DNA of 47,974 nucleotides from an uncultured Synergistales bacterium. Lineage in GTDB: Bacteria > Synergistota > Synergistia > Synergistales > Aminobacteriaceae. Location: NCBI GenBank assembly GCA_905233525.1, contig CAJOEW010000003.1, positions 1 to 47,974 on the forward strand. The letters run 5' to 3'. Positions 1-47,974 of this stretch are shown here, piece after piece; position 1 is the stretch's first letter, and each line of letters opens with the position of its first letter. The notes below the pieces were generated by a model. That model ran no database searches, was not told the DNA's origin, and was given only the letters and a program-made list of their open reading frames with translations. The translations under genes were made by a program, and so were the position numbers.

Positions 1-1
1 C

Positions 2-217
2 AATGAAAAAGAAATAAAAAACGCAGCTGAAAAATATTACGACGGCGATTACTCAAGAGTTACGGACGTTTTGAGCGGTACACTGATTTTTGATAAATAC
101 TCGGATTTAATGAACACATGCTCAAAAACTTTTCGCGCCGATTTTAACGATACTCCGCTATGTTCTGAAAGTTTTTTCACTATAGTTTCAGTGTTTGAAC
201 GGCGTAATTCCTCATAA
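2..217 (+). pseudogene. Partial C-terminal ORF, possible RelA/SpoT-like or phage-associated fragment
   Basis: An open frame runs in from the left edge and stops at TAA 215-217, giving 71 residues with no start in the window. The first 38 residues have a normal protein look (AEKYYDGDYSRVTDVLSGT, then a hydrophobic strand) and resemble, from memory, the RelA/SpoT-like domains found in phage and toxin proteins. From about residue 40 the frame is antisense to a better-looking minus-strand ORF and is rich in Ser and Phe. I therefore think only the first half is ancestral and the tail is read-through into foreign DNA. Function not established. Confidence 0.35.
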
Positions 218-282
218 TAACGTTCTGCGTGTGCTTCTCTTCGTTTGTAATAAGGATCATTCTTGTCATTTAATGCAAACAC
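49..282 (-). pseudogene. N-terminal fragment resembling a phage head/toxin-associated domain
   Basis: A 77-residue frame begins at a GTG with no clear ribosome binding site. Its first 55 or so residues contain a Tyr/Glu-rich helix (AHAERYYEELRRSN) followed by a small helical module (VKKLSEHSGVSLKSARKVFE, then HVF). From memory this order occurs inside phage minor head proteins and related polymorphic toxins, where it is followed by an FDPxYDM motif. That continuation is absent here. The frame instead ends in an unrelated tail (VPLKTSVTLE) exactly where the opposing fragment begins. This looks like a truncated remnant joined to another remnant. The family resemblance is recalled, not searched. 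Confidence 0.35.
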
Positions 283-339
283 TCTTTTATATGTTATTTA
301 TGAAAAATAGAATTTACATATGTCCGAGGAGTGATAATA

Positions 340-761
340 ATGGAATTAGGAGATCGCATAAGATTATTACGCAAGAAACGTAAAATTACACAGCCTGAAT
401 TAGCTGCGAGTATAGGAGTTCATGAGACTACTATTAGACGGTGGGAACAGGGGAAAGATAAAGGGTCTGATTTAAAAACAATAAGTTTGCTAGCTAAATC
501 ATAAAAACAACGCCAGCTTATTTAGTTGGTGATTCTAATATTATTGATGATGAACAAAACTCATTTACACCGATATCAGCTGATAAAACAAAACAAAAAG
601 TAAGTAACACAAAATATTCTTATTGGGGAAATATATTAGATGAGATACAAGATGCTTTATTACGCAATAATTCTAACGAGTTATCGATAATTTCAGCTGT
701 AGTTGATAATGCGCATGATATGCTGACGCGTTACAAAAGAGCCTGCCATGACCTAAGCTGA
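340..761 (+). pseudogene. XRE-family transcriptional regulator, frameshifted
   Basis: Translation from ATG 340 gives an XRE/Cro-type helix-turn-helix (MELGDRIRLLRKKRKITQPE, then LAASIGVHETTIRRWEQGKD) and stops at TAA 502-504 after 54 residues. Reading on from base 501 in the next frame continues the expected repressor sequence (INTTPAYLVGD, with the usual end of the HTH domain) for 86 more residues to TGA 759-761. One missing base in the A-rich stretch near 499-505 therefore separates the two halves. The intact protein would be about 140 residues, typical of phage or ICE repressors. A GAGG-like site precedes the start. Either a true pseudogene or a one-base error in the sequence. Confidence 0.75.
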
Positions 762-776
762 AAAGAAGCGAGAAAA

Positions 777-941
777 ATGAACGAGTTCACATTAAAAGAA
801 TATGTCGATGAGCAAGTGATACGGTTAGAACAGCGCGATGAATTCGAAGCTAAAGTAAACGATATCCGCCTCAATGAAATAAAAGCTGTTGCTGTGCTAT
901 TGATTTTGTGTAATGTCCCAGCAATTAAATTCTATTCTTAA
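777..941 (+). CDS. Small hypothetical protein (54 aa)
   Basis: This short ORF starts 15 bases after the broken repressor. Residues 1-36 are charged and helical (MNEFTLKEYVDEQVIRLEQR). The C-terminus is hydrophobic (about residues 37-50) and could be a membrane anchor or a truncated transmembrane segment. The site in front of the ATG (GAAGCGAG) is a weak ribosome binding site. Position next to a mobile-element repressor suggests a phage or plasmid accessory protein, possibly a fragment. I do not recognise a family. Confidence 0.4.
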   Translation: MNEFTLKEYVDEQVIRLEQRDEFEAKVNDIRLNEIKAVAVLLILCNVPAIKFYS

Positions 942-956
942 ATTCATTAAGCTCAG

Positions 957-965
957 TGCTATAAT
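957..965 (+). promoter_or_regulatory. Extended -10 promoter element for the thioredoxin-like gene
   Basis: The bases TGCTATAAT form a perfect extended -10 element 36 bases before the start codon at 1001. No good -35 hexamer is visible at the usual distance, as expected for extended -10 promoters. The same nine bases occur at 22182-22190 in front of another plus-strand gene. Confidence 0.5.
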
Positions 966-1000
966 CCTGAAAATTTTTATCAAAAGGAGCGTTATAAAAA

Positions 1001-1351
1001 ATGATCCGTAAAATTTTATTGGGCGTTCTTGTTGCGTTATTGGCTTGCTCGGTCGCGTATGCTGAAGCTAAACCGGTTTTAATGGTGCTGTCAACAAAAA
1101 CTTGTCCGGCGTGCAGAGAAATGAAAAAAGTTTTGACGCAGCTTAATAAAAAATATCCTGGTATCGAAACTCAAAATATATATCTCGAAACAAAAGAAGG
1201 CGCAATGTATGGCGAAATGTATGAGGTCGAATACGTGCCTACTTTAGTTTTTAAAGATGCCTCCGGTGAAGATTTTGACATGCGCGTAGGATATATGAGC
1301 GTTGAAAAAATTGCTAAGATTTTTAAAAATGCAGGTGTCAAAATAAATTAA
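1001..1351 (+). CDS. Exported thioredoxin-fold protein
   Basis: A 116-residue protein with a signal peptide (basic MIRK, hydrophobic core to about residue 18, likely cleavage after AYA at 21; Cys16 makes a lipoprotein signal a weaker alternative). The mature part is a minimal thioredoxin fold: a CPAC redox motif at residues 35-38 and the cis-proline loop YVPT around residue 80. It should act outside the cytoplasm as a thiol reductant or oxidant. No DsbD/CcdA partner lies beside it. AAGGAGCG, 10 bases before the ATG, is the ribosome binding site. It appears to be a single-gene unit and is intact, unlike its neighbours on both sides. Confidence 0.8.
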   Translation: MIRKILLGVLVALLACSVAYAEAKPVLMVLSTKTCPACREMKKVLTQLNKKYPGIETQNIYLETKEGAMYGEMYEVEYVPTLVFKDASGEDFDMRVGYMSVEKIAKIFKNAGVKIN

Positions 1352-1503
1352 AATAAGAGCTTCATATTTATTTCTTACGATAATATTTGCTGGCTCGTTC
1401 CGTATATTTTAGTATTAAAAAACGCTTGAATATATTGGAATTGAGTCGCTTTTATTGTGTCGTTAAAGTCAGGCTGAGAAAATTTTAACTCTAAAAATAC
1501 ATA

Positions 1504-2822
1504 CTAACTTCTGCAAAATGATATAAACCTCTCAGCAAGTTCAGGCCAGCCGAAAAAATTTATATGCAGATATGACGCTAAAATATTTTTATATGCATAA
1601 CCGCCAATCTTAAAATCTCCAGTGCTTCTGCGTGTGATCTTGAATGCGGATTTATTTTCGTCAAAATTTGGGTTTATAGTCGAAAAATGAAATTCATGCG
1701 CTCGAAATTTTTGATCTTTAACGCACAAAATATTATTCTCGATTGAACAGGCTTCAATATATCCTAAAATATTTTTTTTATTCATGACGGCTTGAGCATT
1801 TATCAAACATCGCATAAATATATATATCCTCCGCATTCAGCATATATAGGCGCGTCAAATTCTTTGATAATTTTTTTCATGGCCTCGTTACGTGATAACT
1901 CATCAGCAAATATTTCAGGAAATCCGCCGCCTAAAATTAAAGCTTGAATACCGGACGGCAAAATTTTATCGCGCAACGGACTGAAATAAATTAACTCAGC
2001 TCCAAAATTTTTAAGCGTGTCTAAACTTTCAGGATAATAAAACGAAAACGCATCATCATACGCTACAGCAATTTTAACACGCTTATTATTATTGCTTTTA
2101 TAATTTTCATGCTGTGATGTAAATTCAAGAGGATAAGCTGATTTTGAAAGCTTGATAATTCCTTCGATGTCAAAATTTTCAGGAGCTATATCTATAATTT
2201 TATGAGTCTCATTAGCAGGCACAAGCCCTAAATGACGTTCAGGAAGTCTTAAATTTTCATCTCGTAATACAGCGCCGTAAACATGTATATTATTTTCATT
2301 GAGAGCCTTTTTAATTATATTTACATGAGATTTTGAGCCGGCACAATTTAAAATCACTCCTGCAACGTTTACATCACGATCATAATTTTTAAAGCCCTGT
2401 ACGATCGCCGCAACACTTTCAGCCGATGAACTGACATTAACAACTAAAATTACAGGAGCTTTTAATAATTTCGCAAGTCCTGCCGTACTGTATCCGCCTC
2501 CGTCAAATAATCCCATAACGCCTTCGATTACAGCAATGTCAGAATTTTTAGAAGTAAGCGCAAATAATTCAAGCGTGCGCGTTTTATTCATAAGCCATAA
2601 ATCAAGATTATTTACACTGCACGCTCCTGACGTTCTTAAATAATCAGGATCAATATAATCAGCACCAGCCTTATATCCTGAAATTCTTAAGCCTTGAGAT
2701 TTTAAAAGCGATATTAAAGCGCATGTTATTGTCGTTTTTCCTGAATGGCTTGACGGTGCAGAAATAATTAAGCGCGGAATTTCGATTAACAATTTAAAAT
2801 TTTTATACGTGCGCCGTTTCAA
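1504..2822 (-). pseudogene. cbiA: Cobyrinic acid a,c-diamide synthase (CobB/CbiA), frameshifted
   Basis: The upstream frame (2822 to 1803, 339 aa) has the dethiobiotin-synthetase-like P-loop ([11 protein letters not shown]), the [10 protein letters not shown] loop and the glutamine amidotransferase nucleophile site YAECGGY, then stops at once. The remaining amidotransferase part, with the HEFHFS and ASYLHINFF motifs around the catalytic His, is in another frame (to 1504). The frames cross at 1803-1836 beside a TATATATA run (1819-1826 region). Loss of one TA, or gain of one base, would restore a protein of about 440 aa. The enzyme amidates the a and c side chains of cobyrinate in B12 synthesis. 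No other cob/cbi gene is in the window. The start overlaps ddl by 20 bases; a TTG about 30 bases downstream is an alternative. Confidence 0.8.
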
Positions 2823-3732
2823 GAATCATTTTTACGAGTTCAGGCATGGAAATTCCAACGGCTGCCGCAGCTTTTGGAACAAGGCTCGTTTCTGTCATGC
2901 CTGGAGCTGTATTTATTTCAAGAGCATATAATTTTCCGTCGTCCGATAATCTCAAATCAGTACGGCTGTATGATGAGCAACCTAAATTTTTATGAGCTTT
3001 GACCGCCATCATTTGAGCTTGAAAAGTTGTTTTAATATCCAGTTCGGCAGGAGCTATATATTCCGTTGCGCCGTGAGTGTATTTATTTTCGTAGTTATAA
3101 AAACCTTCGTGAGGCTTTATTTCAATTACAGGTAAAGGCATCGCGGCATAATTACTTTCAATTACAGCTACAGTTAATTCGCGGCCTGGTATATATTTCT
3201 CAAAAATGATATCGCCTGAATAATTTTCACGTGCAGATTTTACAGCCTCATCTAATTTTGCGCGCGTAACTCCATGAATTATCGTAACGCCTACAGTACT
3301 TCCTCCGCACGCCGGTTTTACAACAATATCATCACCGAGTGAAGGATCATATTTATTTACAAAGCCTTCAGGGATATTTATTCCGTAAGATTTAAATACA
3401 TTTCTTGATCTTGATTTGTCCATAGCTAGAGCGCTTGATATTTTGCCTGAGCCGGTGTATCTGATTTTCATTATACTTAACATTTCCTGCAAGCGTCCGT
3501 CTTCTCCCCAGCCTCCGTGTAAAGCGATAAAAACTCTTCCATAATCAGCGAGCGTATTTTTTAAATATTCATAATGATAATCTTTCAGATCGATTAAATC
3601 CGTTTCAATTCCTGCCTGATTAAAAGCTTCGTGTACAGCTTGGCCGCTTCTTAATGATACTTCACGCTCTTTATTTTCTTCTGAACCTCCGCACAAAACA
3701 GCAGTTTTTTTATTTAGATAGTCGTTCCACAA
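2803..3732 (-). CDS. ddl: D-alanine--D-alanine ligase
   Basis: Makes D-Ala-D-Ala for peptidoglycan precursors in the cytoplasm. The 309-residue length is normal for the family. The N-terminal domain has the [16 protein letters not shown] loop (CGGxSxEREVSL type). The ATP-grasp core has [13 protein letters not shown], and the Mg-binding end has [13 protein letters not shown], close to the usual EVNTxPGMT. The start is a TTG 12 bases after a clear GGAGG; no in-frame ATG fits better. It is the first gene of a short minus-strand unit whose second member is the broken cbiA. Divergent from the phosphate cotransporter gene across a 105-base gap that must hold both promoters. Confidence 0.88.
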
Positions 3733-3837
3733 AATTTAAATGCCTCCGTAAAAAATAATCGCATGATTATAATATCACCCTTTAAATTTCAACATGTTAT
3801 ACTAAATTTAAAAATTTAGCAGGAGGCTGAAACTCTT

Positions 3838-5457
3838 TTGGATTTTCAATCATTCTTTAGTATTGCTGGAGGAGTAGCTTTACTTTTATACGGTATCAGA
3901 TTGATGAGCGAGGCTTTACAGCTTATTGCCGGTGATAAAATGCGCCAGCTCATTGGAACGTTAACTAAAACACCATTGCGCGGAATATTCGTTGGAATCG
4001 TCGTTACAGTTTTGATACAGAGCAGCGCAGGTACAACCGTAATGACTGTCAGCTTTGTTAATTCAGGTATGCTGACTTTGCGCCAGGCAATCGGAATAAT
4101 TATGGGAGCTAACATCGGAACAACAGTCACAGCTCAAATCATAGCATTCAAGATCGAAGCTTTTGCCTTACCGTTAATAACATTAGGAGTACTTTTAAGT
4201 TTAGCTTTCAAAACCAAATCAAAACAGCTTTCATATTTAGGCAGCGGAATTATTGGACTAGGCTTATTATTTATGGGAATGAAATCAATCGGAGGAGCTG
4301 CTAATGTAATTGCAAACCATAGAGATTTATTGCTGATATTAAGCCGTAATCCGTTAACAGGTGTTTTTGCAGGAATGTTTTTAACGATTTTAGTACAGTC
4401 AAGCGCAGCCACAATCGGATTAACAATGGCATTAGCTTTACAGGGCTTAATCGATCTTGACGGTGCTATACCAATAATTTTAGGCGATAACTTAGGCACA
4501 ACATTTACAGCTGTTCTTGTTGCAATGGGTGCAAGCCGTCCAGCTAAACAGGCAGCAGCAGCTCACGTATTATTTAATTTAATCGGCACGGTTATATTTT
4601 TATTATGTTTTCCGATTTATAAAAATCTCGTCATTCACAGCGCGTCAGATTTAGGCCGTCAAATTGCTAACGCCCATACAATTTTTAACGTTATAAACAC
4701 TGTTATATTTTTCCCGTTTGTTAGTCTGTTGGCTAAATTTATTGAGCGCGTTATTCCGATTAAGCCTGAAGACATTTCAGTTGGAGCATTATATTTAAAT
4801 CCGCATTTAATAACAGTTTCGAGAGCTTCAGCCGTTGAAGCAGTTAAGGACGAATTAGCGCATATGGGTTTAATAATTTCATCAATGCTTGACACGGTGC
4901 ACGATGCATTTTTTGGAGCTGAACGCGATAAACAGGAAGAACGCATGGCCAAATTTGAAAAGAACGAACAAAGCATAAATAATATTACGCAGGCGATATC
5001 ATCATATGCTTCGGAAATTTGGCAGAAAGGAATCAGCGCGGATCTTTCGACTGTGTTAGGCTGTTATGTAAATACCGCTCTTGATATTGAAAGAATAGGA
5101 GATCATGCTGAAAATTTAATCGAACGCTCAAATACGATCGACGTTTCATTATCAGAAGAGGCCGTAACAGAATTAAAAGACATGTACGAAACTGCGGCGC
5201 GAGCTGTAAATTTATCGATATCATCTCTTGAAACAGAAAACGCTCACGAAGCCAGACAAGTTATAAAAGAGCTTGAGACAAAAATTGACGCTCAAGAAAA
5301 ATCATACAGACATAATCACATCGAAAGACTTAACCGTGGTGAATGCGATCCTGAACGCGGCGTGAATTTTATTACGTTGTTAGGAGATCTCGAAAGAATC
5401 GGCGATCACAGCAATAACATCGCAGGCTATACACTTGATATTCTAGCTTTAAAATAA
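3838..5457 (+). CDS. Na+/Pi cotransporter family protein with PhoU-like domain
   Basis: A 539-residue NptA/YjbB-type protein. The membrane part has the two inverted repeats typical of the SLC34-like fold, each with a QSS signature (QSSAGTT at 61-67, QSSAATI at 187-193) and a following GTT motif (ANIGTT at 91, DNLGTT near 217). Residues from about 330 are soluble and helical, with two PhoU-like ERIGDHAEN/ERIGDHSNN motifs. It probably moves phosphate across the inner membrane with sodium, with the PhoU-like part as a regulatory domain. The start is TTG behind AGGAGG. The pbpC start follows its stop almost immediately, so the two are one transcription unit. Confidence 0.88.
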   Translation: MDFQSFFSIAGGVALLLYGIRLMSEALQLIAGDKMRQLIGTLTKTPLRGIFVGIVVTVLIQSSAGTTVMTVSFVNSGMLTLRQAIGIIMGANIGTTVTAQIIAFKIEAFALPLITLGVLLSLAFKTKSKQLSYLGSGIIGLGLLFMGMKSIGGAANVIANHRDLLLILSRNPLTGVFAGMFLTILVQSSAATIGLTMALALQGLIDLDGAIPIILGDNLGTTFTAVLVAMGASRPAKQAAAAHVLFNLIGTVIFLLCFPIYKNLVIHSASDLGRQIANAHTIFNVINTVIFFPFVSLLAKFIERVIPIKPEDISVGALYLNPHLITVSRASAVEAVKDELAHMGLIISSMLDTVHDAFFGAERDKQEERMAKFEKNEQSINNITQAISSYASEIWQKGISADLSTVLGCYVNTALDIERIGDHAENLIERSNTIDVSLSEEAVTELKDMYETAARAVNLSISSLETENAHEARQVIKELETKIDAQEKSYRHNHIERLNRGECDPERGVNFITLLGDLERIGDHSNNIAGYTLDILALK

Positions 5458-5458
5458 A

Positions 5459-7675
5459 TTGTTTAAAAAAATTTTCGGACTGGCTTTAATAATTTTGTCA
5501 GTCCTTTTTATTTCAGGCTTTATATTTTTATGGCGTTCGATCGAAATTGATCATGAAGCTGTTATAAAAATTGACGGTTCGATCGCGCTTTACGATTCTG
5601 ATAATAAATTATTCCACGTAAAATTATCGCCTGCTTCTGAATGGCAGATACCTGTTAAATTAAATCAAATGGGTAAATGGCTGCCGTTAGTGGCTGTTGG
5701 AGCTGAAGACGGACGTTTTTATGATCATTGCGGCATTGATTTTTTGGCTTTAATCCGCGCTGCTGTATATGATATTTTGCCAGGCCATGTATATTCAGGA
5801 GCTTCGACTATAACAAGCCAGCTTATACGCCTTGCAATTTCCGAACGTTCAGGCCGTCAACGCAATATCAAAACGAAATTATTTGAATTTATTGCAGCGG
5901 TGAAGCTTGAAAAAAAATTGAGCAAGGAAAAAATTTTAGAATGCTATTTAAACTCTGCACCATTCGGCGGAAATATAAGAGGTGTTGAGGCTGCGTCGTT
6001 AATTTATTTTGGTAAGCCTGCCGAAAAAATTTCAGCCGGTGAAGCTTGTTTGTTAATCGGAATGTTAAAAGGCCCATCGATTTACAGACCTGACACAAGA
6101 CCTGATAACGCAATACGACGCAGGAATTTAATTATAAATTTAATGCTCAATAAAAAAATTTTCACGCCTGACGAAGCACGAAGAGCATTATTAGAAGAAT
6201 TGCCGAGCAAAAAATTTTATATGCCTTCGCGAGCATGGCACTATGCTGACATGATTATAAGAGCCAATCCTGATAAAAAAATCATACGCACGAGTTTAAA
6301 TTTATCTTATCAGACGAAGCTTGAAGGCATTTTAAAACAATCATTAAACGGTGTTCCGGAATATGTTACATTTTCAGCCGGCATTGTTGAAAATCGTACA
6401 GCCTCGTTAATTTCATGGGTGGGTAATGCGCGGTTCGGATTAAATAAAAAATCGTCGTGGGTTGATTGCGGGAGGGCTTTGCGTTCACCTGGATCGACTT
6501 TGAAGCCGTTTGCATATTTATCAGCGATTGAACAAGGTTTATTAACTCCGTCAAGCCTGTTAGCTGATACGTCTATAGCATTTTCAGGGCGTGCTCCTCG
6601 AAATTTTGATTTACAGTATCATGGCGCAGTGAGTGCCCGTGTAGCTTTGAGTGAATCATTAAATGCGCCGGCTGTCAGAGTTTTACGCATGGCCGGATCT
6701 GAACGTGTATTAAGTTTAATGCGTGCCGCAGGTTTGAAAAATTTAATTAACACTTCAAGTTATTATGGCGATTCTTTAATTTTAGGCGGCTGTGAAGTAA
6801 CGTTAATTGATGAGCTTGAAGCATATTGCACGCTTGCAAATTTAGGTATACACAGGCCGTTAAATTTATTATCGCAAAATGAAACAGGCCATGAAAATTA
6901 TTATGAGCGTGTTGTGAGTCGTGAGGCTTGCTGGCTTGTGAATGATATTTTGAATTATCGAGGCGGTTTAACATTATTTGCGCGCGGAACTTTAGGATCA
7001 AAATGGCAATTAGCTTTAAAGACCGGAACTTCTTACGGACTTCGTGATGCCTGGTGTGCTGTTTATAATCCTGAATATACTGTAATAGTATGGGCAGGTA
7101 GTCCGGAAGGCAGAACATGGGAAAATTTAATAGGAGCTAAGATCTCAGCACCGGCAGCCATAAAAATTTTACGTGCAGTTTCAAGCCGTGCAGGTTGGTA
7201 TGAAAAACCGGAGGGAATAATTTTGCGTCCTGTATGTGTTTTATCAGGCCGTCCTCCTGTTGCGTCATGTCCTGCGGTTCGTAATGAATACGCTATAGAA
7301 AATGTTACAAGAACAATTCCGTGTAATATTCATGCAAAAAAATCAGGTGAAGTAATTTTAAAAATGCCTGTCGAATTTAAAACGAGCCGATCCGATTTAG
7401 AAATAATATCGCCTGTATCAGGTTCAGAATATTTTGTAGCGCCGTTTGATTTAAATCACAAAGTGCCGTTAAAAGCTGAAGGAGCTGTTAAAAATTTATG
7501 GTGGTATCTTGACGGAAAATATATAGGCTCTTCGCGTCCTGACAGTGTATTATTTTATAAAGTTCCTGACGGTGAACATATTATAAGCGTTTTGGACGGT
7601 GAAGGACGTACAGCAATAGCGCGCGTGAAAATTACAAGGCCGGCTCAAAAAATTGAATACGAAAAAATATTTTAA
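5459..7675 (+). CDS. pbpC: Penicillin-binding protein 1C (bifunctional peptidoglycan synthase)
   Basis: A 738-residue class A PBP. One N-terminal membrane anchor (about residues 4-26). The glycosyltransferase domain carries GAEDGRFYDHCG around residue 80 (catalytic Glu) and the STITSQLIR motif. The transpeptidase domain has the SxxK motif STLKP near residue 346, SLNAP (SxN-type) near residue 400, and KTGTSYG near 520. The C-terminal 90 residues form the beta-rich PBP1C tail (SPVSGSEYF). It polymerises and may cross-link peptidoglycan in the periplasm. TTG start, one base after the stop of the phosphate cotransporter gene, so translation is likely coupled. No alpha-2-macroglobulin gene, its frequent partner, is next to it. 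Confidence 0.9.
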   Translation: MFKKIFGLALIILSVLFISGFIFLWRSIEIDHEAVIKIDGSIALYDSDNKLFHVKLSPASEWQIPVKLNQMGKWLPLVAVGAEDGRFYDHCGIDFLALIRAAVYDILPGHVYSGASTITSQLIRLAISERSGRQRNIKTKLFEFIAAVKLEKKLSKEKILECYLNSAPFGGNIRGVEAASLIYFGKPAEKISAGEACLLIGMLKGPSIYRPDTRPDNAIRRRNLIINLMLNKKIFTPDEARRALLEELPSKKFYMPSRAWHYADMIIRANPDKKIIRTSLNLSYQTKLEGILKQSLNGVPEYVTFSAGIVENRTASLISWVGNARFGLNKKSSWVDCGRALRSPGSTLKPFAYLSAIEQGLLTPSSLLADTSIAFSGRAPRNFDLQYHGAVSARVALSESLNAPAVRVLRMAGSERVLSLMRAAGLKNLINTSSYYGDSLILGGCEVTLIDELEAYCTLANLGIHRPLNLLSQNETGHENYYERVVSREACWLVNDILNYRGGLTLFARGTLGSKWQLALKTGTSYGLRDAWCAVYNPEYTVIVWAGSPEGRTWENLIGAKISAPAAIKILRAVSSRAGWYEKPEGIILRPVCVLSGRPPVASCPAVRNEYAIENVTRTIPCNIHAKKSGEVILKMPVEFKTSRSDLEIISPVSGSEYFVAPFDLNHKVPLKAEGAVKNLWWYLDGKYIGSSRPDSVLFYKVPDGEHIISVLDGEGRTAIARVKITRPAQKIEYEKIF

Positions 7676-7682
7676 TTAAAAA

Positions 7683-7731
7683 AAATTAAAAGAGGCTGCA
7701 AAATCACAAGAATATAAAAATTACAGCCTCG
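7683..7731 (-). terminator. Intrinsic terminator for the DUF362 gene, possibly bidirectional
   Basis: A perfect 7-bp stem (GAGGCTG 7692-7698 with CAGCCTC 7724-7730) around a 25-base loop. Read on the minus strand it is followed by a T-rich run, which fits termination after the DUF362 gene. On the plus strand the downstream tract is weaker, but it may also stop pbpC transcripts. Confidence 0.65.
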
Positions 7732-7748
7732 TTATTATAAATTTATCT

Positions 7749-8729
7749 CTATTTGACTTCGATCAATTCGTATTGATTATTACCCATCTTTAATTCATTC
7801 ATGGCACTGAGCTGGCGTAAACCTTTACGGGATTCGATACGCTCGATTAAATCTTTACCGTCGGACGCAGAATAAACCAAATCGCAGCCAGCTTGATCGA
7901 TCGCAAGTATATCTGTTGAAGCCAATATACCGATATCGGACATTGTAGGCTCTTCAGCTGCGACTCCTGCACAATCGCAATCAACACTCAAACGGCGCAA
8001 TACGTTTATAAAAATTATATGCTTGCCGAAATGATCACAAACTGCTTTCGCGCTGTCAGCCATATGTTCCATTAAAAGTTCTTCTCCAGGCCACTCAAGA
8101 TAATTGTCAGGAATGTTATTTAAATCAAGCGCATGTACTTGAGCTTTTCCCTTATGTCCTGAAGCGCAGCCGATAGCAATATTTTTTAACGAGCCTCCAA
8201 AACCTCCCATTGCATGGCCTTTAAAATGCGTCAATACGATCATTGAGTCATAATCCGCAATATGTCCTCCCACTGCTACAGATTTTAAATGCAGGCCATT
8301 TTTAACCGGTAAGTCTATAGTCTCGTCGTTCTCGTCCATAATATCAACAGGGCAAAACGTCCAGCCGTTAATTTTTAAAGTTTCGCGGTGATCTTCTGTT
8401 GAATATCTGTCGCCGGTATATAAAGTGTTACATTCGACGATGGCTGAATTCGGGATTTGAGCCTGAAAAGCTTTAACCATATCGCGCGGTAAAATATTCG
8501 GGCCGTTTCGTTCGCCTGTATGAAGTTTGATCGCGACTTTACCTGTAATATGTTCATTGATGAGTTTGTAAAGCTTAATCAAATGTTCAGAGTCGATCGA
8601 ACTCGTGAAATAAACCTTCGCTGCAGAGCCTTTATATTCCGTGCCTGTAACGTTCTTACTGCCGATAACCGGAGCTTGTCTAATTACATTAAAACTTTTG
8701 TTTTGAACTTCCATAACTGTATTATTCAT
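7749..8729 (-). CDS. DUF362 domain-containing protein
   Basis: About 326 residues from the ATG at 8729 (a TTG at 8765 and an ATG at 8714 are also possible; none has a good ribosome binding site). DUF362 landmarks are visible: KVAIKLHTGE near the start, HFKGHAMGGFGG, IGCASGHKGK, and the C-terminal DCDCAG...DIGILASTD block followed by AIDQAGCDL. Many DUF362 proteins carry a two-cluster ferredoxin insert between the GCAS block and the DCDC block. Here the spacer has no CxxCxxC motif, so the insert is missing. Function is not established for the family; a redox or metal role is usually suspected. Lies downstream of dnaB, 65 bases away on this start. Confidence 0.8.
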   Translation of the reverse strand: MNNTVMEVQNKSFNVIRQAPVIGSKNVTGTEYKGSAAKVYFTSSIDSEHLIKLYKLINEHITGKVAIKLHTGERNGPNILPRDMVKAFQAQIPNSAIVECNTLYTGDRYSTEDHRETLKINGWTFCPVDIMDENDETIDLPVKNGLHLKSVAVGGHIADYDSMIVLTHFKGHAMGGFGGSLKNIAIGCASGHKGKAQVHALDLNNIPDNYLEWPGEELLMEHMADSAKAVCDHFGKHIIFINVLRRLSVDCDCAGVAAEEPTMSDIGILASTDILAIDQAGCDLVYSASDGKDLIERIESRKGLRQLSAMNELKMGNNQYELIEVK

Positions 8730-8794
8730 GCTAAGTACTTTAACATAAATTATTTTTTGTGCCAAACGTTTTATTAAATTTATTACGCATATTA

Positions 8795-9817
8795 TTAAAA
8801 ATCTTCGTCCTCAATATTGCTTCTGAATAACGTATATTCGCGCATAAATGTTAAAACGCATGTTCCTGTAGAGCCGTTACGGTTTTTAGCCACGCGCAAT
8901 TCTGCTTTACTATTTTGATCAGGCTTGGGATTTTTTTCAGTGTAATAATCTTCACGGTATAACAACATTACAATGTCAGCGTCCTGTTCAATTGCGCCGG
9001 AGTCCCTTAAATCTGATAGTTGCGGCTTTTTTTCGGTGCGTTTCTCTGCTTCTCGTGATAACTGCGATAAAGCGATTACAGGGCATTCAACTTCACGAGC
9101 AACAATTTTTAAAAGACGTGATATCTCTGAAACTTCCTGTTGTCTGCTGTCAGGTCTTCGATCGCCTGTGCTCATTAACTGTAAATAATCGACGATAATT
9201 AACGCTAATTCAGGATGACGATTTTTAAAACGCCTGCACCTTGTTCGAAAATCCATTACGCTTAAATCCGAGTCATCGTTAATATAAATATTGCGTCCTG
9301 ATAAAAATTTCGCCGCGCTGTTTAATTTGTCCCAATCTTCAACGCCGAATGTTCCATTATTCATGCTGGCCATATTAACTTGAGCTTCAGCCGCAAACAT
9401 TCTACGTACTAATTGTTCGGCGGACATCTCTAGACTAAAAATCAATATATACGGATTGTTGCCTATGCCGCCTCCGAATTGAGCGATATTTAAAGCTAGA
9501 GCCGTTTTACCCATTGAAGGACGAGCCGCCAAAATATTTAAGCTGCCTGGCTGAAAACCTGTTATTAAATTGTCAAGATCCTGAAAACCTGAAGGGAATC
9601 CCGTAACACTTGAACCTGTAGAATTATAAGCGTCTTCAATTTTTTTGAACGCAGGAGCAATTAAATCACGTAACGCCGTAAAATCCGAAGATTTTTTCAT
9701 GCGTGCAGCTTCAAAAATTAATTCTTCCGCTTTCTCTATAATTCTTTGGCTTTCAAGTTCACGGTTATGCGCCAAATTTATAATTTGATAGCCAGCCTCA
9801 ACAAGCCATTTCAGCAT
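8795..9817 (-). CDS. dnaB: Replicative DNA helicase DnaB, C-terminal RecA-type part of a split gene
   Basis: 340 residues covering the linker and the whole motor domain: ARPSMGKTALALN (Walker A), IFSLEMSAEQLVRRM, the IVDYLQLM Walker B block, ALSQLSREAEKR, and SDLRDSGAIEQDAD near the C-terminus. It unwinds DNA ahead of the replication fork as a hexamer. The frame begins at an ATG giving MLKWLVEAGYQI, which matches the helix just after the N-terminal domain. The N-terminal domain is in another frame upstream and overlaps by 20 bases. Compared with the family, about eight residues (normally of the IVRExxxLR type) are missing at the join. Either a natural two-piece helicase made by re-initiation, or a deletion or sequence error. 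Confidence 0.85.
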   Translation of the reverse strand: MLKWLVEAGYQIINLAHNRELESQRIIEKAEELIFEAARMKKSSDFTALRDLIAPAFKKIEDAYNSTGSSVTGFPSGFQDLDNLITGFQPGSLNILAARPSMGKTALALNIAQFGGGIGNNPYILIFSLEMSAEQLVRRMFAAEAQVNMASMNNGTFGVEDWDKLNSAAKFLSGRNIYINDDSDLSVMDFRTRCRRFKNRHPELALIIVDYLQLMSTGDRRPDSRQQEVSEISRLLKIVAREVECPVIALSQLSREAEKRTEKKPQLSDLRDSGAIEQDADIVMLLYREDYYTEKNPKPDQNSKAELRVAKNRNGSTGTCVLTFMREYTLFRSNIEDEDF

Positions 9818-10124
9818 AATAATCTACGTTAGCAGTACTTTTTATATTCGCGATTATGCTTGCTATAAAAGGCTGGCCTCCGACTCGTTCGAAAAGGTTT
9901 TTATTTTTGAGAGCCTCCGAAAATGTAACGAAATCCACCGGCATTTCTGATGAATACATCTCAACCATGACTTCCCATGCAAGTTTGTTATTGAAGTCGT
10001 AAAAATCATCAGCTCTCAACATTTCGACAGCAGTCCCTAAAGCGTCGCGCGATAATATACATGCACCAAGTACAGCGCGTTCAGCTTCAGGACTTTCTAT
10101 CGGTGATAATTGCTCTTCCTGCAT
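9798..10124 (-). CDS. dnaB: Replicative DNA helicase DnaB, N-terminal domain of a split gene
   Basis: 108 residues forming the helical N-terminal collar domain: SPEAERAVLGACI at the start, DDFYDFNNKLAWEVM, then VGGQPFIASI and TANVDYYAEM at the end, followed by TGA. In intact DnaB this domain binds primase and leads directly into the linker helix. Here the frame closes within three residues of the expected continuation. The start ATG overlaps the rplI stop by one base, the usual rplI-dnaB order. See the C-terminal part for the alternatives. Confidence 0.85.
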   Translation of the reverse strand: MQEEQLSPIESPEAERAVLGACILSRDALGTAVEMLRADDFYDFNNKLAWEVMVEMYSSEMPVDFVTFSEALKNKNLFERVGGQPFIASIIANIKSTANVDYYAEMAC

Positions 10125-10576
10125 TACTCGCCGGCTTCAACTTTCAAAACCATATCGGCCTGAACTCCTGTAAATAATTTCACTGTAACTTTATAATCGC
10201 CAGGTTGTTTAATGACTTCATCGAGCTTAATATTTTTTTTATCGAAGTCCTTTAAATTATGCTGCTTGATCAATTCATCAGCGACTTGTGCGGCCGTAAT
10301 GCTTCCGAATAATTTTCCATTGTCGCCGGTTTTTGCTGTGATCTTGATGATTTTATCCTGGATATTATTTTTTGTCTCAACGGCTTCGCTGTAGAGTTTC
10401 TCATTTAATTTTTTCAAGCGCGCCTGTTCATTTTTCCATTCGTTTAATTTTGCCGGTGTAGCTTCGATCGCGAGTCCTTTAGGAATTAAAAAATTTCTCG
10501 CATGGCCGTCACTGACATCGATCAATTCTCCGGCCTTACCTAATTTATTAACGTCCGATTTTAAAATTACTTTCAT
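10124..10576 (-). CDS. rplI: 50S ribosomal protein L9
   Basis: 150 residues, full length. The N-terminal rRNA-binding domain starts [20 protein letters not shown] and contains the family signature [15 protein letters not shown] long connecting helix (about 45-75) and the C-terminal domain ([15 protein letters not shown]) follow. Binds 23S rRNA near the L1 stalk base. A strong AGGAGG lies 11 bases before the ATG. Immediately upstream of dnaB with a one-base overlap. It follows livF by 63 bases with no terminator between, so it may receive some transcription from the liv genes. Confidence 0.95.
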
Positions 10577-10639
10577 GATAAAAAAAATCCTCCTGAAATT
10601 TTTAAACTAACACGCAAATAATATCACGCTCAAAAATTA

Positions 10640-11359
10640 TTAAGCACCATGGCCAAGATACGCTGATTTAATGTCGCTGTCTTCTAATAAATCTTTGCTG
10701 GCACCTTCTTTTAATAATCTTCCTGTCTGCAAAACGTAAGCCCTGTGTGATAATAATAATGCTTGTTTCGCGTTCTGTTCGACTAATAAAATGCTCACGC
10801 CCTGTTCGTTAATGCGCTTAAGCTCTTTGAAAATACCTTGTATAACGATCGGCGCAAGTCCCAAGCTCGGCTCATCAAGTAATAAAATTTTTGGTCTTGC
10901 CATTAACGCGCGTGCTATTGCCAACATTTGCTGCTCGCCGCCTGATAATGTGCCTGCGTATTGTTTTAAACGTTCTTGCAAAATCGGAAATAACGAGAAC
11001 ACCCATTCATAATCATTTTTAATTTCTGTTTTGTCCTTACGGGTGAATGCTCCTATTTTTAAATTTTCCTCGACTGTTAAACTTGAAAACACGCGTCGGC
11101 CTTCTGGTACTAACGATAAACCTGAACGGACGATTTTATAATTATGACGCGACAACGGATAACTATCTAAAAAAATTTCGCCCTTTGAGATTTTCACCAT
11201 GCCCATTAACGCATTCATAAAAGTGCTTTTACCTGCACCATTAGCTCCGATTACTGATACTATTTCATTCTCAAAAAGCTTTAACGAAAATCCGGCCAAT
11301 GCTTGAATAGCTCCGTAATTGACACAAAGCCCGCGAGCTTCTAATAAAATTTTTGACAT
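10640..11359 (-). CDS. livF: Branched-chain amino acid ABC transporter, ATP-binding protein LivF
   Basis: 239 residues, the usual LivF length. Walker A GANGAGKST, signature LSGGEQQMLAIARALM, Walker B ILLLDEPSLGLAP and the switch His in LLVEQNAKQ are all present. One of the two ATPases that power uptake of Leu, Ile and Val (or related amino acids). Last gene of the livK-H-M-G-F cluster, starting 6 bases after livG. The C-terminal end (LLEDSDIKSAYLG) is typical for the subfamily. Confidence 0.92.
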   Translation of the reverse strand: MSKILLEARGLCVNYGAIQALAGFSLKLFENEIVSVIGANGAGKSTFMNALMGMVKISKGEIFLDSYPLSRHNYKIVRSGLSLVPEGRRVFSSLTVEENLKIGAFTRKDKTEIKNDYEWVFSLFPILQERLKQYAGTLSGGEQQMLAIARALMARPKILLLDEPSLGLAPIVIQGIFKELKRINEQGVSILLVEQNAKQALLLSHRAYVLQTGRLLKEGASKDLLEDSDIKSAYLGHGA

Positions 11360-11365
11360 GGCGTT

Positions 11366-12199
11366 TTAAATTTCCTCCTCGCCTGTTCCTAAATATGCCG
11401 CTAAAACTTCCGGATTATTTTGGATTTCTGAGCCTGAACCTTCCGCGATCTTCTCTCCGAAATTTAAGCATATAACATGAGGGCATATATTCATGATCAA
11501 ATCCATATGGTGCTCAATTACTAAAATCGTAAGCTTGAAATCTTTATGAATGCCCGTAATTAAATTATTAAGCTCAAAAACTTCTTCGGGATTCATTCCT
11601 GCTGCCGGCTCATCGAGTAATAATATTTCAGGCGATAAAGCTAATGCTCTCGCAATTTCCAAACGTCTCTGCATTCCATACGGTAAAGTTCCTGCGGCCT
11701 GGTCTGCTCTGTCTGCTAAACCGACTCGCGCTAATAATTCAAGGCTGTTTAGTTTTAACGTCCTTTCAGAATTTCGCCAGCGTCCTAAATGTAAAAGAGC
11801 GTCAAAAAATCCGTAATTGATTTTCGGATCAGGTTTGACCGCCGGTTGAATGCTTCCTAAAAAATTTTCACGATAAGAATTTATATAATGATTTTGCGCG
11901 GCTGTCATGACATTTTCTAAAACACTGGAGCGCGTAAATAATCTCAAGTTCTGAAATGTGCGGGCTATTCCCAATCTGTTTATCTGGTAAGCTTTTAACG
12001 GTGTTATGTCGCGTCCGTTCAAAAATATTTTTCCTGCAGTCGGACTATAAACGCCGGTTATAACGTTAAAAATTGTTGTTTTGCCTGCGCCGTTCGGACC
12101 TATTATACCAGTTATGGAACCGTCGGAAATTTTGAAGCTCATATGATCTAAAGCCTTGACTCCGCCGAATGCCATATCAATATTTACAAGCTCAAGCAT
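11366..12199 (-). CDS. livG: Branched-chain amino acid ABC transporter, ATP-binding protein LivG
   Basis: 277 residues. Walker A GPNGAGKTT, the LivG-type signature LPYGMQRRLEIARALA (in place of LSGGQ), Walker B ILLLDEPAAGMNP and the switch His in VIEHHMD. The long insert after ARTFQNLRLF is characteristic of LivG. Partners with LivF below the LivH/LivM channel. The start overlaps the livM stop by 8 bases, which implies coupled translation. Confidence 0.92.
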   Translation of the reverse strand: MLELVNIDMAFGGVKALDHMSFKISDGSITGIIGPNGAGKTTIFNVITGVYSPTAGKIFLNGRDITPLKAYQINRLGIARTFQNLRLFTRSSVLENVMTAAQNHYINSYRENFLGSIQPAVKPDPKINYGFFDALLHLGRWRNSERTLKLNSLELLARVGLADRADQAAGTLPYGMQRRLEIARALALSPEILLLDEPAAGMNPEEVFELNNLITGIHKDFKLTILVIEHHMDLIMNICPHVICLNFGEKIAEGSGSEIQNNPEVLAAYLGTGEEEI

Positions 12200-13100
12200 T
12201 ATTCTTTTTACCTCCGAACTTTAAAAAATCCCATAATTCACGGCTGCCCATGAGTCCTTCCGGCCTGAATACCATTATCACAACGAGCAAGACTCCGTAA
12301 ATTAACATTCTGTACTGTGAAATATCCCTAAAGTATTCCATTATGAGAGTAATAGCTGCTGAACCTAAAATAGTTCCGCTCATTGAACCTAAGCCGCCAA
12401 AAACTACGATCGCTGTCAATTCCGTGGACTTCATCATATCGAACATCGAAGGCTGTATAAAACTCATATAACCGCCTAATAAAGCTCCTGATATTCCGCA
12501 ATAGAACGCCGATATCAATAAAGCCTTCATTCTTGTGCGAGGAGTGTTAAAGCCTAATAATGAAGCTGCTATGATGTCATCGCGCGAAGCTTTTAATTCT
12601 CGTCCTATATTGCTTTCAAGCATGTTAAACGTAAAAATCGCGAGCATTATAAAAATTATCACAGCCGTAAATCTCGTAGTATATGGATCGATTCCAGGAA
12701 AACCTCTTGAGCCTCGTGTTAATGACTGCCAATTTTCTATTATGAGCCTTATAGCTTCTCCAAGTCCTATTGAAGCAATTGCATAATAATCGCCTGTTAA
12801 TTTTAATGTCGGGATTCCTATCAGCCACGCTATTAAAACCGCCATAAAACCGCCTGCGATAATTGCCGGTATGTAATGAACGCCATATCTGACTGTTAAA
12901 ATTGCTGTCGTGTATGCTCCAAGCGCCATATATGCAGCATGGCCAAGCGTAAAAATTCCTGTGAAGCCCGTTAAAATTGATACGCCCATCGCCGCAATAC
13001 AGTTAATGCACGTTAAAATTATTATGCCTTCCTGATAACCGCCTAAAGGCCAAAACGCTAAAGCAATTCCGATTATGATTAAAAAAATATTTCGTTTCAT
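12192..13100 (-). CDS. livM: Branched-chain amino acid ABC transporter permease LivM
   Basis: 302 residues with about eight to ten membrane spans. Family landmarks are GYTGIFTLGHAAYMALGAYT-like sequence (here TGFTGIFTLGHAAYMALG), LTGDYYAIASIGLGE and the C-terminal VVFGGLGSMSGTILG loop that contacts the ATPase. Forms the inner-membrane channel with LivH. Starts two bases after the livH stop. Confidence 0.92.
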   Translation of the reverse strand: MKRNIFLIIIGIALAFWPLGGYQEGIIILTCINCIAAMGVSILTGFTGIFTLGHAAYMALGAYTTAILTVRYGVHYIPAIIAGGFMAVLIAWLIGIPTLKLTGDYYAIASIGLGEAIRLIIENWQSLTRGSRGFPGIDPYTTRFTAVIIFIMLAIFTFNMLESNIGRELKASRDDIIAASLLGFNTPRTRMKALLISAFYCGISGALLGGYMSFIQPSMFDMMKSTELTAIVVFGGLGSMSGTILGSAAITLIMEYFRDISQYRMLIYGVLLVVIMVFRPEGLMGSRELWDFLKFGGKKNNA

Positions 13101-13102
13101 GT

Positions 13103-13999
13103 TTAAATTTTCTCACTTATCTTTTTACCGAAGAATCCTGCCGGACTGATCAATAACATTATTACGAGCAATGAATACACAACTAAATCACGCATTTGAG
13201 AACTTATAAAACCTGCCGTCAACATTTCAGCAAGTCCTAAAATTAAACTTCCTGCGACAGCGCCAGGCAATGATCCTAAACCTCCGATAACTGCCGCAAC
13301 AAATGCCTTAGTCGTTATATTTCCTAACTGAGGATATAAACTGTAACGCACTGATAAAAATACGCCTCCGACCGCAGCTAAAACTCCTGCTACAAAAAAT
13401 ACAAGGCTTATTAAAAACGTGACATTAACTCCCATTAAGCCGGCTGTTTTTATATCACAGGCTGCAGCTCGAATCGCTAATCCCCAACGCGTACGAGATA
13501 AAAATAATTGCAGCAGACTCAAAAAAATTACAGCCGTCACAAGTGATAATACGTCCGATGAGCTTATTGTTATGCCTTCCCATAAATTAAATACGCCTGT
13601 CGGAAATGTGCTTCTAGGCAACGCGCGTATACGTCCTCCAACCGTAACGACAAATAAATTTTCAATGATGATATTTACACCCATTGAAGCTATCAATAAA
13701 TATAACGTTATCGGCGTGCGTTCTCTTATCGGTTTATATGCAAGTCTTTCTGTAACGACAGCCGTTAATCCTGAAGCTAATAAGGCTCCTAACATTGAGA
13801 ACGGCACACTATATCCCCATTGAGTCAATAAATAATAACAGGCATATCCGCCAACAACTAAGAATCCGCCGTGAGCAAAATTTGAAAATAATAATATCGA
13901 ATATACAAGCGAATAACCGACAGCGATTAAAGCGTATACACTCCCAAGCGATAAGCCGTTGATTATTTGCTGTACGAACGTTGAAAAAGTGAATGACAA
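13103..13999 (-). CDS. livH: Branched-chain amino acid ABC transporter permease LivH
   Basis: 298 residues, highly hydrophobic. Has the LivH opening QQIINGLSLGSVYALIAVGY, the NFAHGGFLVVGGY segment, and the coupling loop AAVIGGLGSLPGAVAGS. The start is TTG behind TGGAGG. The gap to livK (114 bases) holds a hairpin that probably reduces read-through from livK into this gene. Confidence 0.92.
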   Translation of the reverse strand: MSFTFSTFVQQIINGLSLGSVYALIAVGYSLVYSILLFSNFAHGGFLVVGGYACYYLLTQWGYSVPFSMLGALLASGLTAVVTERLAYKPIRERTPITLYLLIASMGVNIIIENLFVVTVGGRIRALPRSTFPTGVFNLWEGITISSSDVLSLVTAVIFLSLLQLFLSRTRWGLAIRAAACDIKTAGLMGVNVTFLISLVFFVAGVLAAVGGVFLSVRYSLYPQLGNITTKAFVAAVIGGLGSLPGAVAGSLILGLAEMLTAGFISSQMRDLVVYSLLVIMLLISPAGFFGKKISEKI

Positions 14000-14020
14000 A
14001 ATATTTTTGATACCTCCATA

Positions 14021-14075
14021 ATAAAAACGTCCGCCGGATTTTTTTTAAAAGCGTTTTTGATTCCTGACGGACGTT
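14021..14075 (-). terminator. Hairpin between livK and livH, likely partial terminator or RNA-stabilising stem
   Basis: AACGTCCG (14026-14033) pairs with CGGACGTT (14068-14075), extended by a few more pairs inside. On the minus strand the stem is followed by TTTTTAT. Such stems after a binding-protein gene typically give higher livK than permease expression. The short T tract suggests it is leaky. Confidence 0.5.
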
Positions 14076-14113
14076 GAAAAATTTGATTACGTTTTAAAAT
14101 CGCAGGTTAAAAA

Positions 14114-15262
14114 TTATTCCGGCCTGATCTTTTCGCAGAATAAAGCTTTTCTCTGTTCAGGATCACAACGTAAAATTACGCCGTCCTTATCTTTTGGATT
14201 ATGATACTCATCCATCGTTAAAACGCAGTGTAATAATTTCAAGTCCTTTGTTTTTTCGAGGGCATCACGAATTTTTTCAGGCTCAGTGCTTCCAGCGCGT
14301 TCGATTGCGTCCTTTAACCAGTATACGCAGTCATAAGCCATAACAGCATTCATAAATTCTTGACACTCTGTACCGGCTGAAGCTAAATATTTATCAAAGA
14401 ATTCTTTTAACGTAGGATCATATCTGTCAACATGACTTACCCAATATGTATTGCGCAGCGTGTCTTCTGAAATTTCCCACATAAAATCGCCGTAACCATC
14501 ACCGCCGACTATTGAAGTTTCAATTCCTAATTCGCGGGCTTGTCTGACTGCTAACGGTAAAGATTTGCCCATGAACGGAAATATTAAAACGTCCGCGCCT
14601 GCGTCTTTGATGTTTGTAAGCTGTGATCTGAAATCAACATCATCGCCTCTAAATCCTTCGTCAGCAATAATTTTACCGCCTGACTTCTCAAAACTCGCTA
14701 TGAAAAATTCACGCTGGCCTTGTGAATAATCGCTTGATACGTCATAAAGAATCGCGGCTGTTTTAGCTTTAAGAGTCTTGAATGCAAATTGAGCCATGAT
14801 CGCACCCTGATAAGGATCTAAAAAACAAATCCTGAAATTATACGGCCTGACCTTACCTGATTCATCAATGGTTACTAACGGATTCGTCGGCAATGTTCCT
14901 AAATGTGCAACATGCCCTCTGTTAAAAACAGGTGCTGCTGCAATACAAAGACCTGAACCGCTCGGACCGATCGCTGCTACAACTTTATCCTGTTCAACTA
15001 ATCTGCGTGCAGCGTTTACCATATCTTCCTGTCTTGTTCTGCAATCATACATAACAACTTCAAGAGGACGGCCTAAAACTCCTCCGGCTGCGTTAATTTC
15101 AGCGACAGCTATTTTTATACTCTCAACTTCTGCAACACCATAAGCCGCAAAATCACCCGTTACTGTAGCAATTTCACCGATCTTAATTGGTTCAGCAGCA
15201 TAAGAACAGGAAAATGATACGAGCGAAAATAATAAAACGAGTGCCAAAAATTTCGACTTCAA
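14114..15262 (-). CDS. livK: Branched-chain amino acid ABC transporter substrate-binding protein
   Basis: Periplasmic receptor of the Leu/Ile/Val-binding family. A signal peptide (MKSKFLALVLLF, core to about residue 18, then CSYAAEP) precedes the typical mature start IKIGEIATVTGDFAAYG. The ligand-binding loop region AIGPSGSGLCIA and the hinge-side strand AAILYDVSSDYSQG are visible. I chose the TTG at 15262, which lies 8 bases after AGGTG; a TTG at 15280 would add six residues but has no ribosome binding site. First gene of the liv operon, so its promoter should lie in the 15263-15315 gap or further upstream. Confidence 0.88.
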   Translation of the reverse strand: MKSKFLALVLLFSLVSFSCSYAAEPIKIGEIATVTGDFAAYGVAEVESIKIAVAEINAAGGVLGRPLEVVMYDCRTRQEDMVNAARRLVEQDKVVAAIGPSGSGLCIAAAPVFNRGHVAHLGTLPTNPLVTIDESGKVRPYNFRICFLDPYQGAIMAQFAFKTLKAKTAAILYDVSSDYSQGQREFFIASFEKSGGKIIADEGFRGDDVDFRSQLTNIKDAGADVLIFPFMGKSLPLAVRQARELGIETSIVGGDGYGDFMWEISEDTLRNTYWVSHVDRYDPTLKEFFDKYLASAGTECQEFMNAVMAYDCVYWLKDAIERAGSTEPEKIRDALEKTKDLKLLHCVLTMDEYHNPKDKDGVILRCDPEQRKALFCEKIRPE

Positions 15263-15315
15263 AAAAATGCACCTCTTCAAAAAAAAATTTGTCTGAAAAT
15301 TTTAACACATGCTAT

Positions 15316-16161
15316 TTAAAATCTTTCGACCTTAAAAATTTTCTCAAGTTCTGCCGAACGAGCTTTTAATAATTCTGAATTCTTACTGTTTTGTAATTCC
15401 TGCATGATTTGATTTTTGACATCATCAAACGGAATTACGGCCTCTGGAATTTTTTCTTCAAGCTTGATTATATGCCAGCCGTATTGAGTTTTTACAGGTG
15501 CTGAAATATCGCCGGCGTTCTTTAAATTAAATGCTGCCTCTTCAAATTCATGCACCATGACACCGCGCGGAAATTCTCCTAAATCTCCACCGTTAGCCGC
15601 GCTGCCCGGATCAAGTGAAAATTCCTGCGCAAGCTCATCAAATGAAACGCCTTTTGATAATGCGCCTTGAATATCTGCAATAATATCAACGCTGTTTACA
15701 TCATCACTTATTAAAATATGTCTCGCGTGAATCTGTTCAGGTTTTGTGAAATAATCTTTTAAATGCTCGTCATAAAATTTTTTGATTTCTTCATCTGAGA
15801 TTTTAACGTCCTTAATTATTTCACGTACAGCAGCCTGAGCTAAAAGACCGCGCTTAATATTTTCAAGGGCTTCTTTAAATTCCGGCGTGTCATCAAGTTT
15901 TTTTTGTTCAGCGTCAAGAGCGAAGAGTCTCAGCGAAATAAATTCATCGAGTACCATTTTTTTGCCTTGCTCTGTTCCGTAAAACATAATTGCTTGAGGG
16001 CCCATACCCTGTAAAAATTGTAATATCTCGTTTTCTGTTATATCGATTCCATTAACGCGGGCGAGTACTTTTGTTTCTGAAACGTCCTTACTCTCTTCAG
16101 CATGTAACGCAGGAATAAATATAAACGTGAAAACTAAAGCTAATATTAAAAAACGCTTGAC
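15316..16161 (-). CDS. Periplasmic peptidyl-prolyl isomerase, PpiC/SurA type
   Basis: 281 residues. Signal peptide (MVKRFLILALVF, likely cleaved near ALHAEE), a SurA-like N-terminal chaperone segment (VNGIDITENEILQFLQG, with the DEFISLRLFALDA helix), then a parvulin domain beginning IHARHILIS and containing NGGDLGEFPRGVMV and YGWHIIKLEE. It helps fold secreted and outer-membrane proteins. The ATG at 16161 has AGGAGG 11 bases before it, so I reject the longer open frame to 16221. Divergent from the small membrane protein gene at 16263. Confidence 0.88.
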   Translation of the reverse strand, partial: VKRFLILALVFTFIFIPALHAEESKDVSETKVLARVNGIDITENEILQFLQGMGPQAIMFYGTEQGKKMVLDEFISLRLFALDAEQKKLDDTPEFKEALENIKRGLLAQAAVREIIKDVKISDEEIKKFYDEHLKDYFTKPEQIHARHILISDDVNSVDIIADIQGALSKGVSFDELAQEFSLDPGSAANGGDLGEFPRGVMVHEFEEAAFNLKNAGDISAPVKTQYGWHIIKLEEKIPEAVIPFDDVKNQIMQELQNSKNSELLKARSAELEKIFKVERF

Positions 16162-16262
16162 CATAAAAAAATTACCTCCTGAAAATTTTTCAAGCTGATT
16201 CATAATTTGAAAGTCTAGCATATAATTATTAAGCTATATAATTTTCAAGGAGCTGATCTAAT

Positions 16263-16538
16263 TTGCGAGTAGTGAATACACAAATTGTTTTAGGTCTTTC
16301 AATTTGGGTTTTAGGCTTTGCATTCATGGTAACAGGCTGGCTGATCGATGCTTTATTTGAACAGCGCGGAAGAATTGCAGCCAAGATATTTTATAAAACA
16401 GGAGCCTTAATCGTTGCATTGCCAGTTATATATGCATTATGGAAGACAGCCGGACTTTTATACACGAACAGATTTTATATTTCAACGTACATAAATAACG
16501 CCGTTCAATTTATACAGGACGCATTAAAAGTTTTATAA
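16263..16538 (+). CDS. Small membrane protein of unknown function
   Basis: 91 residues from a TTG 11 bases after AAGGAG. Two membrane spans: about 8-27 (VLGLSIWVLGFAFMVTGWLI) and 43-66. The rest is short and polar with an amphipathic C-terminal helix (NNAVQFIQDALKVL). I do not recognise a family. It starts a plus-strand trio: the next gene, a CPBP-type protease, begins 6 bases after its stop, and an exported unknown protein follows. The spacing suggests one operon and possibly a shared envelope role. Confidence 0.7.
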   Translation: MRVVNTQIVLGLSIWVLGFAFMVTGWLIDALFEQRGRIAAKIFYKTGALIVALPVIYALWKTAGLLYTNRFYISTYINNAVQFIQDALKVL

Positions 16539-16544
16539 ATAATA

Positions 16545-17081
16545 ATGCTGCGCGAGATCATAGGATTTTTTATAGCTTTAATTCTTTTATATTTTCCTTA
16601 TGAATGGTGCAAATACAGACACGAGGACGAAAGATCATACGGTTTGAAATGGTTTATGACTAAAAAATCAAGCCTCGATGTAATAATTGCATTGATATTG
16701 ACTCTTGCGCCTCTAACGATAATTTCAATTAACTGGCCTCCACAATTTGGGACAGGCGGCCCTCACAATCCGGATTTATTGAGAGCTTTAGATATGGCAG
16801 GCGGAGGAATAGCGGCGGCATTTATTGAGGAGACATTTTTTAGAGGCTGGCTTCAAACTTTATTAGCGCGCCACATGAAAATATATTCAGCAATTTTTTT
16901 GACGGCGTTAATTTTTTCATTGAGCCATTTAATTTTAATAACAGGCTGGCTTCGTGTAGCTACGTTTTTTCCAGGTTTAATAATGGGAATTTTAAGACAT
17001 CGCGGAGGATCTGTAATGCCTTCAATAATTTATCATGCTGTCTGTAATATTTGGGCGGTTTGGTTTATGCCGGTGATGTGA
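16545..17081 (+). CDS. CPBP-family intramembrane glutamic protease (CAAX/Abi type)
   Basis: 178 residues with about five to six membrane spans. The three family motifs are present in order: EETFFRGWL (EExxxR, catalytic Glu pair) near residues 97-105, a mid-span His in IFSLSHLIL, and the C-terminal IIYHAVCNIWAVW (HxxxN) motif. Members cleave within membranes, process peptides, or give bacteriocin immunity; the substrate cannot be told from sequence. Its stop is two bases before the start of the secreted protein gene, so that protein is a natural candidate partner. Confidence 0.82.
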   Translation: MLREIIGFFIALILLYFPYEWCKYRHEDERSYGLKWFMTKKSSLDVIIALILTLAPLTIISINWPPQFGTGGPHNPDLLRALDMAGGGIAAAFIEETFFRGWLQTLLARHMKIYSAIFLTALIFSLSHLILITGWLRVATFFPGLIMGILRHRGGSVMPSIIYHAVCNIWAVWFMPVM

Positions 17082-17083
17082 TC

Positions 17084-18148
17084 ATGAGAAAGAGAAATTT
17101 ATTATTTGCGTTTATTTTAATTTTTATATTTCTTTCAACTGCCAGCGCTGAATTTATAGAGCTTCAAATACCGTGTTATATCGGAGCGCAAGTGAAAGCT
17201 GTTTTGCCTGACGGTGAAGAAATAAGACTAGGTTCAGTTTTGCGCGTTCCTGTAAAAACAAAATGGCCTGCATACACCGCGAGTAAATGGGCAACGCCTT
17301 CAACTGTTTGTGCAACGGCTGTAAATGCTGTTCATATGCTTGTTGATGTTGAGAATAACAGAGGACGAATTATAAGCCTTGTTCCTTCTATAACGATTGC
17401 GCCTGCTGCTGAGAACGGAGCATATTTTTCGATTAACGTGCCTGCCGGTACTGGAATATTTGGAGGTTTTGCGCCGTTCACAGGATCGGAAGTCAGGATT
17501 AAAAATAAAATTACCAACGAAGAACGCAAACTTGATAATAAAAAATTAACGTCCGATGAAATTTTAATAATCCGTTCAGAAATTCCTGATGATAATAATA
17601 ATTATTACATGGTCGAATTTGAGAACAGGCCGGCCGGAAGAGTCATAGCTTACACAAAAAAAGGCGTTGAAATAATTGCGCGTGTTATACGTCCTGTGCA
17701 TGGTGTCGGGCGTTTTGGCGGAAGTTCATTTCAAAATATAGGCCGTCTTCGTGCGTCGCATTCCGGAGTAATCTGTATAGCTACATCAAAACGCAATGAA
17801 GTCGGAGGTTTTCAGATCATGCCGTTAACTCACGCTCTTACATCAAGTGAAATGATCAATGCCTGGAATTTAACTCAATGGATGATAATTTCGCCAACAG
17901 AACATAATAAAAATTCAATGCTTGAAGGCCATGCGCCCTTATTTAAAAAATCATTTATTCCTGGCGTTCAACTCAATGATGAAAAAAATATGCCTGATAT
18001 TTGGAGTTCGTATTATATGCGTTCGTTAATATTATGCAGGATTTCAGGCGGCGCTTGGGAGAAATTGCCGGACATCTCAGAAAGAAACGATAACGCATTA
18101 AAAAATATTACTCATATCAGGATTTATTATCCGAGCTGGAATTTTTAA
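17084..18148 (+). CDS. Secreted protein of unknown function
   Basis: 354 residues from the ATG at 17084 (a longer frame from 17051 would overlap the protease and disrupt the signal peptide). Residues 1-24 are a clear signal peptide (MRKRNLLFAFILIFIFLSTA, then SAEF). The mature part is strand-rich: a short SH3-like opening (GAQVKAVLPDGEEIRLGSV), a Gly/Phe-rich loop (GTGIFGGFAPFTG), and a second half with GVGRFGGSSFQNIGRLRASH and HAGV-like turns. No membrane anchor after the signal and no catalytic motif I recognise. Probably a periplasmic or surface protein acting with the two upstream membrane proteins. Confidence 0.72.
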   Translation: MRKRNLLFAFILIFIFLSTASAEFIELQIPCYIGAQVKAVLPDGEEIRLGSVLRVPVKTKWPAYTASKWATPSTVCATAVNAVHMLVDVENNRGRIISLVPSITIAPAAENGAYFSINVPAGTGIFGGFAPFTGSEVRIKNKITNEERKLDNKKLTSDEILIIRSEIPDDNNNYYMVEFENRPAGRVIAYTKKGVEIIARVIRPVHGVGRFGGSSFQNIGRLRASHSGVICIATSKRNEVGGFQIMPLTHALTSSEMINAWNLTQWMIISPTEHNKNSMLEGHAPLFKKSFIPGVQLNDEKNMPDIWSSYYMRSLILCRISGGAWEKLPDISERNDNALKNITHIRIYYPSWNF

Positions 18149-18157
18149 AATTAAAAG

Positions 18158-18187
18158 CCTCCAGTTTTAATGCTGAAGGTGTTTTTA
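18158..18187 (+). terminator. Intrinsic terminator after the secreted-protein operon
   Basis: CCTCCAG (18158-18164) pairs with CTGAAGG (18173-18179) with one mismatch, followed by TGTTTTTATTTT. Ends the 16263-18148 operon. The T tract overlaps the stop of the convergent J-domain gene. Confidence 0.55.
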
Positions 18188-19039
18188 TTTTGTCCAAGCT
18201 CTTACAGCCGGTGAAGGGTGCGAATTTAATTCATCAATGCGTTTTTTGTGTCTGTACATGAAATTTTTAAACTGGATCTTCATCATTGATAATACAGGCA
18301 CAAGAATTACAGGATCATTTGATGTTAATAACATGTTTATAATATTTTCGTCAGGTATTTTATTGGCCGGCCAACGTCTTAAAATCGGTGCAACAGCTTC
18401 AGGCGCGGCATTAGTTAATAATTTCTGCATAACGTCATAATCCTGTCCGGCGATACTTAAAATTAAACCTAGAGGCAAATTATTATTCACTGCGATCTCA
18501 TTGGCTAAAAATTTTCTTGAGGCCGTATTAAATTTCAAAGAGCCTATCAAACGCGAGGACTCATTATCGAATTTTCCCGAGTTAATCATTTTAGCGAGGG
18601 CTTTTAAAAAATCCTGGTCGTTAGCAAATTTTTCAGAATGTTTCAGAGCGACATTTATAACAGCCGGATTATTTGAATTGAGCCTGAATATTACAGCTTT
18701 AATATTTTTTGAATCGTCAGCCTTAAAATTTTTTAATTCGCGTTCGCAATGGTCAAGAATAAAATCTATTTTAGCCTTAAAACTCTCATGATCATCAGAA
18801 TCGCGAGGCAAATTATTTAATTCGTCCGCCGTCAAATTTTTCAGGACTGCATAAGCGTTTGAGACTTGAATAAATTTAAAACTCTTTGAGCCGTCATTAA
18901 CATCAGGGTGATATTCAAGAGCGAGTTTTCTGAATGCTGCTTTGATATCATTTTGCGACGCGCCTGTATTTAATCCTAGTGTATGAAGATTTTTAATTAT
19001 TTCCTGATATTTTAATTCGTTATCGTCATTATTATTCAT
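18185..19039 (-). CDS. J-domain protein with helical-repeat C-terminus
   Basis: 284 residues. The J domain (about 8-65) has the invariant HPD in [14 protein letters not shown], so it should stimulate an Hsp70 ATPase. There is no Gly/Phe region, zinc finger or DnaJ C-terminal domain. Residues 95-280 are helix pairs with repeated [10 protein letters not shown] / [14 protein letters not shown] / [10 protein letters not shown] patterns, like HEAT or armadillo repeats, suggesting a client- or partner-binding scaffold. The ATG at 19039 sits inside the last codons of the CNNM gene (8-base overlap), implying translational coupling. A longer start at 19063 is less likely. Confidence 0.75.
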
Positions 19040-20309
19040 CAGGTTCGATTTCAGGCTCCTCATTATATTTTTTTGAAACGCTTAAAACTTTTATGCGGTG
19101 ATCTTCAATGTCTAATACTTTTATCTGCCAGTCGCGGTAATCAAAAATTTCGCCCTCACTTGGAAAACTGCCGGCTAATGTCAAAACGAGTCCGCCCAAT
19201 GTTTCTACATCTTCACTTTCAAATTCTGAGCCTAACGCTTCACTGACATTTTCAAGGCTTGTAATTCCCTGAATAATATATGAGCCGTCATCAAGCTTTT
19301 GAATTTCCGGTGCTTCCTGATCGTATTCATCTTGAATTTCTCCAACGATCTGCTCCAAAATATCTTCCATTGTTACGAGTCCTGCAACACCGCCGTATTC
19401 ATCAACTATGATCGCAATATGAATATGATCGCGTCTCATGGCCTCCAATACTTCGGAAGTTTTTACGCTCTCAGGAACAAAAATAGGCTTACGCAATAAT
19501 TCTTTAACGCTGCAATCTAAATCAGCATTTAATAAATTTTTGAGCGTATCTTTTACGTACAATATTCCGATAACGTTATCCGGTGTTTCTTCGTAAACAG
19601 GTATTCTTGAATGGCCGTGATCGATAAATAATTTTACTGCTTCGTCTAAATTATCTCCTGCTTCAAGCATTAACATATCTGTACGAGGCACCATGATCTC
19701 ATGTATTTTCGTCTCATCAAAATCAATAATGCCGTCGATCATTCTGCGTTCATTAGCTTCAAGAGCTCCGGACTCTTCACCGATTTTTACGACTTGTTCA
19801 ATTTCATCGCGCGTTACAAAAACCTGCTGAGTATTTAAATTTAAATGAATAAGCACGCCGATAAATGACACGCATTTTTTCATAGCCCAGGCAAACGGCA
19901 TTAAGATCAATGCTAATAATCTCAAGATCGGCGCTGCAAATATCAAAACATTTTCCGAATAAACCATCGCAATACTTTTCGGCAATATCTCACCAAATAT
20001 CACGATTAAGACCGTCATGACAGGAACAACAGCTATAATCGCGCCCTGTCCAAAAATTCCGGCAGCAACACCTGAAGCTAAAGCGCTCAAAGCGATATTA
20101 ACGACATTATTTGAAATCAAACAAACGGTTAAGGCTTCCTGCGTATCATCAATGAGCCATTGAAACGTTGAATTTAAAAATTTATATTCGTCCTGTTCCT
20201 GAAGCGTGCGTAATTTTCCTGCGCCGGTTGTTGTTATTGAAGTTTCTGCACCGCTGAAAAATGCTGACAATAAAAATAATATAACGAAGCTTAAAATAAT
20301 TCCGGTCAT
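19032..20309 (-). CDS. CNNM/CorC-family membrane protein (hemolysin C-like) with CBS domains
   Basis: 425 residues. The N-terminal DUF21/CNNM membrane domain (about 1-150, ending [17 protein letters not shown]) has three to four spans. Two CBS domains follow ([11 protein letters not shown] at about 205 and the second near 265-320, with [16 protein letters not shown]). The C-terminal CorC_HlyC domain ends near residue 410 ([14 protein letters not shown]). Such proteins take part in Mg2+ or Co2+ export. ATG preceded by AGGAG, one base after the ybeY stop, so ybeY, this gene and the J-domain gene form an operon. The ybeY-corC link is conserved in many bacteria. Confidence 0.88.
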
Positions 20310-20310
20310 A

Positions 20311-20805
20311 TTAAATTACACTCCTGTTATTTATTTTTGCGAGCATTTTATTTTTAATGCCGTCTTGAATTTTCCACATGACTTTTTGTTTTTCGTCAGT
20401 GTCATGATCGTAGCCAAGCAAATGCAAAAACGAATGAGCGATCATTAAACATAAGGCTTCATCATGATTTAATTCAGGGTGTAATTTCATCATCTCGCTT
20501 TCACAGATAACAATATCGCCCAAAATTAACACCGGCATAAAATTATTTTCGAGTTCGTCATCATCATTCATAGGGAATGATAAAACGTCCGTAGGCTCGT
20601 CAACATTTCGATAAGTGTTATTCAATTCCCGAATGCCTTCGCTGTCCATGAACGTTAAAGCGATTTCGGCAGCCTGATAATTTTCAGACGCAGGCATCAA
20701 AATTTTAAGCTCCTGTTCTAAAATTCCTTTAATCTTCGCAAATATATCTGGGTCAATGTCGTCTTGATTACCTTCGGAATTTGTTATATTTAATTCCAGT
20801 TTCAA
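20311..20805 (-). CDS. ybeY: Endoribonuclease YbeY (rRNA maturation factor)
   Basis: 164 residues. The zinc-binding signature is present as HSFLHLLGYDH (H-x3-H-x5-H); the residue after the first His is Ser where Gly is more usual. The upstream LNNTYRNVDEPTDVLSFP block is diagnostic of the family. Acts in 16S rRNA 3' end processing and ribosome quality control. The start is a TTG 11 bases after AAAGGA. First gene of the ybeY-CNNM-J-domain unit. Confidence 0.9.
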   Translation of the reverse strand: MKLELNITNSEGNQDDIDPDIFAKIKGILEQELKILMPASENYQAAEIALTFMDSEGIRELNNTYRNVDEPTDVLSFPMNDDDELENNFMPVLILGDIVICESEMMKLHPELNHDEALCLMIAHSFLHLLGYDHDTDEKQKVMWKIQDGIKNKMLAKINNRSVI

Positions 20806-20878
20806 GCTATAAAAATCCTTTCTGCAATATTATAAATTTTCAAGCTCAATATTTTATCATTGACGTTTTGAATTTTTC

Positions 20879-22099
20879 TTAATCAGTTCTAAGAGCGTCA
20901 ATCGGATTTAATTTTGAAGCTTTCCACGCCGGCCAGAATCCGAAAAATATTCCAACGAACGCAGAAAATCCGACCGATAATAAAATTGAATCAAGTGAAA
21001 TAATTGCAGGCCATGAAAAAATACTTGAAATCAGCTTTGAAATTCCTATACCTCCTGAAATTCCCATGATGCCGCCTAAAACTGATAATACTACAGCTTC
21101 AGTTAAGAATTGCGCACGAACATTTGAAGGTCTTGCACCAACGGCCATACGTATACCGATTTCGCGCGTGCGTTCACTGACAGACACAAGCATTATATTC
21201 ATAATTCCTATACCGCCGACGAGTAACGAAATTGAAGCCACTGCTCCTAGAAGCATACTCATAACGTTAACGGTATTAGTTGCGTTTTCCATTGCCTGAG
21301 CCATGTCGCGTATATCAAAATCATTTTCAACGCCTTCTGATAATTTATGACGCTGCCTTAAAATTGATATTACTTCGTTCGTAGCCTGTTCTACCAGATT
21401 GCGGTTTTTAGCCTGAACGTTTAAACGCCTTATTGTATCGACGCGGGTACCTGTTCTTACGAGTCTGCGTTGAGCTGTTGTGACCGGTACTAAAATCGTA
21501 TCATCTTGATCTTGTCCCCATGAGTTAGCGCCTTTAGCTTTCAAGACACCTATAACTCTAAAAGGTATATTGCGGATTCTGATTGTAGTATCTAAAGGAT
21601 CTGAATAGCCAAATAATTCTTTAGCGACAGTTTTACCCAACACACAAACTTTTGCGCCGGATCGTATATCTGAATCACTGAAAAATATTCCGTCAGCGAC
21701 CTCAAATGTCCTTACAGGTAATATAGCGTCAGTTGTGCCTAATACGCTCGTATTCCAGTTTGAATTACCGTAAACGACCTGACATGTAGCGCTTACTTCA
21801 GGTGCCACGCGTTCAATTGCAAAACTTTCATCAGCGATAGCGACTGCGTCTTCAAGAGTTAAGCTGTCTCCTGAACCAGCAGCACCACGCGCGCCCGTTG
21901 TATTTGGTGGAGCAGGCATGACAATAATTAAATTAGCTCCGAAATTTGATACGAAGCCTTCGACTTGATTTGAAGCGCCTTTACCGATAGCCACCATTGT
22001 GATAACAGCGCCGACACCGATAATTATTCCTAACATTGTTAAAATTGATCGTGTTCTGTTACTCATTAAAGAACGCAGAGCTGTTTTAATAACTTCCAT
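20879..22099 (-). CDS. MacB-like ABC transporter permease
   Basis: 406 residues. Four membrane spans in the MacB/FtsX layout: one near residues 17-38, then a large periplasmic MacB_PCD domain (about 45-240), then three spans to the C-terminus. The cytoplasmic loop VSERTREIGIRMAVGARPSN is the family hallmark and couples to the ATPase. The ATPase subunit is not fused and is not downstream, so it must be encoded elsewhere. Likely moves a peptide, lipoprotein or drug across the inner membrane, or works mechanically with a tripartite system. The ribosome binding site is weak. Confidence 0.85.
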   Translation of the reverse strand: MEVIKTALRSLMSNRTRSILTMLGIIIGVGAVITMVAIGKGASNQVEGFVSNFGANLIIVMPAPPNTTGARGAAGSGDSLTLEDAVAIADESFAIERVAPEVSATCQVVYGNSNWNTSVLGTTDAILPVRTFEVADGIFFSDSDIRSGAKVCVLGKTVAKELFGYSDPLDTTIRIRNIPFRVIGVLKAKGANSWGQDQDDTILVPVTTAQRRLVRTGTRVDTIRRLNVQAKNRNLVEQATNEVISILRQRHKLSEGVENDFDIRDMAQAMENATNTVNVMSMLLGAVASISLLVGGIGIMNIMLVSVSERTREIGIRMAVGARPSNVRAQFLTEAVVLSVLGGIMGISGGIGISKLISSIFSWPAIISLDSILLSVGFSAFVGIFFGFWPAWKASKLNPIDALRTD

Positions 22100-22181
22100 T
22101 TATTTACGCACCATCTTAAAAAATTTTCAATCAATCGAATAATATTACACGTGCTTGAAAATATTAAGGAGAAAAAATTTT

Positions 22182-22190
22182 TGCTATAAT
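22182..22190 (+). promoter_or_regulatory. Extended -10 promoter element for the PH-domain gene
   Basis: TGCTATAAT, identical to the element at 957-965, lies 50 bases before the ATG at 22240. No clear -35 hexamer. It sits in the divergent gap between the MacB-like gene and the PH-domain gene. Confidence 0.5.
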
Positions 22191-22239
22191 TCCGAAATTG
22201 CGATAGGTAAATAATTTTTTCAGGAGGTTGTTTTAGAAA

Positions 22240-22800
22240 ATGGAGATGTTCTCAAAAACTTACAGGCCGGCACGCAGAAGTTTTTATAAAGCAATGGGAA
22301 CGGTATGTTTAATTTTGATTCTGGCAATCGTTGCAAGCTTTATAGGACCTATGAAATATGGAACGTCGTTATTTAAATGGATGTGGTGCATTGCGATAAT
22401 TTTGTCTGTTCTTTTAATGCTGTATGTTGCGGTTAAGCGCCGTACTATATCTTTAAAGTTATGCGATGATCCTAACAAGATTGAGAATTGCGAGGTAGCT
22501 TTTACAATTTATAATTGGGCTAAACCTTTTTCAGGAGATTTTCGCCGTTCAATTGAAATAGGATTGAAACAAATCGTTCACATTGAAGTCAGTCAAAGCG
22601 CATTACAGACATTATTAAATATCGGTGATATTGCAATAGCTTCAGGCGGAACTGACGAACGCGAAATAAAAGCTCCGAATATGCCGAATCCTGATGCTAT
22701 ACGCGATGAAATTCAAGAACACGCACGTAAATACACGATGCCGGCATCAAAGGTACAGGCTCAGGAAAATAATACGGCATCATCAGACGCAGCACAATAA
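22240..22800 (+). CDS. Membrane-anchored bacterial PH-domain-like protein
   Basis: 186 residues. Two adjacent membrane spans (about 18-36 and 44-62) followed by a small beta-rich domain (68-160) with the pattern RRTISLKL...FSGDFRRSIEIGLKQIVHIEV...LNIGDIAIASGG, as in bacterial PH (DUF304, YdbT-like) domains, where the last strands report on a TGD-like turn. The C-terminal 25 residues are low-complexity and polar. Role unknown; membrane quality sensing or scaffolding is usual speculation. AGGAGG is 17 bases upstream of the ATG, slightly far; a TTG at 22232 is out of frame. Single-gene unit, closed by a good terminator. Confidence 0.7.
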   Translation: MEMFSKTYRPARRSFYKAMGTVCLILILAIVASFIGPMKYGTSLFKWMWCIAIILSVLLMLYVAVKRRTISLKLCDDPNKIENCEVAFTIYNWAKPFSGDFRRSIEIGLKQIVHIEVSQSALQTLLNIGDIAIASGGTDEREIKAPNMPNPDAIRDEIQEHARKYTMPASKVQAQENNTASSDAAQ

Positions 22801-22823
22801 ATTATTTATTAGCATAATACCTG

Positions 22824-22854
22824 CCTCCGTGTTAAACGCGCGGAGGTGTTTTTT
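22824..22854 (+). terminator. Intrinsic terminator after the PH-domain gene
   Basis: CCTCCG (22824-22829) pairs with CGGAGG (22841-22846), with extra pairs in the loop, followed by TGTTTTTT. The 3' arm contains GGAGG 10 bases before the TTG of the methyltransferase gene, so the same bases could act as its ribosome binding site. Confidence 0.75.
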
Positions 22855-22856
22855 AT

Positions 22857-23858
22857 TTGAACATGCATAAAATAAAATCTGTTGAATTATTCGGCGGTGC
22901 TGGAGGTTTAGCGCTTGGTCTTGAAAAATCCGGGATTGAATGCGCTGCTATAATCGAAATTGAACACTCAGCCTGCGAAACTTTAAAAGCTAACCGGCCT
23001 CAATGGAACGTTATTGAAAACGATATACGCTGCGTAAATTTCAAAGAGTACGAAAATATTATAGATCTCGTGAGCGGAGGAGCACCCTGTCAAGCTTTCT
23101 CATATGCCGGTAAAAAATTGGGTTTTGGCGATACAAGAGGTACATTATTTTCAGAATTTGCTCGTTGTGTTAGTGAGATTAAGCCCAAAATATTTTTATT
23201 TGAAAATGTTCGCGGTCTATTAAGCCATGACTGAGGAAGGACATTTTTAACGATAAAACACACTTTTGAAAAACTTGGCTACAGCGTACAACATAAAATA
23301 TTAAATGCTTGTTATTACGGTGTAGGACAAAAGCGGGAGAGAATTTTTATAATAGGAATAAGAAATGATTTAATAGGCCGTATTTTGTTTGAATATCCAA
23401 GACCTGATCACAAATGCACGACATTGAGAGAGGCTCTTAAAAATTGTCCTCCTAGTGTGGGTGTTAGTTTCAGCGAAAATAAACGGCGTGTGATGGAATT
23501 AGTACCGCCTGGAGGATGTTGGATAGACTTGCCTGAAGAAATCGCTAAAAATTATATGGGCAAGAGTTTTTTTTTAAGCGGAGGCCGTCGGGGAATTGCT
23601 CGTAGAATTTCATGGGATGAGCCTTGCTTAACGTTGACTACTTCGCCTTCTCAAATGCAGACAGAACGCTGCCACCCTGATGAGACAAGACCTTTTACAG
23701 TTCGTGAATATGCGCGTATACAAAGTTTTCCAGATGATTGGAGCTTCAAAGGCACCGTAACAGAACAATATAAACAGATCGGAAATGCTGTGCCTGTCGA
23801 AGTAGCTCGCCGCGTAGGTGTTGAAATTGTGAAAGCTCTTGAAAAAATTACTGATTGA
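22857..23858 (+). pseudogene. DNA (cytosine-5) methyltransferase, interrupted by a stop codon
   Basis: All key motifs are in a single frame: motif I LFGGAGGLALGLEKSG, the catalytic motif IV GGAPCQAFSYAG, motif VI FENVRGLL, motif VIII QKRERIFIIG, motif IX/X ending QIGNAVPVEVARRVG. A TGA at 23232-23234, in SHD-stop-GRTF just after motif VI, interrupts it. Downstream sequence stays open and conserved to 23858, so this is one nonsense mutation rather than a frameshift. The intact enzyme would be about 330 residues and would methylate cytosine at position 5 in a type II system. UGA recoding is unlikely because other genes here end in TGA. Followed by a truncated restriction-enzyme-like gene. Confidence 0.85.
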
Positions 23859-23862
23859 AAAA

Positions 23863-24207
23863 ATGAACTGGAATATAAATTTTATAAGCGAAGAAGATTT
23901 TAAAACACATGTACGCTCTACAATTGACTATTACGGAGATAAATTAAGGCCGTTTGATTTAGCAAGACTTAACGAGAATATAATCGATCCTGTAAAACTT
24001 ATATTTGACAAATCTGTTTACGGTGCTTCATGGTCTGAGATCATCAAGTCAGAAATTTTCAGACAGCGCGATAAGGCATATTCGGAACTTAAAAGATCTG
24101 CTGAAAAATTTTTTAATCTAAGTGCTGATAACGCTATGATTATGGCTCTGTATATTCTTGGATTTGGAATTTATAACGGTTTTAACAAGCTAGCTTCACA
24201 CAAATGA
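23863..24207 (+). pseudogene. Truncated restriction endonuclease, Eco47II/Sau96I-like N-terminus
   Basis: 114 residues from the ATG four bases after the methyltransferase stop. Residues 1-68 (NFISEEDFKTHV, LNENIIDPVKLIFDKSVYG, SWSEIIKSEIFRQRDK) match, from memory, the start of the Eco47II-type restriction enzymes that cut GGNCC/GGWCC sites. The family normally continues with an NAIGYFHQ-like segment and about 150 more residues. Here the sequence switches after RQRDK to an unrelated helical tail (ELKRSAEKFFNLSADNAMIM, then ALYILGFGIYNGFNK). The enzyme is therefore truncated or chimeric and probably inactive. Adjacent to the matching type of methyltransferase, also broken. Confidence 0.6.
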
Positions 24208-24275
24208 ATTTTTGATATTATAACTTTACGGCTTCTTAAAAACGGTTCTGAAATTTTTAAAAGGAGTTCATTTAA

Positions 24276-25748
24276 ATGAATGAGACATTATTATTATTAC
24301 CGATTATCGTTCCGGCGTTAGCTTCTGCTTTGATTTTCACGATCAAATTTGACTCGCGCACGGTTAGAAATTTTGTCGTTGAAAGCTCGCTGATTATAAA
24401 CTCATTGATAATTTTTGGCCTCGCATTTTTTCCGCCTGTAAATGATTTAACACTGTTCATAATGTCTGAAGGCGCTTCATTTGGTTTAAAGCTTGACGGA
24501 CTTGGAACGGTGTTCGCTGTTTTAATAGCTGTGTTATGGCCTTTAACAGGTCTGTACGCTTTTGAATACATGAGCCATGAACATCACGAGCAAACTTTTT
24601 TCGGCTGGTTCGTTTTAACTTACGGAGTAGTTTCAGGAATCGCTTTATCATCGAATTTATTAACACTGTATTTATTTTATGAGATCATGACTCTTACAAC
24701 GCTGCCTCTTGTAATGCACGAAATGGACGGGCGAGGACGATATGCAGGCAAAACATATTTAATATATTCAGTCGGAGGAGCTGCTTTAGCATTTATAGCA
24801 CTCACGTACGCAATATCTCAAGGCGGCGGCGAAACGTTTACACTCGGAGGAACTTTTGAGCTTGAGTCTGATGAATCTCTTAACATGTTTTTAAGCGCAT
24901 GGTTTATTGGTTTCATAGGTTTTGGAGTAAAAGCTGCCGTATTTCCTTTTCATGGATGGTTGCCGGCTGCGTCTGTAGCTCCTACACCAGTGACAGCTTT
25001 ATTACACGCCGTTGCAGTCGTAAAAGCAGGAGTCTTCGCGATAATTCGTTTAAGCTGGTATGTTTTTAATCCTGAATTATTACAAAATACTTGGGCACAA
25101 TATACGGCTTTCGCTATGATTTGCATTACTATTCTTTACGGCTCATCAATGGCTTTGTCAACTCAACACTTAAAACGCAGATTCGCTTATTCAACTATCA
25201 GTCAATTGTCTTATGTTTTAATGGGCGTGCTTCTGTTAACTCCTGACGGCCTGATCGGAGCTTTAACTCATCTCGGTGCTCACGCTGTAATAAAAATAAA
25301 TTTGTTCTTTTGCGCCGGCGCTATACTATGTCAAACTGAACGCGAATATTTATTTGACATGCGCGGATTATGTTCAGGAATGCCAAAAACTTCGATCGCG
25401 CTTTTAATTTCCGGTCTTGCGTTGTGCGGTCTACCTCCTTCAGCTGGTTTCATAAGTAAATGGAATTTAGGAACGGCTGCCGCTGCAAATTTACCTATTG
25501 GAAATTTTGGTGTAATAGTCTTAATGATATCGGCTGTTTTAACGGTGTTATATATATTCTCAATTTTGAGCGTGTTTATAATGCCTGGAAGACATTTCGA
25601 TTTTAAAACAGCTAATTTAAACGTGAAAGATCCTGGCTATAAAATGCTTATACCTTTAGGAATTTTGGCAGCAGGATCATTTATTTACGGTCTGTATTCC
25701 GAGCCGTTGATAAAAATTTTCACGTCAATAGCTCACGGAACATTTTAA
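24276..25748 (+). CDS. MrpD/NuoL-type proton-pumping antiporter subunit (orphan)
   Basis: 490 residues, about 14 membrane spans. The proton-channel core is present: LYLFYEIMTLTTLPLVMHE (TM5 Glu), GFGVKAAVFPFHGWLPAAS (TM7 Lys and the broken helix), VKAGVFAIIRL (TM8 Lys), and GLPPSAGFISKWNLG (TM12 Lys). These features define the complex I antiporter-like family that includes MrpD, NuoL/M/N and hydrogenase subunits. None of the other Mrp, Nuo, Ech or Mbh subunits is next to it, so its partner complex must be elsewhere. AAGGAG is 11 bases before the ATG. Single-gene unit ended by a terminator. Confidence 0.85.
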   Translation: MNETLLLLPIIVPALASALIFTIKFDSRTVRNFVVESSLIINSLIIFGLAFFPPVNDLTLFIMSEGASFGLKLDGLGTVFAVLIAVLWPLTGLYAFEYMSHEHHEQTFFGWFVLTYGVVSGIALSSNLLTLYLFYEIMTLTTLPLVMHEMDGRGRYAGKTYLIYSVGGAALAFIALTYAISQGGGETFTLGGTFELESDESLNMFLSAWFIGFIGFGVKAAVFPFHGWLPAASVAPTPVTALLHAVAVVKAGVFAIIRLSWYVFNPELLQNTWAQYTAFAMICITILYGSSMALSTQHLKRRFAYSTISQLSYVLMGVLLLTPDGLIGALTHLGAHAVIKINLFFCAGAILCQTEREYLFDMRGLCSGMPKTSIALLISGLALCGLPPSAGFISKWNLGTAAAANLPIGNFGVIVLMISAVLTVLYIFSILSVFIMPGRHFDFKTANLNVKDPGYKMLIPLGILAAGSFIYGLYSEPLIKIFTSIAHGTF

Positions 25749-25758
25749 TTAAAATTTT

Positions 25759-25798
25759 ACGGGTGTTCATGAATTTTAATGAGTGCCCGTTGTTTTTT
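25759..25798 (+). terminator. Intrinsic terminator after the antiporter-subunit gene
   Basis: A 12-bp stem (25759-25770 with 25779-25790, three G-T pairs) with an ACGGG/CCCGT base, followed by TGTTTTTT. Lies just before the stop of the convergent TIGR02757 gene. Confidence 0.65.
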
Positions 25799-25804
25799 AT
25801 AATA

Positions 25805-26590
25805 TTACGCTCTCACAAGCACGGCCAAATCATTAACGCTCATGCCTGCACGAATCCCGAATCTCGTCAAAACAAAATCATATTTAGCAGGATCGTCAGG
25901 ACAAATTTTTTTAAAACCCTCCGTAATTTCAAGCGCCGTTCTTAAATCTGCCTGTCTGCGTTTTGTGAAGCCTAATACTTGAGAAATTTTATGCATATGC
26001 GTATCAACCGGCACAATTAAATCACAAGGCTTTATGACGTTCCAACCGCCTGGATCAACTTCGTCATGACGCACTAACCATTTTAAATATAAAAATAATC
26101 TTTTGCATGCGCTGCCGTCTGATGGTGATGTGATTAAACTAAATCCGCCGTTACGCCCTTTTGAAAGCTCACATGAAAATTTGTTAAGCGCGTCAATTAA
26201 ATTATTACTGGCATTTAAAAGACTGACTCTCAAAAAATTTTCAAGCGAATTATATTTTTTCAGCACGCACGAAATATTAAATAATAAATTATTTATGTCA
26301 TTTGCTGTCGTAAATCTATGTTTGAAATTATCGGGCACTATATCAAAATTTTTACACGATAATAAAAATTCATGCGGCGAATCTCCTAAACATGACAGAA
26401 CAAATTTAACGCTCTTCATTATCTGCATTACGCGGCCATATGCAAGAGACGAAGCTATTAACGCAATAATTTCACGGTCAGCGATATTTTTATAATCATA
26501 CAGAAAATATAATGGATCAGGATTCACAAGCTCACGACGCGCATAAACATAATATAAACTTTCAAGAAATGCTTTTAATTTCGAGTTCAT
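25805..26590 (-). CDS. TIGR02757 (DUF2400) family protein
   Basis: 261 residues. Family features: an opening helix AFLESLYYVYARRE, NPDPLYFLYDY, IALIASSLAYGRVMQIM, then RLFLYLKWLVRHDEVDPGGW, PCDLIVPVDTHMHKISQVLG and a C-terminal KYDFVLTRFGI. The fold resembles HhH-GPD DNA glycosylases, with conserved Asp and His in the VDTH segment, but no activity is established. The ATG at 26590 sits right behind the T run of the ferritin terminator, so no normal ribosome binding site fits; a longer frame would read through that hairpin. Expression probably depends on read-through from the ferritin unit. Confidence 0.82.
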   Translation of the reverse strand: MNSKLKAFLESLYYVYARRELVNPDPLYFLYDYKNIADREIIALIASSLAYGRVMQIMKSVKFVLSCLGDSPHEFLLSCKNFDIVPDNFKHRFTTANDINNLLFNISCVLKKYNSLENFLRVSLLNASNNLIDALNKFSCELSKGRNGGFSLITSPSDGSACKRLFLYLKWLVRHDEVDPGGWNVIKPCDLIVPVDTHMHKISQVLGFTKRRQADLRTALEITEGFKKICPDDPAKYDFVLTRFGIRAGMSVNDLAVLVRA

Positions 26591-26595
26591 GATCA

Positions 26596-26633
26596 AAAAA
26601 AAATGAGGCAGGACAATTTTTTTAATCCGCCTC
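26596..26633 (-). terminator. Intrinsic terminator after the ferritin gene
   Basis: On the minus strand GAGGCGGA (26626-26633 reversed) pairs with TCCTGCCTC (26605-26613 reversed), one bulge, followed by nine T-rich bases. A typical factor-independent terminator placed 28 bases after the ferritin stop and 6 bases before the next start codon. Confidence 0.75.
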
Positions 26634-26660
26634 GTAAAAATCAAAGCTCTAAAAAATTTC

Positions 26661-27149
26661 TTAACGAGCTGCTAACTCGCGATCAACTGTGTAAACGCCG
26701 CGCTTGTCATCACCTAAAAATTCAAGCTGCGAAACAATACCGCTTGTGTTGTCTTCTTCTTCCATTTGCTCGTCAACATACCATTTTAAGAACGAGATCG
26801 TTGCGTAATCTTTCTCGTTAGTGGCCTGTTCAACAAGCTTATAAATTCTGGACGTAACGTATTGCTCATGCTCGTAAGCCGTTTTGAAAACATCAAGGGC
26901 ATTATTATATGAGTCCTTCGGTTTCGCGATATCCGGAATAATTACACGTGCACCGCGCTGATAAAGATAATCGATAAATTTTTCAGCATGTTCGACTTCT
27001 TCAGCGTATTGTTTTTTCATCCAGTGAGCCATACCTTTTAAGCCTGCATCCTCAAAATATGCTGACATGGCCAAGTAAATATAAGCTGAATCGTATTCGG
27101 CTTTAATCTGATCGTTGATCGATTTTACCATTGAGTCTGAGATTTTCAT
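26661..27149 (-). CDS. ftnA: Ferritin
   Basis: 162 residues, typical for bacterial ferritin. Ferroxidase ligands are visible: Glu17 region (NDQIKAEYDSAYIYLAM), Glu50/His53 block (QYAEEVEHAEKF), Glu in YEHEQYVTSRI and Gln/Glu in WYVDEQMEEED. Stores iron after Fe2+ oxidation in the cytoplasm. Starts one base after the desulfoferrodoxin stop, so the two are co-transcribed. This pairing fits defence against oxygen: superoxide is reduced and free iron is sequestered. Confidence 0.95.
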   Translation of the reverse strand: MKISDSMVKSINDQIKAEYDSAYIYLAMSAYFEDAGLKGMAHWMKKQYAEEVEHAEKFIDYLYQRGARVIIPDIAKPKDSYNNALDVFKTAYEHEQYVTSRIYKLVEQATNEKDYATISFLKWYVDEQMEEEDNTSGIVSQLEFLGDDKRGVYTVDRELAAR

Positions 27150-27150
27150 T

Positions 27151-27516
27151 TTAATTTACCGCCTTCCATAATCCGTGCTTGTTACAAAATTCGCGAGCCT
27201 GGGTTCCTGATTTTATATTTCCAAATTCTGCAGCAGGCTCTTCACCAGGCTTTAAAAACTGTTTGCAAACGCGTTCGCCGTTAATAACTTCGATCCACTC
27301 GATATAATGATCGTCCTGCATTGGATGGGCTGCGCTTCCGACTTTTACAGTCTTACCTTCAAAAACCGGTACATGCTTTTCTTTTGCAGCGTCCGTTGTA
27401 TTTTCGCGTAATTGAGTCATAGGCTGGCCGCAACATGATAATTCACCTTCGCCGGCGTGCATGACTTCGACTATATTTCCGCAAAGATTACATTTAAAAA
27501 CATCGAGTCTATTCAT
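27151..27516 (-). CDS. dfx: Desulfoferrodoxin (superoxide reductase, class I)
   Basis: 121 residues. The N-terminal desulforedoxin-like domain has the four Cys centre I ligands (FKCNLCGN, then LSCCGQPM). The catalytic centre II has [20 protein letters not shown] (His ligands) and the C-terminal [10 protein letters not shown] (Cys/His ligands). Lys in EKHVP is the residue known to help superoxide reduction. Reduces superoxide to peroxide without making oxygen, which suits an anaerobe. AGGAGG is upstream of the ATG. First gene of the dfx-ftn pair. Confidence 0.95.
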
Positions 27517-27555
27517 TAAATTTTACCCTCCTCACAAATTTATGAGATCTCGCGG

Positions 27556-27561
27556 ATTATA
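27556..27561 (-). promoter_or_regulatory. Probable -10 element of the dfx-ftn operon
   Basis: TATAAT on the minus strand, 40 bases upstream of the desulfoferrodoxin ATG. The -35 region is poor (TTAAAA). The divergent prepilin-like gene starts 59 bases away, so this gap also holds its promoter. Confidence 0.4.
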
Positions 27562-27619
27562 TTAGCACACTGTGATTTTTTTAACATGTGATAACGGAAC
27601 GAACTGCTAAAATTTCAAC

Positions 27620-28699
27620 ATGATTAAACGGAACGCATTCACTTTGATTGAATTCTTAATGGCTCTTGCTTTACAATTCATGATAATTATCTTAATCAGT
27701 ACTGTTTTGCGCTGGACGGTTGTATTCAGTTTGAAGACATCTAAAATTTTATCAGCAAGAGCGCACGCCGAAGAGTTTATTTTATATTTACGTCCTCGCG
27801 TTCAAAATTGCGGACTCGGTTTTTTTAATTGTCAAAGCAAAACGGATAAATATAAATTGCGCCGTGCATTTGGTTATAATACATTTAGCTATAATTTTCC
27901 GAATGTGAACGCCTTTAGAGATTCGTTAATGATATTTCCTGAACTTGAGAATTACACGCGTAATATTATGCCTTCATACGATGACGAAGACGGAGTAACG
28001 CGCGGTAAAGTTTTGGGAATTATTTACACCATGCCGTTAAAATTAAATGTAATCGTCCAGACTCGCGACGGCAAAAATAAAATTATTCCTGACTCAAATT
28101 CCGAACGCTCATATATTTGCTATATTGATAATGATTTAAATGAGGGCGGCGATTTTCTTGATTATTCAAATTACGCTTCTGATGTTTTAAGACGAAGGAA
28201 TATAAAAACATGGCTGACTCTTGAAGGCTGCGGAATGCCTTTATATGCTTTACGAGTCCCATACGGCACAAAAAATCGCAAGGCGTTAAAATTAGAAGTG
28301 CCTGACACCGTAGATTATTCTGTTGAAATTCCTGCTGCTGCGAGAATTTTTTATATACGAACAGAAATTTTTTACGTAACGCATAATAACGACTCTTCAG
28401 ATATTAGCGGAACATTATTCAGATTATCGCCTGCTTATTCAACTTCACAAGGAGCATATAACGACGTTAACCCGATTGAAAACGGAATACTTGAAATTTA
28501 TTTTGAGCTTCATAAATTGTCGCATACTCTTGACGTTTATATATTATCTGAAGGCGGAACATACGAGTCATTCACAGCAACAGGCATTAACAAACGTCCG
28601 AAAGCTTGGCCTGAAAAAGCTCATTACGATGAAAAATATAACACTCGCGAATTATATGTAACTCGTGCTTCGTTCAAAGTTGATAACGTTATTTTTTGA
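27620..28699 (+). CDS. Prepilin-type protein with N-terminal methylation motif
   Basis: 359 residues. The N-terminus has the type IV prepilin pattern in short form (KRNAFTLIEFLMALALQFMI): a basic leader, Phe+1, Thr, Leu, Glu5, then a hydrophobic helix to about residue 35. There is Ala rather than Gly before Phe, a change tolerated in some pseudopilins. The large soluble part is beta-rich and has few recognisable motifs, similar in length to PilW-type minor pilins. It would be assembled into a pilus or type II secretion pseudopilus, but no pilB, pilC, pilD or other pilin is nearby. The stop overlaps the convergent radA end by 11 bases. Confidence 0.75.
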   Translation: MIKRNAFTLIEFLMALALQFMIIILISTVLRWTVVFSLKTSKILSARAHAEEFILYLRPRVQNCGLGFFNCQSKTDKYKLRRAFGYNTFSYNFPNVNAFRDSLMIFPELENYTRNIMPSYDDEDGVTRGKVLGIIYTMPLKLNVIVQTRDGKNKIIPDSNSERSYICYIDNDLNEGGDFLDYSNYASDVLRRRNIKTWLTLEGCGMPLYALRVPYGTKNRKALKLEVPDTVDYSVEIPAAARIFYIRTEIFYVTHNNDSSDISGTLFRLSPAYSTSQGAYNDVNPIENGILEIYFELHKLSHTLDVYILSEGGTYESFTATGINKRPKAWPEKAHYDEKYNTRELYVTRASFKVDNVIF

Positions 28700-30050
28700 C
28701 ACTTGCGAATTTTAGAGCCTCGCTTAAATTTTTGGCCTGTATGATATTTTTTAGACCGTGATTTGATTTTAAATCCTCTTTTGAAGAAATTACAGCGTTA
28801 TTAAAACCGAGCCGCGCCGCTTCTTTTAATCTTAATTCGATTCTTGTGACCGGTCTTATTTCGCCAGCCAAACCAACTTCACCGAGCCAGCATGTACCGG
28901 ACGTTAGAGGAATATTTTTTAAGGCTGAAGCTATTGCAGCACACGAAGCTAAATCAGCTGAAGGATCCTGAACATGTAAACCGCCTGCAATATTTATATA
29001 TAAATCATGATTGTTTACGGGAATATTACAGCGCCTTTCAACGACAGCCGTTAGTAATTGAAAGCGGTTTAATTCAATGCCTCTTGATGTTCTTCTAGGA
29101 TATTGAAAAACTGTACGGGCAGCGAGCGTTTGAATTTCTACAGCAAGCGGTGTATTACCTTCAAGAGCGATCGTCATAGCAACACCAGGCACGGCAGCAT
29201 CATCTCTGTTCCAATATAGGCCGCTCTTATCGATAACAGGGCTTAATCCGTTTTCATTCATTTCAAAAATTCCTAACTCTTCTGTACTGCCGTAACGGTT
29301 TTTGACAGCTCGCAGCATTCTGTATGATGAATAGCCTTCACCTGAAAAATTTAAAACAGTGTCAACCATATGCTCAAGCAACATCGGTCCTGCAATCTTA
29401 CCGTCTTTTGTGATATGTCCGATTATTACGGCAGGAATATTTTTATCGCGTGCTATATCAATAATTTTTTGAGCAGTCGCCCTAACTTGATTTATACTTC
29501 CAGGCCAGCCTGAATCATCATCGCAATTCATGGCCTGTACACTATCAAGAACGAAGAATACAAAATTTTTATCATCAAGATTTTCGACAGCGTCATTTAA
29601 ATTTTGACCGCATGACAAAAATAAATTCTCGCAAGCAATTTTTAAACGTGCTGCCCTTAAAGCCACCTGATTTTCTGATTCTTCACCTGATATGTATAAA
29701 ACAGGCTGATTTAAATTTTTAGCGACACTTCCTGCAGCTTGTAATAACAGTGTAGATTTTCCGATACCAGGTTGCCCGCCTATTAACACGACTGCACCAG
29801 CAACAAGACCGCCTCCCAAAACGCGATCAAATTCTTCGATACCTGTTAATATTCTTGACGGAGCTTTTACATTTAGGGCGCTGATAATATTTTTTTGCGA
29901 GGATGATTTTTTATTAGAACCTGTTGATTTTTGAGGCTCATTAAATTCTTCGAGAGTTCCCCAAGATCCGCACACAGTACAGCGTCCGGTCTTAGTAGTT
30001 GTGATATTTCCGCATTCTGAGCATATATATTTGACGCTGATATTTTTCAT
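28689..30050 (-). CDS. radA: DNA repair protein RadA
   Basis: 453 residues, full length. N-terminal C4 zinc finger (CSECG, CTVCGSW) at residues 10-27; RecA-like core with Walker A GGQPGIGKSTLL; the RadA-specific KNRYGSTEELG motif; C-terminal Lon-like domain (ADLASCAAIASALKN, GEVGLAGEIRPV). Acts as a helicase that extends recombination intermediates and processes branched DNA. Last gene of a five-gene minus-strand run; its ATG is 6 bases after the DUF501 stop. Confidence 0.95.
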   Translation of the reverse strand: MKNISVKYICSECGNITTTKTGRCTVCGSWGTLEEFNEPQKSTGSNKKSSSQKNIISALNVKAPSRILTGIEEFDRVLGGGLVAGAVVLIGGQPGIGKSTLLLQAAGSVAKNLNQPVLYISGEESENQVALRAARLKIACENLFLSCGQNLNDAVENLDDKNFVFFVLDSVQAMNCDDDSGWPGSINQVRATAQKIIDIARDKNIPAVIIGHITKDGKIAGPMLLEHMVDTVLNFSGEGYSSYRMLRAVKNRYGSTEELGIFEMNENGLSPVIDKSGLYWNRDDAAVPGVAMTIALEGNTPLAVEIQTLAARTVFQYPRRTSRGIELNRFQLLTAVVERRCNIPVNNHDLYINIAGGLHVQDPSADLASCAAIASALKNIPLTSGTCWLGEVGLAGEIRPVTRIELRLKEAARLGFNNAVISSKEDLKSNHGLKNIIQAKNLSEALKFASVKK

Positions 30051-30056
30051 GAATGA

Positions 30057-30635
30057 TTATATTTTTACAGCACGGCAATATTTTTCAGATTCGCACGATT
30101 CGCAGGCCAAGCCTTTTTTTATGAGCCATTCGCCGCCAGGATGAAAACCAAGTGCCAAAAATGAAGCCGTCTGCAAATGTAAACACTTGATATTTATTTT
30201 GCCGGTGTTATATCTCATTCCGCCTATACCTGATGAACGGATTGATTTAAAAATTTTCGGTCTGTATGTTCGTAAAAAATTCTTAGTGCTGTTATTTATA
30301 ATATTCAGCCTTAAAAATTGATGTAAACGGTTGTAATTTTGCCATTCGTTGAATTTATTATGATGATTTAAGTAATTTTCAAGTTCATGCACGCCGTTTT
30401 GAGATTCGATTTTACCAGCCTGATATATTAAATAAGGACATGACAGCCAAAAATTTGTCGGGAAAGGTTTTCCGCGAGCGTCTAAAGATTTACACATAAG
30501 GACTTGAATAAATCCATGTTTGCAGCGTTTGGCCGAAGCTAAAATTAAATCACTGTCGAAATTATGGCCATGCATTGAAAATAATTTATTAAGAAGTTTT
30601 AAATCACAACAGGAAACGGGAGCAAGATCGCGCAA
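30057..30635 (-). CDS. DUF501 family protein
   Basis: 192 residues from a TTG at 30635 that lies 12 bases after GGGAGG. A longer frame from ATG 30719 would overlap the S1 gene by 47 bases and lacks a site, so I prefer the TTG. The DUF501 landmarks are AKRCKHGFIQVLM, PFPTNFWLSCPYLI with a following KIES, and a C-terminal GGMRYNTGKINIKCLHLQTA with Cys and His residues, plus a final Cys-rich end (CESCESEKYC). The Cys pattern suggests metal binding. No activity is established. Sits between the S1 protein and radA. Confidence 0.78.
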   Translation of the reverse strand: MRDLAPVSCCDLKLLNKLFSMHGHNFDSDLILASAKRCKHGFIQVLMCKSLDARGKPFPTNFWLSCPYLIYQAGKIESQNGVHELENYLNHHNKFNEWQNYNRLHQFLRLNIINNSTKNFLRTYRPKIFKSIRSSGIGGMRYNTGKINIKCLHLQTASFLALGFHPGGEWLIKKGLACESCESEKYCRAVKI

Positions 30636-30672
30636 TGAAAAAGATCTCCTCCCTGTGAAATTCGTAATAATA

Positions 30673-31149
30673 TTAGTCGCGGTTATTATTTTTCTGATTG
30701 CTGTTATTTCTTCTGCCATGACCTGACCGCGCGGAATTTCTGGCATTAAGATCCGTTAATTTGGCCTCGCTGATTTTCATGAATGAAGCCATTTTCTTTT
30801 CAAAGCTGTCAGGCTCTTCGCGATCCTGAAAATTTTTGACTTCTCGGATCTCACGCAATTGAGTTTGAATTTTACGGTTTTGAAATTTTTGCGGACGTTC
30901 TTGAGCCTGTTTTAAAGATAAATCTACGCGGCCTTTGTCGTCGATCTTAATGACTTTGGCTTTTATTTTATCCTGGACGGAAATGACATCGTTAACATTT
31001 TTTATAAAGTTAAACGACAGCTCGGAAATATGTATCATACCTTTACGGCCTGTCTTGGTAATACGCACAAAGGCACCGAACGGTACAACCTGTTCAACGA
31101 TACAATCAACTACTTCGCCGACGCTAACATTGCCCTCAACGGGTTCCAT
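30673..31149 (-). CDS. S1 RNA-binding domain protein
   Basis: 158 residues. One S1/OB-fold domain (about 6-80: GEVVDCIVEQVVPFGAFVRI, GMIHISELS, DKIKAKVIKIDDKGRVDLSL). The rest is a basic, low-complexity tail rich in Arg, Asn, Lys and Gln (GRRNNSNQKNNNRD at the end) that should add non-specific RNA affinity. Similar in plan to YugI/CvfD-type general stress or ribosome-associated proteins. AAGGAG lies 12 bases before the ATG. Third gene of the operon. Confidence 0.82.
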   Translation of the reverse strand: MEPVEGNVSVGEVVDCIVEQVVPFGAFVRITKTGRKGMIHISELSFNFIKNVNDVISVQDKIKAKVIKIDDKGRVDLSLKQAQERPQKFQNRKIQTQLREIREVKNFQDREEPDSFEKKMASFMKISEAKLTDLNARNSARSGHGRRNNSNQKNNNRD

Positions 31150-31177
31150 TTTGAAATATTTCTCCTTAAAAAATTTT

Positions 31178-31765
31178 TTATACCCATCGCCATTCAGGAC
31201 GCGAGCCGGAATCCAGCCGCCTGCACAAAAATAAACCTCGTGTACTGAATTTTCTGCTCCTGCTGTCGTACCAGATTAACAACGTCCCAGGCTGCTTATT
31301 TAATACTAATTTTAACACGGCGCTTTCAACAATCGGACCATACCAGGCAATAACCATTTCGCCAGGAGCTAATTTAGGTCTCATTTTCTGCCATTTAATC
31401 CTGTTCATTCTTTCTTGAGGCATCATGATAATTTGTTTGAGAGCGTTTTTAGGCTGAGACATTTTTAATTTAGGCGCTGCATTGATTTTTATATCATACT
31501 TGTTATAGCGTTTTATAAAGCCTCCGTTTACATGTAAAAGTCCGTGACTAAATTTGAAGCCTTCAGTTTTGCATTTAAGCTCGTTTAAAATTTCTATAGG
31601 CTTAATTACGTCAGCTGTAATATTTCCTTCAAACTTGTAAGTCTGAACGCGTGAACGTAATTTAAAAATTTTGGGTGCTTCTGAAATTTCCGAGCTTAAA
31701 TTTTTCACATCGACACGTTTAAAAACGCTGCGTGATAAAAATTTTTTTACCTGGCCGATATTCAT
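31178..31765 (-). CDS. Hypothetical protein, second gene of the radA operon
   Basis: 195 residues, basic (many Lys and Arg), with no signal peptide or membrane span. Alternating strands around residues 40-100 (KIFKLRSRVQTYKFEGNITA) and a conserved-looking APGEMVIAWYGPIVESAVLK near residue 135. I do not recognise a family. Starts 6 bases after the preceding gene and ends 28 bases before the S1 gene, so it belongs to this operon. No clear ribosome binding site, so translation may be coupled to the gene before. Confidence 0.65.
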   Translation of the reverse strand: MNIGQVKKFLSRSVFKRVDVKNLSSEISEAPKIFKLRSRVQTYKFEGNITADVIKPIEILNELKCKTEGFKFSHGLLHVNGGFIKRYNKYDIKINAAPKLKMSQPKNALKQIIMMPQERMNRIKWQKMRPKLAPGEMVIAWYGPIVESAVLKLVLNKQPGTLLIWYDSRSRKFSTRGLFLCRRLDSGSRPEWRWV

Positions 31766-31771
31766 AATATA

Positions 31772-32326
31772 TTAAGCTTCTGTACCTGACGCTAACGAAG
31801 ATAAAGCCTTTTGGATTCTCATAAACGGCTCTGTTAATTCCATAGTGCCTGCAGCTTCAACGAGTAACGCGGCCGAATTTTGAATCTCATCAGAACGTGT
31901 ACCGGCAGCGAATGCAAGTCTTAAAGGTGCGCTGACTCCATCGGCTTGTAATAAAAATACATTAGGTTCACTTGTGCTTTCAATGCTGCCCACGCTTTCA
32001 AGAGGTTGTCTCGTTGACGGTGATATCAAAACAGCTTTAACACGTCCGATATTTTTAAGAGGATCCAATAATTCCGCGTCGTTACATATCCATAATTGAG
32101 GCTCTGCTTCCACAGCGTCAAGCAAACTTTGTAAAACCAATTCTTCTTTCAAGTAAGTATCAAGAGCATTGCCGTATAAAATTCTTTCAAGTTTTGTAGG
32201 TCTTATATAATCCGTGTATCTGAAATCCATAGGGATCCCTCGCACGTCCACAACAAGTAAAGCTCCTCTGATGAGTCCTTCATTGCCTTCGATAGTTATA
32301 TATCCAAGTCCTGAATTATTAGCCAT
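31772..32326 (-). CDS. Hypothetical protein, first gene of the radA operon
   Basis: 184 residues, acidic and probably cytoplasmic. The first 60 residues look conserved: GYITIEGNEGLIRGALLVVD, RGIPMDFRYTDYIRPTKLER, then ILYGNALDTYLKEELV. A second alpha/beta portion follows (LWICNDAELL, VKAVLISPSTRQPLE). I recall similar sequences annotated only as hypothetical. AGAGGAG precedes the ATG. Together with the basic protein after it, it may form an acidic-basic pair. Divergent from glgB across a 209-base gap. Confidence 0.68.
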   Translation of the reverse strand: MANNSGLGYITIEGNEGLIRGALLVVDVRGIPMDFRYTDYIRPTKLERILYGNALDTYLKEELVLQSLLDAVEAEPQLWICNDAELLDPLKNIGRVKAVLISPSTRQPLESVGSIESTSEPNVFLLQADGVSAPLRLAFAAGTRSDEIQNSAALLVEAAGTMELTEPFMRIQKALSSLASGTEA

Positions 32327-32465
32327 TGATGAAAATCTCCTCTTGTTAATAAAAATAAAAACCTGATTATTTTAATATCGGCATGGAATAATCGGCGCAT
32401 GATTATGTAAAATTTAATGCCTGTGATTTTTCGAAACGCTTCATCTATTTTCATGATTAACTTGT

Positions 32466-32488
32466 TGAATTAAGCTTGATTATCACAT
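32466..32488. promoter_or_regulatory. Possible shared regulatory motif upstream of glgB
   Basis: GAATTAAGC (32467-32475) and GATTATCACA (32478-32487) lie about 50 bases before the glgB start. The same two words occur, in the other order, at 45061-45081 before the TctC-CitMHS gene. Either a common operator or chance in AT-rich DNA. Confidence 0.25.
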
Positions 32489-32535
32489 AAAATTTCTACA
32501 GTCATTCAAAAATTTAAAAGGGAGGTATTTCTCAA

Positions 32536-34464
32536 ATGGCAGGCTCTGTACGTTATGGAGTTTCTCCTCTGACCGATTATGACATTTTTTTATTCAAACA
32601 GGGTACTCATTACAGTTTATACGACAAAATGGGTGCACAGAAATTTACAGATACAGACGGAACTGAGGGAGTCGCGTTTGCAGTATGGGCACCTAACGCT
32701 CAAAAGGTCAGCGTAGTAGGAAATTTTAACGGTTGGAACACAGAAAGCCACCACCTCGCACCACGTTGGGACGGCAGCGGAATTTGGGAAGGTTTTATTC
32801 CTGGTATTCAAAAATGGGAACTTTATAAATTCTGCATAAGAAACAGCCATGGCGAATTAAAAGAAAAAATGGATCCGTTCTCAAGATTATTTGAGCTTCC
32901 GCCCAGAACTTCTTCAATTGTTCATTGGCCTGATTATGAATGGCAGGACGGCGAATGGTTAGCTCATAGAGGCGAAAAAATGAACATGGGCGCACCGTTA
33001 AGCGTTTACGAAGTTCATTTAGGATCATGGCGCAGACATTGGGATGACGGTTTATCGCTTTCGTATAAAGAAATGGCTGAAGAGTTGCCGGCGTATTGTG
33101 AAGATATGGGATTTAATGCCGTTGAATTTTTGCCGGTCATGGAACATCCTTTTTACGGCTCATGGGGATATCAGACGCTCGGTTATTTTGCTCCTACAAG
33201 CAGATACGGCACGCCTGAAGATTTTATGTCGCTCGTTGATGCACTGCATAAAAAAAATATTGCCGTCATTCTTGATTTTGTTCCGAGTCATTTTCCGACC
33301 GATGATTTTGGCCTTGCTCGTTATGACGGTACAGCATTATATGAACACGAAGATCCTAGAAAAGGTTATCATCCAGATTGGGGAAGCTACATCTTTAATT
33401 ATGGCCGCAACGAAGTCAGAAGCTATTTAATTTCAAGCGCAGCCTTCTGGATCGATAAATATCATGCTGACGGATTGAGAATCGATGCTGTAGCTTCAAT
33501 GCTTTATCTTGATTACTCAAGACGCGACGGCGAATGGATTCCAAATATTTACGGCGGCCATGAAAATCTCGAAGCTATATCATTATTACGCGATATGAAC
33601 AGCGAATTATATGGACGCTTCGGAACGATTCAGACTATCGCAGAAGAAAGCACAGACTGGCCAATGGTAACAAGACCGGTATTTTTAGGCGGCCTCGGTT
33701 TCGGTATGAAATGGAATATGGGCTGGATGCATGACACTCTCGAATATATGAGCCTCGACGGAATTTATAGAAGCTGGCACCAGAATCAATTAACGTTCAG
33801 TATCTGGTATGCATTCAGTGAAAATTTCATGCTGCCGTTATCTCATGATGAAGTCGTTCACGGTAAAGGCTCGTTAATTAACAAAATGTCAGGCGATTGG
33901 TGGCAGAAACGCGCGAATTTAAGATTATTATACGGTTATATGTGGTGCCATCCCGGTAAAAAATTATTATTCATGGGCGGCGAATTTGCTCAAGGTCTTG
34001 AATGGAGTCATGATTCAGCGCTTGAATGGAACTTACTCGATAAAGACGATTTCAGAGGCATTCAAAATTGGGTGCGTGACCTTAATACTGCTCTTAAAAA
34101 ATATCCTCCGCTTTATGAACTTGATTTTGACTCAGAAGGATTCAGATGGGTTGATTGTTCAGACTGGCATCAAAGCGTTGTTGTATGGCTCAGAAAAGGT
34201 AAGAGCAACGATGAATATATTTTATGTGCTGCGAATTTCACACCTGTTCCAAGAATGGGCTATCGCGTTGGAGTTCCAAGGCTCGGATTTTGGGAGGAAA
34301 TTTTAAACAGCGACGCAACACAATACGGCGGAAGCGGTATCGGAAATTCAGGCGGTATGGAAGCTGAAATGGTCGAGTGCCATAATTTGCCGTGCTCGTT
34401 GATATTAACATTGCCTCCGCTCGGTATAACGATCTTTCATTTTAAGGCCAAGAATAACCAGTAA
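32536..34464 (+). CDS. glgB: 1,4-alpha-glucan branching enzyme
   Basis: 642 residues. N-terminal CBM48 domain (about 30-130, VAFAVWAPNAQKVSVVGNFN), then a GH13 barrel with the four conserved regions: ILDFVPSHFP, DGLRIDAVASML (nucleophile Asp), TIAEESTDW (acid/base Glu) and LPLSHDEVVHGKGS (transition-state Asp). C-terminal beta domain to the end. Introduces alpha-1,6 branches into glycogen. GGGAGG is 10 bases before the ATG. No glgA, glgC or glgP is adjacent, so it is a lone glycogen gene here, with its own terminator. Confidence 0.95.
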   Translation: MAGSVRYGVSPLTDYDIFLFKQGTHYSLYDKMGAQKFTDTDGTEGVAFAVWAPNAQKVSVVGNFNGWNTESHHLAPRWDGSGIWEGFIPGIQKWELYKFCIRNSHGELKEKMDPFSRLFELPPRTSSIVHWPDYEWQDGEWLAHRGEKMNMGAPLSVYEVHLGSWRRHWDDGLSLSYKEMAEELPAYCEDMGFNAVEFLPVMEHPFYGSWGYQTLGYFAPTSRYGTPEDFMSLVDALHKKNIAVILDFVPSHFPTDDFGLARYDGTALYEHEDPRKGYHPDWGSYIFNYGRNEVRSYLISSAAFWIDKYHADGLRIDAVASMLYLDYSRRDGEWIPNIYGGHENLEAISLLRDMNSELYGRFGTIQTIAEESTDWPMVTRPVFLGGLGFGMKWNMGWMHDTLEYMSLDGIYRSWHQNQLTFSIWYAFSENFMLPLSHDEVVHGKGSLINKMSGDWWQKRANLRLLYGYMWCHPGKKLLFMGGEFAQGLEWSHDSALEWNLLDKDDFRGIQNWVRDLNTALKKYPPLYELDFDSEGFRWVDCSDWHQSVVVWLRKGKSNDEYILCAANFTPVPRMGYRVGVPRLGFWEEILNSDATQYGGSGIGNSGGMEAEMVECHNLPCSLILTLPPLGITIFHFKAKNNQ

Positions 34465-34490
34465 TAATTTATAACGTGAAATTTTATGCG

Positions 34491-34523
34491 CCTCTCTGTT
34501 TTTAGAGAGGTGTTTTATTTTTT
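34491..34523 (+). terminator. Intrinsic terminator after glgB
   Basis: CCTCTCT (34491-34497) pairs with AGAGAGG (34504-34510) around a six-base loop, followed by TGTTTTATTTTTTT. A strong factor-independent terminator. Confidence 0.85.
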
Positions 34524-34587
34524 TGCGTGTTAGAATTTTTTTAGAGTTCAATTTTGTGAAAGGATTATTTTAAATAATTTTGTCATA

Positions 34588-37500
34588 ATGCCCATTTTTA
34601 ATTTTTATATGCAGCACGTTAAAGGTTATAGAAATTCAAGACTCATAAATTTTTTCATGACTCCGTTTTCATGGCTTAATGCTTTTATGGTTGCAATAAT
34701 TGATTTTTTGCGCGCGCATGGCCTGTTAAAAACTGATGAGCCGCCGTTACCTCTTATAAGCGTAGGAAATTTAACATACGGCGGTACAAATAAAACTCCG
34801 TTCGTTGAAATGCTCGCCGAATATATGCTGTCACGAAATATTAAAACCGGAATAGTTACACGCGGCTATACTGGTAAAAATCACGGCGTAATAATTATTT
34901 ACAACGGCGAAGGCGATCGAAATCTTACAGGCGATGAACCGTTATTATTATCGCGCCGGCTTCCTGATGTTCCTGTAGCTGTTGCAAAAAAACGCCTTGA
35001 CGGAATAATTGAGCTTAAAAAATTAGGCTGTGAACTCGTTATAGCTGATGACGCTTTTCAACATAAAAATTTATCGCGCGATGTTGATATTGTTTTAATT
35101 GATTCGACTTGTCCATTTGGATCCGGTAAATTGATTCCTGCCGGTATTCTTCGTGAAAAAATAAGCTCTTTATCCCGCGCTTCAATGGTCGTTTTAACAA
35201 AAACAGATCAAACCAGCCAGGATAATATAAAAAATTTACACGCCGTCATTGAAAAATATATTGCGCCTGAAAAAATATTCACGTCAATAATTAAAAATGA
35301 CGGCTGGATTTTAAACGGTACTGATAAAATTCCTGAACATGATTCTAAAATATTTGCCTTCTCAGCTATAGGGAATCCTGAAAGTTTTATAATATCTTTA
35401 AAAAAATACGGCTTCATTGTTACAGGAATAAAAAATTTTACGGATCATCATAAATATAATTCTAAAGATCTCGAAAATTTATACTCACTCGCTAAAAACT
35501 CAAACGCTGATTTTATGACGTGTACTGAAAAGGATTTATATAATTTGCCTGACGAATGGCCAATAAAAGAAATTCCATTGATAACGCCGAAAATTAAAAC
35601 GCTCATAAATTCACCTGAAAAATTTTTTTATACGCTGACACAAAATTTAAAGCCTAAGATCGTAATCGCTTCAAATGGTTTTGGTGAAGACGCTATAGGA
35701 GTCGTTTTAGCTAAGAAGTTACGCGAAAAATTGCCGAACGCTGAAATTTTAGCCTTTCCATTAGTTGGAGCCGGTGACGCTTATAAAAAATCAGGTTTTG
35801 AGATTCGTTCAGCTTTATCGCTCACGCCTTCAGGAGGTGTTTTAAAATACAGCCTTAAAGATTTATTAGGCGATATGCGTTCAGGATTATTAAGAGATGT
35901 CAGGGCGCAATTAAATGACTGGAAAAAATTAGCTCACAAAATCAGAACACCTATATGCGCCGGCGATGTATATTTGCTGCTTCATACTCTTTGGGGATCT
36001 GGTGCGAGACCTGTTTTTATGGCGACGGCTAAGACTGTATATTTGAGCGGCCATTGGAGATTAGAGCGTGCGTTGATAAATAAATTCACGTTGAAAACTT
36101 GGGCGCGCGATCAGGAAAGTGCGGACGAACTTGGAGCAAAGGCATTATATACAGGTAATCCCATAATGGATATTTTATACGAGGGCGATAACGAAAAATT
36201 ATTATCAAACGATCGCGAGATATTATTATTACCAGGCAGCAGAGCGCGAGCTTTGAAGGACGTAAAATTATTATTAGACACGGCAATTATTATCAGACAT
36301 GAGCGCGAATTAAATTTCAGAATGGTTTTAGCACCTACGATCGATTTTGACGAGTTCATAAAATCCTGTAAAGATTACGGCTGGGATTTTGACGGCTCTT
36401 CAAACGAATTGACACACGGCGCAATAAGAATCGAACTCACGACGCAGTCAATTGCTTCAGCTTCGAACGGTATAAAAATTTTAATCGGACTAGGAGGCAC
36501 AGCTAATCAATTATGCGCAGGCTTGGGCATTCCTGTAATTTCGATTGATGAAAAAGGTAAACGCGTCCAAAAAAAATTATTAGGCGATGCTGAAATTCTC
36601 GTAAAACCTTCAGCTGATGAGCTTGCTGGAAACGCATTAAAAATTATTGATGACGAGGCGTTATATAAATTCATGAGTGAAGCAGGTAAAAAACGTATGG
36701 GACATCCAGGAGCGCTTGACGGTATTGTAAATTATGTATGTGAAAATTTGGGCTGGGACATTCGCGAAAATGTTTACTGCAAATTAAAAACAGACTCGAA
36801 TATAAAAAAAGATGTCTTGATTGAGAGTCAAATAATATCAAATTTAAAAACAGGCTCAAAAATTCAGCGCGTCATAAATTTTGATGATATCGACTCGACA
36901 AACGAATACGCAAAAAAAATTTCATTGGAAGGCGCTTCACATGGAACACTTATAACGGCCAATCATCAAACAGCAGGCAAAGGAAGACACGGACATAAAT
37001 TTGAGTCGCCGGCCGGAACTGGTTTATATATGAGTTTGATAACGTGTCCGAAATTTGATGAAGCCGGAAATTTTCAAATGATGACGATCGCTGCGGCTGT
37101 AGCTGTTTGTAAATCTATCGAAGATTTGACCAGCCTGAAACCTGTAATAAAATGGGTGAACGATGTATATTTAAACAATAAAAAAATTTGCGGTATATTA
37201 ACAGAAGCCGTAAATAATCCCGATAAAAATGAGCTTGTTAGCATTGTAACGGGAATCGGTGTTAACATATCAACAAAGAAATTTGAAGCTGATATAGCCG
37301 GCTCAATAATGGATAATGAAAATATAAAGCCTTTCGATCGTAATGAACTGGCTGCGAAAATAGCTGATTATCTCATTGATTACGCAGAAGATCTTTCAAA
37401 TCATGAGCTGATAAATTTTTATAGATCGCGTTCATTTTTGTTAGGTCATAAAATAAAATTCATGCGAGGCGATCAAGAATTTCAAGCTGAAGCGGTTGAT

Positions 37501-37596
37501 ATTAACAGTGACGGCGGATTGATCATTAAAAATTTTGACGGTTCAAACGAGATTTTGAGATCAGGCGAAGTATTTTTGATACGTCCAGCAGAATAA
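34588..37596 (+). CDS. Three-domain fusion: LpxK, LpxB-like glycosyltransferase, BirA
   Basis: One uninterrupted frame of 1002 residues. Residues 1-340: tetraacyldisaccharide 4'-kinase LpxK, with an N-terminal membrane helix, P-loop GNLTYGGTNKTP (60-71; family has GGTGKTP) and DDAFQH (154-159; family DDGFQH). Residues about 355-725: LpxB-related domain of the TIGR03492 type (VIASNGFGEDAIG, LLPGSRARALKD, IGLGGTANQLCAGLG). Residues about 758-1002: biotin protein ligase BirA without HTH (DDIDSTNEYAK, TAGKGRHGHKFESP, KWVNDVYLNNKKICGIL). LpxK phosphorylates the lipid A precursor; BirA biotinylates carboxylases. The AAAGGA site is 24 bases from the ATG, so the exact start is uncertain. bioY follows by 39 bases. 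Confidence 0.85.
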   Translation: MPIFNFYMQHVKGYRNSRLINFFMTPFSWLNAFMVAIIDFLRAHGLLKTDEPPLPLISVGNLTYGGTNKTPFVEMLAEYMLSRNIKTGIVTRGYTGKNHGVIIIYNGEGDRNLTGDEPLLLSRRLPDVPVAVAKKRLDGIIELKKLGCELVIADDAFQHKNLSRDVDIVLIDSTCPFGSGKLIPAGILREKISSLSRASMVVLTKTDQTSQDNIKNLHAVIEKYIAPEKIFTSIIKNDGWILNGTDKIPEHDSKIFAFSAIGNPESFIISLKKYGFIVTGIKNFTDHHKYNSKDLENLYSLAKNSNADFMTCTEKDLYNLPDEWPIKEIPLITPKIKTLINSPEKFFYTLTQNLKPKIVIASNGFGEDAIGVVLAKKLREKLPNAEILAFPLVGAGDAYKKSGFEIRSALSLTPSGGVLKYSLKDLLGDMRSGLLRDVRAQLNDWKKLAHKIRTPICAGDVYLLLHTLWGSGARPVFMATAKTVYLSGHWRLERALINKFTLKTWARDQESADELGAKALYTGNPIMDILYEGDNEKLLSNDREILLLPGSRARALKDVKLLLDTAIIIRHERELNFRMVLAPTIDFDEFIKSCKDYGWDFDGSSNELTHGAIRIELTTQSIASASNGIKILIGLGGTANQLCAGLGIPVISIDEKGKRVQKKLLGDAEILVKPSADELAGNALKIIDDEALYKFMSEAGKKRMGHPGALDGIVNYVCENLGWDIRENVYCKLKTDSNIKKDVLIESQIISNLKTGSKIQRVINFDDIDSTNEYAKKISLEGASHGTLITANHQTAGKGRHGHKFESPAGTGLYMSLITCPKFDEAGNFQMMTIAAAVAVCKSIEDLTSLKPVIKWVNDVYLNNKKICGILTEAVNNPDKNELVSIVTGIGVNISTKKFEADIAGSIMDNENIKPFDRNELAAKIADYLIDYAEDLSNHELINFYRSRSFLLGHKIKFMRGDQEFQAEAVDINSDGGLIIKNFDGSNEILRSGEVFLIRPAE

Positions 37597-37635
37597 TAAA
37601 TATTTAAAAATTTCACGGAGGTTATTTATTTAAAC

Positions 37636-38166
37636 ATGACTAAGAAAATTTCATTATGTGCATTATTTGCGGCTCTTATTGCAATTGGAACGAGGATAAT
37701 TATACCAACGCCGTTATTACCTCTTACGCTTCAGACGTTCATGGTAATTTTAGCCGGCTTAATTTTAGGGAAGAAGTTAGGCGCGTTTTCAGTAAGTGTA
37801 TATGTAATAGCAGGTTTAGCAGGTTTACCGGTGTTTACTCAGGGCGGCGGCTTAGGTTATATTTTTCATCCTACGTTCGGTTATACGGTGAGTTTTATTT
37901 TTGGCGCGTGGCTTGCAGGATTCATAGCAGAGAAATTAAAAACCAGTGTAACAAATTTATTTATAGCCGGATTTTCAGCAATAGTTTTAATTTACGCAAT
38001 AGGAATCCCGTATTATTATTTGGCTGCACGTTTCTACACAGGCAATATATTAGCGGCTCGGACGTTGTTAATTTATTTTGTGTTGATGCCGTTGCCTGGA
38101 GATATTATCAAATGTTTAGCGGCGGCCATATTTGTAACGAAGCTTAAAAAATTCCAAGTCCAATAA
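37636..38166 (+). CDS. bioY: Biotin transporter BioY
   Basis: 176 residues, six membrane spans. The BioY landmarks are PTPLLPLTLQTFMVILAGLI near the start, VYVIAGLAGLPVFTQGGGLG, the substrate-site block GYIFHPTFGYTVSFI, and LPGDIIKCLAAA near the end. Binds biotin and imports it, alone or as the S component of an ECF transporter. GGAGG is about 15 bases before the ATG. Directly after the fusion gene that ends in BirA, so biotin uptake and attachment are linked. A 163-residue frame overlapping in another phase has no support. Confidence 0.9.
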   Translation: MTKKISLCALFAALIAIGTRIIIPTPLLPLTLQTFMVILAGLILGKKLGAFSVSVYVIAGLAGLPVFTQGGGLGYIFHPTFGYTVSFIFGAWLAGFIAEKLKTSVTNLFIAGFSAIVLIYAIGIPYYYLAARFYTGNILAARTLLIYFVLMPLPGDIIKCLAAAIFVTKLKKFQVQ

Positions 38167-38208
38167 TTTTCACGAGTATATAAAAAATACGTAAGCAGCT
38201 TTTCATGA

Positions 38209-38236
38209 TTGACAAGGCGATGCAAATTTTTTTAAT
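38209..38236 (+). promoter_or_regulatory. Possible promoter for dapF
   Basis: TTGACA (38209-38214), a 16-base gap, and TTTAAT (38231-38236). A second candidate -10, TATAAT at 38260-38265, lacks a -35. Both are within 105 bases of the dapF ATG. Confidence 0.4.
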
Positions 38237-38310
38237 CCGCGTGGTTTTTCAAGAGATATTATAATTTGTATTGAACTCATTGCTGAATCACGAAGGAGGA
38301 TTTTTTAACA

Positions 38311-39132
38311 ATGCACTTCACAAAAATGCAAGGCTGCGGAAATGATTATGTATATGTAAATTGTTTTGAACCTGAGAATAAAAATATTAAAGAGCCTGAA
38401 AAATTAGCACAAATAATTTCAGATAGACATTTCGGAGTTGGGAGCGACGGCCTGATTTTAATCGAGCCTTCAAATAAAGCTGACGCATTCATGAACATGT
38501 TTAACGCCGACGGATCAAAAGCTATGATGTGCGGAAACGGCATTCGGTGTACGGCGAAATATATTTATGATCACGGCATAGTCCAAGGCTCGCGCAAAAA
38601 AGTTGACATTGATACCAGGGCAGGCGTTAAAAATATTGAGCTTGATATTGTTAATAATAAAGTCGTTTCAGCTACAGTTGATATGGGTATAGCAAAACTA
38701 TCAAGCGATCTTCCTGAAGATATATTTATAAAGAACATGGCTTTGAAATTTATTGGTGTTGATATTGGTAATCCGCACGCCGTGTATTTTCTGGAGGATA
38801 ACGGAATTTTAACAGGACTTGATTATATGCCGATGGGAAAATGTTTTGAGAATCATGCGAGATTTCCTGATCGTGTTAATTCTGAATTTATCGAAATTAT
38901 GTCGCGCGATGAAATAAAAATGCGTGTTTGGGAACGTGGAAGCGGTGAGACATTTGCGTGCGGTACTGGTGCAGCAGCTTCGGCTTTTGCAGGATTCAGC
39001 GCAGGAAAATTAAATAATGAAGTGCTTGTGCATTTATTGGGCGGAGATTTAAAAATAAAAATAATGCCTGATAATCGTTGTTATATGACAGGGCCGGCAG
39101 TCGAAGTTTTTGAGGGCGATTTTGATTATTAA
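38311..39132 (+). CDS. dapF: Diaminopimelate epimerase
   Basis: 273 residues. The two catalytic Cys are in MMCGNGIRC (near residue 73) and FACGTGAAASAFA (near residue 218). Also NDYVYVNCF at the start and GNPHAVYF in the middle. Converts LL- to meso-diaminopimelate, the step before lysine and the DAP cross-link of Gram-negative type peptidoglycan. GGAGG is 11 bases before the ATG. Convergent with argD; a long hairpin separates them. Confidence 0.95.
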   Translation: MHFTKMQGCGNDYVYVNCFEPENKNIKEPEKLAQIISDRHFGVGSDGLILIEPSNKADAFMNMFNADGSKAMMCGNGIRCTAKYIYDHGIVQGSRKKVDIDTRAGVKNIELDIVNNKVVSATVDMGIAKLSSDLPEDIFIKNMALKFIGVDIGNPHAVYFLEDNGILTGLDYMPMGKCFENHARFPDRVNSEFIEIMSRDEIKMRVWERGSGETFACGTGAAASAFAGFSAGKLNNEVLVHLLGGDLKIKIMPDNRCYMTGPAVEVFEGDFDY

Positions 39133-39170
39133 ACGTCTCACGCCCTCGCAACTTGTAATCAAAAATATTT

Positions 39171-39240
39171 ACGTTCTCAAAAAACTTTTACCTGCTGAAA
39201 ATTTGATCCGGCAGTTTGATTTTTTCGAGAACGTTTTTAA
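39171..39240. terminator. Bidirectional terminator between dapF and argD
   Basis: ACGTTCTC (39171-39178) and flanking A's pair with T's and GAGAACGT (39226-39233), and an inner CTGC/GCAG stem lies within. T-rich tracts follow in both directions. Ends dapF on the plus strand and argJ-argB-argD on the minus strand. Confidence 0.75.
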
Positions 39241-39243
39241 TTT

Positions 39244-40410
39244 TCAGGCTTCACAGGCTTTTATAATCACTTCACCAGCGCGTTTTAATAAATCCTCTGG
39301 AATATTTACAGCCGGTAATAGTCTGATCCTGTCTTTAGCTGTTAAGCATAATACGCCGTCGTTTATACATGCTTTCACAACGTCAGAAGCCTTTTTATTT
39401 TTTGGCTTGATACCTAACATTAAACCGATTCCTGCCACGTCATCAATACCTTTTGAATTTACAAGCATGTTACGTAACATTTCGCCTTTACGAGTAACTT
39501 CAGATAATAATTTTTCGTCGATCCTGTTAAGAATATTACAAGCTCCTGCACATACAACGGGATTACCTCCAAATGTTGAGCCGTTGTCGCCTGGTTTGAA
39601 AACGTCTTTTAATTTTTCGCTCAACATTGTTACACCGATAGGAAGTCCTCCGCCGATGCCCTTTGCTGTTGTAGCGATATCAGGTTTAAATCCGAAATGC
39701 TCATATGAAAATAATTTACCTGTTCTGCCGTTGCCTGTTTGTACTTCGTCGATTACTAATAATATATTTTTATGAGCCTCGAGGAATTTTTTAAGATCAT
39801 CAGCAAATTTTTTATCAAGAGGAATAACGCCGCCCTCACCCTGAATACATTCGATCATTATTGCGGCGGTCTTATTCTCGCTGCATAATTTTTCGATCTC
39901 GTTTATATCCTGGTTAGCGTGTAAAAATCCTGGTGTCAAAGGCTGAAATAATTCGTGATAATGATCTTGGCCTGTTGCTGCGAGATCTGTTAATGTCCTG
40001 CCGTGAAAACTGTTCCATAAAGTTATTATCTTGTAATAATCTGCGCCGTTATTTTCAGCTGAATATTTTCTCGCGGCTTTTATGGCACATTCATTTGATT
40101 CAGCGCCGGAATTTGAAAAAAATATTTTGCTCATTCCTGTACGTTTGCATAATAATTCAGCTAGTTTAATACACGGCTCATTGTAATATAAGTTTGATGT
40201 GTGCTGAATTTTGCTTAACTGGTCTGTAACAGCGTTGCGCCATTCTTCATCAGCTACACCGAATAAATTAACGCCTATACCGGTTCCGAGATCAATATAT
40301 TCTTTACCGTTAGAATCTTGAATTAACGAGCCTTTACCTTTAACGAGATCAAGCTCAAAACGCGCGTAAGTACCTGCTATATATTTTTTATCGTCTTCAA
40401 AAATTTGCAT
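39244..40410 (-). CDS. argD: Acetylornithine aminotransferase
   Basis: 388 residues, PLP fold type I, class III. Landmarks: YIDLGTGIGVNLFG, FFSNSGAESNECAIKAA, SFHGRTL, LLVIDEVQTGNGRTGKLFSYEHFG, and the PLP-binding Lys in TTAKGIGGGLPIG. Converts N-acetylglutamate semialdehyde to N-acetylornithine; some also act on succinyl-DAP or GABA. Third gene of argJ-argB-argD, 20 bases after argB. The ATG is 17 bases after GGAG, longer than ideal. Confidence 0.92.
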   Translation of the reverse strand: MQIFEDDKKYIAGTYARFELDLVKGKGSLIQDSNGKEYIDLGTGIGVNLFGVADEEWRNAVTDQLSKIQHTSNLYYNEPCIKLAELLCKRTGMSKIFFSNSGAESNECAIKAARKYSAENNGADYYKIITLWNSFHGRTLTDLAATGQDHYHELFQPLTPGFLHANQDINEIEKLCSENKTAAIMIECIQGEGGVIPLDKKFADDLKKFLEAHKNILLVIDEVQTGNGRTGKLFSYEHFGFKPDIATTAKGIGGGLPIGVTMLSEKLKDVFKPGDNGSTFGGNPVVCAGACNILNRIDEKLLSEVTRKGEMLRNMLVNSKGIDDVAGIGLMLGIKPKNKKASDVVKACINDGVLCLTAKDRIRLLPAVNIPEDLLKRAGEVIIKACEA

Positions 40411-40430
40411 GATAAAAATTTTTCACACTC

Positions 40431-41264
40431 CTATTTTTTAATTAACGTTCCTGCGCCTTCATCTGTCAACAATTCTATTAAAAGCGCGTGAGGCGTTTTA
40501 CCGTTGATTATGATTACGTTTTTAACTCCGAGCCTTACAGCTTCGATACAGCATTCGACTTTCGGGATCATGCCTTCGGAGATAATGCCTTTTGAAAATA
40601 ATTGCGAGGCTTCATTTAAATTAAGTTCATGAATAAGCGTATCAGGATCATTTTTATCGCGTAATATTCCGGGTGTGTCAGTCATCATTATCAAGCGTTC
40701 AGCCTTCAAAGATCCTGCGATATAAGCTGCTGCCGTGTCGCCGTTAATATTATAAATGCTGCCGTCAGAATTTCGCGCTATAGTTGAAATTACAGGAATA
40801 TAATTTTTTTCGAGCAAGTCCAGAATAATTTGATTATTGATCTTTGTGATATTGCCTACAAAACCGAGCTTAGGATTTTTTACAGTTGCTTCGATCAAAT
40901 TTCCGTCAATACCTGATAATCCTACAGCGTGCGATCCTTGAAGCTCAAGTAAATTAACGAGAGTCTTATTTATTTTGCCGGCTAAAACCATTTGAACGAT
41001 CTCAATCATTTCATTGTCAGTAACTCTCAAGCCGTCGACGAAGTCAGGAATTTTCCCGAGGCGTTTTGTCATTTGGCTGATCTCAGGGCCTCCACCGTGA
41101 ATTAAAACAACTTTAACACCGACGAGCCGCAATAAAGCTATATCTTTCATAACGCCGGCTTCATCTGACATAGCATGGCCGCCGTATTTTATAGCTACGA
41201 TTTTGCCTGAATATTTTTTTATATATGGAAGAGCTTGCGTCAAAATTTCAGCTTGGCTGCTCAC
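40431..41264 (-). CDS. argB: Acetylglutamate kinase
   Basis: 277 residues, amino acid kinase family. KYGGHAMSD near the start, LIHGGGPEIS, SGIDGNLIEA, TIARNSDGSIYNINGDTAAA, and a C-terminal KVECCIEAVRLGV block. Phosphorylates N-acetylglutamate. GTG start overlapping the argJ stop by four bases (GTGA), so translation is coupled. Confidence 0.95.
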   Translation of the reverse strand: MSSQAEILTQALPYIKKYSGKIVAIKYGGHAMSDEAGVMKDIALLRLVGVKVVLIHGGGPEISQMTKRLGKIPDFVDGLRVTDNEMIEIVQMVLAGKINKTLVNLLELQGSHAVGLSGIDGNLIEATVKNPKLGFVGNITKINNQIILDLLEKNYIPVISTIARNSDGSIYNINGDTAAAYIAGSLKAERLIMMTDTPGILRDKNDPDTLIHELNLNEASQLFSKGIISEGMIPKVECCIEAVRLGVKNVIIINGKTPHALLIELLTDEGAGTLIKK

Positions 41265-42487
41265 GATCTATAACTCCCGTTTATTTTCACATAATCATAA
41301 GTGAGGTCGCATCCCCATGCAGTGGCAGAAGCATTACCTAAATTTAAGTTTACGAGAATTTCGATCTCTTTTTCGTTTAAAACTTGTTTAGCAAAATCTT
41401 CAGAGAAATTTAAGCCGGTGCCGTTCTTACAAACTTCAACCTCGCCTGCCGGACTTCTGAATGTTACATCAACTTTCAAGGGATCGATCTGAACTCCGCT
41501 GTAACCTAATGCGCAAAGAACTCTTCCCCAATTTGCGTCAGCTCCGAACATTGCAGCCTTGAATAAATTTGAACATATAACACTTTTCGCAGCGGTCTTA
41601 GCTGAGTCATGATCTTGAGCGCCTGTAATTTTACACTCTAATAATCTCGTAGCTCCTTCACCGTCTGAAGCGATCGTACGTGATAATTTGACGAGAATTT
41701 TATTTAAAGCTTCGCAGAAAATATCAAAATTTTCTCCATCGGAATTTATCAAATCATTTTCAGCCATTCCATTAGCCATAATAACAGCCATGTCATTTGT
41801 AGATGTGTCGCCGTCAATGCTGATCATATTGAAAGTTTCAGGGACTTGCATAGATAAAGCTTTCTGCAAATATTCGCCTGTTATAGCAACATCGCTGGTA
41901 ATAAATACAAGCATTGTGGCCATATTCGGATGAATCATTCCGCTTCCTTTTGCAATGCCTCCTATATGACAAACAGAACCGCCTATATTAAATTCTATAG
42001 CAGCTTCTTTTTTAATCGTGTCTGTCGTCATAATTGCTTCTGCTGCTGAGTCATTGCCTTGCTGTGAATTTTCGAGACCTGATACAAGCTCATGAATACC
42101 ATTTTTAATCGGCTCGATACTTAATTGCTGTCCGATTATTCCTGTTGAGCCTACGATTACTTTTGACGGATCAATATTCAGAGCTTCGGCGGCAAGATTG
42201 CACATTTGTTGAGCTATTTCGATTCCGTCAGCGTTACAGGTATTTGCATAACCGCTATTGCAAATTACAGCCTGTGAAATATTTTGGCTGGCTTCTATAT
42301 TATTTTTTGTAACAGTAAGCGGCGCGCCTTTTACAAGATTAGTTGTATATGTTGCTGCTGATGAAGCTGGTACTGTGCTAAATATTAAAGCGAGATCTTT
42401 TTTGTCGCGTCCTTTTCTGATGCCGCAGTGAACGCCGTTCGCTGAAAAGCCTTTCGAAGCACAGACACCGCCTTGAATAAAATTCAT
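41261..42487 (-). CDS. argJ: Bifunctional ornithine acetyltransferase / N-acetylglutamate synthase
   Basis: 408 residues from the ATG at 42487, which has AGGAGG 11 bases upstream; the longer open frame to 42520 has none. The self-cleavage site is in HPNMATMLVF (between Ala and Thr), and SIDGDTSTND is the other family signature. CNSGYANTC and GADANWGRVLCALGYSG are also present. Moves the acetyl group from N-acetylornithine to glutamate, so the pathway is cyclic. Whether it also uses acetyl-CoA cannot be told. First gene of argJ-argB-argD. Confidence 0.93.
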   Translation of the reverse strand: MNFIQGGVCASKGFSANGVHCGIRKGRDKKDLALIFSTVPASSAATYTTNLVKGAPLTVTKNNIEASQNISQAVICNSGYANTCNADGIEIAQQMCNLAAEALNIDPSKVIVGSTGIIGQQLSIEPIKNGIHELVSGLENSQQGNDSAAEAIMTTDTIKKEAAIEFNIGGSVCHIGGIAKGSGMIHPNMATMLVFITSDVAITGEYLQKALSMQVPETFNMISIDGDTSTNDMAVIMANGMAENDLINSDGENFDIFCEALNKILVKLSRTIASDGEGATRLLECKITGAQDHDSAKTAAKSVICSNLFKAAMFGADANWGRVLCALGYSGVQIDPLKVDVTFRSPAGEVEVCKNGTGLNFSEDFAKQVLNEKEIEILVNLNLGNASATAWGCDLTYDYVKINGSYRS

Positions 42488-42544
42488 ACTTAAAAAAATC
42501 CTCCTGTTTAAAATTTTCAAACGAGATAATATAACAAATCAGCC

Positions 42545-42577
42545 TCAAAAATAAAAACCTCCGTCAATGAACGGAGG
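42545..42577 (-). terminator. Intrinsic terminator after argC
   Basis: CCTCCGT (42558-42564) pairs with ACGGAGG (42571-42577), six-base loop, followed on the minus strand by TTTTTATTTTT. It separates gdhA-argC from argJ-argB-argD, so the latter need a promoter of their own in the 42488-42557 gap. Confidence 0.8.
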
Positions 42578-42623
42578 CTGTAAAAAAAATCTATTAGGTA
42601 GACTGTGTGTTATGTTTTATGTC

Positions 42624-43541
42624 CTAAAAAACAAGTCCTTTTAATTCATCGGCGTTCATTAACAAATTCATATTCTGGACGGCTGCACCTGAAGCACCTT
42701 TACCCAAATTATCAAAGCGTGCTGTCAAAATAACTCGCTCATCATTACCGAACACAGATATAATTAAATCGTCTCGTCCTGATAATTCATTAGCGTAAAC
42801 GAAATTTTTATCATACGATTGAATTTTAACGAGGCCGGAATTTTCAGGATAATAATTTTTATAAGCTGATACGATCTCTTTAACGCGTGTATCAAACAAC
42901 GGTACAGTAACCTGCATACCGGAATAATAATCAGCTACAACAGGACAGAATACAGGCGCATTACCAAGACCGCAAATAATTTTCATTTCCGGTAAATGTT
43001 TATGCTCTTGCGATAATCCATAAAGAGCAGGCGATTTTAAAAGCTCATCACGATTTTGATCATTATATTGAGCGATCATCTTTTTACCGCCACCGGAATA
43101 TCCAGTTAACGAGAAACAGCTCAAACGCTCGCTTGAATTTATAACGCCTTGCTCTACCAGCGGAGCGATCAGCGAAATAAAGCCTGTAGCATGACAGCCA
43201 GGATTAGCGATACGTTTAGAAGCCTTTATTTTTTCACGCTGGCCTTTTAATTCAGGGAAGCCGTAAGCCCACCCTTTATCAACTCTATGAGCTGTAGATG
43301 TGTCGATTACGGCTGTGTGATTGTTATTTGCTTCGATTAGATTGACGGCCTCGATCGCTTCTTTATCGGGCAGGCACAAAAACGCGATATCAGAATTATT
43401 TAAAGCGTCCTGTCTTGCGTTAATATCTCTGCGTATATTCTCAGGCAATGTAATTAAATCTACGTCATCACGATTCGAGAGCCTTTCACGAATCCTCAAA
43501 CCTGTTGTACCTGAGCTGCCGTCAATAAAAATTTTAGTCAT
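42624..43541 (-). CDS. argC: N-acetyl-gamma-glutamyl-phosphate reductase (type 2)
   Basis: 305 residues, the shorter type 2 form. NADP-binding start MTKIFIDGSSGTTGLRIRER, catalytic Cys in NPGCHATGF, and SLTGYSGGGKKMI followed by LSQEHKHLPEM. Reduces N-acetylglutamyl phosphate to the semialdehyde, the step between ArgB and ArgD. Starts 23 bases after the gdhA stop, with no clear ribosome binding site, so it probably shares the gdhA transcript. A terminator follows. Confidence 0.92.
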   Translation of the reverse strand: MTKIFIDGSSGTTGLRIRERLSNRDDVDLITLPENIRRDINARQDALNNSDIAFLCLPDKEAIEAVNLIEANNNHTAVIDTSTAHRVDKGWAYGFPELKGQREKIKASKRIANPGCHATGFISLIAPLVEQGVINSSERLSCFSLTGYSGGGKKMIAQYNDQNRDELLKSPALYGLSQEHKHLPEMKIICGLGNAPVFCPVVADYYSGMQVTVPLFDTRVKEIVSAYKNYYPENSGLVKIQSYDKNFVYANELSGRDDLIISVFGNDERVILTARFDNLGKGASGAAVQNMNLLMNADELKGLVF

Positions 43542-43564
43542 ATCGTCTTGAAAAGATCCAAGCT

Positions 43565-44845
43565 CTATAAATAAATTCCTCTGATGTCTACAACGTCAGC
43601 CACGCGCTTAATTGCACATACATACGCCGAACGTCTCATCGTGATTTTCTTATCTGCCGCTAAATCCCAGACCTTACGGAAATTACTTGTCATTAAGCTT
43701 ACAAGTCTTTCGTTATAATCTTCTTCAGTCCAAGGGAATCCCTGAAGGTTTTGCGCCCATTCGAAATAAGATCCGATAACGCCGCCGGCATTTGCTAAGA
43801 AATCAGGAACAACAATAACTCCCGCATCGTCTAAAATCTTTTCAGCTTCAGGTGTCGTCGGGCTGTTAGCACCTTCAAAAACGTATTTAGCTTTTAATTT
43901 GCCTGCTGTATTTTCATTTATTACGGCCTGATTCGCGCAAGGAATGAAGAAATCACAATCAAGTCCGATCAGATCTTCATCAGGGATTTTTTCGCAGTTC
44001 TCATTCTCAAATCCTGCGAGCTTACGGCCTTTATGTTTAGGATCTCTGTTGATATATTCAAAAGCCTTTTCAACGTCAATACCATTCGGATTATAATACG
44101 CGCCTGAAGTATCACTTATGCCGACGATCTTTACTCCTGCATCCTGTAAAATCGAAGCCGTATAACTTCCAACGTTACCAAATCCCTGGACAACAGCTTT
44201 CATTTTTGTAGGATCGATTCCTTTTACGCGCATTAACTCTGTAACGCATGCTGCAACTCCGCGTCCGGTGGCTTCTGTTCTGCCGGCTGCTCCCCAATAA
44301 CCTACAGGCTTACCAGTTAACAAAGCAGGCTCAAAATGTCCCATCATTCTGCAAATCGTGTCCATGATCCAGACCATTTCCTGACCGCCGGTATACATAT
44401 CAGGTGCAGGAATATCGCTCCAACGTCCAATAATAGGAGCAATACGGGCACCGAACGTTCTTGACATACGCTCTTTCTCTTTAATCGTTAATTTCGTAGG
44501 ATCACAGCAAATTCCGCCTTTACCGCCGCCGTAAGGAATACCAGCGAGCGAACATTTCCACGTCATTAACATAGCAAGGCCCTCACATTCAGCACCGGTA
44601 ACATCAAGCGCGTAACGGATACCGCCTTTCGAAGGACCTAACGCTGTCGAGTGCTGAACTCTGTATCCCTTGAAGACTTCGACTGAACCGTCTTCCATTT
44701 CGACCGGTACTGATACATCTATTCTGCGCTCTGAATTGCTAAGTATAGAAACTAATTTCTCATCAAGTCCCATGTAATCGGCTGCGTCATAAAAATCGCT
44801 TAATGCCGTGCTGAGAATAACATTATCTGATGTACGTCTTGCCAT
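43565..44845 (-). CDS. gdhA: Glutamate dehydrogenase (Glu/Leu/Phe/Val family)
   Basis: 426 residues, the small hexameric NAD-type length. GYRVQHSTALGPSKGGIRY, the catalytic-Lys block AGIPYGGGKGGI, PAPDMYTGGQEM, the Rossmann loop VVQGFGNVGSYTA, and ANAGGVIGSYFEW near the C-terminus. Interconverts glutamate and 2-oxoglutarate with ammonia; in amino acid fermenters it usually runs oxidatively. AAGGTG lies 9 bases before the ATG. A 25-base near-palindrome (GTGC...GCAC, 44877-44901) lies just upstream and could be an operator. Next to argC, which links glutamate supply to arginine synthesis. Confidence 0.93.
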   Translation of the reverse strand: MARRTSDNVILSTALSDFYDAADYMGLDEKLVSILSNSERRIDVSVPVEMEDGSVEVFKGYRVQHSTALGPSKGGIRYALDVTGAECEGLAMLMTWKCSLAGIPYGGGKGGICCDPTKLTIKEKERMSRTFGARIAPIIGRWSDIPAPDMYTGGQEMVWIMDTICRMMGHFEPALLTGKPVGYWGAAGRTEATGRGVAACVTELMRVKGIDPTKMKAVVQGFGNVGSYTASILQDAGVKIVGISDTSGAYYNPNGIDVEKAFEYINRDPKHKGRKLAGFENENCEKIPDEDLIGLDCDFFIPCANQAVINENTAGKLKAKYVFEGANSPTTPEAEKILDDAGVIVVPDFLANAGGVIGSYFEWAQNLQGFPWTEEDYNERLVSLMTSNFRKVWDLAADKKITMRRSAYVCAIKRVADVVDIRGIYL

Positions 44846-44876
44846 AAATAAAACACCTTACTTCAAAATATAAATT

Positions 44877-44901
44877 GTGCGAATAATTAAAATTTTTGCA
44901 C
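44877..44901. promoter_or_regulatory. Near-palindromic candidate operator upstream of gdhA
   Basis: GTGC and GCAC ends around an AT-rich symmetric core, 32 bases before the gdhA ATG and overlapping its probable promoter. Position and symmetry suggest a repressor or activator site. No known consensus is matched. Confidence 0.3.
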
Positions 44902-45062
44902 TTATTAAAAAATTCGGCGGCAATTTTAACGGTTAAATATTATTTTGTCAAATTTATGTAAAAAAACGTATGGCATTTGAGGAAAATTTTGCTCATAAAA
45001 AAATTAGCAGTGTTCACAAAAAATCATGCACACGAAATTTTAACAAGCCGTATTTTTTGCGA

Positions 45063-45091
45063 TTATCACAATGAATTAAGCATAATATAAT
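45063..45091 (+). promoter_or_regulatory. Probable promoter of the TctC-CitMHS gene
   Basis: TTATCA (45063-45068), a 17-base spacer, and a perfect TATAAT (45086-45091), 43 bases before the TTG start. The rest of the 44846-45133 gap is AT-rich with no RNA structure I can recognise. Confidence 0.5.
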
Positions 45092-45133
45092 TTTTTTAAC
45101 TTTACTTTAAAAATTTTAGGGAGGTCATCCATT

Positions 45134-47467
45134 TTGAGACGTTTCATTTTTGCGCTTCTGCTTGTTTTCGCAATTATGGGTACTGCGTTCGCTGAAGACG
45201 CTGCACCTGTTGTTGATGCAGGCGGTTGGAAATTCGATAAGCCTATTAAAATTATATGTCCGTGGGGAGAGGGCGGCGGTGCTGACAGTACATTAAGGGC
45301 GCTTGCTCCATTACTTGAGAAATTTTTAGGACAAAAGGTCGAGATCCAAAATATAACAGGTTCAAACGGCGGTAACGGTGCTATGTTTGCAAAAGAACAG
45401 CCGGCGGACGGTTATACGTTTTTACTTGGAACACAGAGCTTATTTATTCAGGAGATCGTCGGAGAACTACCTTTAAAATTCCGTGATGAGTTTGTGCCTG
45501 TCGCTAAACTTGTTCACGCGATTAACATCATAGCTGCTTCACGTAACGCAATGAACGAACGCGGTTATAAGAATTTTGCAGAGCTTCGCGATTTTGTAAA
45601 AGCCCATCCGTATAGTATTTCGGTCGGTATGCTTACGAGAACAGGTCTTGACAGTTTAGCGCTGAAACAAGCTACAGAGGGATTAAATTTCTTAGAAGTC
45701 GCTTATCCTTCTGGTGCAGGTATGAATGACGCTCTCGCTACAGGCCAGATCGATTTAATGATCACCGGTACAAATGAAATTGAAAGCTTAATCGACAGCG
45801 GAACCGTTGTGCCTTTATTAGTGCTTTCAGAAAAGAGAATGAACCGTTATCCTTCGATTGAGTGTTCAAAAGAATTAGGCATTAACGCTTCGTTAGGTGC
45901 TGCACGCGGAATTTATGCCAGAAAAGGAACGCCTGAAGGTGCCGTAAAAGCAATGCTTAACGCGATTGAGCAAGCTGTAAACACTCAAGAATGGAAGGAC
46001 TTTTTACAAAAAGGCGGTTATGATGAGAGACCGAGCTTCGCAAAAGCTGATGAGTTCACGAAAGAAATTAACGATGAGTATTCAGCATTCACAGCTCTTT
46101 TAAAACCAGCGCCGGCCAAAAAAGACGCAAAACCAGCTCCGTCAACTCCTCAAAAATTGGCGTTAATCGGCTTCATAATGGTGGCTGTGTTGATTTTCTG
46201 CTTAATCAGAAAGGTCGTAATACCGCCTGTAGCATTTATATTATTACCGACGATCGCAGCTTTAATTGCCGGATTTGATCCTTTGACTGTAAATAAATTC
46301 GCTGCCTCTGGTATATCAAAAATGGTTTCGACGGTTTCATTATTTGTATTCTCGATCTCATTCTTCTCGTTAATGAATGATGTAGGAGTATTTGATCCGA
46401 TCGTTAACGCTTTGATCAAGAAGGCCGGAACAAGTATTGTATTGATATTCTTAGCTACGGCAGCAGTCGGTATCATTGGACATCTTGACGGATCAGGAGC
46501 AACGACATTTATTATTACGATTACGGCCATGCTTCCGTTATTCAACAGCTTAAAAATGGATAAGCGCGCTTTAATGTTACTTGTCTGCGTTGCAATCGGC
46601 GTTATGAATGTTTGTCCTTGGGGCGGTCCTACAATGAGAGCTGCTACAGTTCTTGAGACGGATCCTAATAATTTATGGCATAAGCTTTTACCGGTTCAGG
46701 GTGTAATGCTTGTAACGACGTTTGTTGTAGCGTTTTTATTAAGCCAGATTGAAAGACATCGTCAGAAAAAATTAGGTCTAACGGCTGAAACTCCTGCTGT
46801 AGCTGTTGAGAATGCTGCTGATGATAAAGCTGACGCTATGAAAAATATTGCAGGCTGGAAAAAAGTATTTAACGCGCTTCTTGTAATTGCGGTAGTAGCT
46901 GCTTTGATGTTTACGAAATTCAATCCTGCTTACGTGTTCATGATCGCATTAGCTTTCGCATTACTTGTTAATATTTCAAGCCTCAAAGAACAGAACAAGA
47001 AATTAAAAGAGTACGGCGTGGCAGCTATGGCAATGGTTGTAACGTTATTCTCTGCCGGAATTTTCACAGGTGTTTTAAGCGGTACAGGAATGCTTAACGC
47101 AATGGCTTCAGCTGTTGTTACAGTTATTCCTCCTGCAATGGGAAGATATACGCATATAATCGTGGCATGTTTCGCAGTTCCGTTAATTATGTGTTTAGGC
47201 ACGGACTCATTCTATTTTGGATTATTACCTGTCGTTGTAGGTATTTCCTCACAATTCGGCGTTAATCCTATGGACGTGGCCTGTGTGTTGCTCGTAGCGG
47301 AAAATGTCGGCGTTATGATTTCTCCGTTATCACCAGCGGCTTATTTAGGTTTAGGATTGCTTGAAATCGATGTAGGCGAACATATTAAATATTCATTGCC
47401 TTGGATTTGGGGAATCAGTATCCTTTCGATCGCTGCGTGCATACTTTTAGGAGTGGCTCCGCTGTAG
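45134..47467 (+). CDS. Fusion of a TctC-type binding protein to a CitMHS carrier
   Basis: 777 residues in one frame. Signal peptide 1-21 (MRRFIFALLLVFAIMGTAFA). Residues about 30-320 are a TctC/Bug-type tricarboxylate-binding domain (IKIICPWGEGGGADSTLRAL, NITGSNGGNGAMF, PADGYTFLLGT, VAYPSGAGMNDALATGQIDL). A Pro/Ala/Lys linker (KPAPAKKDAKPAPSTP) leads to a CitMHS citrate-metal carrier (about 338-777; TM1 LALIGFIMVAVLIFCLIRK, GHLDGSGATTFIITI, NVCPWGGPTMRAATVLE, CLGTDSFYFGLLPVV, ISPLSPAAYLGLG). The binding domain is outside and TM1 enters with basic residues inside, which fits CitMHS topology. Likely takes up citrate or a related acid, with the receptor tethered to the carrier. TTG start behind GGGAGG. 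Confidence 0.87.
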   Translation: MRRFIFALLLVFAIMGTAFAEDAAPVVDAGGWKFDKPIKIICPWGEGGGADSTLRALAPLLEKFLGQKVEIQNITGSNGGNGAMFAKEQPADGYTFLLGTQSLFIQEIVGELPLKFRDEFVPVAKLVHAINIIAASRNAMNERGYKNFAELRDFVKAHPYSISVGMLTRTGLDSLALKQATEGLNFLEVAYPSGAGMNDALATGQIDLMITGTNEIESLIDSGTVVPLLVLSEKRMNRYPSIECSKELGINASLGAARGIYARKGTPEGAVKAMLNAIEQAVNTQEWKDFLQKGGYDERPSFAKADEFTKEINDEYSAFTALLKPAPAKKDAKPAPSTPQKLALIGFIMVAVLIFCLIRKVVIPPVAFILLPTIAALIAGFDPLTVNKFAASGISKMVSTVSLFVFSISFFSLMNDVGVFDPIVNALIKKAGTSIVLIFLATAAVGIIGHLDGSGATTFIITITAMLPLFNSLKMDKRALMLLVCVAIGVMNVCPWGGPTMRAATVLETDPNNLWHKLLPVQGVMLVTTFVVAFLLSQIERHRQKKLGLTAETPAVAVENAADDKADAMKNIAGWKKVFNALLVIAVVAALMFTKFNPAYVFMIALAFALLVNISSLKEQNKKLKEYGVAAMAMVVTLFSAGIFTGVLSGTGMLNAMASAVVTVIPPAMGRYTHIIVACFAVPLIMCLGTDSFYFGLLPVVVGISSQFGVNPMDVACVLLVAENVGVMISPLSPAAYLGLGLLEIDVGEHIKYSLPWIWGISILSIAACILLGVAPL

Positions 47468-47492
47468 AATTAGAAATCAAGTTAATAATTTT

Positions 47493-47526
47493 CTGTCGTC
47501 GTGTAAAATCGGCGGCAGTTTTTTTA
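47493..47526 (+). terminator. Intrinsic terminator after the TctC-CitMHS gene
   Basis: CTGTCGTCG (47493-47501) pairs with CGGCGGCAG (47510-47518), two G-T pairs, eight-base loop, followed by TTTTTTTT. Confidence 0.85.
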
Positions 47527-47547
47527 TACATGAAAGGAGAATTTTTT

Positions 47548-47974
47548 ATGCGAAAGATTTTTTGTGCAGTTCTGTTTGTATTTTTAATGCCTGTTTGTGT
47601 TTATTGCGCTGAGTCCGGTGAAAGCGGCAATGAAAAATATTTACGTCAAGATGTTTTTGAAGCCAGAATGGAAGCTCTTAGATCTGATATGCGTTTAGAA
47701 CATGGAAGGCTTGATAATAAGATTGATATTTTGCGTTCTGACAGTGATAAAAAATTTGATGCAATACTTTCAGAGCTCAAGCTGTTAAACATTAAGCTCG
47801 AAAATTTGAACACGAAGATCGATAACGTTCAGCAAAATTTAGAGGACAAAATTACAGCGCTTGATAACAAACTTGAAAGTAAGATCGCGGCTCTTGATAA
47901 CAAGCTTGAAAATAAGATCGCGGCTCTTGATAACAAGCTTGAAAGTAAGCTCGCAGCTCTTGATAATAAGCTTG
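47548..47974 (+). CDS. Exported coiled-coil protein with 11-residue repeats (cut by window edge)
   Basis: 142 residues are visible; the end lies outside. Signal peptide 1-22 (MRKIFCAVLFVFLMPVCVYC, then AE). From residue 30 on the sequence is a continuous charged helix with Leu/Ile at regular spacing. From residue 104 it becomes near-perfect 11-residue repeats (ALDNKLESKIA). Hendecad repeats favour right-handed or straight coiled coils, as in surface stalks and membrane-shaping proteins. AAAGGAG is 8 bases before the ATG. No family assigned. Confidence 0.75.
   Translation, partial: MRKIFCAVLFVFLMPVCVYCAESGESGNEKYLRQDVFEARMEALRSDMRLEHGRLDNKIDILRSDSDKKFDAILSELKLLNIKLENLNTKIDNVQQNLEDKITALDNKLESKIAALDNKLENKIAALDNKLESKLAALDNKL
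47857..47974 (+). repeat. 33-bp tandem repeats inside the coiled-coil gene
   Basis: Units at 47857-47889, 47890-47922 and 47923-47955 and a partial unit to the window edge, each encoding ALDNKLE-[SN]-K-[IL]-A with only a few base changes. The low divergence between units suggests recent duplication, so copy number may vary between strains. Confidence 0.85.

What the first reader, a model, noticed from the sequence alone, without database searches (positions are those of the whole stretch)
34588..37596. LpxK, LpxB-like and BirA fused in one 1002-residue protein
A single open frame joins a lipid A 4'-kinase, an LpxB-related glycosyltransferase-like domain and biotin protein ligase. LpxB and LpxK act in succession in the Raetz pathway, so their fusion makes sense, but BirA belongs to carboxylase activation. 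A three-way joining could link membrane lipid output to acetyl-CoA carboxylase activity through biotin, or could simply be a read-through fusion. I know of no described protein with this order.
Basis: partly seen in the sequence, partly recalled or inferred. Interest (0 to 1): 0.8.

Follow-up and report, generated by a model that had tools for sequence, protein, structure and literature searches.

The report
Lipid A kinase–biotin ligase fusion
In one bacterium of the Synergistota, a gene for making the outer-membrane lipid has been joined to the gene for the enzyme that attaches biotin, and the biotin enzyme's DNA-binding switch has been lost; it looks like a real but one-off gene fusion rather than a new signalling system.

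Summary
The 1002-residue open frame at 34588-37596 is real. It encodes LpxK (residues 1-350), an LpxB-related domain (351-734) and a biotin protein ligase (about 742-1002). The first two domains are no novelty of this genome: they form one chain in 36 of 41 genomes searched. The BirA part is new: in 185 Synergistota genomes only this one shows BirA in the same frame (listings cut). [quoted passage not shown] Here helix-turn-helix and operator are gone, the lipid A gene sits in their place, and bioY still follows. The joint keeps the LpxB-related domain to its natural end and starts BirA just after the helix-turn-helix. No other BirA was found in the assembly, so the fused ligase is probably the working copy, freed from biotin repression. 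A canonical lpxB exists separately. The biotin carriers found sit beside decarboxylase-type genes, which weakens the proposed acetyl-CoA carboxylase link. Doubts: one metagenome assembly, a 7-A run at the joint, a missing cysS.

The parts
34588..37596 (+). fusion gene, 1002 aa: LpxK - LpxB-related - BirA ligase
34588..35637 (+). LpxK domain, residues 1-350; GGTNKTPF P-loop (residues 65-72), DDAFQH and DHH motifs kept as in relatives
   Evidence: PF02606 21-348; solved LpxK chain 4ehw, E 1.9e-32
35638..36789 (+). LpxB-related domain (TIGR03492-like), residues 351-734, kept to its natural C-terminal end
   Evidence: (C-terminal ends of relatives)
36790..36810 (+). joint, residues 735-741, ending in a run of seven A (36804-36810); one A fewer or more would end the LpxK-LpxB-related chain at 743 or 745 residues
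36811..37596 (+). BirA ligase without helix-turn-helix, residues 742-1002 (catalytic PF03099 36889-37266; BPL_C 37441-37578)
36817..36819 (+). in-frame TTG (Leu744), aligned close to the start Met of the free-standing HTH-less BirA of G007; no Shine-Dalgarno-like sequence before it
34488..34523 (+). terminator-like hairpin with T run after the 32536-34464 gene (glycogen branching enzyme by its residues), between it and the fusion gene
37636..38166 (+). bioY (biotin transporter), the usual downstream partner of birA in relatives
   Evidence: PF02632 E 6.7e-39

Best explanation
A rearrangement in this one lineage placed the ancestral LpxK-LpxB-related gene in front of birA-bioY and joined it in frame to birA, with loss of birA's upstream operator and helix-turn-helix. 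The product is a trifunctional chain whose enzyme domains most likely act independently: lipid A 4'-kinase, an unknown glycosyltransferase-like step, and biotin protein ligase. BirA changed from a repressor-ligase (Group II) to a ligase only (like Group I), and birA and bioY are now expressed with a lipid A gene instead of under biotin control. Shown: single frame, domain content, no other BirA in the assembly, no HTH and no operator, placement of the joint. Inferred: that the chain is made whole, that all domains are active, and that the fusion was tolerated rather than selected for a lipid-biotin link.
For: Intact 1002-aa frame and three domains. Only one BirA match in the genome. BirA lies in a frame over 600 aa in G000 only: 38 of 38 other genus genomes with a match have frames of at most 373 aa, and among the other listed phylum rows none exceeds 520 aa. 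Relatives have an HTH+ligase BirA of about 327 aa followed by bioY. The joint follows the natural end of the LpxB-related domain and starts at about residue 60 of the G055 BirA, just after its HTH (6-58). 20 of 26 HTH-bearing relatives have a GTAAAC-N17-19-GTTTAC operator with at most 1 mismatch upstream of birA, including closest relative G055 (0 mismatches); the stretches upstream of lpxK, of the BirA part and of bioY in this window give 4 mismatches each, no better than shuffles. LpxK-LpxB-related: 195 conserved columns, 0 deviations; BirA: 91 conserved columns, 5 deviations. Removing the HTH leaves B. subtilis BirA fully active (PMC4016012, passages read).
Against: One metagenome-type assembly; no second genome shows the joint (closest relative G055 has birA separate, and its lpxK contig stops at residue 469). 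The frame hinges on a 7-A run. cysS, divergent neighbour of lpxK in G055, has no clear homologue in the assembly, so the region may be imperfect. In E. coli, BirA without its N-terminal domain is badly impaired (PMC4016012), so activity is not guaranteed. BirA shows a hint of faster change in G000 (21 against 8 lineage-specific changes with a consensus outgroup), but single outgroups give 26/25, 26/21 and 31/18.
Confidence: 0.68

Rival explanations
1. Two overlapping genes, not one: the true A run has one base fewer or more, so lpxK-lpxBrel ends at 743 or 745 residues and an HTH-less birA starts near TTG 36817, like the HTH-less birA of G007/G020.
For: With A6 or A8 the first frame ends within a few codons and overlaps the TTG; the tail length would be like that of relatives. 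HTH-less separate birA exists in G007/G020 and G009.
Against: 44 A/T runs of 7 or more lie in 41 open frames of at least 150 aa; the fusion gene itself has six others that keep its frame. Residues 740-744 (KKDVL) are BirA-like and in frame. No Shine-Dalgarno-like sequence precedes the TTG.
Confidence: 0.11
2. A chimeric contig: two unrelated loci joined by the assembler.
For: Single assembly of 66 contigs; cysS, next to lpxK in G055, is missing; no relative has birA beside lpxK in the loci examined.
Against: The joint is in frame and falls at the domain limits. Elsewhere in the genome the joint DNA has only short mismatched matches (28 bases at 86% across the joint; longest perfect match to any part of the query 18 bases). 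No birA HTH piece is left: the only hit is a chance match in another frame of the open frame at G000:C12:33483-34325. bioY still follows birA. Base composition is similar on both sides of the joint.
Confidence: 0.07
3. The fusion is a device that ties lipid A synthesis to biotin supply, for example by shared abundance, allostery or localisation.
For: LpxK is membrane-associated (general knowledge, recalled); the fusion places birA and bioY behind a lipid A gene and away from biotin control.
Against: Seen in 1 of 185 genomes (listings cut). The biotin carriers found are beside decarboxylase-type genes. HTH loss without fusion happened in other species of the genus.
Confidence: 0.06
4. The frame is single but the protein is present in pieces (internal start at TTG 36817, proteolysis at residues 735-748, or slippage on the A run).
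For: Joint of about 15 weakly conserved residues; in-frame TTG close to the start of the HTH-less BirA; A7 run.
Against: No Shine-Dalgarno-like sequence at the TTG; A7 runs are common in this DNA.
Confidence: 0.08

Closest known systems
Two-domain LpxK-TIGR03492-like protein of Synergistota
   Same: same first 734 residues, 52-77% identical within the genus
   Different: relatives stop at about residue 735; no BirA attached
Group II biotin protein ligase (BirA, HTH-BPL-BPL_C) in a birA-bioY pair, as in G055
   Same: catalytic and C-terminal domains, downstream bioY
   Different: HTH and operator missing; fused at the N-terminus
Group I biotin protein ligase / engineered B. subtilis BirA delta2-65 (PMC4016012, passages)
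   Same: ligase without DNA-binding domain, cut at nearly the same place
   Different: those have nothing large in place of the HTH
BirA-type III pantothenate kinase bifunctional protein (NF009862)
   Same: a biotin ligase joined to an unrelated enzyme; that model matches only the ligase part here
   Different: another partner enzyme, at the other end of the ligase (recalled)

Membership tests
LpxK (tetraacyldisaccharide 4'-kinase) | NCBIfam TIGR00682 over cut-off | tested here: met
   199.6 bits, cut-off 91.95
LpxK (tetraacyldisaccharide 4'-kinase) | P-loop, DD.FQH and DHH motifs (their role is recalled) | tested here: met
   GGTNKTPF, DDAFQH, DHHKY aligned to solved LpxK chain 4ehw and to relatives
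TIGR03492 lipid-A-disaccharide synthase-related | score over curated cut-off | tested here: not met
   203.1 bits against 219.2; related, not filed as a member
Canonical LpxB | PF02684 match of the middle domain | tested here: not met
   no PF02684 hit at E<=1; a canonical lpxB is at G000:C33
Biotin protein ligase | TIGR00121 over cut-off | tested here: met
   152.4 bits, cut-off 83.1; GKGRHG and KWVND stretches present
Group II BirA (repressor-ligase) | N-terminal helix-turn-helix | tested here: not met
   present in G055 (PF08279), absent here
Group II BirA (repressor-ligase) | BirA operator upstream of birA/bioY | tested here: not met
   4 mismatches at all three places tested; 20 of 26 HTH-bearing relatives have at most 1
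Biotin protein ligase | enzymatic activity | not testable with these tools
   needs complementation

The most novel reading that the evidence does not exclude
A single essential polypeptide carries out lipid A phosphorylation and protein biotinylation, having swapped a biotin-sensing repressor domain for a lipid A enzyme, so that biotin ligase and transporter output now follow envelope synthesis instead of biotin level.
Probability: 0.2. Interest if true: 0.6.

Novelty: new variant of a known kind. Interest (0 to 1): 0.36.

Why it matters
If confirmed, it is a natural conversion of a Group II biotin ligase to a ligase-only form by gene fusion, a conversion that PMC4016012 (passages) made by engineering in B. 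subtilis. The genus offers natural comparisons: HTH lost with fusion (here), HTH lost without fusion (G007/G020, G009), and HTH plus operator kept. It would also show that a lipid A kinase tolerates a large C-terminal cargo. It does not show a new signalling route.

Tried and rejected
Search for a left-over birA HTH in the genome: one weak hit at G000:C12:33539-33667 (E 0.0019), rejected because it lies in another frame inside the open frame at C12:33483-34325.

Idea that the middle domain is the organism's only LpxB: rejected, a canonical lpxB is present. Local profile comparison of the middle domain with canonical LpxB gave a weak match (P 3.4e-4, probability 37.6), and with the LpxB-like gene of the usual lpxK neighbourhood a weaker one (P 0.026).

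Long open frames in other genomes (G106 1949 aa, G086 1357, G087 1349, G045 1326) were checked as possible further fusions. In G106, G086 and G045 the gene called is of ordinary size (804, 756, 737 aa). In G087 the called frame is 1323 aa, but its first 581 residues match no Pfam family, so I take that part for chance open frame. G091 (1146) and G092 (1116) were also fetched: called genes of 1005 and 788 aa; in G091 the extra part overlaps the transporter gene upstream.

Relative-rate test: inconclusive. Promoter scan: no + strand site between the terminator and lpxK. Literature: 'LpxK + BirA + fusion' 0 papers; 'TIGR03492' 0 papers; searches on Synergistota lipid A, on biotin ligase fusions and on LpxK/LpxB fusion listed nothing that I recognised as this architecture (listings and abstract starts only). 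Passages of PMC3087551 report an lpxC/fabZ fusion; none of the passages shown reports one of lpxK. Passages of PMC5882156 class the BirA family as intermediate in domain promiscuity. Structure prediction and fold search were not run. accC was not searched for.

Full report
What is there. The open frame at 34588-37596 (+) starts with ATG and gives 1002 residues without a stop. Pfam finds LpxK at 21-348, the biotin ligase catalytic domain at 768-893 and its C-terminal domain at 952-997. NCBIfam adds TIGR03492 at 361-719, below its curated cut-off, and places lpxK and birA_ligase above theirs.

What is old and what is new. Searching 41 genomes (own plus 40 relatives), 36 have one match that covers both LpxK and the LpxB-related domain (from residue 44 or earlier to 725 or later); G009 and G029 have it in two pieces of one frame, G024 is cut by a contig end, G016 is split between two frames, and G021 has no match. 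In 185 genomes of the phylum 180 have a match (the list of matches is cut). So the two-domain chain is ancestral. BirA is different: 163 of 185 genomes have it, and 39 of 43 in the genus. Only the window's own genome has it in a frame over 600 aa; the longest other frame in the listed rows is 520 aa with a stop inside the match (the weakest rows are not listed). No other listed row reaches beyond residue 774.

The closest relative. Its LpxK part is 77% identical and its BirA 67-68%. There BirA is a separate 329-aa protein with an HTH_11 domain at 6-58, followed by bioY. Its lpxK contig ends at residue 469, so the end of that gene cannot be seen.

The joint. Relatives end their LpxB-related domain with a GW..RE.VY..L-like motif plus a few residues. 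The fusion has GWDIRENVYCKLK, then TDSNI, then KKDVLIESQ, which aligns with LKSDVLSEKG of the G055 BirA, right after its HTH. Little or nothing of the first protein is lost, and of the second only the HTH. The joint carries a run of seven A; any single-base change there would end the first protein within a few codons. Such runs are common here (44 in 42 kb of open frames), so an error at just this one is possible but not likely.

Loss of the switch. In 26 HTH-bearing relatives I looked for a BirA operator upstream of birA; 20 have GTAAAC-N17-19-GTTTAC with at most one mismatch, mostly about 60 bases before the start and matched by 0 to 2 of 500 shuffles each. Six did not pass in the stretch and spacing tested, though L030 and L042 show a similar site with narrower spacing. 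Two HTH-less relatives (G009, G007) have 4 and 3 mismatches. In this window the stretches upstream of lpxK, of the BirA part and of bioY have 4 each. Of the 30 BirA loci, one is the window itself and one (L032) is cut by a contig end; the other 28 were scanned. HTH loss also happened in G007/G020, where another gene stands 23 bases upstream of birA, and in G009. So the genus has lost this repressor domain more than once; the fusion is one way of doing so.

Is it working? LpxK-LpxB-related keeps all 195 columns that are at least 95% conserved in 27 sequences; BirA departs at 5 of 91 in 30 sequences, none of them in the GKGRHG or KWVND stretches. No second BirA was found in the assembly, and two biotin carrier domains were, so an active ligase is expected. 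Removing the HTH leaves B. subtilis BirA active but harms the E. coli enzyme (PMC4016012, passages).

Is the link meaningful? The carriers lie by carboxyltransferase genes, one with OAD_gamma, so the ligase may serve a decarboxylase; I did not search for accC. The fusion is seen in one species. I see no evidence for a lipid-biotin signal, but joint expression of birA-bioY with lpxK is the likely consequence of the arrangement, since a terminator-like hairpin precedes the gene and bioY follows 39 bases after it.

Is it an artefact? For: one assembly, and cysS, which sits back to back with lpxK in G055, has no clear homologue in it (only a 25% match to a part). Against: in-frame joint at domain limits, joint DNA not repeated elsewhere, no orphan HTH, bioY in place, similar composition. 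In both G000 and G055 lpxK has left the transporter gene that precedes it in other species such as G020 and G017, so movement of this gene is seen in two separate assemblies.

Verdict. Most likely a real gene fusion, seen in one species, that turned an ancestral two-domain lipid A protein into a three-domain one and removed BirA's repressor function. Unusual and easy to test, but not a new kind of system.

Noticed in passing
window 45134-47467: 777-aa protein joining a TctC solute receptor (55-321) to a CitMHS-type permease (357-722) through a Pro/Ala/Lys-rich linker; in G010 and G022 the receptor is a separate gene of about 328 aa. A possible second fusion in the same window.
   Followed up: partly
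genome G000 (whole assembly): No clear cysteinyl-tRNA synthetase found, although cysS is the divergent neighbour of lpxK in G055. Gap or real loss unknown.
   Followed up: partly
L053:1492-2262, L056:8426-9196, L045:1501-2289: Free-standing birA without helix-turn-helix in G007, G020 and G009, starting near the place where the fusion joins.
   Followed up: yes
L054:8895-8924: BirA operator-like palindrome upstream of birA in G055; the only site with at most 1 mismatch in that 18-kb stretch.
   Followed up: yes
L054:8950-9545: hslV of G055 is broken by a small deletion with frameshift relative to G000.
   Followed up: no
L076:2-2432, L077:4038-6451: Both biotin carrier genes lie downstream of a 519-aa carboxyltransferase gene; one with OAD_gamma between.
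   Followed up: partly
L100:8480-11327 and L101:7902-10750: The ABC transporter and LpxB-like genes that precede lpxK in other species stand without lpxK in both G000 and G055.
   Followed up: partly

Follow-up and report, generated by a model that had tools for sequence, protein, structure and literature searches.

The first secondary carrier outside the TRAP and TTT families described as dependent on a substrate-binding protein (SBP) is TAXI-GltS, reported in 2025 and including natural single-chain fusions; examples are BP0403/BP0402 of Bordetella pertussis and the fused forms of Lachnospiraceae (PMC12344293). Its authors proposed that coupling to an SBP is made possible by the elevator mechanism of the carrier, and called for further classes of such carriers on which to test this (PMC12344293). 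TctC proteins bind many different carboxylates and share a pincer signature, P-F-x-A-G-G-x-x-D; signalling roles are suspected for them where TctA is missing, and a review left open whether orphan receptors serve other classes of carrier (PMC5812351). In C. glutamicum, both TctABC and CitH, a receptor-free carrier of the CitMHS family, are proven citrate importers (PMC3353115), so joining a TctC receptor to a CitMHS carrier makes biochemical sense.

We analysed a 47,974-nucleotide stretch of DNA (the window) from an uncultured Synergistales bacterium (contig CAJOEW010000003.1), which carries such a fusion in a single gene. In a whole-genome search, the fusion was present in 32 of 43 genomes from the rumen Synergistaceae genus to which the window belongs, full length in 30 and cut by a contig end in two. 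We found no report of a TctC–CitMHS pair or fusion in open-access PMC papers. The sequence-only reading of the locus had suggested a possible new receptor-fused transporter type, with higher affinity or altered directionality; the pairing of TctC with CitMHS is new, whereas the principle was preceded by TAXI-GltS (PMC12344293), so that the novelty is a new family pairing within an SBP–secondary carrier principle already known.

Like TAXI-GltS, the fusion joins a TRAP/TTT-like SBP, N-terminal when fused, to a carrier that normally works alone; in both, the carrier is of the elevator type, a small Q/TctB subunit is lacking and dependence on the SBP is a proposal. Unlike TAXI-GltS, in which a TAXI receptor is combined with GltS, a glutamate carrier of the ESS family, the domains here are TctC/Bug and CitMHS, and the host belongs to a different phylum. 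With TctCBA (TTT, TC 2.A.80) the fusion shares the receptor family, its nearest relative being the SBP of a tctCBA-citDEF operon of the same genus, but neither TctA nor TctB is found in the protein or adjoining it, and the carrier comes from another family. With the CitMHS citrate-metal:H+ symporters (TC 2.A.11; CitH) it shares the carrier half, which passes the citMHS cut-off and spans the whole model; in contrast to the known, receptor-free members, it has a secreted receptor ahead of its first helix. TRAP SiaPQM is also a receptor-fed secondary transporter, and its M subunit aligns to the whole length of the carrier half; the fusion, however, has no DctP/TAXI receptor and no Q subunit, and falls below the dctM cut-off. 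In GlnPQ-type ABC importers, too, a binding domain is tethered to the membrane part in a single chain, but these are ATP-driven and their membrane domain is unrelated to that of the fusion.

The fusion is a case in point both for the question left open by the TctC review (PMC5812351) and for the further classes called for by the authors of TAXI-GltS (PMC12344293). Since the CitMHS family has receptor-free members that are good citrate transporters, the effect of a receptor could be measured on one carrier by truncation.

Organization of the fusion protein

The fusion gene (45134..47467, plus strand, as are all features of it given below) is one intact open reading frame of 777 aa with a TTG start and a TAG stop, and is preceded by a ribosome-binding site, GGAGG (45120..45124), 9 bp 5′ of the TTG. 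Nearly all genomes start the gene with GTG or TTG, and there is one clear ATG only; for this tally the most upstream in-frame start was taken in most of the 23 loci (window 45134, L038-L060). Such starts may hold translation of the fusion low.

The protein begins with a predicted signal peptide, MRRFIFALLLVFAIMGTAFA (45134..45193), which has an Arg-Arg n-region, a hydrophobic core (hydropathy peak at aa 4-22) and an A-x-A site, and is conserved among the fusions. It is followed by a TctC/Bug substrate-binding domain (aa 35-322; 45236..46099), matching Pfam PF03401 (TctC) at E 1e-22 over aa 55-321; among solved structures, the best sequence matches of this part are TctC/Bug proteins (phmmer, E 1.6e-25). 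The segment PWGEGGGAD (45260..45286) corresponds to the TctC carboxylate ‘pincer’ signature (PMC5812351) and has its P, both G and its D, the four positions that are strongly conserved; P43, G47, G48 and D51 of this loop are at least 90% conserved in the fusions. A Pro/Ala/Lys-rich linker, LKPAPAKKDAKPAPSTPQK (aa 323-341; 46100..46156), whose length varies among fusions while its charge is kept, leads into the CitMHS carrier domain (aa 342-777; 46157..47464), so that 340 residues of secreted receptor portion stand ahead of the first CitMHS helix.

The identity of the carrier half is clear from family models. It matches PF03600 (CitMHS) at E 5e-21 and NCBIfam TIGR00784 (citMHS) at E 2.5e-84, with 284 bits against a curated cut-off of 259.7 bits and over positions 2-427 of the 431 of the model, which places it in the CitMHS family (TC 2.A.11). 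The segment GHLDGSGATTF (46478..46510) is near-invariant and is predicted from the structural model to form the re-entrant hairpin of repeat 1; its GHLDG and both Thr are invariant even when the Clostridium carrier is included. A TctA identity, under which the idea of an unusual transporter would have fallen, is ruled out by family models and fold, and Pfam gives no TctA match; a TctB match is likewise lacking within the chain (Pfam), and no TctB lies beside the gene. Nor is the carrier half a TRAP DctM, as TIGR00786 gives 20.7 bits against a cut-off of 268.45; a weak, partial Pfam DctM match (32.5 bits) is explained by the shared superfamily.

We built an AlphaFold model from 23 sequences, which is of moderate confidence (pLDDT 69.8, pTM 0.47). 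Its N part takes the TctC/Bug fold (Z 30.9 to 5oei and 30.4 to BugE, 2dvz), in agreement with PF03401, making this half, at a fold match of Z about 31, a TctC-type receptor as used in TTT systems. The C part takes the DASS/TRAP-M fold (Z 28.5 to human NaS1 and 23.6 to VcINDY; Z 25.5 to TRAP SiaM, 7qha_B, with model residues 342-776 against chain residues 1-416). The linker region (aa 323-343) has pLDDT below 50 and is disordered in the model. The order of parts proposed from the sequence, a signal peptide, TctC, a Pro/Ala/Lys linker and a full CitMHS carrier in one frame, is thus borne out by PF03401, PF03600, TIGR00784 and the model folds.

The first CitMHS helix most likely begins on the periplasmic side, the same side as the secreted receptor, because VcINDY aligns to the carrier half only from its residue 37, past its own first helix; the Lys/Arg-rich central loop (aa 537-576), which falls on the cytoplasmic side, supports this placement. 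Positive-inside counts near the first helix give a signal that is confounded by the Lys-rich linker itself. The DASS/TRAP-M fold is that of known elevator carriers, and the predicted fold suggests an elevator motion for the carrier half. In one chain, the protein joins a secreted SBP to a secondary carrier with the elevator-type fold of the IT superfamily.

Genomic context and a probable link to citrate

Of the separate TctC proteins, the closest (about 54% identity) are encoded first in tctC-tctB-tctA-citD-citE-citF operons of the same genus (L067, L068), where TctA, TctB and TctC were confirmed by Pfam. The gene citF is present in 38 of the 43 genomes of the genus. In the window genome, CitF (alpha subunit of citrate lyase, TIGR01584) and CitD (acyl carrier protein) score above NCBIfam cut-offs, while the beta subunit has citE as its best match but stays under the citE cut-off; the citDEF genes are accompanied there by a diverged TctC (43%) without TctAB, and the only TctA of this genome sits on another contig. 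Standalone CitMHS relatives adjoin citrate lyase genes in four other Synergistales genomes (L074, L076, L085, L086). This context suggests that citrate is taken up to supply citrate lyase.

In six sister genomes (G007, G012, G014, G015, G020, G035) we found no 54% TctC, nor, in the stretch read around citDEF, any transporter; their TctA genes are located elsewhere, and all six carry the fusion. A strict either/or between the fusion and citrate tctCBA was not seen: 24 of the 32 fusion genomes also hold a TctC of about 54%, which means that the fusion does not everywhere stand alone as a citrate system. In the neighbourhoods read, the fusion gene itself never adjoins citDEF.

Unfused neighbours of the same two families are rare, being limited to one Synergistaceae genome and one plasmid. 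In the former (G003), which lacks the fusion, a CitMHS gene is followed after 15 bp by an unfused TctC gene, TctAB being absent alongside, and citDEF is present without tctCBA beside it. On a Roseomonas mucosa plasmid a TctC adjoins CitMHS; this could be chance, TctC genes being so common there, and a TctC neighbour is lacking at four further annotated CitMHS genes on plasmids. Receptors of the citrate-type tctCBA lineage are thus seen with a CitMHS partner in fused as well as unfused (G003) form.

Accessory genes were sought around the fusion and rejected. A downstream M48-type peptidase (14 of 24 loci) and upstream aspartate-family biosynthesis genes are inconstant and look unrelated. Upstream neighbours in the window are a divergent glutamate dehydrogenase gene (43565..44845, minus strand), which lies outside the system and is replaced by a different neighbour in other genomes, an ArgC-like semialdehyde dehydrogenase and ArgJ.

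From the parts of the fusion, their order, conservation and context, we infer its ligand, coupling, direction and need for the receptor. Probably, the protein is a one-chain secondary importer that depends on its binding protein and most likely takes up citrate, perhaps as a metal complex. The signal peptide would export the TctC domain to the periplasm, where the domain would bind citrate by closing its conserved PWGEGGGAD loop over a carboxylate group. A flexible tether, the linker of some 20 residues, would hold the receptor to the first CitMHS helix and thereby keep it over its own carrier. The receptor would then pass citrate to the outward-facing carrier, whose elevator stroke, powered by a cation gradient, would bring the citrate into the cell, the chain having no TctB/DctQ-like small subunit. 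The imported citrate would feed citrate lyase CitDEF, encoded elsewhere in the genome. The likeliest advantage of the fusion would be a higher affinity where citrate is scarce, as has been argued for TAXI-GltS. Chances seem even for the broader proposal that a CitMHS carrier has become dependent on a tethered TctC, forming a third SBP-dependent secondary lineage beside TRAP/TTT and TAXI-GltS, and, in this genus, takes the place of TctAB alongside the citrate receptor.

The importer may instead be fed by its receptor with another carboxylate, such as citramalate, tricarballylate, malate or a C5 acid. Some CitMHS relatives adjoin CoA-transferase/HMG-CoA-lyase-like genes (L063, L077, Roseomonas) rather than citrate lyase, and the TctC family is versatile in the carboxylates that it binds (PMC5812351). 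We consider another ligand not very likely, as the nearest separate TctC belongs to tctCBA-citDEF operons and the fusion persists where the 54%-type tctCBA is gone but citDEF is kept.

It is also conceivable that the carrier is self-sufficient, as other CitMHS proteins are, with the TctC domain sensing, gating or binding without delivering. CitMHS carriers such as C. glutamicum CitH move citrate without a receptor (PMC3353115), so the fused carrier might do without its TctC part, and the suspected signalling by TctC proteins where TctA is absent (PMC5812351) would suit such a role. However, the domain is complete, its pincer signature is preserved and purifying selection acts on it throughout the genus, and an unfused CitMHS/TctC pair also exists (G003), which makes a carrier independent of its receptor distinctly unlikely.

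Distribution, conservation and origin

The fusions are about 70-75% identical end to end and contain no internal stops; one genome of the genus has two copies. Contigs with names belong to Synergistaceae or ‘Fretibacterium’ MAGs, mostly from goat, sheep and red deer gut. Whole-genome search found the fusion absent from 140 other Synergistales genomes, and our GTDB contig scan for fusions covers close relatives only. It was not found in the 72,556 plasmids searched, where the sole record to cover at least 80% of the query at a single site does so with two adjacent, unfused genes, nor in the viral contigs searched.

Over 22 fusions, median dN/dS was lowest in the carrier (0.07), against 0.13 in the TctC part and 0.12 in the linker. 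Both halves are under strong purifying selection. These values also bear on whether the linker is cleaved after export into a free receptor and a separate carrier, as its disorder in the model would permit; with no processing signal seen in the sequence, the fusion intact in 32 genomes and a linker dN/dS of about 0.12, such cleavage is highly improbable. That an assembly or frame artefact joins two genes is practically inconceivable and is refuted by the independent assemblies carrying the fusion: every sequence does come from MAGs or draft genomes, but 32 genomes, many from independent goat, sheep and red deer assemblies, share the same junction, with no stops and with both halves under selection. 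The case in which the fusion would be private to one genome, with a stop between its parts, is likewise contradicted by its presence in 32 of 43 genomes without such a stop.

The fusions group together in trees of both halves, with support of 100/100 for the TctC half and of 99, in a quick tree, for the CitMHS half. As the fusions are monophyletic in both, each half has a single origin, and the most economical history is one joining event, in which a TctC of the citrate-type tctCBA lineage would have become attached to a CitMHS carrier.

Several other genes were noted in these genomes. The open reading frame downstream of the fusion in the window (47549-47973) encodes a secreted coiled-coil protein with KLESKIAALDN-type repeats and runs off the end of the window; small frames for secreted coiled-coil proteins of a similar kind occur at L065:4719-5417 and L113:2988-3422. 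In many sister genomes the gene 3′ of the fusion encodes a small secreted HExxH protein, M48-peptidase-like (L047:6164-6796 and similar loci). An orphan TctC with 49% identity to the fusion receptor (L083:5594-6592) lies without adjoining TctAB or CitMHS in a genome (G092) that lacks the fusion. The diverged TctC proteins at citDEF (L065:3402-4577, G000:C48; L069:3612-4805) have two consecutive signal-peptide-like stretches with a WKFE-like motif after each, which resembles a duplication of the N-terminus. The window genome also encodes secreted proteins of 910 aa (L070:3903-6635, G000:C10) and 607 aa (L071:4133-5956, G000:C25), in which two or three TctC-like stretches stand in tandem with Lys/Pro/Ala/Glu-rich linkers between them; neither protein has a carrier domain.
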